In this document: positions 1 to 38,658 of the stretch, in pieces
Layout: each line of letters starts with the position of its first letter
How positions within the stretch are numbered: position 1 is the first letter of the stretch
Source of the DNA: a virus
DNA length: 38,658 bases
Virus record (IMG/VR): IMGVR_UViG_3300037502_001005
Location: 1-38,658 of that record
Direction: 5' to 3' (one strand)
The notes under the pieces: model-generated
The model's database searches: none
What the model saw: the letters and a program-made list of their open reading frames with translations, nothing else
What the model was told of the DNA's origin: nothing
Program-made: the position numbers and the translations under genes

Positions 1-127
1 ACTTCACGCCGTTGCGATAAACGTCGATTGCACCCACGACATAGTTCATCGTGAAGGTCGTTTGACCCGCAGTAGCCGTGAAGACCGTGCGGTTAAACTG
101 GTTGCCCGGTGTGAGGACTTGCCAAGC
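1..127. repeat. Terminal direct repeat, left copy (circular contig overlap)
   Basis: These 127 bases recur exactly at 38532-38658. The overlap lies inside one continuous reading frame, and joining the ends restores a full gene. A length of exactly 127 matches a common assembly k-mer, so I read it as the signature of a circular or circularly permuted genome and not as a biological terminal repeat. Confidence 0.95.
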
Positions 128-211
128 AGTCCCGTTGTAAACGTAGGTGGGGCCGCCTGTTACTGAATACGTCTGGCCCGTTGTGGGAGACGAAGGGAAA
201 TCAAATGCCAT
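1..211 (-). CDS. Tail fibre protein with C1q-like head, N-terminal part (cut by contig end)
   Basis: This is the 5' part of a tail gene that continues at 38531 and ends at 37924. The joined gene is 819 bp and encodes 272 residues. The ATG at 211 shares its A with the TGA stop of the S74 fibre gene (TGATG), so translation is coupled. The first residues, MAFDFPSSPTTGQTY, and the following TYVYNGTAW resemble the start of many modular phage tail fibres (recalled pattern). Residues 55-75 contain a VDVYRNGVKL-type motif common in phage fibre N-terminal domains. The rest is described at 37924-38658. Confidence 0.85.
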   Translation of the reverse strand, partial: MAFDFPSSPTTGQTYSVTGGPTYVYNGTAWQVLTPGNQFNRTVFTATAGQTTFTMNYVVGAIDVYRNGVK

Positions 212-1854
212 CATTCGCCTCCTTTGAGTGTGGCCACTTCTTGTTCAAGTGTTTCGATGCGGCTTATCGCTTCCTGCAAAGCAGCCGTCAGAAGCGGAAC
301 GAGTTTGGCTTGGTCAATACTTTGATATTTTGGGGAGCCATCGTCTTTTAGCTCATCTTTTTTGCCAACCACTGCCTCAGGGACAGCGGGCGTAACCTCG
401 TGGGCTAAGAAGCCATCCACAAATCGTCCTTCGTTCCACATCATCGAGCCTTCGATGAAATTAAAACGAGACGGTTTTAGCAATTTAAGTCGATTAACGG
501 CGTCGCTAATAGGCGTTATATTTTCTTTAAGGCGATAATCAGAAGCAACAACAAACGCAGCTGCGCGGAAATTACCAAATGCTGATTGAGCGGAATTTAC
601 GCAATCGAGCTGATCTCCGGCCCCACGCTCACCACGAAGGCAAGGGGCAGAAGAGCCAGCGGTGTGTAGTGCGAGCCCCACGTTACTAGAATAGGAAATC
701 AACTCAAGCGTAGTTGTTGTAAAATTACCGTTATAACTTCCTTCAAAGATGCCTCTTCCAGAAACATGTAACGGTGCTGAAGGGTTTGCTTGGGCTATCC
801 CCACCCTTCCGTTTGATGCAATACGCATACGTTCAGCGCCAGAAGTTCCAAAAATAGTATTATTTGCGTTAATACCAAGATCGCGCCACGCACTGTCTGA
901 TCTGCTATATGACTGAATGTAAGACGCAGAGCTTACTGCGTCATAATATAGCTCCATTCCAACGCCGTTTGTTGGAAAACCAGCCGTGCCTTGAATAGCG
1001 ACAGCCCCGTTTGTATGCAAACGTACTTGTGGTGAGGTTGTTCCAATCCCCACATTTCCAGTGACACTTACGTTCCCACTTATAGTTCCACCCGTCAGCG
1101 GAAGATATTGACCAGCACCGCCAGCACTTAGATCGACCCACTGACTGCTGTTCGCATCCGTGTAGTAGACATACATGCGGCCATCAGCGGAGTTCCACCA
1201 CAAGTCGCCAGCACCGGGGTTAGCAGGAGGCGTGTCGCCAATCGCTGCGCCACCACCAATGTTACCCCATGCAGAGCCATAGCCCTCGAACTTGCCTGTG
1301 GTCGTGTTGTAGCGAATGTAGCCCGCTGCCGGTGTGCCGGGGCGTTGTGCCGTAGATCCAGCCGGTAGATATGCGGAGCCTGTCGTTCCGTCTTGCTGAA
1401 CGTAGGTTGTCGCAGACGTTGAAAGCTTGGCGCTGATCTGTGTCTGAATGGACGATGTAACGCCTGACAGATAGCTCAACTCTGTTGAAGTCACAGAACC
1501 AACGGATGTGCCAGATGGCAGCGTCACCGTTCCCGTGAATGTAGGACTTGCGAGTGGAGCCTTGTCATCTAGAGATGTTTGCAAGTTTGCTACATCGCTA
1601 ATGCCAAGCGTCACAGCCCCTGTGCGGCCGGCTACCGATGTAACATCAGCAGCTAGCGTTCCTGCTGATAATGAAAGGCCAGACCCTGCGCTGATCTCTT
1701 CTGTTGCGCCGGCGCCCGCGCTTGTGCGGCCAAGAAGCTTGCCAGACGCTTGTGTCAGGACATGCTCGTCATTCCAATCTGATGGCTGGACAATCGTATT
1801 GTCTGGGCCATCTGTCTTAGCTGACTGGAATGAGTGCTTTAAAGAGATCGCCAT
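211..1854 (-). CDS. Tail fibre with C-terminal S74 self-cleaving chaperone
   Basis: A 547-residue fibre or tailspike. Residues 1-250 are rich in Ala, Gly, Ser and Thr and contain short beta-type repeats ending in YLPLTGGTISGNVSVTG, the usual phage fibre shaft style. The C-terminus from about residue 438 is an intramolecular chaperone of the Peptidase_S74 family. It opens with SDYRLKENI, where S438 and K443 match the family Ser-Lys dyad for autocleavage, and it ends in a coiled-coil heptad stretch (ISRIETLEQEVATLK). The family trimerises fibres and is then released. The gene lies between the C1q-type fibre and a small virion gene, in the receptor-binding block. The receptor is unknown. Confidence 0.88.
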   Translation of the reverse strand: MAISLKHSFQSAKTDGPDNTIVQPSDWNDEHVLTQASGKLLGRTSAGAGATEEISAGSGLSLSAGTLAADVTSVAGRTGAVTLGISDVANLQTSLDDKAPLASPTFTGTVTLPSGTSVGSVTSTELSYLSGVTSSIQTQISAKLSTSATTYVQQDGTTGSAYLPAGSTAQRPGTPAAGYIRYNTTTGKFEGYGSAWGNIGGGAAIGDTPPANPGAGDLWWNSADGRMYVYYTDANSSQWVDLSAGGAGQYLPLTGGTISGNVSVTGNVGIGTTSPQVRLHTNGAVAIQGTAGFPTNGVGMELYYDAVSSASYIQSYSRSDSAWRDLGINANNTIFGTSGAERMRIASNGRVGIAQANPSAPLHVSGRGIFEGSYNGNFTTTTLELISYSSNVGLALHTAGSSAPCLRGERGAGDQLDCVNSAQSAFGNFRAAAFVVASDYRLKENITPISDAVNRLKLLKPSRFNFIEGSMMWNEGRFVDGFLAHEVTPAVPEAVVGKKDELKDDGSPKYQSIDQAKLVPLLTAALQEAISRIETLEQEVATLKGGE

Positions 1855-1866
1855 TCAGGACACCGA

Positions 1867-2250
1867 TCAAGTCAGAGTGATATCGAGATCGTTCGTCGGA
1901 ATGCGGAACACATCGCCAGAGGCGATCGTCTTAGCCGATGTGAGATTGCCATAAGCGAGAAGGTTACCGGATGTAGCCGCATCAAAGACGCCCACAGCAA
2001 CAACAGTTCCCCAGGTGCCTGTCGCTACCGGCCACTCAATAGCAGCCGTATTGGTTGCGAGATTGCCAGACACAGTGAAGGCACAAACCTCACGCACATA
2101 GGAACCGCCAGAGACTTCTGTGCCGCCGCCGCTATCTGTCGGCGCTACCGTATAGAGGCCGAGATAGAGCGTAGAAGGAGCGCTGTACGCAACGCCACCA
2201 AACACATGGTCGAGAACCTTGTTCTCAAGATAGTCAGAGAAGGATGACAT
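1867..2250 (-). CDS. Small virion protein (Gp80-like family)
   Basis: A 127-residue protein beginning MSSFSDYLENKVLDHVFGG and continuing with an LYLGLYT-PTD-GGGTEVSGGSYVRE pattern. I recall this pattern from a widespread phage virion family placed between head-completion and tail-fibre genes. The body alternates beta-type hydrophobic stretches with Gly/Thr-rich turns, suggesting a beta-sandwich. No enzymatic motif is visible. It lies 11 bp downstream of the adaptor gene and 12 bp upstream of the S74 fibre, so it is probably structural. The exact virion role is not determined. Confidence 0.7.
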   Translation of the reverse strand: MSSFSDYLENKVLDHVFGGVAYSAPSTLYLGLYTVAPTDSGGGTEVSGGSYVREVCAFTVSGNLATNTAAIEWPVATGTWGTVVAVGVFDAATSGNLLAYGNLTSAKTIASGDVFRIPTNDLDITLT

Positions 2251-2261
2251 GATTGAGCCTC

Positions 2262-2870
2262 TTAATAGGCGCTGCGGGTGCGAGTGATGAGAGGCGCTCC
2301 GGAGAACGCTGCATCGTCACTTTCATTGTTGAGAAACTGAATAATGGCTGTTGCGTTTGCGGCCATTGCGGCCAGGCGCATATCATCCATCAAGAACGTC
2401 GATGCTTGCTGAAGCGAACCGTAAAGATAAAGGTCTGGCGCCTTGGTCAGGAGCCAGTTCGACGTATTGCTGATCGATAAGCTTGGGATTTTTGCATAAT
2501 ACGTCATTTCCACCGTAACGTCACTAGTCGGCGCGGGGAAAAGCTCAAATTCCTTGCCTACAATCGTATAAAAGCGCGTCTTGCCTGTGACCTTATTATT
2601 CTTCCATTCAGTCAGCTTGTCTTGCGTTATAAAGGCAAGAGGTTGGCCGCCAATATCAAGATCCTTCGCCTCAAGCCAATCAGCCGGCACAGCCACAAAT
2701 TCATTGCTCGTTGTCGCTGTGGCCCGCTTGACCATCTGGATGGTGCGCAACTCACGATTAAAGCGCGCCTCAGCCATTGCGATAAAGTCAGGGATCTGCG
2801 CTGTCAGATCATCCCTATTTAACCAGTTGGCGATCGACGCCTGTAGATCCGAGTAATTGGCAAAAGCCAT
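2262..2870 (-). CDS. Head-tail adaptor protein (GP7-type phage adaptor)
   Basis: A 202-residue protein. The N-terminus (SDLQASIANWLNRDDLTAQI followed by PDFIAMAEARFNRELRTIQM) is the typical start of the phage adaptor family that binds the portal ring beneath the head vertex. It continues with a VPADWLEAKDL motif and a predicted helical C-terminus. The position, downstream of portal, scaffold and capsid genes and upstream of fibres, agrees. Like other adaptors it should form a 12-fold ring extending the portal; that is family knowledge, not seen here. Confidence 0.8.
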   Translation of the reverse strand: MAFANYSDLQASIANWLNRDDLTAQIPDFIAMAEARFNRELRTIQMVKRATATTSNEFVAVPADWLEAKDLDIGGQPLAFITQDKLTEWKNNKVTGKTRFYTIVGKEFELFPAPTSDVTVEMTYYAKIPSLSISNTSNWLLTKAPDLYLYGSLQQASTFLMDDMRLAAMAANATAIIQFLNNESDDAAFSGAPLITRTRSAY

Positions 2871-2871
2871 C

Positions 2872-3507
2872 TCAGTTGCCCTTTTCAGCTTCCATCAAGG
2901 CTTCGACATGCTCATGGCCATAGTCGAAAGTCCCGATGTGCTTCACTTCTTTAGAGAGATCGTGATCAATCCATGTCTGGATCCCATGGACTGATGCCTT
3001 CTTGCAGAAATAAATGTCCTCACCGAGGAAGACGTTGAATTTCGGATTGTATCCCACCGAGAACCAGGGCTTAGGAAGCTTCTCAAACACAGAGGTGCGC
3101 GTCAGCATGACGCCAAAGCCCATGGCTGCGCATGGCTCTAAGCCTTCTCGATCGTGAGAAGGGATCCAAGACGTAAAATCCTCAATCGATGAGAACGAAA
3201 CCGTCTTTAATGGCATGCGGCGCGTTGCGTAATTGGCGCCCACAATGTCCTTGCCCGTCTTATACAGACGCTCTGCCGCCTCTTTAGGAAACAGCATATC
3301 GGTATCGAGCCAGAGGATCGCATCGGCTCCAGCCTTGATTGCATTCTCTGCTAGCGTCTCACGCTGGCTTGCGATCAGAGTGCCGAGATTAGTGCCGATC
3401 TCAACCGTTGTGCCGCGCGCAACTTCATATCCGACCAAGCGCGCCATGTTGTGAGCAAAGGCTGTGTAAAGCTGCTCACGGGCCGGCATAGCAACATAAA
3501 GCTTCAT
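2872..3507 (-). CDS. GT-A fold glycosyltransferase-like protein
   Basis: A 211-residue protein resembling family-2-like glycosyltransferases. Residues 64-73 read AILWLDTDML with a D68-T-D70 motif suited to metal and nucleotide-sugar binding. Residues 162-168 (GEDIYFC) carry the second acidic pair, E163-D164, and H190 follows in KHIG. The domain is compact and has no membrane segment. The ATG at 3507 overlaps the stop of the upstream gene (TGATG). It sits among head genes, so virion protein glycosylation is a possible role, but modification of host surface sugar or of DNA cannot be excluded. Substrate unknown. Confidence 0.72.
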   Translation of the reverse strand: MKLYVAMPAREQLYTAFAHNMARLVGYEVARGTTVEIGTNLGTLIASQRETLAENAIKAGADAILWLDTDMLFPKEAAERLYKTGKDIVGANYATRRMPLKTVSFSSIEDFTSWIPSHDREGLEPCAAMGFGVMLTRTSVFEKLPKPWFSVGYNPKFNVFLGEDIYFCKKASVHGIQTWIDHDLSKEVKHIGTFDYGHEHVEALMEAEKGN

Positions 3508-3815
3508 CAGATCACCCCTACCTTTGTACGAAACACACGATTGTCGGGGTCATTCAGCCATCGCTTCATGGCTGCATCGTCATCCGCAATCCCCTTCTGC
3601 TTAAGGTCGTAATAGATCGACATAGGGATTGATGCGACGAGGTGCATATCAGCGCGCCAATTTGTCGGCGCGTCATTGTAAAGCTGTTTGTTGGCCTCAA
3701 TGGCAGGCGCTAGATCCTGCTCCGTATGAATGCCAAATGTGTCAGTCTCCCAATCATAATCAAACCAGCGTGTGATGCCGAGTTCGGGATTGGCGTTAAA
3801 GAAAAACCGTTCGCT
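3507..3815 (-). CDS. Conserved hypothetical protein downstream of capsid gene
   Basis: A 102-residue protein from a GTG start (VSERFFFNANPELGIT). I chose GTG because a GGGAG Shine-Dalgarno lies 7 bases upstream. Reading further upstream would run through a transcription terminator hairpin. The sequence has WFDYDWETDTFGIHTEQD near residue 20 and a WRADMHLVASIPMSIYYDL stretch. I recall similar small proteins next to podovirus capsid genes, but no function is known. A head-completion or assembly role is plausible from position only. Confidence 0.7.
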   Translation of the reverse strand, partial: SERFFFNANPELGITRWFDYDWETDTFGIHTEQDLAPAIEANKQLYNDAPTNWRADMHLVASIPMSIYYDLKQKGIADDDAAMKRWLNDPDNRVFRTKVGVI

Positions 3816-3829
3816 CACGCGATGCTCCC

Positions 3830-3858
3830 AAAAAGAAAGGGCGACCCGAAGGCCGCCC
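3830..3858 (-). terminator. Rho-independent terminator after the major capsid gene
   Basis: On the minus strand an 8-bp stem, GGGCGGCC with GGTCGCCC (one G-U pair), is closed by a TTCG tetraloop and followed by TTTCTTTTT. It lies 28 bp past the capsid stop codon and before the GTG of the next gene. It probably ends most capsid transcripts, letting a fraction read through. Confidence 0.85.
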
Positions 3859-3885
3859 AATCCGTTTCATTTATGATCCAGCTTC

Positions 3886-4857
3886 TTACGAAGTGGTCAG
3901 GTCAGCGGCGATGCCGTGAGCCTTTTCGGTGTGAACCTTGAGGCAGTATTCCGCCAAGAGCATGCGCTTCTCAGCGTCACCCGTCTTAGCGAGTTCTTCC
4001 GTCTGATAGTTACGGAGGAACGCAACAGCAGCCTTAGAAGGATCCACAACGTAAGCCACATTGTTCGGCATAAACCGTGCCGGGACGAAGGACACGCGGC
4101 CCCAGTCGGAAATGTAGACGTCTGCTGACCCCACCACTGTGGCAGGACCATTCGCTACGTTGTTACGGATGCCGGCGATGCCAGCGAACGAAGAAGCCTT
4201 GCGCTTCTGGAAGCCGTTCATCAGCACCATCTTTGCGTTGCCGCCCTGCTCCCACACCTTCTGGAGAACGTCCTGGAGGATCGTCTCAGTAAATGTGCGA
4301 GCCGTGCCAGCAATGCGACCAGCATTCGGGTAGCCGTCATTGGTTGAGGACATGGTGGGGTTTGTGCCACCAGCATCCTTGTTCACGTTTGTGCGGAGCC
4401 ATGCACCGAGACCAGCAGTCTTACGAGCCGTTGTGTTGTTGCCAACAGCCGCAGCGTTGTTCGACAGGATGGCTGTCTCGATATCATTTTTTAACTCAGC
4501 GCCCGCCTTAGCGATTTCGTAGGCAAGCATACCCTTCATGCCGGCCTTCTTCACCGCTTCAACAGTGCCAGTGACACCGATCACAATGCGCGAGATCTGG
4601 GTGTAGTTACCAACGCGGTTTTGAGCCGAGCGGGCATCAGGTGTGGCTTCATCGCCTTCGATCGCAGCGTTATCAGCCGTTGCGCTCTTGAGCGAGTCAG
4701 TCAACCATTCGTGATAGGTTTGATCCGCCTTCTCTTGGCCGATGTTCGAGAGGAACACGGTATCTTCAGGCGAGATGTTTGTGATAACGTTCGAGAGATC
4801 TTCACGAACAACTTTGGTCGCGTCATAGCGCGAGATTGTGTTTGCAACGAGAGCCAT
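3886..4857 (-). CDS. Major capsid protein (SU10 / DUF5309-type)
   Basis: A 323-residue protein. The N-terminus contains DLSNVITNISPEDTVFLSNIG and then EWLTDSL, which fits the DUF5309/SU10 major capsid family of HK97-fold proteins as I recall it. The C-terminal half has GNAKMVLMNGFQKRK and a beta-rich VSFVPARFMPNNVAYVVDP stretch. The Shine-Dalgarno AAGGAG lies 8 bases upstream of the ATG. The scaffold gene is immediately upstream and a strong terminator downstream, the usual setting for the most highly expressed head gene. Confidence 0.88.
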   Translation of the reverse strand: MALVANTISRYDATKVVREDLSNVITNISPEDTVFLSNIGQEKADQTYHEWLTDSLKSATADNAAIEGDEATPDARSAQNRVGNYTQISRIVIGVTGTVEAVKKAGMKGMLAYEIAKAGAELKNDIETAILSNNAAAVGNNTTARKTAGLGAWLRTNVNKDAGGTNPTMSSTNDGYPNAGRIAGTARTFTETILQDVLQKVWEQGGNAKMVLMNGFQKRKASSFAGIAGIRNNVANGPATVVGSADVYISDWGRVSFVPARFMPNNVAYVVDPSKAAVAFLRNYQTEELAKTGDAEKRMLLAEYCLKVHTEKAHGIAADLTTS

Positions 4858-4875
4858 CTCGTCACTCCTTTCAGA

Positions 4876-5880
4876 TTAGATCATTTTTGCGATGACAGCA
4901 GCCGCGTCTTGGATGCTGCCGGTTTTAGCCAATCGCTGTTTGGCTCTTGTCACTTCCGTCACTGTGCGCGGAGCGAAGTTTTGGCTGCCAGAGCGCATCG
5001 GGGCCGGTCCCTTCTGGGGTGTCGGCTTGATGGCTTTACGCTGCTGCTGCATCAGGTCATATTGCGCGGCCTTCCACGCAATTTTCACCATGCGATCGTC
5101 ATAAAGCTGATCGAGTTCTTCTTTTGTGAAGCCCTCGGCAACCAAAGTCTGACGAATAGCATCGCGATCCCGCTTGGCTTTGTTGGGATCCTTCCACTCA
5201 GGAAGTCTCTCATTCAAAAGACGTTCGCGGTTCTGTTCGACCATCTGCGCAATCTGCTGCGCCTGTGCCACTTCCTCCAACTGAGACAGCTTCTGCTTTT
5301 CGGCAGAGATTGTCCGCATGGAGTCTTCATATTTCCGCCACTCATATTCCAAACGCGCCGCCTCAACCGGGTTTTCGGCATAGAGACGATCAAAGTCTGG
5401 GCGTTGTGGCTGAAGTGCCGTGAGTTGTTGCTCTAGCGCCTGCAAGCCTTGAAGATATTGAACACGCTCTGATCGAGCCTGCTCAAACTCTTGTGTCAAA
5501 GCCTTGCGTTCTTCCGCCAGGGCCATGGTCTTCTGAGTATAATCTTGCTGCCTCTGATAGCCTTTGACTAATTCAGATGCAGGAACCTCAATCTCCGTGC
5601 CGTCCACTTTGACGGTGTAGATGTGTTCTTGCTCTTCCTCGCCTTCAGCTTCTTCTTCAGCTTGATCGCCTTCCTCTTCCGGCTCGTCCGAGGCAGCATC
5701 CTCGTCAGCTAGTTCGGTTTGGTCAGCTTCAGCGGTTTCATCCGCCGTTTGGGCCTCATCGGCCTCAACTGTCTCTTCCGTCTCAGGCTCTTGATTATCG
5801 GTTGGTCCGGTCAAGAGGGCTTCGATTTGTGAGGCAGCCTCAAGTATTCCGGTCCCTTGCGGGGTGTCGGAGGTTGTCAT
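4876..5880 (-). CDS. Scaffolding protein
   Basis: A 334-residue protein, very acidic from about residue 30 to 85 (runs of E, D, A and Q). A VKVDGTEIEVPASELVKGYQ patch follows, then long predicted coiled coil (residues 115-235, many E, Q, R and A) and a basic tail ending in RAKQRLAKTGSIQDAAAVIAKMI. Acidic N-terminus, coiled coil and basic C-terminus, directly upstream of the capsid gene, are the hallmarks of a head scaffold. The HIYTVKVDGTEIEVP segment recurs in many phage scaffolds as I recall. No protease motif is visible, so release is probably by exit rather than cleavage. Confidence 0.83.
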   Translation of the reverse strand: MTTSDTPQGTGILEAASQIEALLTGPTDNQEPETEETVEADEAQTADETAEADQTELADEDAASDEPEEEGDQAEEEAEGEEEQEHIYTVKVDGTEIEVPASELVKGYQRQQDYTQKTMALAEERKALTQEFEQARSERVQYLQGLQALEQQLTALQPQRPDFDRLYAENPVEAARLEYEWRKYEDSMRTISAEKQKLSQLEEVAQAQQIAQMVEQNRERLLNERLPEWKDPNKAKRDRDAIRQTLVAEGFTKEELDQLYDDRMVKIAWKAAQYDLMQQQRKAIKPTPQKGPAPMRSGSQNFAPRTVTEVTRAKQRLAKTGSIQDAAAVIAKMI

Positions 5881-5923
5881 TCTCAGTCCTTCTGGGATGT
5901 AGAGTCCCGTCTGGTTCTATTGG

Positions 5924-6187
5924 TCAGATGACCTCGCGCGATCGGCGATTGAACGCGTTGATCGCGGATTCCGTGGCGATCACTTCAAGATCGGCACGAA
6001 ACTCGTAAAGGGCTTGCAAGCGTGTAAAGGCCTGCTCCCGAATATCGTAATCGTTAAGGCCAGATGTTCGCCAAGCCTCAACATATTTGAGTTCAAGCTG
6101 CCCTAAGACATGCTCAATGAACGGGTCATCCAAGAGTTCCTTGGCCCGTCTTGACCGCTCTTCTGCGGTCATAGAATTGACGTTCAT
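5924..6187 (-). CDS. Small conserved protein between portal and scaffold
   Basis: An 87-residue, mostly helical and charged protein (MTAEERSRRAKELLDDPFIE, then LQALYEFRADLEVIA). It begins 1 bp after the portal stop, and the scaffold gene follows after 43 bp. Small helical proteins of this kind are common between portal and scaffold in podovirus-type phages, but I know no assigned function. Initiation could also be at the second Met (residue 6). A minor head or assembly component is the best guess from position. Confidence 0.72.
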   Translation of the reverse strand: MNVNSMTAEERSRRAKELLDDPFIEHVLGQLELKYVEAWRTSGLNDYDIREQAFTRLQALYEFRADLEVIATESAINAFNRRSREVI

Positions 6188-6188
6188 C

Positions 6189-8390
6189 TTATTGCGGCAT
6201 CACTGGCGGCATGGACTGCTGCAATGGGATCGATGGGACAGATGTCGCTGCCCGCATTGCATCCCGATCACGCTGAATGTCGGCCTTGATCTGGGCCACA
6301 TCCACTTGCTGCTGATATTTGCCGTAAATCTCAGCCGCTTTTAAAATGATATCGGCATCAAGCTGATCGCGCTCACGATCGTCTTGAAGCTTTGCCTTTT
6401 CCCACTCAAGGCGCATCTTATCTTGCGCAATGGCCATATCGACCTGGGCCTTTTGCGCTTCAATCTGAGCCAAGATCTGAGCGGGATCAGGCTTTGGCTG
6501 CATCATCTGCGCTGCCTGCTGCTCATCTACTTCCTTAAAGAAGCGACTGGTATCCTTGAAACCCGCTAACGTCAGGATCTGATCCAACGTATTGCGGTAT
6601 TCACTCAACCCAACAAGAGGATTGCCTGGGCCAAGGGCTTGGACAATCTGCTCTTGCGCGCCCTTAATCTGCATAAGCATCGCAAGCTTCTGTGTTTCTG
6701 TGCCTCGGCCAAGAGCCACATTCACACGCGCATCCATCTCCGCATTCCATGTGCGAGGATCGACCTCAACCCATTTGCCACGCAGACGGATCATGCGAGG
6801 CTTATCTTGATGCTGGATGATGGTCTTTAGCAGGCCCTTAAAGAGGCGCTTGAAGCCAGTCTCAGCAAAGTTACGCGCAATCAGTTCAACGCTATCTTGC
6901 GAGGCAGAGACAGTCGCTGCAACGCCTGTCGCTGTTTGGTTAGTCAATGTATTAGCATCTAACCCACGAGAAGCCTGGCTAATGCCCGTGCGCGCCGTCT
7001 TGATCTGATCGAGATAGTCCAAGATGCCTTGCGCTGAGGCGCCGACAAAAGGCGTTGCGAATGGTGTCACGGCACCCGCCTGCTTCATGCGGATGATGGC
7101 GCCAGTCTCATTGTTCATCACATCGTCAAGATTGACCTGGTTCTCAACCACAGCCGTGCGCGGATGAATGGACTGAGCTAAGCTGTCCATCATGTTACGC
7201 ATCACGCCAGTCTTGACGCGCTGGATGTCCATAACCTTATCGGCCAGGGACATGCCGATCATTGTGTGAGGCTCTGGATAAGGGCAGATCACCGCAAATG
7301 GACGATCAGACACCACCTCTTCATGTACTAGCTTATAATTTCCGCCGATCGTGCAGACCTTGCGCAACTCAGCAATGCCATCGCCATCCTTATCAACCTT
7401 GATATAGGCCTCGACGTAAAGGACGCGGTTGGCTGACAAATCCATAGAGTTGTCATCATCAAAGCGAGACAACGCAGGATTGCGCTGGAACCGCTCTAGG
7501 TTGTTATCAAACGCATCCCCTACCCCGCCATACTCAGTGACGAGTTCAAGCGGATAGCCCATGGCAACGAGTTCAGAGACTGTCGCCATCTTACGCTGGC
7601 CGATCAGGGTCGCATTATCCTCATCGATCGCATCGACCGAGCAGATAAACTCTTCACAAGGCAAGCTTTCGACACGGACGCGGACATTCTTACGAGTGCG
7701 CTTAATCCGCAAATTGATCGTATCGATAGCAATGCCATACTCATCTGTCTCAATCAAATGCTCTGCCTGCAAGATCTCAACCTCTGGATCCTGCTCAAGC
7801 ATCACTGCCTGCTCATTAGACAGGCCAGAATAGTCTTCCTCTTTCACATCATAGGATGTGTCAGGATACCATTTGAAGATGCCAGTCTTACGCACTAAGG
7901 CATCAGTGATAGCATTATAGGTGACCTGATAGCCTGGGTTGTCCTGGCTAAAGACAAAGTTCACATAGTCGGTGGCTTGCGCGGCGCCCTCTTCATCGTC
8001 AGGCGTTACAGGCTCATAATCCACAACCGTATCGCCGCCGGCAAAAATGCGCATGAGGCTAGGCTTTACGCTATCGACCACATCGGCCACTTCGCGCATG
8101 ACAAGCTGCGATCGGCCTTCCTCTTCATTACCAAGAGGCGAACCCTCATAATAGGCTGAGGCCTTCTCACGCTCTGGCGCAATGTAGCTGTCAATAAACA
8201 TAACAGCGTCTTCAATCGCCTCACGCACAATCTGATCAAAGCGCTCATCTTCCATGCCGGCAGCGACAATCGCTTGCGATGGATTGAAGTTGCCTGTGCC
8301 GGCCGCAGCCAAAGGATCAAAATTGCCTGTTGGCTCCATGTCCATCATGGCCAGGACTTCATCAACTCCGGCAGGAAAAGCGTTCGCCAT
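6189..8390 (-). CDS. Portal protein
   Basis: A 733-residue protein, the size expected for large podovirus-type portals. Features include the N-terminal EREKASAYYEGSPLG, then VVDSVKPSLMRIFAGGDTVVDYEP (family-like portal wing segment), a long helical stem region, and a C-terminal coiled coil rich in Q, A, K and D (residues 640-720). The protein forms the 12-subunit ring through which DNA enters and leaves. The start ATG overlaps the stop of the upstream Pro-rich gene (TAATG). Order terS, terL, small gene, portal, small gene, scaffold, capsid supports the call. Confidence 0.9.
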   Translation of the reverse strand: MANAFPAGVDEVLAMMDMEPTGNFDPLAAAGTGNFNPSQAIVAAGMEDERFDQIVREAIEDAVMFIDSYIAPEREKASAYYEGSPLGNEEEGRSQLVMREVADVVDSVKPSLMRIFAGGDTVVDYEPVTPDDEEGAAQATDYVNFVFSQDNPGYQVTYNAITDALVRKTGIFKWYPDTSYDVKEEDYSGLSNEQAVMLEQDPEVEILQAEHLIETDEYGIAIDTINLRIKRTRKNVRVRVESLPCEEFICSVDAIDEDNATLIGQRKMATVSELVAMGYPLELVTEYGGVGDAFDNNLERFQRNPALSRFDDDNSMDLSANRVLYVEAYIKVDKDGDGIAELRKVCTIGGNYKLVHEEVVSDRPFAVICPYPEPHTMIGMSLADKVMDIQRVKTGVMRNMMDSLAQSIHPRTAVVENQVNLDDVMNNETGAIIRMKQAGAVTPFATPFVGASAQGILDYLDQIKTARTGISQASRGLDANTLTNQTATGVAATVSASQDSVELIARNFAETGFKRLFKGLLKTIIQHQDKPRMIRLRGKWVEVDPRTWNAEMDARVNVALGRGTETQKLAMLMQIKGAQEQIVQALGPGNPLVGLSEYRNTLDQILTLAGFKDTSRFFKEVDEQQAAQMMQPKPDPAQILAQIEAQKAQVDMAIAQDKMRLEWEKAKLQDDRERDQLDADIILKAAEIYGKYQQQVDVAQIKADIQRDRDAMRAATSVPSIPLQQSMPPVMPQ

Positions 8391-8791
8391 TAGTTGCCGC
8401 CCCCACCATAATTATTCATGTATCGATCACGATAGAGAGCGTTTTCCATCTCCAGCATCTTCAAGCGCTGCTCAATATCGCGGTCCATTGTCGGCTGGAT
8501 AAACGGCACAGGCGGCAATTCAGCAGCCTTAAACACAGGCGCAGGACGCGGCGCAGCATATTGGCTTGACGGATCTACCTGACGATAGGGAGAACGCACA
8601 CCAAACGGCATTGAACCGCTCTGCGTCATGATCGCTTGGCGCATCGCCTCGATGTTAGGCGGCAGATAATATTGGCTGTAGTTCTGTTGCACAGGCGGAT
8701 TAGGCTGCTGCACAGGACCAACGCCAGGACTAGGCGCCAATGGCACGTTGATTTCTGGCCGCATGCCAGAACCTTTTGAACCGCCACCCAT
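8390..8791 (-). CDS. Pro/Gln-rich small protein between terL and portal
   Basis: A 133-residue low-complexity protein. The first 75 residues are rich in Pro, Gln, Gly and Tyr. A helical segment near the end (MDRDIEQRLKMLEMENALYRDRY) looks like a short coiled coil, and a Gly-rich tip closes the protein. AGGAG lies 10 bases upstream of the ATG, and the stop overlaps the portal start. No family is recognised. It is expressed with packaging genes and may be a minor virion or terminase-associated linker; this is inference from position only. Confidence 0.7.
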   Translation of the reverse strand: MGGGSKGSGMRPEINVPLAPSPGVGPVQQPNPPVQQNYSQYYLPPNIEAMRQAIMTQSGSMPFGVRSPYRQVDPSSQYAAPRPAPVFKAAELPPVPFIQPTMDRDIEQRLKMLEMENALYRDRYMNNYGGGGN

Positions 8792-8792
8792 G

Positions 8793-10064
8793 TTATATTA
8801 CTCCTGCAATCGATCGGCGCAGTGGCCTGGTCGAACTAAATCCAGAATTGTTTGCATTCATCTCAAGGCCCATCGCTAAATAGCGAAAGGCGTCAGCAGC
8901 ATGAGAGGACCAATCATGCACAGGCCTCGTGTTGAAGGTCTGCCGCTTATCGTCCCACTCGCTGCGATACATCTTCAGCGCATCAAGCCCCTTGGCCGTG
9001 CGCGCCTCATCAAACCAGCATTTCGGGAGCATCATCCGAACAGCGTTGATGCCATCCTCTACACGGTGATTGGTGACAATCGTCGGCTGAAGACCAAGCG
9101 ATTGCAGAACCTCAACGCGCGTCTTGCCTGTGCCTAACTCTCGCGCTTGCGCGTCATGCGGGAGCAAGTGGCCCCCATAGAGATAAGGCTTAGACTGGAT
9201 CTCTCGGACGTAGTGTCCCAGATCAACGCCTGAGTTCTCGTAATAATCAACGATATGGATCTCGCGCCCGACGATTTGAGCAAACCAGATCGATGTTGTG
9301 TCTGATATCCCCAAGTCCCAGGCCGTCCAGACCTGTGATGCAGGATCGTAGGGAACGCCAGTGATGCGCCCTTCTTTCTCGGCATCAGCAAGATCCCGTC
9401 CATAAAAGGCGCCAACTACAGCCGCATCAAACGAGCATTCAAACTCAGCCTCATATTGCTCTGAGGTGAGCATCGTGGCTGCCGATTTGAGTTCGGCCTC
9501 TGGGATTAAACCTGTTTCACTCGCCTTTAAGCGCAGCGTAGTCCAATCCGAATTGTCTTGCGCCGCGTTCCAGATCTCAAAGAACTGGTTGCGGCCCTTT
9601 GGTGTCCCAATGAACGTGGCCCACCCTTGTCGATCGGCTAAGGCGGGCCGAATAACTTCTGGCCAGGCGCGGGGATCCATGTCACCCGCCTCATCAAGCA
9701 CAACACCATCGAGATAGATGCCGCGCAGACGATCGTAATTGTCTGACCCGTAAAGGCGTATACGCGCCCCATTAGGCAGATTGACTGTTAAATCGCTCTC
9801 TCGCTGCTCGACGCCAGGAATGGCCGCTGTGAGCCTCTTGAGATAGCCCCAGGCCACATCCTTAGCCTGAGAGTATGTTGGCGCCATGTAGGCAAAGCGC
9901 CCCTCGTGCTTTTCGCATCGCAACGCTGCATCAATCAGATCAGCGACACAGGCCACAGTCTTGCCGGCGCGACGATGCGCTACAATGCAGGACCAGCGTG
10001 ATTTGCGCTTATGGTATGGAACGAATTGAGGTCTGGCTTGGTAGCCGATCTCAATCGTCTCCAC
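8793..10064 (-). CDS. terL: Terminase large subunit
   Basis: A 423-residue packaging ATPase and nuclease. Walker A is AHRRAGKT (29-36). Walker B is GVVLDEAG (120-127) with D124 and catalytic E125. The coupling motif is FIGTPKG (151-157). The RNase H-like nuclease domain begins at AWDLGIS with D250 and ends in HDWSSHAADAFRY (D384, D391). The start is GTG at 10064, overlapping the small-subunit gene by 14 bp, with GGAG a few bases upstream. Length and motif order are normal for a headful or cos terminase; which of the two is not decidable here. Confidence 0.95.
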   Translation of the reverse strand: METIEIGYQARPQFVPYHKRKSRWSCIVAHRRAGKTVACVADLIDAALRCEKHEGRFAYMAPTYSQAKDVAWGYLKRLTAAIPGVEQRESDLTVNLPNGARIRLYGSDNYDRLRGIYLDGVVLDEAGDMDPRAWPEVIRPALADRQGWATFIGTPKGRNQFFEIWNAAQDNSDWTTLRLKASETGLIPEAELKSAATMLTSEQYEAEFECSFDAAVVGAFYGRDLADAEKEGRITGVPYDPASQVWTAWDLGISDTTSIWFAQIVGREIHIVDYYENSGVDLGHYVREIQSKPYLYGGHLLPHDAQARELGTGKTRVEVLQSLGLQPTIVTNHRVEDGINAVRMMLPKCWFDEARTAKGLDALKMYRSEWDDKRQTFNTRPVHDWSSHAADAFRYLAMGLEMNANNSGFSSTRPLRRSIAGVI

Positions 10065-10311
10065 GCGGCACTCCAGTTACGACTTGGAACGTGATGGCGC
10101 CGCCATTTTCGCCCGTGATCTCTGTTGTTGCGAGATCAGGCAAGCATTTCCGCAAAAGTCCAAGCCCAGCAGTCACTTGGGATGCGCTCATTTCGCGCCG
10201 CCCCTCGACATGCTCAATTAAGGAATTGAGAATGTTGCTGTTTTGGATTTTAACCCTATGCTCCTCTGGCATCTTAAAGCCAGGTCGCCGGCCCCTTGTT
10301 GAGGTTGTCAT
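10051..10311 (-). CDS. terS: Terminase small subunit-like DNA-binding protein
   Basis: An 86-residue basic protein. The pattern is GRRPGFKMPEEHRVKIQNS, then ILNSLIEHVEG-REMSASQVTAGLGLLRKCLPDL and TEITGENGG. I recall the same pattern in small proteins placed directly upstream of terL in several podovirus-type phages, where it acts as a terminase small subunit or maturase-like factor. The C-terminus overlaps the terL GTG. The 98-bp gap upstream holds palindromic sites, so this is probably the first gene of a late transcript. Confidence 0.7.
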   Translation of the reverse strand: MTTSTRGRRPGFKMPEEHRVKIQNSNILNSLIEHVEGRREMSASQVTAGLGLLRKCLPDLATTEITGENGGAITFQVVTGVPRGDD

Positions 10312-10335
10312 TTGTTGCTCTCTTCACGGGTGCAA

Positions 10336-10348
10336 ACTCATTTTGAGT
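10336..10348. promoter_or_regulatory. Palindrome upstream of terS
   Basis: ACTCA-TTT-TGAGT is a perfect 5-bp inverted repeat located 25 bp upstream of the terS start. Its 11-base core CTCATTTTGAG recurs at 17463-17473, after the rightward regulator gene. A shared protein-binding site is possible; no protein is identified. Confidence 0.4.
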
Positions 10349-10375
10349 CAACGTGTCCGCTTCTGTGAGTGTTAC

Positions 10376-10412
10376 TAACCGCATGCGGATAAGCCTTAAC
10401 CGTATGCGGTTA
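10376..10412. promoter_or_regulatory. Paired palindromic operator-like sites before the terminase genes
   Basis: Two 16-base near-palindromes, TAACCGCATGCGGATA (10376-10391) and TAACCGTATGCGGTTA (10397-10412), differ at only two positions and start 21 bp apart, two helical turns. They fill the gap between the methyltransferase stop and terS. The spacing suggests a dimeric regulator binding on one DNA face to control late transcription. No convincing -10 and -35 pair was found beside them. Confidence 0.6.
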
Positions 10413-10976
10413 TGCAGCAGGCTTTCTTACCCGCCACCACATCCATCCATCTTCCGAGACGCGCTCGGCGTTTGGGAATTTCTCAGTCACTGCGCGATTG
10501 ACGCCTTCCATAGGAAGATCATCACCGCCTATTGTCCCGCCTGCTTTGACCTTGGGCCACCAGGCTTCGATATCGGCCTTGACGCTGTCGTAATCGTGGC
10601 CAGCATCGATCCAGACAAAATCCACACTCTCATCCTCAAACAAATGCGCGGCCTGGGCGCTGTCTGAGCGAAGAGGCTTGATATGCACATGCGCCTTAAT
10701 CAGCGGCGCAATGTTGTTCTTAAAGACCGTGAAAAGGCGCTTTCGGTCAGGGTCAGCCTTGTGGGCGTCCTCGTCCGAACCTTTCCAATGGTCTACGCAA
10801 TAGAATGTGATGGGCTTGCCGGAATTGGCTATCTCAACACCCATGAAGGTTGCCGAGCGGCCCTTGTAGCTACCGACCTCAACAAACACAGCGTTGTCAG
10901 GCGCGTAAGCTACGGCTTGCAGATAGGCTTGGCGAAAACTGAACCACCCTTCGATCTGCTCGTAGTAGTGATCCAC
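10410..10976 (-). CDS. Class I SAM-dependent methyltransferase
   Basis: A 188-residue Rossmann methyltransferase (Methyltransf_24-like). Motif I is FVEVGSYKGRS (31-41), binding SAM. The acidic strand end is YCVDHWKG (59-66). Motif IV-like VWIDAGHDYDSVK (121-133) holds D124 and D128, followed by GGTIGGDD. The start is GTG at 10976, the first usable start in frame. Codons upstream in the same frame (WEGLGVNPSRRSKYEAN) also look protein-like but overlap a tRNA-like element and begin after a TAA. No DNA-methyltransferase signature (DPPY or PC) is seen, so a sugar or small-molecule substrate is likelier. Confidence 0.82.
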   Translation of the reverse strand: MDHYYEQIEGWFSFRQAYLQAVAYAPDNAVFVEVGSYKGRSATFMGVEIANSGKPITFYCVDHWKGSDEDAHKADPDRKRLFTVFKNNIAPLIKAHVHIKPLRSDSAQAAHLFEDESVDFVWIDAGHDYDSVKADIEAWWPKVKAGGTIGGDDLPMEGVNRAVTEKFPNAERVSEDGWMWWRVRKPAA

Positions 10977-10990
10977 ATTCGCCTCATATT

Positions 10991-11062
10991 TGGAGCGCCG
11001 ACTCGGATTTACACCGAGGCCTTCCCATTTTTACTGGGATGTTCTGGTTAAACTATCCGCGC
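10991..11062 (-). tRNA. Divergent tRNA-like cloverleaf, anticodon AAA, encoded CCA
   Basis: Seventy-two bases fold as a tRNA. The acceptor GCGCGGA/TCGGCGC has six of seven pairs. The D-stem is GTTT/GAAC, the anticodon stem TCCCA/TGGGA (5/5) with loop GTAAAAA, and the T-stem CTCGG/CCGAG (5/5); then T73 and an encoded CCA. Conserved T8, A14, R15, A21, T33, A37, G53-C61, T54 and A58 are present. The D-loop (AACCA) lacks G18 and G19, and the T-loop TGTAAAT has G55 and T56 in place of T and C. The acceptor end with U73 resembles tRNA-Gly, but the anticodon would read UUU. It may be degenerate or specialised. Confidence 0.5.
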
Positions 11063-11152
11063 AAAAACTCGTGCCGGGATTTCACCGGATGCCGGAGCCG
11101 CAGGGGGAACACTCCGTCTGCGTATGCTGGAAGGATACTCAACCAGCCGAGT
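11063..11152 (-). ncRNA. Multi-branched structured RNA region of unknown function
   Basis: The GC-rich gap upstream of the tRNA-like gene can fold, on the minus strand, into a closing stem ACTCG/CGAGT (11148-11152 with 11067-11071) around three hairpins: GCTGG/CCAGC, CGCAG/CTGCG and CCGG/CCGG. A T-tract (11063-11067) follows directly. The last hairpin loop TGAAATC looks like a T-loop lacking TTC, echoing the neighbour. It could be a complex terminator, a second degenerate tRNA or a regulatory leader. Confidence 0.3.
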
Positions 11153-11169
11153 CCAACGCGGGACGCGCA

Positions 11170-11421
11170 CTAGACCGAGGGAGAGGCGGCTAGTGGCTCG
11201 GAGGGCTTGGCTCGGTCGAGCATGCGCCCAATCGAATAATTCTTAAATCCACGCACTTTGGCGTTAGGAACAGTCCAGATCTCTCCGGTATCATCCATGA
11301 TGACCACCCAAAGAAGATCGTCTTCCTTACTGTAATCGATAACAGCGATGGCCTCGCCACCAGCACTCTTCTCAGGGATGTATAACGGCACCGATGGGTT
11401 GAGTTGCGTCAGACTCCGCAA
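11170..11421 (-). CDS. Small conserved phage protein
   Basis: An 83-residue protein read from TTG at 11421; a GTG at 11391 would give 73 residues. The body, AIAVIDYSKEDDLLWVVIMD then GEIWTVPNAKVRGFKNYSIGR, matches a pattern I recall in small proteins of alphaproteobacterial phages, of no known function. It appears beta-rich. The 5' end overlaps the preceding gene by up to 50 bp, so the start is uncertain. No membrane segment or metal site is visible. Confidence 0.65.
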   Translation of the reverse strand: MRSLTQLNPSVPLYIPEKSAGGEAIAVIDYSKEDDLLWVVIMDDTGEIWTVPNAKVRGFKNYSIGRMLDRAKPSEPLAASPSV

Positions 11422-11623
11422 AGAGCGCCTCCAGAATGGATTGCCCTATCTCAACCGTGGTTTCGATAGGCTTTAAATGTCCTGACAGCTTGGATGCATT
11501 CAGCAACTCATAGCGCCAGCACATGTCTTCTAAGGCTACAGCCAGATCCTCACGGCTCATATCTGAGACACGCTGCGAACCATAATGGCTTAGTGAATAC
11601 TCGGACCGTCTTCGGCAAAGCAT
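11372..11623 (-). CDS. Hypothetical protein
   Basis: An 83-residue frame from ATG at 11623. An internal ATG at 11560 gives a 62-residue protein starting MSREDLAVALEDMCWRYELL and avoids overlap with the previous gene's end. Neither start has a clear Shine-Dalgarno. The C-terminal part (VEIGQSILEALFAESDA) looks helical. No family is recognised; it belongs to the string of small leftward genes between replication and packaging. Confidence 0.5.
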   Translation of the reverse strand: MLCRRRSEYSLSHYGSQRVSDMSREDLAVALEDMCWRYELLNASKLSGHLKPIETTVEIGQSILEALFAESDATQPIGAVIHP

Positions 11624-11802
11624 GATATGCTCAACATGATGATGGCATTGACCAACAAGGCCAAAACCTCATCAGGATCATTAACCGTCGAGGCGAGGTA
11701 TCCGCCGCCGTCTGGATCTTCCCCGATGACGATAGCCTCTTTGAGATTGAGGCTGTTCGCCTTTTCCAGAAGGGTTTCCACCGATAGAGTGTCTTCGGCC
11801 AA
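11590..11802 (-). CDS. Hypothetical acidic protein (TTG start)
   Basis: A 70-residue protein initiated at TTG 11802, chosen because a strong GGGAGGG ribosome site lies 4 bases upstream. It reads MAEDTLSVETLLEKANSLNL, then IVIGEDPDGGGYLAST and DPDEVLALLVNAIIMLS, with an acidic, helix-strand character. Its first 122 bp overlap the end of the preceding gene in another frame, an unusually long overlap. Function unknown. Confidence 0.55.
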   Translation of the reverse strand: MAEDTLSVETLLEKANSLNLKEAIVIGEDPDGGGYLASTVNDPDEVLALLVNAIIMLSISCFAEDGPSIH

Positions 11803-12004
11803 TCAACCCTCCCGCTTCGTCGATTTGAAGTGATCTGCCCGCCAAACAAGCCTCAATGCAGTCTTGTTCTATGGTTTCAAGGTCATCAAATTCTGGCGTG
11901 ATGAGTTGGAAGAAGCCCTTGCGCTTTCGCGCTTTCTCGCCGCTCATTGATTGACCAACAAAAAACGCGGCAACCGTTTCCGGTTCCGCGCGCAAATCGT
12001 TCAT
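11681..12004 (-). CDS. Hypothetical protein with basic tail
   Basis: A 107-residue protein from ATG at 12004 (MNDLRAEPETVAAFFVGQSM). The N-terminal 70 residues look like normal protein, with ITPEFDDLETIEQDCIEACL. The last 40 residues are very basic and Gly/Arg-rich and are read through DNA that also encodes the next gene in another frame, so the true end may be earlier if a frameshift is present. No family is recognised. Confidence 0.5.
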   Translation of the reverse strand: MNDLRAEPETVAAFFVGQSMSGEKARKRKGFFQLITPEFDDLETIEQDCIEACLAGRSLQIDEAGGLIGRRHSIGGNPSGKGEQPQSQRGYRHRGRSRRRRIPRLDG

Positions 12005-12036
12005 TGTGGCGATTGTCCCACTTGATGCGTAACGGG

Positions 12037-12546
12037 TCAAGCCATACCCCAATCATCTGCTAACTTATCCAAGCCTAAACGCAACAACTCCGTCACAGCA
12101 GCGCGCGCTTGGACCTCATTAAGCCAGTTGAGTTTCTTGCCGACAGAAAACAAATCCAACTCTCGGCAGCACACATCTTCGACAACCATGCTTAGCTTCA
12201 TGCCGAGGCTTTGCGTGGCTTTCCGATATTGATCACGATGGTGTGCCTGGTATTCAGATGCCGGCATCATGTCCCAGCCAGATCCGCCGCCAACGCCCAT
12301 GAAATTTTGCACTGCAAAGCGCTCAGCCAAACCAGCGTTATGCCAATGATGCCGAAACTTGGTAGCCGCATTGTACTGAGCATCAGTCAGTCGTTTCGCG
12401 CCATGCAATCGTTCAAGCGGAGCATCACGGACAGTAAAAGGGCCATCCTTTGAAGAATGGATGTAGCCTTCAGCCTTAGCCATGCGTTCTGGCGTTGGAG
12501 GAATTGTAATCTGTGCAACGCTCACTTTGCGTTTTGGCTTAGCCAT
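12037..12546 (-). CDS. Conserved hypothetical protein, possible late regulator
   Basis: A 169-residue protein. A basic start (MAKPKRKVSVAQITIPPTPE) is followed by LHGAKRLTDAQYNAATKFRHHWHNAGL, helix-rich, and a C-terminal helical pair (VQARAAVTELLRLGLDKLADD). The LTDAQYNAATKFR segment recalls DUF6456-like helical proteins of alphaproteobacteria, but this is a weak resemblance. Its place between replication genes and the late packaging genes would suit a late regulator or antiterminator; that is inference. It starts right after the stop of the previous gene. Confidence 0.65.
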   Translation of the reverse strand: MAKPKRKVSVAQITIPPTPERMAKAEGYIHSSKDGPFTVRDAPLERLHGAKRLTDAQYNAATKFRHHWHNAGLAERFAVQNFMGVGGGSGWDMMPASEYQAHHRDQYRKATQSLGMKLSMVVEDVCCRELDLFSVGKKLNWLNEVQARAAVTELLRLGLDKLADDWGMA

Positions 12547-12780
12547 TTACTCCCCCTCCCCAAGCGCGGCGCGGGCTTTTCTAGCCGATGATGGCTCACA
12601 CATATGCGGGCCAAATTCGCCGTCCTCCCAACAAGCTATTTCATTAAGCGCCTCACGCAGCCGCTCTATTTCGTCGGCCATATCCTCAGCCAACCCGCAC
12701 ATGCACGTTGTTGCCGTGCCGCACCCTTGGTTTGGCTTACAAGAATGTTTTTCGACAATATCCTTGTAATCGTTCATCAC
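12547..12780 (-). CDS. Small Cys-rich protein
   Basis: A 77-residue protein with seven cysteines, four in HSCKPNQGCGTATTCMCG near residues 12-29, and three later including CWEDGEFGPHMC. The N-terminal group C-x5-C-x5-C-x-C could bind a metal. A helix (EDMADEIERLREALNEIA) separates the groups, a layout often seen in phage Ead/Ea22-like small proteins. The ATG at 12780 overlaps the previous stop. The C-terminus (ARAALGEGE) is encoded by a 23-bp element repeated at the end of the upstream gene. Confidence 0.6.
   Translation of the reverse strand: MMNDYKDIVEKHSCKPNQGCGTATTCMCGLAEDMADEIERLREALNEIACWEDGEFGPHMCEPSSARKARAALGEGE
12553..12575. repeat. 23-bp direct repeat, copy 1 (3' end of Cys-rich gene)
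   Basis: Identical 23 bp recur at 12783-12805, 230 bp away. Each copy encodes the last residues (RAALGEG) of two unrelated neighbouring genes. This implies spread of a gene-end module or a past recombination. Confidence 0.85.
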
Positions 12781-13034
12781 TTCCCCTCCCCAAGCGCGGC
12801 GCGGGGAACAAGCCGCAACCTATTTATTGTTGGATCATTAAAATACGGAAGCGCGGGTCGGGTCGTAAATTGGCACTCGACAATTCCGTTTTGGATTTGA
12901 CGCGAAACAGGGACGCGGAACCGGAACGTGATTGTTTCGTCTATTTCGTTGTCTACCATCCCGCGCACCACTTCATATTCAAGTTCTTCAAGGATGCGCT
13001 CTATCCGTTTTAAGCGGTAATTGTCTTCGCTCAT
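12777..13034 (-). CDS. Hypothetical protein
   Basis: An 85-residue protein starting at ATG 13034, which overlaps the upstream TGA as ATGA and has GAAGGA just upstream. It begins MSEDNYRLKRIERILEELEYEV (amphipathic helix), then an ETITFRFRVPVSRQIQNGIV beta-type centre. It ends in PRAALGEGK, encoded by the 23-bp repeat shared with the next gene. No family is recognised. Confidence 0.62.
   Translation of the reverse strand: MSEDNYRLKRIERILEELEYEVVRGMVDNEIDETITFRFRVPVSRQIQNGIVECQFTTRPALPYFNDPTINRLRLVPRAALGEGK
12783..12805. repeat. 23-bp direct repeat, copy 2
   Basis: Second copy of the GC-rich 23-bp element described at 12553-12575. It lies at the 3' end of the 85-residue gene and just upstream of the Cys-rich gene's start codon. 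Confidence 0.85.
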
Positions 13035-13255
13035 TCCTTCGACTCCCTTAGCCAAACGCCGCGCAAAGCATCAGAAGCTAGCCATCGCAAATGGTCGCAG
13101 TTATTGTCAGGCGTTGTCGCAATCCGCGCTAATCTATCGCGCAGTCGCATGATTTCATTTTTTGCATCGCCCCATATCTCTGGGAAAAATGGATAGGCGC
13201 GACCAGCCTTTTCAGCATCTTCACAGGCTACCAGCTTTGCTAATACATCTGTCAC
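13031..13255 (-). CDS. Hypothetical helical protein
   Basis: A 74-residue protein (MTDVLAKLVACEDAEKAGRA, then WGDAKNEIMRLRDRLARIA). It is coupled at both ends by ATGA overlaps with its neighbours, strong evidence that it is translated. It is mostly helical with no membrane segment. The -EIMRLRDRLARI- heptads resemble the ends of many small phage early proteins. Function unknown. Confidence 0.65.
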   Translation of the reverse strand: MTDVLAKLVACEDAEKAGRAYPFFPEIWGDAKNEIMRLRDRLARIATTPDNNCDHLRWLASDALRGVWLRESKE

Positions 13256-13437
13256 TTTCCGCGCTCCTGTTCGACCTTTCCCACAAAGGCATCAACGATC
13301 GATCTGCACCAGGCAGCCTCAATCGCTTTGCGCTGAGCCTCTCGGCAGATCCGGTTGTTGTCAGCTACTAGACAGGCAATGATTAGCAACAGCATCGCCT
13401 GGGCAATGAACAAAATGACCAGAAGGATATCGACCAT
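13252..13437 (-). CDS. Small single-pass membrane protein
   Basis: A 61-residue protein whose residues 3-24 (DILLVILFIAQAMLLLIIAC) form a clear transmembrane helix, followed by a basic, cytosolic-type amphipathic helix (REAQRKAIEAAWCRSIVDAF). The ATG at 13437 follows the SSB-tail gene by 9 bp, and the stop overlaps the next start. It could be a host membrane effector or superinfection factor; it is far from the lysis genes, so a holin role is less likely. Confidence 0.65.
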   Translation of the reverse strand: MVDILLVILFIAQAMLLLIIACLVADNNRICREAQRKAIEAAWCRSIVDAFVGKVEQERGK

Positions 13438-13446
13438 TAGAGCGCC

Positions 13447-13692
13447 TCAGAACGGGATCGCATCACCGTGGCTATCATCCACGCGCCTATCATTGGCTGC
13501 CTCTGGACGGTCTTCTTTGGGCTGTGCTGACAAGCTTGTGAAGCCGCCAGACTTCCCGCTCTTAAACCAACCGCTCAGCCAATACTCTTTGCCCTCAATG
13601 TTGATCGAACCTTTGAGATCAGGATGCTTCTCAGTTGTTTTGCGGTCATTCGTGAAAAGTACACCGCGATTTTCATTGCTATATTCAGTCAT
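13447..13692 (-). CDS. Small protein with SSB-like acidic tail
   Basis: An 81-residue protein starting at ATG 13692, which overlaps the HNH stop (ATGA) and has AAAGG 7 bases upstream. The core (NRGVLFTNDRKTTEKHPDLK, GSINIEGKEYWLSGWFK) looks like a compact beta protein common in phage replication blocks. The C-terminus, DDSHGDAIPF, mimics the SSB tip (acidic then IPF) that binds replication and repair proteins. I infer a role in replication or recombination; ssDNA binding itself is not shown by sequence. Confidence 0.62.
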   Translation of the reverse strand: MTEYSNENRGVLFTNDRKTTEKHPDLKGSINIEGKEYWLSGWFKSGKSGGFTSLSAQPKEDRPEAANDRRVDDSHGDAIPF

Positions 13693-14195
13693 TTCCATGC
13701 CTTTCCATTTTTAATCATCCAGATTGCCGATTGGGTTACGCCATAGTCAGCAGCGATCTTTCGCTGAGATCGACCGTCAGACTTAATTCGTTCAACTTGT
13801 TCCTGCGTCAGCCGCGAGTTTCCATTGCGCTCACCGCGCGCACGGGGATGCGCCAACTGCTCTCCTTTTGCTTGGCGGCCCTTACGTTGTTTGTCTGCGT
13901 TGTTATCCGCAACAGTTCCCAGAAATAGGTGCTGCGGGTTCACACAGGCCGGATTGTCGCAACCATGGCAAATGCAAAAGCCACGCGGTATTGAGCTATG
14001 ATTGCTCATCATCCACGCATAACGATGCGCCATGTATGTGATGCCGTTGGCTTTGAACCGGCCATACCCATGTCCATACTTGCGTCCTAACCAATTCCAA
14101 CAGCCGGTTTGCTCATCCTTTTCGTAGGAACAGCAGAACCGTTCCTCCGCTGCCCATTTTTTGGGAAATCTTTTGCCGAGGTACTGCGTCATCAT
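13689..14195 (-). CDS. HNH homing-type endonuclease with C-terminal HTH
   Basis: A 168-residue protein. The N-terminal GCWNWLGRKYGHGYGRFK and H58 are followed by the HNH/zinc core CHGCDNPACVNPQHLFLG (76-93) and then VADNNADKQRKGRQ. Residues 124-168 (NSRLTQEQVERIKSDGRSQR, then YGVTQSAIWMIKNG) form a NUMOD-like helix-turn-helix for DNA recognition. This is the usual layout of free-standing phage HNH homing nucleases. It sits as an insertion between replication genes, and AGGGAA lies upstream of the start. Confidence 0.85.
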   Translation of the reverse strand: MMTQYLGKRFPKKWAAEERFCCSYEKDEQTGCWNWLGRKYGHGYGRFKANGITYMAHRYAWMMSNHSSIPRGFCICHGCDNPACVNPQHLFLGTVADNNADKQRKGRQAKGEQLAHPRARGERNGNSRLTQEQVERIKSDGRSQRKIAADYGVTQSAIWMIKNGKAWK

Positions 14196-14249
14196 GATTT
14201 CCCTTTTTGCTAAATTTGCAAATGCGATTGGCTATTCTTCGTGGCAGGA

Positions 14250-15089
14250 TTAGGCTGCCACTCCTTCAGCTTGTGGCCACTCTGAGCGAAAAAAAGCGCC
14301 CTCGTCGCCGTTGCGAACCGTGACATACGGCTCTTTGCCTCTGGCTTTCGCCCAAGCATTCCATTGCGGCGAACCGCGATTGATCCACACTGATGTTGCT
14401 GGTGTTTGATTTTGAGACGGCGCATTGCGTGGTGGTGGATTGATCCGCTCAGCAGCCGATCGCATCCAGTTTCGTGCCGTTGCATCCCAATCCAGCTTCA
14501 CGCCTTGGCTGCCAGGCTTACTCGCCCAATAGTCGCGGAACTTCGCAATCTCCCGATCAAAATGGGCTGCCGATAGGCCAAGTTTGGTTGCTGTTTCGAT
14601 TAGGTCCGAGTTCGGTTGCCAATCCTCTGGCAAACGAGTTCCCTTTTTCGAGCGCGCTGGCGCGCTAATAATCTTTCTTTCTTCCTGATCCTGATCCTGA
14701 TTAGTATTACGGTCGTTGTACGAACGTAGTTCGTTCGTAGCGCGTTCGTTCTTCGTTTGATTTACGGGCGCATACCGCTTGGCAATAGAGGCTCGCGCTT
14801 TCTCAGACTTTTCAGCAGCTTTGACGAGTTCAGCCTCAATCCGCTTGTGCTTCCACAGCCCATCTTCTTCAGTAAAAAACTCAGCCAAGGATGGCTTAAC
14901 CTCCGCCCACTCAGCGTCAGTCAGTCTGCAAATACGCGCCAGCTTGCGATCATCGGCAGCCAACGCTGCTCCGCGCTGCCAGTAATTGAGGATCAACAAA
15001 AAATAAGCGCCATGTTCAATCGTTGTGAGATGTGCGGCATCGGCAAGATAATCGCCTGGATGCAAAGGCATATAAAAATTATTGCTCAC
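14250..15089 (-). CDS. DUF1376-domain replication initiator-like protein
   Basis: A 279-residue protein. Residues 5-90 form a DUF1376 domain (YMPLHPGDYLADAAHLTTIE, GAYFLLILNYWQRG), a winged-helix-like module common in phage replication proteins. A polar linker (about 105-150) holds DQDQDQEE. The C-terminal part (LIETATKLGLSAAHFDREIA, KFRDYWASKPG, LDWDATARNWMR) resembles DnaT/DnaD-like helicase-loading domains. The linker DNA carries an origin-like repeat cluster, as in lambda O. Downstream of the DnaA-like gene, it probably opens the origin or loads helicase. Confidence 0.75.
   Translation of the reverse strand: MSNNFYMPLHPGDYLADAAHLTTIEHGAYFLLILNYWQRGAALAADDRKLARICRLTDAEWAEVKPSLAEFFTEEDGLWKHKRIEAELVKAAEKSEKARASIAKRYAPVNQTKNERATNELRSYNDRNTNQDQDQEERKIISAPARSKKGTRLPEDWQPNSDLIETATKLGLSAAHFDREIAKFRDYWASKPGSQGVKLDWDATARNWMRSAAERINPPPRNAPSQNQTPATSVWINRGSPQWNAWAKARGKEPYVTVRNGDEGAFFRSEWPQAEGVAA
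14651..14757. other. Candidate replication origin within the DUF1376 gene
   Basis: Within 107 bp there are a perfect 7-bp palindrome AGCGCGC-TG-GCGCGCT (14651-14666) and an AT/pyrimidine-rich tract (14667-14683). Then come three tandem CCTGAT units (14684-14701), a perfect 8-bp inverted repeat TACGAACG/CGTTCGTA (14719-14739) and a further CGTTCGTT (14743-14750). All lie in the protein's unstructured linker. The arrangement resembles iteron origins placed inside initiator genes. Confidence 0.5.
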
Positions 15090-15307
15090 GCTGCCCTCCC
15101 CTGCACCGCATTGCGTATTGTCTGTTCATTGTCGTAGACCCACTCTAGGGTCTTCGCGGCAGCCTTCAGCTTCTCAAGGCGCAACTCGCGGATATTCAAA
15201 ATAGCGTCAGGAACCTTGCCTGCCTTGCGGCCCAGGTTAATGCTGTCAGTGATCTCAACTATGCGGAGATTGATGTCAGCGATCTGCTCAATCAGTGGCA
15301 CCTTCAT
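15086..15307 (-). CDS. Hypothetical helical protein in replication block
   Basis: A 73-residue protein, nearly all helix (MKVPLIEQIADINLRIVEIT, ELRLEKLKAAAKTLEWVYD). It overlaps the DnaA-like gene (TGA/ATG) upstream and the DUF1376 gene downstream by 4 bp, so it is certainly part of this operon. A coiled-coil partner or loader accessory for replication is plausible from its place, but no family is recognised. Confidence 0.68.
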   Translation of the reverse strand: MKVPLIEQIADINLRIVEITDSINLGRKAGKVPDAILNIRELRLEKLKAAAKTLEWVYDNEQTIRNAVQGRAA

Positions 15308-15780
15308 AGCGTCACCTCGCCAGCATCGAGGCGTTGCTTAAATTTCTTCTTCCCGTGCAAAATTGTTGTGTGATCGCGCCCACCTAAAAGGCGACCAATA
15401 CGAGGCAGGCTCCAATCCGTCTCAGTACACAGACGATACATTGCCTCTTGGCGAGGCTTTACAAGATACTGATGCCGGCGCTCACTAATCACATCAGCTA
15501 GGCTCACCTGGTGCTTCTCACAGACCTCTTTGAGAATCTGTGCGCCTTTATTCCGTGGAACAGAGATAATCTTCTGGCTATCGATTATCTCCTGCGCGGC
15601 AGCCATTCCCTCAGAAATGCTAGCTGCTTCATATTTGAACGGAAAGGATGGACCGATCGGGAACGGATAAACAAAACGCGCTCTCACATTAGGCTTTTTG
15701 ACAGGCACAATAGGATCGCGCGGCTTGTAAAATTGCTGACGAATAGCCTTGTAACGATCAATAAAAGCTAATGCTGTCAT
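15304..15780 (-). CDS. DnaA domain IV-only protein
   Basis: A 158-residue protein from ATG 15780, which overlaps the RusA stop as ATGA. Residues 78-145 are DnaA domain IV: QILKEVCEKHQVSLADVISE, RQEAMYRLCTETDWSLPRIG, and the signature LLGGRDHTTILHG, with R135, D136, H137 and TT matching the base-contacting motif. There is no AAA+ ATPase region. It should bind DnaA-box-like DNA without hydrolysing ATP, either marking the phage origin or competing with host DnaA. Similar DnaA-like proteins occur in rhizobial phages as I recall. Confidence 0.85.
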   Translation of the reverse strand: MTALAFIDRYKAIRQQFYKPRDPIVPVKKPNVRARFVYPFPIGPSFPFKYEAASISEGMAAAQEIIDSQKIISVPRNKGAQILKEVCEKHQVSLADVISERRHQYLVKPRQEAMYRLCTETDWSLPRIGRLLGGRDHTTILHGKKKFKQRLDAGEVTL

Positions 15781-16160
15781 GGTCGCTCCTTGGTCGATAT
15801 CAGCCAGATCTTTATGCCCGTGTTCATTTTCTCTTTCGCCCATTCGGCCTCTATCGATTGGCAAAGGCTATCGTCCTCAACAATCCCCATGGCGACGAGA
15901 AGATCTTCTGTAGCCTTCAATAAATTTGAAAGGTCACGGCGCCGCCAGTCAGGACGATAAGCGCGAATACGAATGGCATAAGGACCTTCAATGCGCTCAT
16001 TCGATTTAAGTTGCGCTTTGACAATTAAGGCTGCCTCTAAGAGCCAGTTCTTGTATGTGCCAGTTTTTACACGCCCCCGCCCTGGTAAATTCCGGTAAAG
16101 GGTATTACTCGATGGCGGGAGCATGGGTAGGTGGATGCCAATGCACTCAGCCACTGACAT
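15777..16160 (-). CDS. rusA: RusA-family Holliday junction resolvase
   Basis: A 127-residue endonuclease. It has the RusA pattern LPPSSNTLYRN (14-24), a basic GRGRVKTGTYKNWL, and the metal-binding core DWRRRDLSNLLKATEDLL (71-88) with D71, D76 and K82, followed by GIVEDDSLC (D97, D98). RusA cuts four-way junctions symmetrically, useful for recombination and for clearing branches before packaging. The ATG at 16160 is preferred; GTGs at 16166 and 16163 are alternatives. The 5' end overlaps the regulator gene by 14 bp. Confidence 0.9.
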   Translation of the reverse strand: MSVAECIGIHLPMLPPSSNTLYRNLPGRGRVKTGTYKNWLLEAALIVKAQLKSNERIEGPYAIRIRAYRPDWRRRDLSNLLKATEDLLVAMGIVEDDSLCQSIEAEWAKEKMNTGIKIWLISTKERP

Positions 16161-16809
16161 CACCACTGTCTATCTTGCTCGGAACCTGTTCCTTGCGGAA
16201 ATCAACCACAAGATCGGTTGCGCGAAGCAATACACTGCTATTCGCATCGCCCAATGAGCGCGCGATTGTTGCCTCATGATTTAGTCTTTCGGTCTGGCGT
16301 TGCTCGGCGGCTTCAAAAGCCGTTTTCAGCTTCATATAAACGCTAACAGCCAAGTCTTTTGGCTTACGGTAGCGCAATCTCCACAATGTCGATTGATTAA
16401 CGCCAGTCTGACGGGCAACGGTTTCAAGGGCCGTGTCCGTCTTACCAGTCTTGCGCTCCGCATCATCAGTTAGCTTAGCAGCCCATTGAGCAGCTTCGTT
16501 CACCAAGTCAGCGGGTCTGATAGCGTTTGCTCTTTTTGCAAACGCTTCCCCCATTTTTTGATCCTTTAACAAATCAACTTCTCCCATTGTCCCCTTGCGA
16601 GTGAGGACAGCCGGAGCAAGTCGAGTATGTGGATCAGTCTTTCCTTCCTGACCGAAAAAATGGTGGAGCGATTGCAAGCCGAAGCTGGCAGAAGCTCCAC
16701 CAAAGTTGCGAACAGGGAGGAATACGAGAGGGCGGGCCGCCTTGCGGCGGTCCAAACCCTCACAGCTCCAAACCTCGTGCTTGGAGATCGGACGGATGCA
16801 GGCAGTCAT
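16147..16809 (-). CDS. Putative HTH regulatory protein
   Basis: A frame of 220 residues. The ATG at 16809 overlaps the upstream stop (ATGA), but the first 74 residues have odd composition. ATGs at 16587 (AAGGGG upstream) or 16554 (AAAGGA upstream) would give 146 or 135 residues. The clear part is the C-terminal half: LVNEAAQWAAKLTDDAERKT, then ALETVARQTGVNQSTLWRLR with YRKPKDL, a helix-turn-helix. I recall similar small proteins beside alphaproteobacterial prophage regulators. It probably controls early leftward genes. Confidence 0.68.
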   Translation of the reverse strand: MTACIRPISKHEVWSCEGLDRRKAARPLVFLPVRNFGGASASFGLQSLHHFFGQEGKTDPHTRLAPAVLTRKGTMGEVDLLKDQKMGEAFAKRANAIRPADLVNEAAQWAAKLTDDAERKTGKTDTALETVARQTGVNQSTLWRLRYRKPKDLAVSVYMKLKTAFEAAEQRQTERLNHEATIARSLGDANSSVLLRATDLVVDFRKEQVPSKIDSGDVSG

Positions 16810-17024
16810 GCTGCCACCTCCGAATTGGTGTTGGGTGGGTAGAGGTCTGGCCGAAGCGTCTCTCTCGGCAGACCAGTAATTCTTTCAACGTCCAAAACCC
16901 GCTCCGCAGGGATACGGGTCTGGAACCAGCGTGTAACGGTTGACTTATTAACTTCGGCGGCTTTCGCAACGTCAGCCAAAGTCATGCCGCGACCCCGCAC
17001 TTCGGATTGGAGGCTATTGCTCAT
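16806..17024 (-). CDS. YdaS/Cro-like HTH regulator
   Basis: A 72-residue protein from ATG 17024. The fold signature is MTLADVAKAAEVNKSTVTRW, then PAERVLDVERITGLPRETLR followed by PDLYP, typical of the YdaS/Cro family. The -10 box ends 7 bases before the ATG, so the message may be leaderless, as lambda cI is from PRM. It faces the 109-residue regulator across a 94-bp control region, so one is the lysogenic repressor and the other its opponent. Which is which cannot be told from sequence alone. Confidence 0.82.
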   Translation of the reverse strand: MSNSLQSEVRGRGMTLADVAKAAEVNKSTVTRWFQTRIPAERVLDVERITGLPRETLRPDLYPPNTNSEVAA

Positions 17025-17030
17025 GATCCG

Positions 17031-17059
17031 ATAGTTGCGCAACTCGCAATTTCTGTCAA
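17031..17059 (-). promoter_or_regulatory. Leftward promoter with operator copy 1
   Basis: On the minus strand, TTGACA (17054-17059) and AACTAT (17031-17036) are separated by 17 bp. The spacer and -10 contain the operator AATTGCG-AGTTG-CGCAACT (17033-17051). The same arrangement recurs at 17517-17545, which drives the rightward operon. Confidence 0.75.
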
Positions 17060-17067
17060 TAGGCTGG

Positions 17068-17097
17068 TTGAGCAATCTTGCTAACGACAGCTACAAT
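17068..17097 (+). promoter_or_regulatory. Rightward promoter for the 109-residue regulator
   Basis: TTGAGC (17068-17073), 18 bp, TACAAT (17092-17097), placing transcription start about 15 bp before the ATG at 17119. It starts just beyond the leftward promoter's -35, so the two diverge. It lacks the AGTTGCG operator over its own boxes. Confidence 0.6.
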
Positions 17098-17118
17098 AAA
17101 GTAGCGCATGATTTGACC

Positions 17119-17448
17119 ATGAATGAGCTGGTCACCATATTTTCGCATCGGCAACCCAATAGACCGCACTTTATTGCGGAATGGGCGGAGCTACGCAATT
17201 TGCGTCAGACAGATCTAGCGCGCGAATTAAATGCAGATAAAAGTGTTGTTTCACGGTGGTTTAAGGGTGCAACGCCTTCTATCGAGTGGCAAGAGAAGCT
17301 AGCCGCCCTCTTTGCTTGCGACAGGGAATCCTTATTTCGGCACCCATCAGAAGATTGGATTAAAAGATTTTTTGAAGGGCGCACCAGAGAGGAAATTGAA
17401 CGTATTCAGGCCACTTTAGAGGCCGCATTCCCCCGCAAAACCGCATAA
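17119..17448 (+). CDS. XRE-family HTH regulator (repressor or Cro)
   Basis: A 109-residue protein from ATG 17119. The HTH spans residues 20-65: FIAEWAELRNLRQTDLAREL, NADKSVVSRWFKGATPS, then EKLAALFACDRESLFRHP. The C-terminus (DWIKRFFEGRTREEIERIQA) is a helical dimer-type tail seen in rhizobial XRE regulators as I recall. It has no S24 peptidase domain, so SOS induction by RecA-stimulated self-cleavage is not expected. It lies between the divergent promoters and the early operon and probably binds the AGTTGCG operators with, or against, the YdaS-like protein. Confidence 0.82.
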   Translation: MNELVTIFSHRQPNRPHFIAEWAELRNLRQTDLARELNADKSVVSRWFKGATPSIEWQEKLAALFACDRESLFRHPSEDWIKRFFEGRTREEIERIQATLEAAFPRKTA

Positions 17449-17461
17449 TCACTGGTCGACG

Positions 17462-17474
17462 GCTCATTTTGAGC
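17462..17474. promoter_or_regulatory. Palindrome after the regulator gene
   Basis: GCTCA-TTT-TGAGC is a perfect inverted repeat sharing the core CTCATTTTGAG with 10336-10348. A T-rich run (17489-17499) follows 14 bp later, so a weak terminator for the regulator gene is another reading. Confidence 0.35.
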
Positions 17475-17516
17475 TAATGGGCTAAAAATTTTTATTTCTT
17501 GTTGCGCACTTTTTAT

Positions 17517-17545
17517 TTGACTTGAGTTGCGACTTGCGCAACTAT
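17517..17545 (+). promoter_or_regulatory. Early rightward operon promoter with operator copy 2
   Basis: TTGACT (17517-17522), 17 bp, AACTAT (17540-17545). The operator AGTTGCG-ACTTG-CGCAACT (17525-17543) fills the spacer and enters the -10. It matches the leftward promoter in both sequence and position. A half-site TTGTTGCGC lies just upstream at 17499-17507. A leader of about 20 bases with AAGGGAG then precedes the ATG at 17572. Confidence 0.75.
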
Positions 17546-17571
17546 CTCCCTATCAACAAGGGAGATCGGCC

Positions 17572-17874
17572 ATGGCCGTTTGTACGCAGATCACATATCG
17601 CTTCGAGGAATTGCCGCTCATTACCTGCGGCAACAATCAAGGCCTTCTGGCGTTCGGAAAGGCTGAAATAGCCCATTACTCTGACGATGAATGGTACGTC
17701 CGCGCCATATGGCTCGACGGCATTGAGATCGAGCGCTCTGCCCTTCCCTGGCTTTACGATCGGGTTGTGGTCGCTCTCGAAGAGCATTGCAACGATCACA
17801 TTTGCGATGAAGTCCGCCTTGAAGAAATCGGCACCGCTCAGCGCATGCGCGCTTACTCACGGAGTGCTGCGTGA
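17572..17874 (+). CDS. First gene of early operon, hypothetical
   Basis: A 100-residue protein; the start was chosen by the AAGGGAGA site 9 bases upstream of ATG 17572. The sequence MAVCTQITYRFEELPLITCG, then SDDEWYVRAIWLDGIEIERS and ALPWLYDRVVVALEEHCNDH, looks like an alpha/beta protein. No family is recognised. As the first gene behind the shared operator it is probably the most strongly induced early product, which suits a host-directed or regulatory role; this is inference. Confidence 0.7.
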   Translation: MAVCTQITYRFEELPLITCGNNQGLLAFGKAEIAHYSDDEWYVRAIWLDGIEIERSALPWLYDRVVVALEEHCNDHICDEVRLEEIGTAQRMRAYSRSAA

Positions 17875-17996
17875 TGACTGGCGATTTCCTGTTTGGACTT
17901 GCGCTTGGCGCACTCGCCTGGGCTGCCGGCCAGTTCCTATTCCGCGTTGTGATGGACGCCGCTTCTGACGAACACAATCCCTATGAGGTGGAATGA
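17874..17996 (+). CDS. 40-residue membrane peptide
   Basis: A short gene of 41 codons: MTGDFLFGLALGALAWAAGQ then FLFRVVMDAASDEHNPYEVE. The ATG overlaps the upstream TGA (TGATG) and its own stop overlaps the next ATG (ATGA), so it fits precisely between two genes. Residues 4-26 form one transmembrane helix with small Gly/Ala residues, followed by an acidic tail. Function unknown; small membrane peptides in early operons often act on host or superinfecting phage. Confidence 0.65.
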   Translation: MTGDFLFGLALGALAWAAGQFLFRVVMDAASDEHNPYEVE

Positions 17997-18226
17997 TGGG
18001 CGCCGTTAAAACGCTGATCAATGAAGATTTTCCAGCCGATGCTTATGGCCCCGGCTTCTACATCCACTCACTTGATAATGCAGTCCGCGATTTAGACCAG
18101 TTCACTACTGACGAATTGGCCAATGAGATTGCTGACCTTGAAGACCTCGTTGATCGACTGCAACGCCGTATCGAAAAAATCCGCGCACGGGAGAACTATC
18201 ATGCCGCTACCAGCCGCTATCGCTGA
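17993..18226 (+). CDS. Hypothetical protein with coiled-coil tail
   Basis: A 77-residue protein. The N-terminal part (VKTLINEDFPADAYGPGFYI) is followed by an acidic helix-rich half, DELANEIADLEDLVDRLQRR, a likely coiled coil. ATGs at 17993 and 17996 are both possible. The 3' end overlaps the next gene by 26 bp. No family is recognised. Confidence 0.65.
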   Translation: MMGAVKTLINEDFPADAYGPGFYIHSLDNAVRDLDQFTTDELANEIADLEDLVDRLQRRIEKIRARENYHAATSRYR

Positions 18227-18857
18227 ATTTATGCATAAGCACAAAGTTGCGACAGATGAAATCTGGGCTGTGCCAGGTGGTCGCGCTTATGCTGTCAAAC
18301 ACGCTGCGCTAGAGCGCATTGCATTCCAAAATAACATTGTTTTTGGATTGCCTCAGATCATTGAAGCTGACGGTGCTAATGGCATTGCCACCATGATTGT
18401 GACTGGCAAGCTTGGTGACTTTGAACAGTGGTCTATTGGCGAGGCCAGCCCAAAAAACAACAGGAATGCTTATGCCTTTGCGATGGCTGAGAAGCGCGCA
18501 AAGGATCGCGTGATCCTGAAGCTGCTTAACATCCACGGCATCCTCTACTCAGAGGAAGAGGCAGATGACTTTAAGCGCCAAGAAAAGGGCGATCTGATCC
18601 CATCAAACAATCCGACATTCATCAGCAACGGTAAGCCTAAAGCTGCGAACGCGCTTAAGAAGGAAAATCCAAACCGCTGGAACGAGATCGTGGACATGCT
18701 CCACGGCGCTGAGACGCTAGACGATCTTGAAGAGGCTGTTGCCATGGTCAAAGGCGAGGTTGCCGGCTGGCCTGATATTTGGCGCTCCGCGCTCAATGAT
18801 AAATATGTTGAGTGCAAGAACGATCTCAAAGCGAAACAGTTGCGGGGTGCGGCATGA
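18201..18857 (+). CDS. Putative single-strand annealing protein (Erf/Rad52-like)
   Basis: A 218-residue protein from ATG 18201 (GGGAGA upstream). The N-terminal half has WAVPGGRAYAVKHAALERIA, and the centre has FEQWSIGEASPKN then NAYAFAMAEKRAKDRVILKL and HGILYSEEEADDF. The AMAEKRAKDRVILKL segment, preceded by an aromatic-rich substrate loop, is the pattern of Erf/Rad52-like annealing proteins of phages as I recall. The C-terminal 80 residues are helical and charged. With RusA it would form a recombination set. Homology is inferred, not computed. Confidence 0.6.
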   Translation: MPLPAAIAEFMHKHKVATDEIWAVPGGRAYAVKHAALERIAFQNNIVFGLPQIIEADGANGIATMIVTGKLGDFEQWSIGEASPKNNRNAYAFAMAEKRAKDRVILKLLNIHGILYSEEEADDFKRQEKGDLIPSNNPTFISNGKPKAANALKKENPNRWNEIVDMLHGAETLDDLEEAVAMVKGEVAGWPDIWRSALNDKYVECKNDLKAKQLRGAA

Positions 18858-19144
18858 GCTACCCTGCAAGCCCTGGCTATAAGACAGATGGCCCCTCAAA
18901 AGAGGCAGCCATTGCCATGCGGCCGACAGCAGGAACGCTGCGCTATCGTGTATTCAATGCGATTGAGAGATCTCCTAATGGCCTCACCACGGACGAGTGC
19001 GCAGAGCGTTTAGGAGAAACTGTTCTTTCAATCCGTCCCCGCTTTACCGAGTTGATGAATGGCGGATGGATCGAGGATAGCGGCGTCAGGCGCAAGAACA
19101 CCAGCGGCAGGGCCGCAACTGTGTGGAGAGTGGTGCGTGTCTAA
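18854..19144 (+). CDS. Winged-helix DNA-binding protein
   Basis: A 96-residue protein whose ATG overlaps the annealing gene stop (ATGA). After a flexible start (MSYPASPGYKTDGPSKEAA), residues 30-90 form a winged helix: LRYRVFNAIERSPNGLTTDE, CAERLGETVLSIRPRFTELM, then GWIEDSGVRRKNTSGRAATV with WR. This MarR-like wing pattern is common in phage early operons. The target is unknown. Confidence 0.75.
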   Translation: MSYPASPGYKTDGPSKEAAIAMRPTAGTLRYRVFNAIERSPNGLTTDECAERLGETVLSIRPRFTELMNGGWIEDSGVRRKNTSGRAATVWRVVRV

Positions 19145-19451
19145 TCTTCCAATCTCAGAACAGTATCGATTGACAGCAAAAGAGTGGGTGGAAGCAGACG
19201 CTGCCGCCAATTTGCTGGAAGAAACGAAAACAGCCGTCCTTGCACAGCACATGAAAGCTATGGGCGATATGCCTGTGAGCAAAGCTGAGATGGCCGTCAA
19301 ATCAACGGCAGACTGGCATCAATACCTAACTGAAATGGTTGAAGCCAGGAAGCGCGCCAATCTTCTCAAAGTGAAGATGGAATGGGTGCGGATGAAATTC
19401 ATGGAATGGAACTCTGAGAACGCAACCCGTAGAGCCGAGATGAAGTTATGA
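19137..19451 (+). CDS. Conserved phage protein, helical
   Basis: A 104-residue protein from GTG 19137, which overlaps the previous gene by 8 bp and has GGAG upstream. The body (EADAAANLLEETKTAVLAQH, KAEMAVKSTADWHQYLTEMV, ANLLKVKMEWVRMKFMEWNS, TRRAEMKL) matches a widely shared family of small phage proteins I recall, found near recombination genes, without known function. It is nearly all helix. The stop overlaps the next ATG. Confidence 0.75.
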   Translation: MSNLPISEQYRLTAKEWVEADAAANLLEETKTAVLAQHMKAMGDMPVSKAEMAVKSTADWHQYLTEMVEARKRANLLKVKMEWVRMKFMEWNSENATRRAEMKL

Positions 19452-19639
19452 CCATTGATGACGAATACGTCATGCGCCGCAGCGCAGAACTCTATCCGCA
19501 ACTCTGTGAGCGTTACGCTGAACTAAAGGCATTAACGAAAGAGATCATTAATTTTTACGTTGAAACGCCGCTCGATTTTGATGACTGGCATCCAGTCCTT
19601 CAAGACGCTTGGCACATTGTTACGGAAGATGGAGAGTAA
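19448..19639 (+). CDS. Hypothetical small acidic protein
   Basis: A 63-residue protein (MTIDDEYVMRRSAELYPQLC, ERYAELKALTKEIINFYVET, then PLDFDDWHPVLQDAWHIVTE). It overlaps the previous stop (ATGA) and ends 1 bp before the next ATG. It is helical and acidic. No family is recognised. Confidence 0.65.
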   Translation: MTIDDEYVMRRSAELYPQLCERYAELKALTKEIINFYVETPLDFDDWHPVLQDAWHIVTEDGE

Positions 19640-19640
19640 A

Positions 19641-19763
19641 ATGAAATTCGTATTTTTTGCGGCTGTTGCCGTAATCCTAGCAACTGTTGTTACAGCCTAT
19701 GCGCAAGTCCGCTGCTATGCGGTCTGCCAGCAAGGCGAATGCACACAGGTTTGCATTCGTTGA
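19641..19763 (+). CDS. Secreted 40-residue Cys-rich micro-protein
   Basis: A tiny gene with GGAG just upstream. Residues 1-21 (MKFVFFAAVAVILATVVTAY then A) are a classic signal peptide with a cleavage site after AYA. The predicted mature 19-mer contains four cysteines in the symmetric pattern C-x3-C-x4-C-x3-C (residues 25, 29, 34, 38), suited to two disulphides in the periplasm. The stop overlaps the next gene's TTG start. Function unknown; a periplasmic effector or lysogenic conversion factor is possible. Confidence 0.6.
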   Translation: MKFVFFAAVAVILATVVTAYAQVRCYAVCQQGECTQVCIR

Positions 19764-20110
19764 GAAAGACGATCTCAACCAAAAAGCGGCTGGAATTATT
19801 CCAGTCGCATTCTGGCATCTGCCACATTTGCGGCGGGAAGATTCAAGTCGGCCAGGACTGGGATGTTGAGCATATCATCCCGATCGCCATGGGAGGTGAT
19901 GATGATGAGGCAAACTGGGCGCCAGCCCATCGCAAATGTCATCGCGGCAAGACAACTGAGGATGTTGGAAATATCGCGCGCGCAAAGCGCCGTGAAGCCC
20001 GTCATCTTGGAATTAAGAAGTCACGGGCGCCTCTTCCGTTTGGAAGATCTTCGCCGTGGAAGAAGACAATGGATGGTCGAGTTGTCAGAAGGGACGGCCA
20101 AGATGGATGA
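19760..20110 (+). CDS. HNH endonuclease
   Basis: A 116-residue protein from TTG 19760, which overlaps the previous TGA; an ATG at 19739 would add seven residues. The zinc/HNH core is CHICGGKI (21-28), DVEHIIPIAMGGDD (35-48) and NWAPAHRKCHRGK (52-64), with H38, N52 and H61 as the HNH triad and C21, C24 and C60 as ligands. The last 40 residues are very basic. This is a standard HNH nuclease; being far from terL, it is probably for early DNA processing rather than packaging. Confidence 0.85.
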   Translation: MRKTISTKKRLELFQSHSGICHICGGKIQVGQDWDVEHIIPIAMGGDDDEANWAPAHRKCHRGKTTEDVGNIARAKRREARHLGIKKSRAPLPFGRSSPWKKTMDGRVVRRDGQDG

Positions 20111-20306
20111 AGACGATTACATGCCAGAAGTTGCCATCTATACGCCGAATGAGTTGAGCCAATGGGCCACCAGCATGGTTGAACTAGCTGCGGCCGTTGA
20201 TGCAACCGAAAACAAGGAGGCTAGGCGCCTATTGCTGAAAGCGATGGACGGCTTCGCCTTCTGCCTTAATCCGCCGCGTGGCCAGTTAGAGGAATTTAAA
20301 AAATGA
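20103..20306 (+). CDS. Hypothetical small protein
   Basis: A 67-residue protein (MDEDDYMPEVAIYTPNELSQ, WATSMVELAAAVDATENKEA, RRLLLKAMDGFAFCLNPPRG). The ATG at 20103 overlaps the end of the HNH gene, and the stop overlaps the deaminase start (ATGA). It is helical and acidic at the N-terminus. No family is recognised. Confidence 0.6.
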   Translation: MDEDDYMPEVAIYTPNELSQWATSMVELAAAVDATENKEARRLLLKAMDGFAFCLNPPRGQLEEFKK

Positions 20307-20728
20307 CAAACTGGCCTTTGAGATTTTTGCAAGTCGCCAGCCAAATCGGGCAATGGTCAAAGGATAGCACCAAGGTTGGCGCAGTCGCTGTTGATGGCCC
20401 ATCTAAGAAGATATTAGAGACGGGATATAACGGGATTCCGCGCGGTGTTCTTGATCGTCCCACGCGGATGATGCGACCGGATAAATATAAATATGTCTGC
20501 CACGCCGAACAGAACTTAGTGGCTCATGCAGCGCGATCTGTTTTGGCTGGATCAACCGTTTATGTGACGCATGCGCCATGCTGTGATTGCGCCAAGCTGC
20601 TGATCAATGCCGGCGTTAAGAAGGTCGTTTATGGGCCAGGCGAAACGCACATGAGTCCAGATTTATTTGCGACCGCTTTGACTATGTTCAAGGAGGCTGA
20701 TGTGGAAGTGGAGAAAGCTAATGTCTGA
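20303..20728 (+). CDS. dCMP deaminase
   Basis: A 141-residue zinc enzyme converting dCMP to dUMP for dTTP synthesis. The catalytic motif is CHAEQN (66-71), with zinc ligand H67 and proton shuttle E69. The second zinc motif is APCCDCAKLL (91-100), P92-C93-x2-C96. N-terminal DSTKVGAVAVDG and GYNGIPRGV are typical of the family. Its place just before xis and int is unusual for a nucleotide enzyme, but it is firmly in the same overlapped operon. Confidence 0.9.
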   Translation: MTNWPLRFLQVASQIGQWSKDSTKVGAVAVDGPSKKILETGYNGIPRGVLDRPTRMMRPDKYKYVCHAEQNLVAHAARSVLAGSTVYVTHAPCCDCAKLLINAGVKKVVYGPGETHMSPDLFATALTMFKEADVEVEKANV

Positions 20729-20948
20729 AAAGCGCCTTCTCTCTCGACAGGAAGCGGCCGCTTATTGTGGTATGTCGGTCCCCGCCTTTGAGCGGGTCTG
20801 CCCGATTGCCCCTCTTGATCTTGGCGGGGCTAGGCTTCACCGTTGGGATATTCAGCGCATCAATGCATGGATCGACGGAATGCAGGGCCAGCCGATTGCG
20901 GCTAATGATGCGGAAGCTGATGAGTGGCTTGCTAAGGTAGGCGAATGA
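20721..20948 (+). CDS. xis: Excisionase / AlpA-like DNA-binding protein
   Basis: A 75-residue protein from ATG 20721. Residues 6-52 form an MerR/AlpA-type helix-turn-helix: LLSRQEAAAYCGMSVPAFER, then LGGARLHRWDIQRINAWIDG. It overlaps both the deaminase (8 bp) and the integrase (ATGA), the usual position of a directionality factor. The role is inferred from fold and position. Confidence 0.75.
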   Translation: MSEKRLLSRQEAAAYCGMSVPAFERVCPIAPLDLGGARLHRWDIQRINAWIDGMQGQPIAANDAEADEWLAKVGE

Positions 20949-22000
20949 CCATTGTGCGGATCAAAGGCGTAAAAAGGTATAAAAGCCCTAAGAACGGGGT
21001 TTGGTATACCTATCACCGCGCCTCTGGAACCCGCCTAGAGCCGCCTCATGTCTATGGGTCGCCAGAGTTCTTTGCGGCCCTGACAGAGGCAGAGAACAAG
21101 CTAAAAGGTAAAGAGCCTATACCGCATACATGGGGCGCTGCCGTTAAAGGGTACCGCAGATCTCCCGCCTTTACCGAACTAGCAACCCGCACCAAGACTG
21201 ATTACGAGAACGTCCTGCTATGGCTCAAAAACCTTGATGCCATGCCCCTCTCCTCTTTTAGCAAGCCATTTTGTTATAAGCTAAGAGACAAGGCATTCCG
21301 CAAAAAGAAGAGACGATTTGCAAACTACGTCTCTACGGTTTTATCCCTCGTCCTTGGCCACGCTGTTCGCTATGGCATGGGCATTACTGAAAACCATGCC
21401 TACGGAATTGAGAAGATCAAACGGGATAAGGACGCCCCAGAACCGAATGTCCCTTGGCTGCCGAATGAGATTGAAGCGTTTTTATCCGTAGCGCCGCCTC
21501 ATATAGCCACGCCTTTTGCCACGGCATATCACCTCGGCATGAGAGGTCAGGATGTTCTGAAGCTACCAAAGACCGCTTATAGGGATGGGAAGCTGCATGT
21601 AAAAACCAGCAAAACAGGGATCGAAATGACGTACCCTGTGCCAGCCTCTTTGAGAGAGAGGCTTGACGCAATGCCAGAACACAATGGGCTGCGTCTGTTT
21701 ATCAATCTTCGCAAAAAGCCTTGGACAGGAAATGGCTTTAGGCATCAGGTTTTCACGATCCGCGATAGCCTAGCCAAATCAGGCAAACTGCGGAAACAAC
21801 TCACCCTGCACGGCCTGCGTACTACGCTTGCTCAAGAGGCCGCTGATTTGGGTATTGATGAGAAAAAGATTGCAGACGGGCTTGGTCACAGGGACACGAA
21901 AACCACGCGGGTTTATGTCAGAGAAGCTGGGCGGAAGCGCAATCTTGGTGAGGTTGTAGAAACCGTTGCAAAGGCCCGTGAAGAGGCCGAAAAAGGTTAG
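20945..22000 (+). CDS. int: Tyrosine-family integrase
   Basis: A 351-residue recombinase. Catalytic residues are R200 (HLGMRGQDVLKL), K223 (KTSKTGIEM), H289 and R292 (TLHGLRTTL), H315 (DGLGHRDTKTT) and nucleophile Y324 (TRVYV). The N-terminal part includes a basic arm (VRIKGVKRYKSPKNG) and a SAM-like core-binding domain (about 60-155). The gene ends 86 bp before a tRNA-derived attP core and is flanked by repeats that look like its arm sites. Confidence 0.95.
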   Translation: MTIVRIKGVKRYKSPKNGVWYTYHRASGTRLEPPHVYGSPEFFAALTEAENKLKGKEPIPHTWGAAVKGYRRSPAFTELATRTKTDYENVLLWLKNLDAMPLSSFSKPFCYKLRDKAFRKKKRRFANYVSTVLSLVLGHAVRYGMGITENHAYGIEKIKRDKDAPEPNVPWLPNEIEAFLSVAPPHIATPFATAYHLGMRGQDVLKLPKTAYRDGKLHVKTSKTGIEMTYPVPASLRERLDAMPEHNGLRLFINLRKKPWTGNGFRHQVFTIRDSLAKSGKLRKQLTLHGLRTTLAQEAADLGIDEKKIADGLGHRDTKTTRVYVREAGRKRNLGEVVETVAKAREEAEKG

Positions 22001-22005
22001 ACAAA
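21995..22005 (+). repeat. Integrase arm-type site, left copy
   Basis: GGTTAGACAAA spans the integrase stop codon. Related copies occur at 22184-22194 and 22197-22206, on the other side of the attP core, the layout expected of arm-type binding sites. Confidence 0.55.
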
Positions 22006-22086
22006 TGCCGTCTAAGCCATTGATTTTGCTAAGCGGCTATAGCCCTATTTAGACACCCTAAGACATTGAAATATAACAATTAAACA

Positions 22087-22135
22087 CGGGACTCTGACTC
22101 CGTTAATCTTGGTTCGAATCCAGGTCCCCCAGCCA
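22087..22135 (+). other. attP: attP core: 3' part of tRNA-Gln(CUG)
   Basis: From the anticodon stem the sequence reads as a tRNA 3' half. The loop is CTCTGAC (anticodon CTG) in stem GGA/TCC, the T-arm is CTTGG-TTCGAAT-CCAGG, the acceptor strand TCCCCCA, the discriminator G, then CCA. Bases before GGGA no longer pair, so this is a fragment and not a working gene. Integration here would restore the host tRNA-Gln gene. The 309-bp gap 22001-22309 contains only this core, its flanking repeats and palindromes. Confidence 0.88.
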
Positions 22136-22160
22136 CTTGAAATCATTACATAAAATCGAT

Positions 22161-22177
22161 GTTCTCATGATGAGAAC
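22161..22177. promoter_or_regulatory. 17-base palindrome beside attP
   Basis: GTTCTCATGATGAGAAC has perfect 8-base arms around a single G. It lies between the attP core and the right arm-type repeats, so it may bind excisionase or a host factor. Confidence 0.45.
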
Positions 22178-22183
22178 AAAATC

Positions 22184-22206
22184 GGTTAGACAAAACGGTT
22201 AGACAA
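22184..22206 (+). repeat. Integrase arm-type sites, right tandem pair
   Basis: Two copies of CGGTTAGACAA start 13 bp apart. The same core is at 21995-22005 and a partial TTTAGACA at 22048-22055. Together they flank the attP core asymmetrically. Confidence 0.55.
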
Positions 22207-22264
22207 TTTTTGTTTTTTATCTGTTCTTCAGTGCGGTTGGACCAATTTGAGTCTGCCTCTCAAG

Positions 22265-22296
22265 ACAGCCCAAAGAGGCTGTGCTAAATTTTTATT
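22265..22296 (+). terminator. Possible terminator downstream of attP
   Basis: ACAGCC-CAAAGA-GGCTGT forms a 6-bp stem, followed after GCTAAA by TTTTTATT. The gap between stem and T-run makes it a weak candidate. It could end integrase transcripts or shape the leader of the gene at 22310. Confidence 0.35.
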
Positions 22297-22309
22297 AGGG
22301 AGATCCATC

Positions 22310-22519
22310 ATGGTTCTAAAATATGTGACGAAGACGGGCATGGAATTTCATGAGCCGCCCTACACTGAAGAAGAAGAGCTAGAGACCTACCGCCGGATGG
22401 CGGCAGGCCCTGTTGCTATTCTTCATTCGGCTGACGCTGCTGCGAAGCGCCTAGAAGCACGGCTCCGGCTACAGCAGGCAGAACAACGCCCTTCTTCAAA
22501 GCCTGATCAAGGCGAGTAA
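22310..22519 (+). CDS. Small conserved protein, convergent with ejection gene
   Basis: A 69-residue protein with AGGGAGA 8 bases upstream. It reads MVLKYVTKTGMEFHEPPYTE, then EEELETYRRMAAGPVAILHS and an AAKRLEARLRLQQAEQ helix. I recall nearly the same N-terminal pattern in small proteins of Hyphomicrobiales prophages, function unknown. Its last 104 bp overlap, in antisense, the end of the large leftward gene. Being rightward and beyond attP, it may be expressed from the prophage. Confidence 0.65.
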   Translation: MVLKYVTKTGMEFHEPPYTEEEELETYRRMAAGPVAILHSADAAAKRLEARLRLQQAEQRPSSKPDQGE

Positions 22520-24701
22520 TCCAGCCAGGCCCCTCGCCGATGATGCGGCGGGCATTCTGAATATCTTGCCGCGTTGCGCCCCATTTCTGCGACCAGGCCT
22601 CATCACGCTCAAGGCGAGATAAGGCGTTCTGGGCGATGTACGGATTTTTATCAAAGGCATCGCGGATCTGAGGCGTCACGTTTAGCTCTTTCAAAAGCTG
22701 CCGCGTAGCGTTTCCAGAGCCATCGGGCTGCTGCCAGCTATCCACAAAACTCTGATAAATGCTGTCCGTCTTCACGCGCTCTGCACGGCCCGATGTCGGG
22801 GTTGCAGCGCTGATATCCTCCAGCAAACCTTTGTAGTTAGTCATAGGTGGGGCGCCAGGATAGAACTGTGTGACGGTCATACCCTGCCCGGTATCGACCA
22901 CATCCGTTAGGCCATATTTACTAGCCGCATCGCGGACGGCCAAAAGCTGCTCTTTAGTCGCTGGGCCATCTTGCGGAATGAAAAGGCTGTTTGAATCTTT
23001 CGCCTTCCCACCAGTCCAGTTCTTGTGCGCAGCCCCTGCATCTTGCGCATCAATATAAGCGCGCGTTGCCTCGCCTGCATTCAAGAGCGCTCGATCAAAT
23101 TCTGTCAGCGCCTTTGTGCCACCATCAAGCGCATTGAAGGCAACCAATGGTCGCGCCACTTCGCCAGGGTTTGTTTCAAGCAAGCCACCAGGAGGCGTAT
23201 AAAGACCTTGCATCTTTTGTGTCGGCCGCACACGCATGCCGGCACCCGTATCGCCGATTGTAAGGCCGCTATAGATCGCATCACGCCCACCAGGCGCATT
23301 GGCCCAAGTCGATCGTGGATCATTGGCATAAGCGGCGCGCTCGGCCTCTGACGCATTCATAGAACCGCTCAGATGGCGAGTGCTTGGACCAGGCTGCGCT
23401 TCATAAGTCGCAAAGGCTGTGTGCTTATCGTAGAAATCGCCGATGGTTCGGTTGGCGATCGGAAACGCATCCTCGTAAGCTAATTCACGCGCTAATTGCT
23501 CAACTGTCGGCCGCTTCCCTGAGTTCGCCCCATAACCACTATCAAGCATCGCCTGCGCATCTTTCATGCGCGCTTGAACCATGTTTGGACGTTGATCAAG
23601 GATGGCATAAGCTTTCTGCCGAACCCATGGTGCAGCCTGCAACTGTTCGCCCGTCCAATTTGAGCGGCCAGCTAATTGGGCTTTGTTGGCACGATCGACA
23701 GCAAGCGCTGTTTCATAATCCAAGAACTTATGTTGAGCCTGGGTCAGCGCATCACGCTGCGCCTCGCCCGATGCCTCGGTATAGCCCCAGTTGCGCGCAT
23801 GGCGGAAATCATTCACGCCGGTTGCGCCAGGCGGGCGGCCCTGATCAGGATTGACAAGGCGCGCATATTCGCCGGTCTTATCGCCAAGCTGCATGGCCCA
23901 AGGATCATTCTGTTCAAGCGCGCGCGTAAAGGCCTGGTGTTGCGCCGGACGCGCAGCTTTGACTGGCATTCCAGCCAAGGCGCTATTGGTCTCTTTTAAC
24001 GAGAATGCCAATTCAGATCCTGGATCAACCCCGGCCGACATTTGGCCCTCAAGGTTCGACATCCATAAATTCTGCTTAGGATCATTACCCGTCACCTCAG
24101 CGACAGAGGCACGATACCGATCGTACCAATCCCCGCCGCGCGGATCCGCAGCGACATAATCATCAAACTCTTTGCGCTTATTTGTTAAGCCTCGTTTGCT
24201 TTGAATTTCGCGCGGGCTGCCGATATAGAACCCTTCCGATTGATCGCCCGACTTAATCAAATGCGGCTCTTTTCTCGCCACATTGATTGCATCAGTCACT
24301 GGCATTTCTCGGATAGCAGGCAATTCTGTTGAACGCCGAATAACGGGAGCCGCTTCTTTAGCCACAGCCTTACTAGCAGCCTTGAGGCCCGTGCCGGCGG
24401 TCGCCCCTATCACTGGGCCAGCAGCCCACATTGCATCGCCACCAGCGCCGAGAAGGCCAGCAATGCCTTGAGCTGCGGCTGTCCCATAATCACCCGCCCG
24501 ATAGGCTTTCAGCGCATTGGGAAACTGCTCTGTCCCAGCTTGTGCAAATCCGCCACCCGGCACGAATGAAGCGACATCCGTAGGGGAGACAAGGTTTGAA
24601 GGGCTGATAGTTTCTCGCGCTCTTTTAGCGTATTGGCCAATCAGTCGCAGCCAATCTGGGCCGCTTGATTTGTAATCATCATCCGAGAGAAAACCAGCCA
24701 T
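22416..24701 (-). CDS. Large ejection / internal virion protein
   Basis: A 761-residue protein, last of the leftward late genes. The N-terminal 130 residues are Gly/Ala-rich with a short hydrophobic stretch (GIAGLLGAGGDAMWAAGPVI). The middle, from FYIGSPREIQSKRGLTNKRK to FLDYETALAVDRANKAQLAG, resembles polyvalent phage proteins carried in virions as I recall, with no active site I can name. The C-terminal end has an LPAVAGAVLLGAS hydrophobic patch. Size, position after other ejection genes and membrane-like patches suggest delivery into the host with DNA. Confidence 0.65.
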   Translation of the reverse strand: MAGFLSDDDYKSSGPDWLRLIGQYAKRARETISPSNLVSPTDVASFVPGGGFAQAGTEQFPNALKAYRAGDYGTAAAQGIAGLLGAGGDAMWAAGPVIGATAGTGLKAASKAVAKEAAPVIRRSTELPAIREMPVTDAINVARKEPHLIKSGDQSEGFYIGSPREIQSKRGLTNKRKEFDDYVAADPRGGDWYDRYRASVAEVTGNDPKQNLWMSNLEGQMSAGVDPGSELAFSLKETNSALAGMPVKAARPAQHQAFTRALEQNDPWAMQLGDKTGEYARLVNPDQGRPPGATGVNDFRHARNWGYTEASGEAQRDALTQAQHKFLDYETALAVDRANKAQLAGRSNWTGEQLQAAPWVRQKAYAILDQRPNMVQARMKDAQAMLDSGYGANSGKRPTVEQLARELAYEDAFPIANRTIGDFYDKHTAFATYEAQPGPSTRHLSGSMNASEAERAAYANDPRSTWANAPGGRDAIYSGLTIGDTGAGMRVRPTQKMQGLYTPPGGLLETNPGEVARPLVAFNALDGGTKALTEFDRALLNAGEATRAYIDAQDAGAAHKNWTGGKAKDSNSLFIPQDGPATKEQLLAVRDAASKYGLTDVVDTGQGMTVTQFYPGAPPMTNYKGLLEDISAATPTSGRAERVKTDSIYQSFVDSWQQPDGSGNATRQLLKELNVTPQIRDAFDKNPYIAQNALSRLERDEAWSQKWGATRQDIQNARRIIGEGPGWITRLDQALKKGVVLPAVAGAVLLGASQQRQPNEE

Positions 24702-24937
24702 TAGTCTGCACCCTGCCCTGTCTTAATCCAGTCATCGGTAATCGGCTGCGGCACATCATCAATCACGCCAGCCACAGGCGGCATTTCGCGCGCGAAGGCA
24801 TGAGAGCGCAGCTTGTCGGCCCGATCTAATTGCAGTGAGATATTTGCGAAGCGTTCGCACAGATCTGAGAAGGCTGCCTCGATGTTCCCATCATGAAGAG
24901 GCAGTAATTCAGCGCGTACATGTCCACCAAGGCTCAT
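24701..24937 (-). CDS. Hypothetical protein
   Basis: A 78-residue protein (MSLGGHVRAELLPLHDGNIE, AAFSDLCERFANISLQLDRA, then HAFAREMPPVAGVIDDVPQP). It overlaps the phosphoesterase upstream (ATGA) and the 761-residue gene downstream (TAATG). A helical centre and Pro-rich end are visible. No family is recognised; it is probably co-translated with the ejection protein. Confidence 0.65.
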   Translation of the reverse strand: MSLGGHVRAELLPLHDGNIEAAFSDLCERFANISLQLDRADKLRSHAFAREMPPVAGVIDDVPQPITDDWIKTGQGAD

Positions 24938-25989
24938 GCGTATTTCTCCTGCAATTCCGACATAGATACGAAGTGATGCCCAATGATCTGGCCAGCTTGG
25001 ATAGCGAGATCGAATAGGCCGTAAGACCAGCCAGTGAGGGAGGTCTGAGCGTATGGCTCGACATGCCCATCAGGCATGGCGCTGCCGAGATTAAGAACCG
25101 TGAGTTTGGGGATCGGCCCGATCTTTGGGCGAGACACAACATTGGCGCGATGCGTGTGGCCGTAGACAAGGCTCACAGTCGTATCGTTGATAATCTGGTT
25201 CTCGCTCGTCTTGCCGCCATAAGGCCTTCCCATTGTGTTTAAAGGCACATGGGTGAAACCAACCGATCCGATATAAAGATATTTGTACGGATCATGTACG
25301 GACCAACCATAGCGGGCGAACGTCTCATGAAGCTTAGGCCACAACAGCCCCACCATCTCGGCCGTGGCGCCCTCAGCGCGCAGTAGGCGCTCTTCATGAT
25401 TGCCAAGCGTAATATCGCGCGGGATAGCGATATCGCCCAACTCCTTCCAAATCAGGGAGAGGCTTTCTTCCAGGCTCTCAAAGTCAGCAGCGATTGAGGG
25501 GCGCAGTTTCTGATTGATGCTACCAGGCGCATCGTGCCGGCTCACGCTGTCAAAACTGGCCCAGTCACCGATCTGCACAATCCGATCAGGGCGCGTCTCA
25601 GAAATATGGCGCGCGATCCATGTAAAGCGTGACTTATCACTTAGGTGCGGACTGTCATGCAGATCACCGATCGCACACACTTTATAGATCGGCGCGTCAC
25701 TTGACTCAGAATGGGCCTTAACTCGTATTCGCGGGCGCTTGGCCTCTGGTAGGTCAAGCACGATTTCTGCGGGCTTAAATAAGGACCAGTCCACGCTAAA
25801 GTGAGGCTTGCCGAGGGATTGCTCACGCTCTTCATACTGTGACCATGAAATGAGCGTTCCCCTTGCACAGTCGAGATGGAGTGCGGCATCTGCAAAAGCA
25901 GCGCCTCGCTGCAAACCTCTTTGCAAAGCATTCTCTACGGCAGCTTTACGGGCTGCGCGGATTTCGTCTCTGGGTAGGATTTGGGGCAA
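24934..25989 (-). CDS. Calcineurin-like metallophosphoesterase with N-terminal HTH
   Basis: A 351-residue protein from TTG 25989. Residues 10-58 look like a helix-turn-helix (GAAFADAALHLDCARGTLIS). The catalytic domain has all dimetal motifs: GDLHD (108-112), GDW (141-143), GNHE (196-199), H247 and GHTH (277-280). Such enzymes hydrolyse phosphodiesters; the substrate may be DNA, cyclic nucleotides or a lipid. It lies among virion-protein genes. Related HTH-phosphoesterases occur in many phages as I recall, with unknown function. Confidence 0.85.
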   Translation of the reverse strand: MPQILPRDEIRAARKAAVENALQRGLQRGAAFADAALHLDCARGTLISWSQYEEREQSLGKPHFSVDWSLFKPAEIVLDLPEAKRPRIRVKAHSESSDAPIYKVCAIGDLHDSPHLSDKSRFTWIARHISETRPDRIVQIGDWASFDSVSRHDAPGSINQKLRPSIAADFESLEESLSLIWKELGDIAIPRDITLGNHEERLLRAEGATAEMVGLLWPKLHETFARYGWSVHDPYKYLYIGSVGFTHVPLNTMGRPYGGKTSENQIINDTTVSLVYGHTHRANVVSRPKIGPIPKLTVLNLGSAMPDGHVEPYAQTSLTGWSYGLFDLAIQAGQIIGHHFVSMSELQEKYA

Positions 25990-26064
25990 TTTGCTACCTA
26001 AGCAAATGCAATCTGCGCCGCGCTTTCTTATAGTCGCAACCTTGGCAGATGCTTTGAGGATAGA

Positions 26065-26250
26065 ATGGCTGATCTCTTTTGGAAGATTGTAACGCTTTTG
26101 CTAACGTCAGCCGTTATGATGGGCCTGTATTTTGTCTTGCAGGACGTTATTTATGGAAACGAACTCACGACTAAAGAGCGCGTCATTTACTACTGCATCC
26201 TGCTTGCCGTGATCTTTGGCGGCGGGATTTTGCTTGATCGGCGCCGTTAA
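26065..26250 (+). CDS. Orphan rightward two-helix membrane protein (moron candidate)
   Basis: A 61-residue protein with GAGG before the ATG. Two transmembrane helices (WKIVTLLLTSAVMMGLYFVL and YYCILLAVIFGGGILL) are joined by a charged loop (NELTTKERV) and end in DRRR. It is the only rightward gene inside the late leftward cluster, squeezed between two leftward genes and overlapping the next one's stop by 4 bp. Independent expression from a prophage, such as superinfection exclusion, is the likeliest reading. No strong promoter was found. Confidence 0.6.
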   Translation: MADLFWKIVTLLLTSAVMMGLYFVLQDVIYGNELTTKERVIYYCILLAVIFGGGILLDRRR

Positions 26251-28262
26251 TCGAGCAGGCCAGCGACAATCCCAGGACGCAGCGCTTTGAGCGTCATTTC
26301 GATATCGCGCTCTGGATCAGTGCGATTGGCTCGGCCAACCAAAGCGCGAATAAATTGATCACGCTCTTTGCCTTGAGCCACAGTCATGCGCGCAAGCTGC
26401 CGCGCTGAATCCTCATTAACGCGGCCATAGGCAGCATCACGAAATGCATCCCCAATGCGTTTACGCGCCGCCATAACCATCTCAGGAACAGTTGTTGGCA
26501 TACCGGCACCGGCCGTCTCAGACCCTGCTGAAAGAAGCTGGTTAGCCCCTTGGCGTTGGGCTGTCTGCGATCCGCTATTAACCGCATTGTTTGTTGCGGA
26601 AAAAATGTTTTCAGCTTCTTTTGCATTATAGAATCGCCGCGTTGGGTCAACTCCAAAAAGAAGCTGCATTTTGCGAGAAGGATCATCGCCTGGTAGCATC
26701 ATTGTGCGATTGAGCGCAGCCAAATCATTATTTGATTGGCCGACAATGCGATCAAGCTCAGCCCTTGCGCCAAGCCCCTCCGTAACCTTCTGTTTGCGAT
26801 TTAGCCCCTTTAGGTACCTTTCGTACTCATCTGGCCGCATAGCCTCACGGCCACTGTTGAAAACCGTTTGTCCATTTTGGAAAGCCTCTTGTCTCTTTGC
26901 TATATCAGCAAATCGGGCATCAGCTTTAGGCCAGTTATCAACGCCTTGTTTGAGTGCGGCGTCCAGCTCATCACGAATAGCTTTAACAGCCGTTCTTGCG
27001 CTACCTGAAGTGCTAGCTTCATTTAAAATGTCATCAGCCAAGCGCCTCGCAGCGTGGAACTCAGCAGCAGACCGACCATAGGCTCCCGTATTTTGATCTC
27101 GCAAAACGCGCTCAATCTGAGACAGTTTATCTGAGACGTTCGGGTTTCGCCCTAATGGGCTTGCTTTAATTTCGTCAATCTTCGTTAGAGTACCAAAGGC
27201 AGGCATATCGTTTGTTGCTGTGGCTGACAGTCGATCAAATTCAGACCCAGCTTGGCGCCGAAGTGTTCCAAGACGATCATTTACTACTGTACGATCTACA
27301 TTAGGCCCGAATGATTGATTTAAAGCTCCAGTTAACCGTTCATTTCTCATTGCATCGCGCGCGCGCAAAGGATCAGCAACGACAGACGTTACGCCAGGAC
27401 GCGTGGCAGCATTCTGAGCGACTAGGCGCATATCAGGAGATACGTCTGCCAGCATCGCATTATCGCCAAGGCGGCGGGCTTCAGCCTGGACGCGGGGCAA
27501 ATCCATATCCCTTGCGAGGTTCTCAACATTGCGCTGGGTAACACGCGGTAGGCTTGAGAATTGATCAGGCGAGACACGATTGCGGACGAAATCAACAGCA
27601 CGGCCGATCGCATTGCCTACAGCAGGCATTGCACCACCAAGAGCAAAGCCTAGCGCGCCAGCTTGTGCGCCTTCCTTCAATGCCTGGCCCTGGCCTCGCA
27701 ATGTCGAGAGGTCTGCCTCAGAAGACATATAGCCATAGGGGAATGCAGCCGTTGCACCACCGATGGCGCCGCCAGCCATGCGACCAGGAAGCGTTGTTGC
27801 ATTCTGAAACATGCGCAGACCCTGTGCCGGCCCAGCAATGCCACCAGATAGCTGCCCCATAATACGCAAGGGTGCGCGCTGTTCTTTATCGGCATTCGTT
27901 GCAGCCCGCTGCGCCTCTAGGTTCTTAGAGTATTCACCGAACTCGCCGCCAACGCCTGTGGCTGCGCCAAGAGCCGCCGCAACACGATCGATAGAGCCGA
28001 GCGTCAGTGTGTCGGCCGCACCGCGTACAAAGGCGTCTGTACCGCGACCAAAGGATTGGAGCGCTTTAATAACGTCTTCGCCATTGGCATTTTGCGGGAT
28101 CTCTTGGGACGGAACTTCCATGCCCGTATAAGACCCCATCGGGTCATAGCTTGGCGCCAGGTTTTGCGTCGAGTTGTTCTCAACGATTGGCTCACGCTTG
28201 TCCCGTGGATCGTCCTTCTTCGTGTCTTTCGGCAAATATTTAAGATATTTGTTTTCAGACAT
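26247..28262 (-). CDS. Ejection / internal virion protein, 671 residues
   Basis: Starts with a basic tail (MSENKYLKYLPKDTKKDDPR), then at 75-220 a Gly/Ala-rich region with amphipathic and hydrophobic segments (FGRGTDAFVRGAADTLTLGS, AGGAIGGATAAFPYGYMS, GALGFALGGAMPAVGNAIG). Residues 225-660 are long charged helices. This layout, shared with podovirus DNA-ejection proteins, fits a protein that leaves the virion to build a channel across the envelope. GGAGG lies before the ATG, and the start overlaps the upstream stop (TAATG). No enzymatic motif is seen. Confidence 0.65.
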   Translation of the reverse strand: MSENKYLKYLPKDTKKDDPRDKREPIVENNSTQNLAPSYDPMGSYTGMEVPSQEIPQNANGEDVIKALQSFGRGTDAFVRGAADTLTLGSIDRVAAALGAATGVGGEFGEYSKNLEAQRAATNADKEQRAPLRIMGQLSGGIAGPAQGLRMFQNATTLPGRMAGGAIGGATAAFPYGYMSSEADLSTLRGQGQALKEGAQAGALGFALGGAMPAVGNAIGRAVDFVRNRVSPDQFSSLPRVTQRNVENLARDMDLPRVQAEARRLGDNAMLADVSPDMRLVAQNAATRPGVTSVVADPLRARDAMRNERLTGALNQSFGPNVDRTVVNDRLGTLRRQAGSEFDRLSATATNDMPAFGTLTKIDEIKASPLGRNPNVSDKLSQIERVLRDQNTGAYGRSAAEFHAARRLADDILNEASTSGSARTAVKAIRDELDAALKQGVDNWPKADARFADIAKRQEAFQNGQTVFNSGREAMRPDEYERYLKGLNRKQKVTEGLGARAELDRIVGQSNNDLAALNRTMMLPGDDPSRKMQLLFGVDPTRRFYNAKEAENIFSATNNAVNSGSQTAQRQGANQLLSAGSETAGAGMPTTVPEMVMAARKRIGDAFRDAAYGRVNEDSARQLARMTVAQGKERDQFIRALVGRANRTDPERDIEMTLKALRPGIVAGLLD

Positions 28263-29437
28263 TATTGACCTCCAAGAGCGCGACGAGCAGATCCAGGACC
28301 AAAGGCCCCGTCAAACATCCGCTTCTCTTCCTCTGTGGGGTTGCTTCTCAGATCGTTGATGGCCTGATCTGGAATGAAGTTATTGATCTGGGGCGAAAAG
28401 ATCGGCGCATCCGGCAACGGGCCATAATTGCGCGTAATAACGCGGTCTTCCTTAATGCCGCGCTCCTTCGCAAGAGATTTAACAGTTGTTGCAATCTCAT
28501 CATGAGATGCGCGCAATTCACCCATACGAGTGCGGGCCATTTGCAGAAGGCGTGAGCGCGTCTCAGGCGTTAACTTGCCTTGGCCGCTAATGCTGTTGAT
28601 GTAGCCTTGCAGCATTTCAGCCACTGGCGAGGCACGGTTGACCATGACCATTTCGCCTTCGCGGACCACAGAGCCTGGATCCATGATCTTACCGATACCG
28701 TAGACAAGATCGAGGTCAGCAGCGCCCGTATCAATCTTTGCGCTTTGCGTCATGGAGCGGAAGATAGGCTCAGCCTCAATGTAGCGCTTTGTTTCAGGAG
28801 CAGACGCATATTCCTTACGAAGCGCATCTTCCATTTCCCATGTCTTTGATTGGGACAGACCAGAAGCAGTCTTAATATTACGCTGTGCCATCTCGGCATC
28901 ATCAAGCATGCGGCCTGTCTTCTTATCGAGCGCACCAATGATCCGTTTGTCAGCATCCATGATCAATTCAATGTTGTCAGGAGACAGGCGACGATCGACA
29001 TCCTTGGAGATAAGGTTTCCATAAGCCTCAAGATTATTTGCGTAGTAGTTGCGCTCTTGAGGAGAGAGGCGCGGATCGGCCATAACAGCCTGGCGCATCT
29101 GCGCCGTTGATTGCTGAGCGCGGACGCCTTCTTGCAGCTTTGAAAACTTTAAAGCGCGATCGATGATGCCATCCATCCCGCCGCCACCAGCCCCACCAGG
29201 GCCACCTGATGCGCCGATCGATGGAGCGGCCACAGGCGCCATGCCCTGATAGCCAGATACTGCATTGCTTAACCCGCCCACGATCATCTGCATCGCTTGC
29301 ATGCGTCGAGCGGTTTCGTTCTCTTTTTGATAAGCATCGATCAGGCTTTGCGGCATGCCAAGATCGCGCAACGCAGCCATTGATGGGTCAGCAGCCTTTT
29401 GCTCAGATCCACCACCAAACAGATCAAGAATACCCAT
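28262..29437 (-). CDS. Internal virion protein, 391 residues
   Basis: Starts at ATG 29437, sharing its A with the upstream TAA. It reads MGILDLFGGGSEQKAADPSM, then a Gly-rich patch (APSIGASGGPGGAGGGGMDG) and a largely helical body with YYANNLEAYGNLISKDVDRR and EIATTVKSLAKERG. It lies between a Met/Gln-rich small protein and the 671-residue ejection protein, all tightly overlapped. It is probably part of the same ejection set. No family is named with confidence. Confidence 0.65.
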   Translation of the reverse strand: MGILDLFGGGSEQKAADPSMAALRDLGMPQSLIDAYQKENETARRMQAMQMIVGGLSNAVSGYQGMAPVAAPSIGASGGPGGAGGGGMDGIIDRALKFSKLQEGVRAQQSTAQMRQAVMADPRLSPQERNYYANNLEAYGNLISKDVDRRLSPDNIELIMDADKRIIGALDKKTGRMLDDAEMAQRNIKTASGLSQSKTWEMEDALRKEYASAPETKRYIEAEPIFRSMTQSAKIDTGAADLDLVYGIGKIMDPGSVVREGEMVMVNRASPVAEMLQGYINSISGQGKLTPETRSRLLQMARTRMGELRASHDEIATTVKSLAKERGIKEDRVITRNYGPLPDAPIFSPQINNFIPDQAINDLRSNPTEEEKRMFDGAFGPGSARRALGGQ

Positions 29438-29865
29438 TAGATTAGACCTCGCGGCTGTTTCTTCTGCATCATTTGCTGCCACATCTGAGCAGCCTGCTGT
29501 CGGATTTGTGCGGAATTATCGTCAATGCGGGGCGCTTGGATTGGCCTTTGATCGCCACCCGTCAGAGCATTCACAGCCTGGCCGAGGCCACGCGCTGCCA
29601 TCATGCCGCCGCTCATCTGATCTTTAGTCCAGCCGGCCGCCGCATCTTTCGCCAAACTGTCACCGCCACCCATAATGCCACCATCATCGCCTGCGGGAGA
29701 GCCGCTAGCCCATGAGGATGGCTGATAGGCAGGGTCCATCATTGGCATTTGATCGGCTGTAGGCATCACGGGCTGAAAGCCTGTTCCCATCGGCTGTTGA
29801 GCGCCGATCGCGCTCATGCTCATAGGCCGCAGCCAATCGAGAAATGAAAGAGGATAGCCGGGCAT
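29437..29865 (-). CDS. Met/Gln/Gly-rich virion-associated protein
   Basis: A 142-residue low-complexity protein (MPGYPLSFLDWLRPMSMSAI, then many PM, GG and QQ). The C-terminus has SAQIRQQAAQMWQQMMQKKQ. It overlaps the next gene's start. Such small linkers often sit beside ejection proteins. No domain is recognised. Confidence 0.6.
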   Translation of the reverse strand: MPGYPLSFLDWLRPMSMSAIGAQQPMGTGFQPVMPTADQMPMMDPAYQPSSWASGSPAGDDGGIMGGGDSLAKDAAAGWTKDQMSGGMMAARGLGQAVNALTGGDQRPIQAPRIDDNSAQIRQQAAQMWQQMMQKKQPRGLI

Positions 29866-29872
29866 TATGACC

Positions 29873-30526
29873 TCACAAAAGTCCTGTGATCATGCGGCGC
29901 CGATTAGGCTCAATCATGAGATTGGCTGCGATAGGCGCTGCATCATTTGTTGAAAGCGTAGGCGCCACTAATTGAGGCGCTTGTTGTTGCTGCTGCCCAT
30001 AAGAACCCATCTGCTCAACGCCTTCCAAAAGGCTTGCGAGGGCTGGGCGTGAGACATCATATCCGGCAACCTTTACTGTGTCGGAAGAGCCAGGAGCAGC
30101 GGTGCTTGGCTTGGCGCTAGCCACTGCCGTTTGAGGAGCGGGCTGCGATGCGTCACCCGTATATTGGGCAAACTGACGAAACCACTCAGGCGTTTGGCCT
30201 AATGAGTTTTTTGTATAATCAGGCCCCCAGAAGCGCGCGCCGCCAAGATCGGCATGCATTGATTGCGAGTTGGGGTAATAGCCAAAACCTTGCAAGCCCT
30301 GCGAACGAAGCCAGCTAGCAATCTCTTGCTGTTTCGTCTCAGGCAAGCCACGGACGCTAAAATCAAACGCATTGCCGTGAATATGCTGAGATCCACGCGC
30401 CCCACCTACAGAGGCATTGTATGAAGGATCTCGATATCCTGACGTTATATTTACATCAGGATAGGTGCGCCGAAACTCTTCAATGATGCGTTGAAGGCGT
30501 GGATCTAGGCCAGCAAGGTTAGCCAT
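29873..30526 (-). CDS. Peptidase M15-type muralytic virion protein
   Basis: A 217-residue protein. Residues 25-100 have the M15_3/VanY-like zinc motif: ITSGYRDPSYNASVGGARG, then S46-x-H48-x2-G51-x-A53-x-D55 (SQHIHGNAFD), and a second H91-x-D93 in SMHADLGG. This cleaves peptide bonds at the D-Ala side of peptidoglycan. The C-terminal half is Pro/Ala/Gln-rich. Between the S74-type protein and other ejection genes, it is probably carried in the virion to open the wall during entry rather than for lysis. Confidence 0.83.
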   Translation of the reverse strand: MANLAGLDPRLQRIIEEFRRTYPDVNITSGYRDPSYNASVGGARGSQHIHGNAFDFSVRGLPETKQQEIASWLRSQGLQGFGYYPNSQSMHADLGGARFWGPDYTKNSLGQTPEWFRQFAQYTGDASQPAPQTAVASAKPSTAAPGSSDTVKVAGYDVSRPALASLLEGVEQMGSYGQQQQQAPQLVAPTLSTNDAAPIAANLMIEPNRRRMITGLL

Positions 30527-30528
30527 CG

Positions 30529-31674
30529 TTAGGCTTTCTTAATGCGGTTTTTCGGAACCATTGGGTTCATCTTGACCGCTTTCTTGCCAGCCACTTCCTG
30601 CACGGAGCCTGGCATCTTCTCTTCCATGTCATCAGCCATCAGGCCGACAACCTTGGGATATGTTTTGGGATCGCCCTTGTACCGATAAGAATAAACGTCG
30701 AGGCCCGTTTCCTTATCCTTACCGACCTTCTCAACGTCCGTTTTCATGCTCTTATCTGAGAGCATGGCAAGGCCAAGGATGGCGCTACCGGCGCCGCTAG
30801 CAACACCGCCCCAATTTGTTGGGTTGTCTTGCGTGGTTGTTTGCGTCTTTCCGTAGGGCGACATGCCAAGAGCGGACAGAAGAATGTTAAGCTGCTCTTT
30901 CGGATAATCACGCGCCTCAGCAAAGCGCGTATAGGCATCATCAAGATAGCGCTGCTCTTGCTGTTGCTGTAACTGGCCAAGCGTGAGCATCCGCGTCACA
31001 TCATCAGCCATTGATTTGCGGCCCTGGTCAGCAATGCCAGACATGGTTTGAGCCGCCGTCAACTGACGATTGGCATTCTGCATGCCGGCGCTTTGGTTCG
31101 CCAGGTCAGCCTGCAATGTGCGGTTTTGATCGGCATTAATCGTCTGCATTGCGCGATCGTAAGCATCAGAACGCAGCTTGGCGCTCAGATCACCGACTTG
31201 CTTTGTGCCTTCAGCAATCGTCACACCTTCTGAGATGCCTTGCCGAGATCCACCAAAAGCGCGCGAGGTCGCAGCCTGGTCACCGATCTTATTGACCGCT
31301 AATTGCGTTGCGCCTTGAATGTTGCGCAGCGCGTTTGACTCAACCTGATCTAAATAGGGGTTCATATAGGCGCCGACATTTGCATCGGTGAATTGGCCAG
31401 CTTGAACCTGATCGGGCTGATACATGCCTGACATGCCAGCCATTGAGACACCAGCATCATAAACAGGCTGATAGGCGCCGACATTGTTGCGCGCATAATC
31501 CATGGCGCTCAACTGATCAGGTGAGAACCCTGCAACCGTTTGGCCCGTGTAAGGCTGATAGGGTTGGTTCGCTACCTGTTGGGCAAACTGATAATTCTGA
31601 CCAGATGCCTGCTCAACCCACTTAGGAAGCTGAACTTGTGAGACTTGCTGCTGTTGACTGCCGCCGCCGCCCAT
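30529..31674 (-). CDS. Tail/ejection protein with C-terminal S74 chaperone
   Basis: A 381-residue protein. The N-terminal 280 residues are Gln/Ala/Gly-rich helices (MGGGGSQQQQVSQVQLPKWV, NAGMQNANRQ-type repeats), and a short hydrophobic patch follows (GAGSAILGLAMLSD). The end is an S74 chaperone: SDKSMKTDVEKVG, then YSYRYKGDPKTYPKVVGLMA and a KAVKMNPM tip. S and K of SDKSMK correspond to the Ser-Lys dyad. S74 on a Gln-rich ejection-type protein, not a fibre, is less common. It sits between holin-like and M15 genes. Confidence 0.75.
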   Translation of the reverse strand: MGGGGSQQQQVSQVQLPKWVEQASGQNYQFAQQVANQPYQPYTGQTVAGFSPDQLSAMDYARNNVGAYQPVYDAGVSMAGMSGMYQPDQVQAGQFTDANVGAYMNPYLDQVESNALRNIQGATQLAVNKIGDQAATSRAFGGSRQGISEGVTIAEGTKQVGDLSAKLRSDAYDRAMQTINADQNRTLQADLANQSAGMQNANRQLTAAQTMSGIADQGRKSMADDVTRMLTLGQLQQQQEQRYLDDAYTRFAEARDYPKEQLNILLSALGMSPYGKTQTTTQDNPTNWGGVASGAGSAILGLAMLSDKSMKTDVEKVGKDKETGLDVYSYRYKGDPKTYPKVVGLMADDMEEKMPGSVQEVAGKKAVKMNPMVPKNRIKKA

Positions 31675-31686
31675 GTGTGTCTTTCC

Positions 31687-31893
31687 TTATCTTACAAAAG
31701 GCCAAAATTTAATGGCAAGCGTTGAGAGTGAGCCTGCAATCGCTGCCATTCCGGCCATAATCCATTTAGCGCCCTTGGCCTTCTGCCAATCGGCGTGAAT
31801 GTCATCGAGTTTATTTGCAGCCATGCGAAGCTGCTCTGAGAGGTGATCAACCTTAACTTCTAAGGCAACAATGCGTTCGCGCGTATCGTCCAT
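31687..31893 (-). CDS. XhlA-like holin or holin accessory
   Basis: A 68-residue protein from ATG 31893 (MDDTRERIVALEVKVDHLSE). An N-terminal coiled coil (residues 1-40) is followed by one transmembrane helix, WIMAGMAAIAGSLSTLAIKF, and a short tail. This coiled-coil plus single-helix layout is the XhlA/hemolysin-type family that works with lysis enzymes. It lies 5 bp after the o-spanin and is the best holin candidate in the lysis block. Confidence 0.7.
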   Translation of the reverse strand: MDDTRERIVALEVKVDHLSEQLRMAANKLDDIHADWQKAKGAKWIMAGMAAIAGSLSTLAIKFWPFVR

Positions 31894-31898
31894 AGTCT

Positions 31899-32090
31899 TT
31901 AATCCTTGCACCATGCCGCGCGCCGCGCGTTGCTCACTTTCACTTGCACAATCGTCTCCGCAGTATCCTGTGAAGACCATCGAATTGGACGCCAAACGCT
32001 GCATTCAGTCTCTGCGGTAGCCATCGTTTGCGCGCAGCCCGTCAGGATCAGCGAGCATGCGACGAGCGCGCTCATCAGCTTCCAACGCAT
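31899..32090 (-). CDS. Outer-membrane spanin lipoprotein (Rz1-like)
   Basis: A 63-residue lipoprotein. The signal peptide ends in the lipobox LILTGC, with C19 as the lipidated residue. The mature part is short, with no membrane segment and two late cysteine-linked stretches. Its first 86 bp lie inside the i-spanin gene in another frame, the embedded arrangement typical of Rz/Rz1. It fuses the outer and inner membranes during lysis with its partner. Confidence 0.82.
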   Translation of the reverse strand: MRWKLMSALVACSLILTGCAQTMATAETECSVWRPIRWSSQDTAETIVQVKVSNARRAAWCKD

Positions 32091-32250
32091 TTTGCAGCCT
32101 CTTCATGTCTAGAACTTGCTGACGAGCCTTGTGCTTCTCAACAGCATCACTTTGAATTTTAAGATAGGCGCCGATAGCCAAAGCCATGATGGCCACTGCG
32201 ATTAAGACAACGCGCCCGATCGGTGAAATAAGGAGCGTGAGAAACGGCAT
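32005..32250 (-). CDS. Inner-membrane spanin (Rz-like)
   Basis: An 81-residue protein. The N-terminal transmembrane helix is GRVVLIAVAIMALAIGAYLK. The rest is a charged helical coil (IQSDAVEKHKARQQVLDMKR) reaching into the periplasm, as in i-spanins. The ATG overlaps the lysozyme stop. The embedded Rz1-like gene confirms the role. It is short compared with lambda Rz. Confidence 0.78.
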   Translation of the reverse strand: MPFLTLLISPIGRVVLIAVAIMALAIGAYLKIQSDAVEKHKARQQVLDMKRLQNALEADERARRMLADPDGLRANDGYRRD

Positions 32251-32972
32251 TAATAGCCGTCCTTATCCATGCGCCGCTTGCGCCAATACCAGATGGCACC
32301 AGCCGCGATGATCACAACAATCAGAACCAAGAAATGCGGGTTCTTCAAAAGATCAACAAGGCTTGTGATGTTATCGCCAGTTTCCTGCAACTGACGAGCC
32401 ACATCATTAGCTGCCGTGAGAGAAGCCGCACCACCCGCTAACAGAGCAGCATTGCCCTCTTTTGATTGACGCATCTTGCGAGGCTGATCGACAGCCTGCG
32501 GCATGTCACCATCCGAGACTTGATCTGTCGGGGCGCCACGCCAAAAGTCAGCTTCCGCCTTACGACGATTAACCAAGCCTTGAACAACCTTGCCGCCTGC
32601 CCGGTTCCATTTCATCAACTCAGACGGAACCTCATCATAGCGGCCAGCATTTAGCTTCTTGAGAAGCGTAGACTTGCGAAATGCGCCAATGCCTACATTG
32701 AAGACAAAGGACACAAGCGTATCGAACTGGCGCTGATTAAGACGAACGTCCACAACCGCATCGATATCGCGCTCAATGCTATTGAGATCACGGCGCAGAA
32801 TATCCTCAGCCTCTTGCTCTGTAATCCGCATGCCAGAAACAGGCTTTGGATTGCCCATAGCAGCCGTATGGCCAACGCCGATCGTCCATACACCAGCGCT
32901 GCACTGATAGGCGCTTAAACGCACACCTTCCCATCGCTTAATGAAAGCGATGCCAGCATTCGATGTTTTCAT
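32250..32972 (-). CDS. Endolysin: GH24 lysozyme with C-terminal transmembrane helix
   Basis: A 240-residue protein. The T4/P22-type lysozyme core has E15 (KRWEGVRLSAYQ), C24 (in place of the usual Asp, as in some P1/R21-type enzymes) and T30 (WTIGVGHT). LNQRQFDTLVSFVFNVGIGA and VNRRKAEADFW follow. Residues 160-205 are a linker, and 212-230 (PHFLVLIVVIIAAGAIWYW) form a transmembrane helix with an RKRR cytosolic tail. SAR endolysins normally carry the anchor at the N-terminus. A C-terminal anchor could tether the enzyme or let it reach the periplasm as a tail-anchored protein. Confidence 0.88.
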   Translation of the reverse strand: MKTSNAGIAFIKRWEGVRLSAYQCSAGVWTIGVGHTAAMGNPKPVSGMRITEQEAEDILRRDLNSIERDIDAVVDVRLNQRQFDTLVSFVFNVGIGAFRKSTLLKKLNAGRYDEVPSELMKWNRAGGKVVQGLVNRRKAEADFWRGAPTDQVSDGDMPQAVDQPRKMRQSKEGNAALLAGGAASLTAANDVARQLQETGDNITSLVDLLKNPHFLVLIVVIIAAGAIWYWRKRRMDKDGY

Positions 32973-32975
32973 AGA

Positions 32976-33332
32976 TCAGAACTCTTTGATGTAGGTTCGA
33001 GACGTTTCGACCCAACCGGCCTTGTCGATCTCTAACTGGCGCATCCAGCCTGGGCGGCCAAAGGCGCGTAATCCATCGCAAACATTATCGCGCGCAAAGT
33101 CCTCTAAGCGCGGATAAATCGCTTTCAACTCGTCAAGATTACCGATGGCAAAAACGATCTCTAAAAACCGCTTCTGCGGGAAATCGACAATCTGCGTGAC
33201 AACCCAGCTTTCGCCCTCAGCAAAAGACTGCATATTGCCTTGGTCAATTTCAAAAAGAATGTCCTCAAACGTGTAAGTGTCACCCGCAACTTTTAATGCT
33301 TTGCGCAGCTTCTGCTTAACGCTCAGTCCCAT
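32976..33332 (-). CDS. Conserved phage protein upstream of endolysin
   Basis: A 118-residue protein (MGLSVKQKLRKALKVAGDTY, FEDILFEIDQGNMQSFAEGE, then IVDFPQKRFLEIVFAIGNLD, and FGRPGWMRQLEIDKAGWVET). The GRPGW and GW elements recur in small podovirus proteins near tail genes as I recall, some described as GNAT-like; no acetyl-CoA loop is seen here. It overlaps the upstream gene by 17 bp. Role unknown. Confidence 0.7.
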   Translation of the reverse strand: MGLSVKQKLRKALKVAGDTYTFEDILFEIDQGNMQSFAEGESWVVTQIVDFPQKRFLEIVFAIGNLDELKAIYPRLEDFARDNVCDGLRAFGRPGWMRQLEIDKAGWVETSRTYIKEF

Positions 33333-33531
33333 CCATCACCGTTGTTACAAGATTGCCAGAGCCATCGACTGTGACCGCCCATGAGCGACCATCAGGCCCT
33401 TGAAGAATGATGCGGCCAACAGCCACATCTTTAGAAACGACAGGCAAAAAAGCGCGCCGAATAGCTTCAATCACCTGGACCATAAAGGCTGGCGAATAAG
33501 AGGCTTGAGGTGTCGGGAAATCGACATTCAT
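33316..33531 (-). CDS. Small virion-associated protein
   Basis: A 71-residue protein from ATG 33531, overlapping the upstream stop (ATGA). It reads MNVDFPTPQASYSPAFMVQV, IEAIRRAFLPVVSKDVAVGR, then IILQGPDGRSWAVTVDGSGN. A helix is followed by a small beta unit, similar to short tail-end proteins in podoviruses as I recall. Translation is coupled to the stabilisation protein. Function unknown. Confidence 0.68.
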   Translation of the reverse strand: MNVDFPTPQASYSPAFMVQVIEAIRRAFLPVVSKDVAVGRIILQGPDGRSWAVTVDGSGNLVTTVMDGTER

Positions 33532-35252
33532 CGCCTTGCACCCGCGCGCACATCCATGCGAACCGGTCCGAGCGACCAATCCGCATCTTGCGTGGCCTCA
33601 ACGCGCATTCTCGCCTCACGCGCATTCACGCGCGTATCCACATAGCCATCAGAGCGAGGCGCATAAGGACCAAACTGCCGCTCAGCGCCCTCTGGCGTCA
33701 TGCGGCCATAGAACCGGAACTGCATCGAATTTGGGCCGCGCGCATTGGCCGGCATTAACTGCTTTAGCTCAACAAGCGCTGCGCCATTCTCTAGACCCAG
33801 CGCACCTGTCTCGGCCCAGACAGTTCCAACTCGGCTCACACCCGCCGCTGTCCATCCATACTCATGGTCATAGATGAACTTATCGACACCGGCCATAAAT
33901 GGCCGCTTGCGAACTGCTGCCGGCGCCATGGCAGTGCGGGGCAAGCTGCCGACTGACCACCACTTCTCGGAGTAGTTCCAGATAACGTATTTATCGCACT
34001 CAGCAGAGCCTACAGAGGGGTAGAAGAACCACACCTCTGGGAATGTACCGTTCCAGGATCCAAAAGTCTTGGTAGGCCCTGTAATCGGATCGATATCGGC
34101 CAGGACATAATCCAATACATCGCACTGGATCGGCGCGAAGGAGCCGCCGTCATAGAGACGAAAGCCCGTGCGCGAGAGCCAGACGCAGCGACCTTCAAAG
34201 GTTGCAAAGGCATTCGGTGCAATCAGCCGTGTCTCGCCGAGGATCTGTGCGTTATAGACAAACGGAGAGCCGACGAAGCGCGACAAGAACACTTCCGACT
34301 CTGAGAAGATCAGCGTCCCTTCACGGACCTTAGCCATCGAGCGAAGAGGCGTTGAGGCCTCCAGGTCAAGATAGCCTGCCGTGTTGGTGGTACTTGTAAA
34401 AACCCAGTCCGTAAAGTCTTCGCGGGAAGACCAAGCAAAGCGCCGAGGATTACCCCCAATACCGATCGCCTGCACATGGCGCTCTGGCGTAACAAGCACT
34501 GCGCGGCATGACCGAGCCACATCATCCAACGTGGCTAACCCGCCGCTTGACGTAGCATTGGCCGCCGTCTGAGCGTAGGTAATGGTTGTATCAGTTGGCG
34601 TGGTGACGATCGTAAATGTCCCGTTGAAGGACGTATCGGTAACACCGTTGATCGTGATGGACCGCCCTGCCGTAAAGTCGTGAGGGGCGACAGTAGTAAG
34701 TGTAACAATGTTCGCGTTACGCGCAACTGTAGAAATGCTTCTTTTACCAATTTCCAACACATCTGTTGTTGAATTGGTCACATCGTAATAAAGGATCCGA
34801 CCGTCTGATGAAGCGCAGGCCAAAACGTCTTCACCCCAGTTGTCCATGGTCCAGATAGCAACAGCATCGGCATAGGTTTCTGATGGGGTTGATCGAGGCG
34901 TCCCAAACTCTTCCTCGCTGTAATCATTAACCCCATAGCCGAACGCACCAACGTCCGTCAGAGGCGTAAAATTCGACGGTGTAATGTCAACGAAATCACC
35001 GTCCGTTTCTACGACTAGCGCCTCATCCTCTCCAAGCAATAGCCTCTCGATGTTAGCGTTGTCTCGCCAAACATGCATTTTTCTGACGATGGATCCCATT
35101 GGAGCAGCAGAGGCTCTTTCCCAGCCGCCGACAGGCTCCATGACGGCACCTCTCCAGCGCATGAGGTTTGCATCCCACCAGCGCCCAGGCGAGTCATAAG
35201 GTGTCGCGCCTTTTACAACACCAGGCGGCAAAGAAACCGAAATAATTGCCAT
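33528..35252 (-). CDS. Tail stabilisation / hub protein (P22 gp10-like)
   Basis: A 574-residue protein, start chosen at ATG 35252 because the longer frame overlaps the previous gene. It begins MAIISVSLPPGVVKGATPYD, a start typical of DNA-stabilisation hub proteins. Blade-like repeats follow (RILYYDVTNST, FIFSESEVFLSRFVGSPF-type) with many Trp, Gly and Asp, suggesting a beta-propeller. It should plug the tail below the adaptor and hold DNA in. Fibre genes are immediately upstream, consistent with a hub. Confidence 0.75.
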   Translation of the reverse strand: MAIISVSLPPGVVKGATPYDSPGRWWDANLMRWRGAVMEPVGGWERASAAPMGSIVRKMHVWRDNANIERLLLGEDEALVVETDGDFVDITPSNFTPLTDVGAFGYGVNDYSEEEFGTPRSTPSETYADAVAIWTMDNWGEDVLACASSDGRILYYDVTNSTTDVLEIGKRSISTVARNANIVTLTTVAPHDFTAGRSITINGVTDTSFNGTFTIVTTPTDTTITYAQTAANATSSGGLATLDDVARSCRAVLVTPERHVQAIGIGGNPRRFAWSSREDFTDWVFTSTTNTAGYLDLEASTPLRSMAKVREGTLIFSESEVFLSRFVGSPFVYNAQILGETRLIAPNAFATFEGRCVWLSRTGFRLYDGGSFAPIQCDVLDYVLADIDPITGPTKTFGSWNGTFPEVWFFYPSVGSAECDKYVIWNYSEKWWSVGSLPRTAMAPAAVRKRPFMAGVDKFIYDHEYGWTAAGVSRVGTVWAETGALGLENGAALVELKQLMPANARGPNSMQFRFYGRMTPEGAERQFGPYAPRSDGYVDTRVNAREARMRVEATQDADWSLGPVRMDVRAGARR

Positions 35253-35257
35253 CCCAA

Positions 35258-36055
35258 TTAAGCCTTCATAATGAAGCAAAGCGCGTAGTAAGGTGGACGG
35301 TTTTCATGGGCAGAACCCGAACCAAACGATGATGTTGTGCCGGAAAAGTTATGGGTATGATTGATATCAACGCCATTAATAGAAATACCTGTACCGGCAC
35401 CGTCAGTGCCATAACCAAAGTTAGCTGTATTGGGACCAGCAATAAACCCGTTACCAGCGCCCGTACGGTCTGAGGCCCGAATAGTAATACCATGCGCGTG
35501 ACCAGGATCGTTTACGCTGTGTGAGTGGAAATTATTTTGGTTCATTGCTCCGCTAGTACCGGAGAATGTATGGGAGTGAGCAGGAATTTCAGAAGCACTC
35601 AGAGCAACCGTGTTTGAACCACCGGTTGCGCCCACAGCGTATGTGTTTCCTGCCCCCACAAGAAAACGGTCGCGCAGGTCAGGCGTAGAGTTTGTACCAT
35701 CGCAAAGCAACCAACCAGACGGAATTGCTGCGGCAGAGCCAGACCACATGACAATGACGCCGACAGGTATCCGCGTATCAACATATAATTTTGTTGTTGC
35801 GTGGCTATTCTGACTCGGCGTTGGAACAATCGCTGTACCTGTAACCGTCAATGTTCCGGTCACATCAGCAGATCCTGCAACCTTTAATGCTTTTCCAGAC
35901 CCTACGTTCAATCCTACCGATGTGCCTGTCCCATCAGCTTTAAACACAGCGTCGATGGCGTCCATATCGGCATTCAGTTTAGTTCCCCAGGTATCCGAAC
36001 TGCCAGAAACCTCTGGCTTTGTAAGATTTAGATTAGTCGTGAATGTATCAGCCAT
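35258..36055 (-). CDS. Tail fibre with tail-collar and HxH-rich tip
   Basis: A 265-residue receptor-binding fibre. An N-terminal [19 protein letters not shown] motif attaches fibres in many phages. Residues 96-142 ([31 protein letters not shown]) form the tail-collar domain. The tip has repeated HxH pairs ([28 protein letters not shown]), which in T4 gp37 and related tips bind iron between trimer chains, and ends in [14 protein letters not shown]. It is short but complete. It is the likely host-range determinant. Confidence 0.87.
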
Positions 36056-36058
36056 GGT

Positions 36059-36592
36059 TTAAGCCACCTGTTGCCATGTGCCGCCATTAGCAGGCACGGG
36101 AGTCCAAATGTCGGTATCGTTTTCGGTAGGAACCCAGATGTCAGTATCGTCTGGCTCGTCTTCCCAGAGCCGCCTACCAATCACTATCAAAAGGCTGTCA
36201 GCAGCCAAAATACTCGATGCGCGCTGGATCCGTGTTCCATCGATTACTAATGCTGTTGCGCCGTTTATTGTTGCAGATGTTACATAAACCACATTAGCTG
36301 TGGCTGTTGCAGCAGATACTGCTGGTAGAGAAGCACCAGAAAGCAGAACGACCAAACCGTCTGATGTAATTGATGAACTTGCTTGTATAGAAATATCGCC
36401 AAGAGCTACGCGCTCACCGGCAGAAACAAAACTTGCAAACGCATTTGACTCTGCAACTCCAATTAAGATCCGATTTGCAGATGCTGAAACGAAAGATGCC
36501 CCAGCTAGGTTGGCTGAGGCATCTAAAACTGTGTATGTCTGGAACGCATCTATAAGAAATGCGTCTGGCTGAAAGGCAACGTCCATTGCCAT
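36059..36592 (-). CDS. Tail-associated structural protein
   Basis: A 177-residue protein. The N-terminal part is MAMDVAFQPDAFLIDAFQTY, and the middle is an Ala/Ser/Val-rich beta-like stretch. The C-terminus repeats DTDIW (DDTDIWVPTENDTDIWTPVP) before NGGTWQQVA, a short tandem motif I recall from rhizobial phage tail proteins. It lies between two fibre-type genes. No fold is assigned; a connector or second fibre segment is likely. Confidence 0.68.
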   Translation of the reverse strand: MAMDVAFQPDAFLIDAFQTYTVLDASANLAGASFVSASANRILIGVAESNAFASFVSAGERVALGDISIQASSSITSDGLVVLLSGASLPAVSAATATANVVYVTSATINGATALVIDGTRIQRASSILAADSLLIVIGRRLWEDEPDDTDIWVPTENDTDIWTPVPANGGTWQQVA

Positions 36593-36595
36593 CGG

Positions 36596-36781
36596 CTATT
36601 CCGCTTCCTCTGCCGGAGCAATAATCAACTCACCGTCTTCCACCAGCTTCATAATGTTCTGGTAGTCCGTGTTTGCGGGGTCGAGTGGGATGCCAACGAG
36701 TTTACCGTCTGAATAAGTGACACATATAGCAGCAATTTGATTGGATAGGTTATCGCTCATATAAAATGCACGTTCAATCAT
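36596..36781 (-). CDS. Small tail-fibre-associated protein
   Basis: A 61-residue protein whose ATG overlaps the previous stop (ATGA). The C-terminal part, IPLDPANTDYQNIMKLVEDG, is the familiar DPxNxDYxxxxxxV pattern of small proteins following phage fibre genes, often called tail assembly chaperones. It probably helps fold or attach the fibre encoded just upstream. Confidence 0.65.
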   Translation of the reverse strand: MIERAFYMSDNLSNQIAAICVTYSDGKLVGIPLDPANTDYQNIMKLVEDGELIIAPAEEAE

Positions 36782-37746
36782 AGCTCCGCACTCAACTCTA
36801 AATAGCCATTGGAAAGAAGAAGCAGTTTACCAGCCAGACCTATTGTAGCAATTAGTCCAGATGTATTGAGGTCACAGTCAAAATTATCAATACTACTATT
36901 ATTGGTAAACGATGTAACGCCACCACCTATGTTTCCATTCCAACAAATAGCATTAACAAATGAAGCTGAAGGCGACGAACGCATTTGTGGGCTTAATGGA
37001 AAGCCAAACCGAAATAATTGAGAGGCACTTCCTGTTACACCAGACCCGACAGCCGTATATTGATTTCCACTAGAGATGTAACGGCGATAGAACCGCTGGC
37101 AAAGCTGTGTCTCAAAACCAATATGCCTTCTCTCGAATGGCGTGGCGACTGAGCCTTCCTCAAGCTGGGCGTTAGATAGATCAATCTGAAAGTTTTCACC
37201 AAGCGGTAGATCAATTATGAGTGCGAGATAGTTACTCGCGCCAATCGTTTTCCCAGCAATAGACGGAATATCAAACGTAACAGATCGACGCTGCGGTATA
37301 TCTGCACTAGGGATAGAGACAGATTGTGATGCAATCGAAACCTCTGACGAGCCACCTGATCCAAAGTTTTGGACAAGGCGAACACCAACTGTCCTAGCGC
37401 CGTTGAGGTCACGACAATCAAAGGAGAAAGTCGCCTTAGTTCCAGAAAGGGTTTCGACGCCTTCGATACGCTGTGTAAAACTATGCAGCGTCATACCTGA
37501 GCCAGCCGTTCTGGCTAGTCGAATGTAATACTTTGCTTGACCCCAAACACCTACAGCATCTTGTCTTACGTAGCTTGTGGTAAGAGCGGAGCCAGCGTGG
37601 GTTACAAACCAGCGATCAGCGGTGAACACAGGTGTCGTAGCACCAAAGCTAGTGCCACGTTGCCAAACGTCAAAACCACCGTTGATCAATTTATTTCTGA
37701 AGAACCCAGTGCCAGCCGCAGAGGCGAGGTTGACTGCGTTAGTCAT
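36778..37746 (-). CDS. Tail fibre / carbohydrate-binding-like tail protein
   Basis: A 322-residue protein from ATG 37746 (AGGAG upstream, overlapping the previous gene by 8 bp). It has RNKLINGGFDVWQRGTSF near the N-terminus, then TADRWFV, and a jelly-roll-like beta body (SFTQRIEGVETLSGTKATFS). LSNAQLEEGSVATPFERRHI precedes a Gly/Ser-rich tail. This FxxWQRG-xxx-ADRW pattern is a widespread phage tail and pyocin fibre domain with carbohydrate-binding-like folds as I recall. It is likely a receptor-facing protein. Confidence 0.78.
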   Translation of the reverse strand: MTNAVNLASAAGTGFFRNKLINGGFDVWQRGTSFGATTPVFTADRWFVTHAGSALTTSYVRQDAVGVWGQAKYYIRLARTAGSGMTLHSFTQRIEGVETLSGTKATFSFDCRDLNGARTVGVRLVQNFGSGGSSEVSIASQSVSIPSADIPQRRSVTFDIPSIAGKTIGASNYLALIIDLPLGENFQIDLSNAQLEEGSVATPFERRHIGFETQLCQRFYRRYISSGNQYTAVGSGVTGSASQLFRFGFPLSPQMRSSPSASFVNAICWNGNIGGGVTSFTNNSSIDNFDCDLNTSGLIATIGLAGKLLLLSNGYLELSAEL

Positions 37747-37924
37747 TGCCAATCTCCTCTAATTGTTCTGGCGTTGGCTCAGGCAGTGTCGGATGGTTCC
37801 ACTCTGCGATGTAGTCTCCGCGACCGTCAGAGTCATTTTGGAGACGGATTGTTCCGGTGAATGGCATAAAGTCATCGACCGTAAGTGATGGGTATAGACC
37901 GATAAGTTTATCATAGAGTGACAT
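37739..37924 (-). CDS. XkdW-like small tail protein
   Basis: A 61-residue protein (MSLYDKLIGLYPSLTVDDFM, PFTGTIRLQNDSDGRGDYIA, EWNHPTLPEPTPEQLEEI). The LQNDSDGRGDYIAEWNHP core recalls the XkdW/tail-fibre assembly family. The ATG shares its A with the preceding stop (TAATG), so it is coupled to the C1q-type fibre, and it probably assists fibre assembly. Confidence 0.72.
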   Translation of the reverse strand: MSLYDKLIGLYPSLTVDDFMPFTGTIRLQNDSDGRGDYIAEWNHPTLPEPTPEQLEEIGND

Positions 37925-38658
37925 TATGCGGCCCTCACCATACTACCATTGAAATTGAAAGCAACTCCGGTTCCAGAATTTAGAGTACTATTAGCGGAAT
38001 GAAGTCCGTAAGCCTCGAAATAGTCGGTTGTGCCGTTTGCATAAACAACCGCACATAGCGAGTTCATGTAAGTACCAACCGCAGTACTAACAGACGAATA
38101 ATTAATAACGGAACCGTTTTTATACAGTGCAAACTGTAAATAAGCGCCGAGGTTTGATCCGTTAATCCAGTGGTTCAACGAAATGACATATATTCCGGGG
38201 ACGTTAGGAGTGAAGCGACTAGTGGCCGTGTCATAACAACTGTTTGTATCAAACTCTTCTGTTGCGTAGACCAGTTTTGTCCATGTTGCGTTTGCAATGT
38301 TTGTAGCTGTGCTTGCATAAGCACTAAAAGCAGGACCAGCCAACACAGGCGTGGAGTTCACAGTCAGGCTTGGAACAGCCAACGCACCCGTCATCGTATC
38401 ACCAGTGCGCTTCACAGCGTCACTATAGGTAATCATCGGGTAGCTGATGACCTCAACGGTATCACCAACCGTGCAACCATTTGCCAACACGATGGACGTA
38501 CCACTGGTTGCAGTGAAGTCAGCCGGAGCCAACTTCACGCCGTTGCGATAAACGTCGATTGCACCCACGACATAGTTCATCGTGAAGGTCGTTTGACCCG
38601 CAGTAGCCGTGAAGACCGTGCGGTTAAACTGGTTGCCCGGTGTGAGGACTTGCCAAGC
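37924..38658 (-). CDS. Tail fibre protein with C1q-like head, C-terminal part (continues at 1-211)
   Basis: The 3' part of the gene that begins at 211, crosses the contig end and stops here; the full product is 272 residues. After the N-terminal motif, residues about 112-135 (RTGDTMTGALAVPSLTVNS) form the fibre repeat often seen in phage tails. Residues 139-272 (SAYASTATNIANATWTKLVY, FTPNVPGIYVISLNHWINGS, YLQFALYKNGSVINYSSV) resemble C1q/TNF-like jelly-roll trimer heads used for receptor contact. Confidence 0.82.
   Translation of the reverse strand, partial: AWQVLTPGNQFNRTVFTATAGQTTFTMNYVVGAIDVYRNGVKLAPADFTATSGTSIVLANGCTVGDTVEVISYPMITYSDAVKRTGDTMTGALAVPSLTVNSTPVLAGPAFSAYASTATNIANATWTKLVYATEEFDTNSCYDTATSRFTPNVPGIYVISLNHWINGSNLGAYLQFALYKNGSVINYSSVSTAVGTYMNSLCAVVYANGTTDYFEAYGLHSANSTLNSGTGVAFNFNGSMVRAA
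38532..38658. repeat. Terminal direct repeat, right copy (circular contig overlap)
   Basis: Exact repeat of bases 1-127. Removing one copy gives a circle of 38,531 bp. Confidence 0.95.

Follow-up and report, generated by a model that had tools for sequence, protein, structure and literature searches.

The window analysed here, a 38.7-kb virus record (38,658 nt, GC 52%), carries a real tRNA-like element of nearly perfect tRNA shape in which the canonical elbow, G18G19 of the D-loop with U55C56 of the T-loop, is absent. Our first choice among the readings, tentatively held at a probability of roughly 0.4, is a recently gained, phage-borne, non-decoding glycine-type tRNA. The element is unusual in that its 19-56 pair is broken as well, and in that a glycine acceptor is joined to an AAA anticodon.

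The record comes from a freshwater virus of bacteria and encodes portal, large terminase, tail and integrase genes. The nearest terminase and portal sequences (<50% identity) belong to phages of Rhodoferax, Pelagibacter, Methylophilales, Microcystis and Sinorhizobium, and since the hosts of the closest named relatives are mostly Gram-negative, the host here is probably so too.

The tRNA-like element and its altered elbow

On the minus strand the element reads GCGCGGA-TA-GTTT-AACCA-GAAC-A-TCCCA-GTAAAAA-TGGGA-AGGC-CTCGG-TGTAAAT-CCGAG-TCGGCGC-T-CCA (features in Table 1). An earlier note on this DNA had described a full cloverleaf, which holds for 20 of the 21 stem pairs; all stems are perfect except the acceptor, whose one mismatched position had gone unmentioned. 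The signature bases it had listed, namely the encoded CCA, T8, A14, R15 (here A15), A21, T33, A37, G53-C61, T54 and A58, are all in the sequence, as are the lack of G18G19 and the presence of G55 and T56 in the T-loop. The acceptor end, read earlier as glycine-type from U73, is indeed so (G1-C72, C2-G71 and G3-C70 with U73), and the anticodon is AAA as stated. With a D-loop of only 5 nt, the missing GG is partly a deletion, and its third base, C, faces U56, so that the Watson–Crick 19-56 pair is broken.

Table 1. Positions of the element, its parts and the adjoining features in the window
Feature	Position	Strand	Basis or detail
tRNA-like element, 72 nt, encoded U73-CCA	10991..11062	-	RF00005, 44.7 bits; sequence
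Acceptor stem, 5′ strand GCGCGGA	11056..11062	-	Partner 10995-11001; 6/7 pairs, G5 vs G68 mismatch
D stem GTTT/GAAC	11050-11053 / 11041-11044	-	Sequence; cmscan alignment
D-loop AACCA, 5 nt, no GG	11045..11049	-	Sequence; cmscan alignment
Anticodon loop GTAAAAA, U33, A37	11028..11034	-	Stem TCCCA/TGGGA
Anticodon AAA	11030-11032	-	Sequence; cmscan alignment
T-loop TGTAAAT (U54, G55, U56, A58)	11007..11013	-	T stem CTCGG/CCGAG
Discriminator U73 and encoded CCA	10991..10994	-	Sequence
81-bp insertion	10988..11068	.	blastn to L045, L046, L047; empty sites in L001-L003
Methyltransferase gene, class I SAM	10410..10976	-	GTG start; Pfam Methyltransf_24, E 6.5e-22
Structured leader, conserved	11066..11172	-	Alignment and consensus fold with L001, L003, L232; ends at insertion point

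The Infernal check bore out the call of a tRNA-like gene: cmscan of the small region with Rfam aligned RF00005 over its full length (model 1–71), with a score well above the gathering score of 29. ARAGORN did not call the element in the whole window, and an Rfam scan of the whole window with default filters missed it, a failure confined to the fast filters. The cloverleaf is nearly isoenergetic with the predicted minimum (−22.7 and −23.8 kcal/mol, respectively). A stems-only search, in which no conserved base was demanded, found one cloverleaf in the real stretch, on the minus strand, against one in 128 shuffled single strands.

An 81-bp insertion upstream of a methyltransferase gene

In blastn alignments with the three closest relatives, the match ends at 10987 and restarts at 11069, leaving the site empty, and close relatives keep the methyltransferase gene without the tRNA-like element. 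No tRNA was found at E up to 1 in the parts of the close relatives that were searched. An assembly error may have produced the 81-bp insertion, but both of its flanks match the relatives. The methyltransferase start lies 14 nt downstream of the element's CCA, and the GAGG Shine-Dalgarno of that gene (10982–10985) is left intact. No sigma-70-like promoter was found near the element. An attachment-site remnant was also considered and set aside because the integrase gene is ∼10 kb away.

On the other side of the insertion, a structured element of ∼100 nt, the leader of Table 1, lies 3′ of the stop codon of a small ORF (11170–11421). It is much more highly conserved in L001, L003 and L232 than the flanking genes, contains four base pairs with both sides changed, and gave no Rfam match. 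In L232 the leader is kept, yet the methyltransferase and the tRNA-like element are absent at the same position.

Coupled exchange of the elbow in phage tRNAs

We sampled tRNAs from phage and virus records, gathered without regard to elbow type. Among the 146 parsed, D-loop GG and T-loop UC were both present in 132 and both changed in 14, with no discordant case once four D-loop calls, cut too short by the script, had been corrected by eye. In all 14 altered tRNAs, 19-56 can stay Watson–Crick (eight A19-U56, one C19-G56 and five G19-C56), and a change of U55 to G goes with A at position 18. The rule 'Watson–Crick 19-56 plus G18·U55 or A18·G55', formulated on these same 14 tRNAs, fits 14/14. 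Shuffling the T-loops within this group gave an expectation of 7.8, and 14 fits came up in 2 of 20,000 shuffles. The same coupling of D-loop and T-loop was seen in further viral loci, a set partly chosen by the pattern.

From these sequences, phage tRNAs appear as a general rule to change their elbows in coupled fashion, usually with compensation, and a literature search of incomplete coverage found no report of such exchange. The earlier claim that the elbow bases of the element were lost together is therefore right as to the coupling, which is genuine, but not as to a unique event, since coupled exchange recurs and is usually compensated. Like the phage tRNAs with exchanged elbows (A19-U56, C19-G56, A18·G55), which come from unrelated records, the element has both loops changed and a G55 with a possible A18; unlike all 14 of them, it cannot form a Watson–Crick 19-56 pair.

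Individual loci illustrate the range. One contig (L048:7853–8372) carries a tRNA-Phe(GAA) and a tRNA-Gln(UUG), both without D-loop GG and with G55 U56 T-loops. A huge-phage tRNA called as Phe(AAA) (L051:3270–3347) has no D-loop GG and a UGUAAAU T-loop, and so shares its rare anticodon and its loop type with the element. The L055 and L062 families are found on contigs related to Pelagibacter myophages; read by eye, both have near-consensus promoters directly upstream of the tRNA-like, and L055 a terminator directly downstream. The D-loop (AAUAACA) and T-loop (UGUAAAU) of L062 fit the exchange rule (A18·G55, A19-U56), which makes an intact elbow of the exchanged form probable. L062 also carries a permuted tmRNA (231–438, 101.5 bits) on its Pelagibacter-type T4-like phage contig.

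tRNA-likes with a 5-nt D-loop

A pattern made of the element's D-arm and a loose T-arm, with the acceptor stem unconstrained, was found in 13 contigs, nearly all as complete cloverleafs. In the small, pattern-chosen set of 12 that results from adding L093 and the element and removing duplicates, nine have a third D-loop base that pairs with base 56 (5.2 expected, p 0.006); the element is among the other three. Covariation is strong in the acceptor and T stems of this class: in an 11-sequence alignment 92% of cells are paired, compared with 68% after shuffling, and both sides have changed in compensatory fashion in 7/7 acceptor pairs.

These tRNA-likes (L142, L146, L153, L093 and others) resemble the element in their GTTY-AANNA-GAAC D-arm, their often UGNRANU T-loop, their mostly intergenic position and their often encoded NCCA. 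Their acceptors and anticodon arms set them apart from it, 19-56 pairing is retained in most, and some look like ordinary tRNAs. L150 has the look of an ordinary tRNA-His. L146 and L149 resemble tRNA-Ile(UAU), and a T-A pair in the anticodon stem of one is G-C in the other, a compensatory change; since these look like working tRNAs, a short D-loop alone does not imply a non-decoding RNA. L142 has a GAAA loop and L153 a 4-nt loop, and judged by their sequences these two and L058 cannot decode in the usual way. The glycine-acceptor tRNA-like of L058 (1033–1117), called tRNA-Ala(cgc) by ARAGORN, has a long hairpin with a GCAA tetraloop at its tip in place of the anticodon arm. In L142 (6307–6795) a short-D-loop tRNA-like lies 13 nt downstream of a GOLLD RNA, and in L152 (10588–11463) another follows a ROOL RNA. 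In L100 (2800–2920), L127 and L133, which are different large phage contigs with many sequence differences, a cloverleaf with a 5-nt D-loop bears a greatly enlarged, branched anticodon arm.

For the element itself, blastn of phage and plasmid sequences in search of direct homologues turned up nothing beyond short chance matches. A scan with its D-arm pattern gave 66 matches, mostly in coding sequence, and pointed to L084, L093 and L100/L133. A common partner gene was sought and rejected, the neighbours varying among loci (methyltransferase, gp32-like, UvsX, clamp loader, DruA-like and peptidase), and thus no aminoacyl-transfer partner emerged. Conservation of a tRNA-like beside gp32 was rejected too: it is present only in L153/L238 and L093 among ∼22 relatives read, and in the ∼20 phages related to L153 that share the gp32-like gene, the gap that follows holds a terminator-like hairpin or nothing. 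Going by their placement in these genomes, phage tRNA-likes, the element included, come and go in intergenic gaps.

Comparison with staphylococcal tRNA-Gly and tRNA-Pyl

The earlier note had drawn a parallel with the non-proteinogenic tRNA-Gly that some Firmicutes use for wall peptides. A scan for a glycine acceptor end with a UGUAARU T-loop, in one genome per species for ∼85,000 species, gave 61 stretches. Every cloverleaf among them belongs to Staphylococcaceae and has a D-loop without GG (for example AACUCUUA), while ∼10 stretches from other bacteria do not fold into one. The combination is thus peculiar to staphylococcal non-proteogenic tRNA-Gly. In these tRNAs, the GG is changed to UU/CU and the weak EF-Tu pairs A49-U65 and A51-U63 are present (PMC4052509).

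The element shares with these pentaglycine bridge donors the U73-CCA glycine-type acceptor, the absence of D-loop GG, the T-loop type (UGUAAAU/UGUAAGU) and the broken 19-56 pair. It differs in its D-loop (5-nt AACCA, compared with 8 nt such as AACUYUUA), its anticodon (AAA rather than UCC), its T-stem (C49-G65 and C51-G63 in place of A49-U65 and A51-U63) and its host, which is probably not staphylococcal. The likeness thus stood, as one specific to Staphylococcaceae tRNAs, but a wall-peptide role is unsupported, because the host is probably Gram-negative, the staphylococcal T-stem signature is absent and the anticodon is not that of glycine.

tRNA-Pyl also has a 5-nt D-loop without GG and lacks U54-U55-C56, both as in the element. 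It is further marked by a 1-nt connector, a 6-bp anticodon stem, a 3-nt variable loop and a CUA anticodon, whereas the element has a 2-nt connector, a 5-bp anticodon stem, a 4-nt variable loop and AAA, and so is not of the tRNA-Pyl type.

Interpretation

We propose that a glycine-acceptor-type tRNA gene was gained recently as the 81-bp intergenic insertion, and that the RNA would probably be released by processing of a transcript running into the methyltransferase gene. Within it, G55 could have A18 as its partner, a feature of other altered phage tRNAs, although the elbow should be weak because C and U oppose each other at 19-56. Since it combines a poor elbow with a glycine acceptor and an AAA anticodon, such an RNA should be a poor decoder or none. 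It would most likely act outside decoding, as a chargeable or processable tRNA mimic that evades EF-Tu, the ribosome or elbow-recognising enzymes in the manner of the staphylococcal tRNAs. The cloverleaf, the loop changes, the insertion and the covariation of the class are seen in the sequences; the expression, processing, charging and function of the element are inferred. Counting for this reading are the strength of the cloverleaf match, the coupled loop change, the similar tRNA-likes without a usable anticodon, the covariation within the class, the promoters at L055 and L062, and the specific staphylococcal parallel. Counting against it are the lack of a homologue among the sequences searched, the close relatives without the element, the lack of a promoter, the acceptor mismatch, and the mixed functions among similar elements (L150, L146/L149).

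The second-ranked reading, somewhat unlikely in our estimate but not far behind the first, is a decaying pseudogene: an acquired tRNA gene losing its function, elbow and anticodon first. It is kept in contention by the absence of the element from relatives, among which it is unique to this genome, and of a promoter; the G5–G68 mismatch, the broken 19-56 pair and the disagreement between acceptor and anticodon also fit it. Random decay, however, would not spare 20 of 21 stem pairs, the CCA and all other signature bases, and the loop changes follow the recurrent coupled pattern rather than looking like random hits.

We consider it unlikely that the tRNA shape serves in cis, as a processing or stability signal in the mRNA (tRNA punctuation) and not as a free RNA. 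The short distance to the methyltransferase start codon, the intact Shine-Dalgarno and the presence of other tRNA-likes in operon gaps, for example after the gp32-like gene in L153 and L093, would suit such a signal. On the other hand, RNase P normally grips the G19-C56 pair (PMC4810234), which is absent here, and close relatives carry the same methyltransferase gene without the element. Least probable is that the element reads UUU as a working tRNA whose elbow is short and altered: the 7-nt anticodon loop with U33 and A37, the preference of this phage for UUU over UUC (191 to 120) and the AAA anticodon of the altered-elbow tRNA of L051 favour it, but that anticodon occurs in none of 148 phage tRNAs sampled, a glycine-type acceptor does not suit phenylalanine, and 19-56 is broken.

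Extending the non-decoding reading beyond this genome is more doubtful. Glycine-acceptor tRNA mimics that do not decode and have weakened elbows (the element, the L055 family, L058, L093 and L153) might be made recurrently by phages of non-staphylococcal hosts, which would put charged or processable tRNA to a use of their own outside translation, in convergence with the staphylococcal wall-peptide tRNAs; we hold this to be improbable as a general statement.

Since similar altered tRNAs recur in many phages, the element looks like a specialised or decaying phage tRNA and not like a molecule of a new kind. Such genes are missed or mislabelled by standard tRNA finders, which leaves inventories of phage tRNAs incomplete. 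The elbow pairs that phage tRNAs have exchanged together provide a natural experiment on the elbow contacts required by translation and by tRNA enzymes, and elements that break even the exchanged pairs are candidate tRNA-shaped RNAs acting outside decoding.
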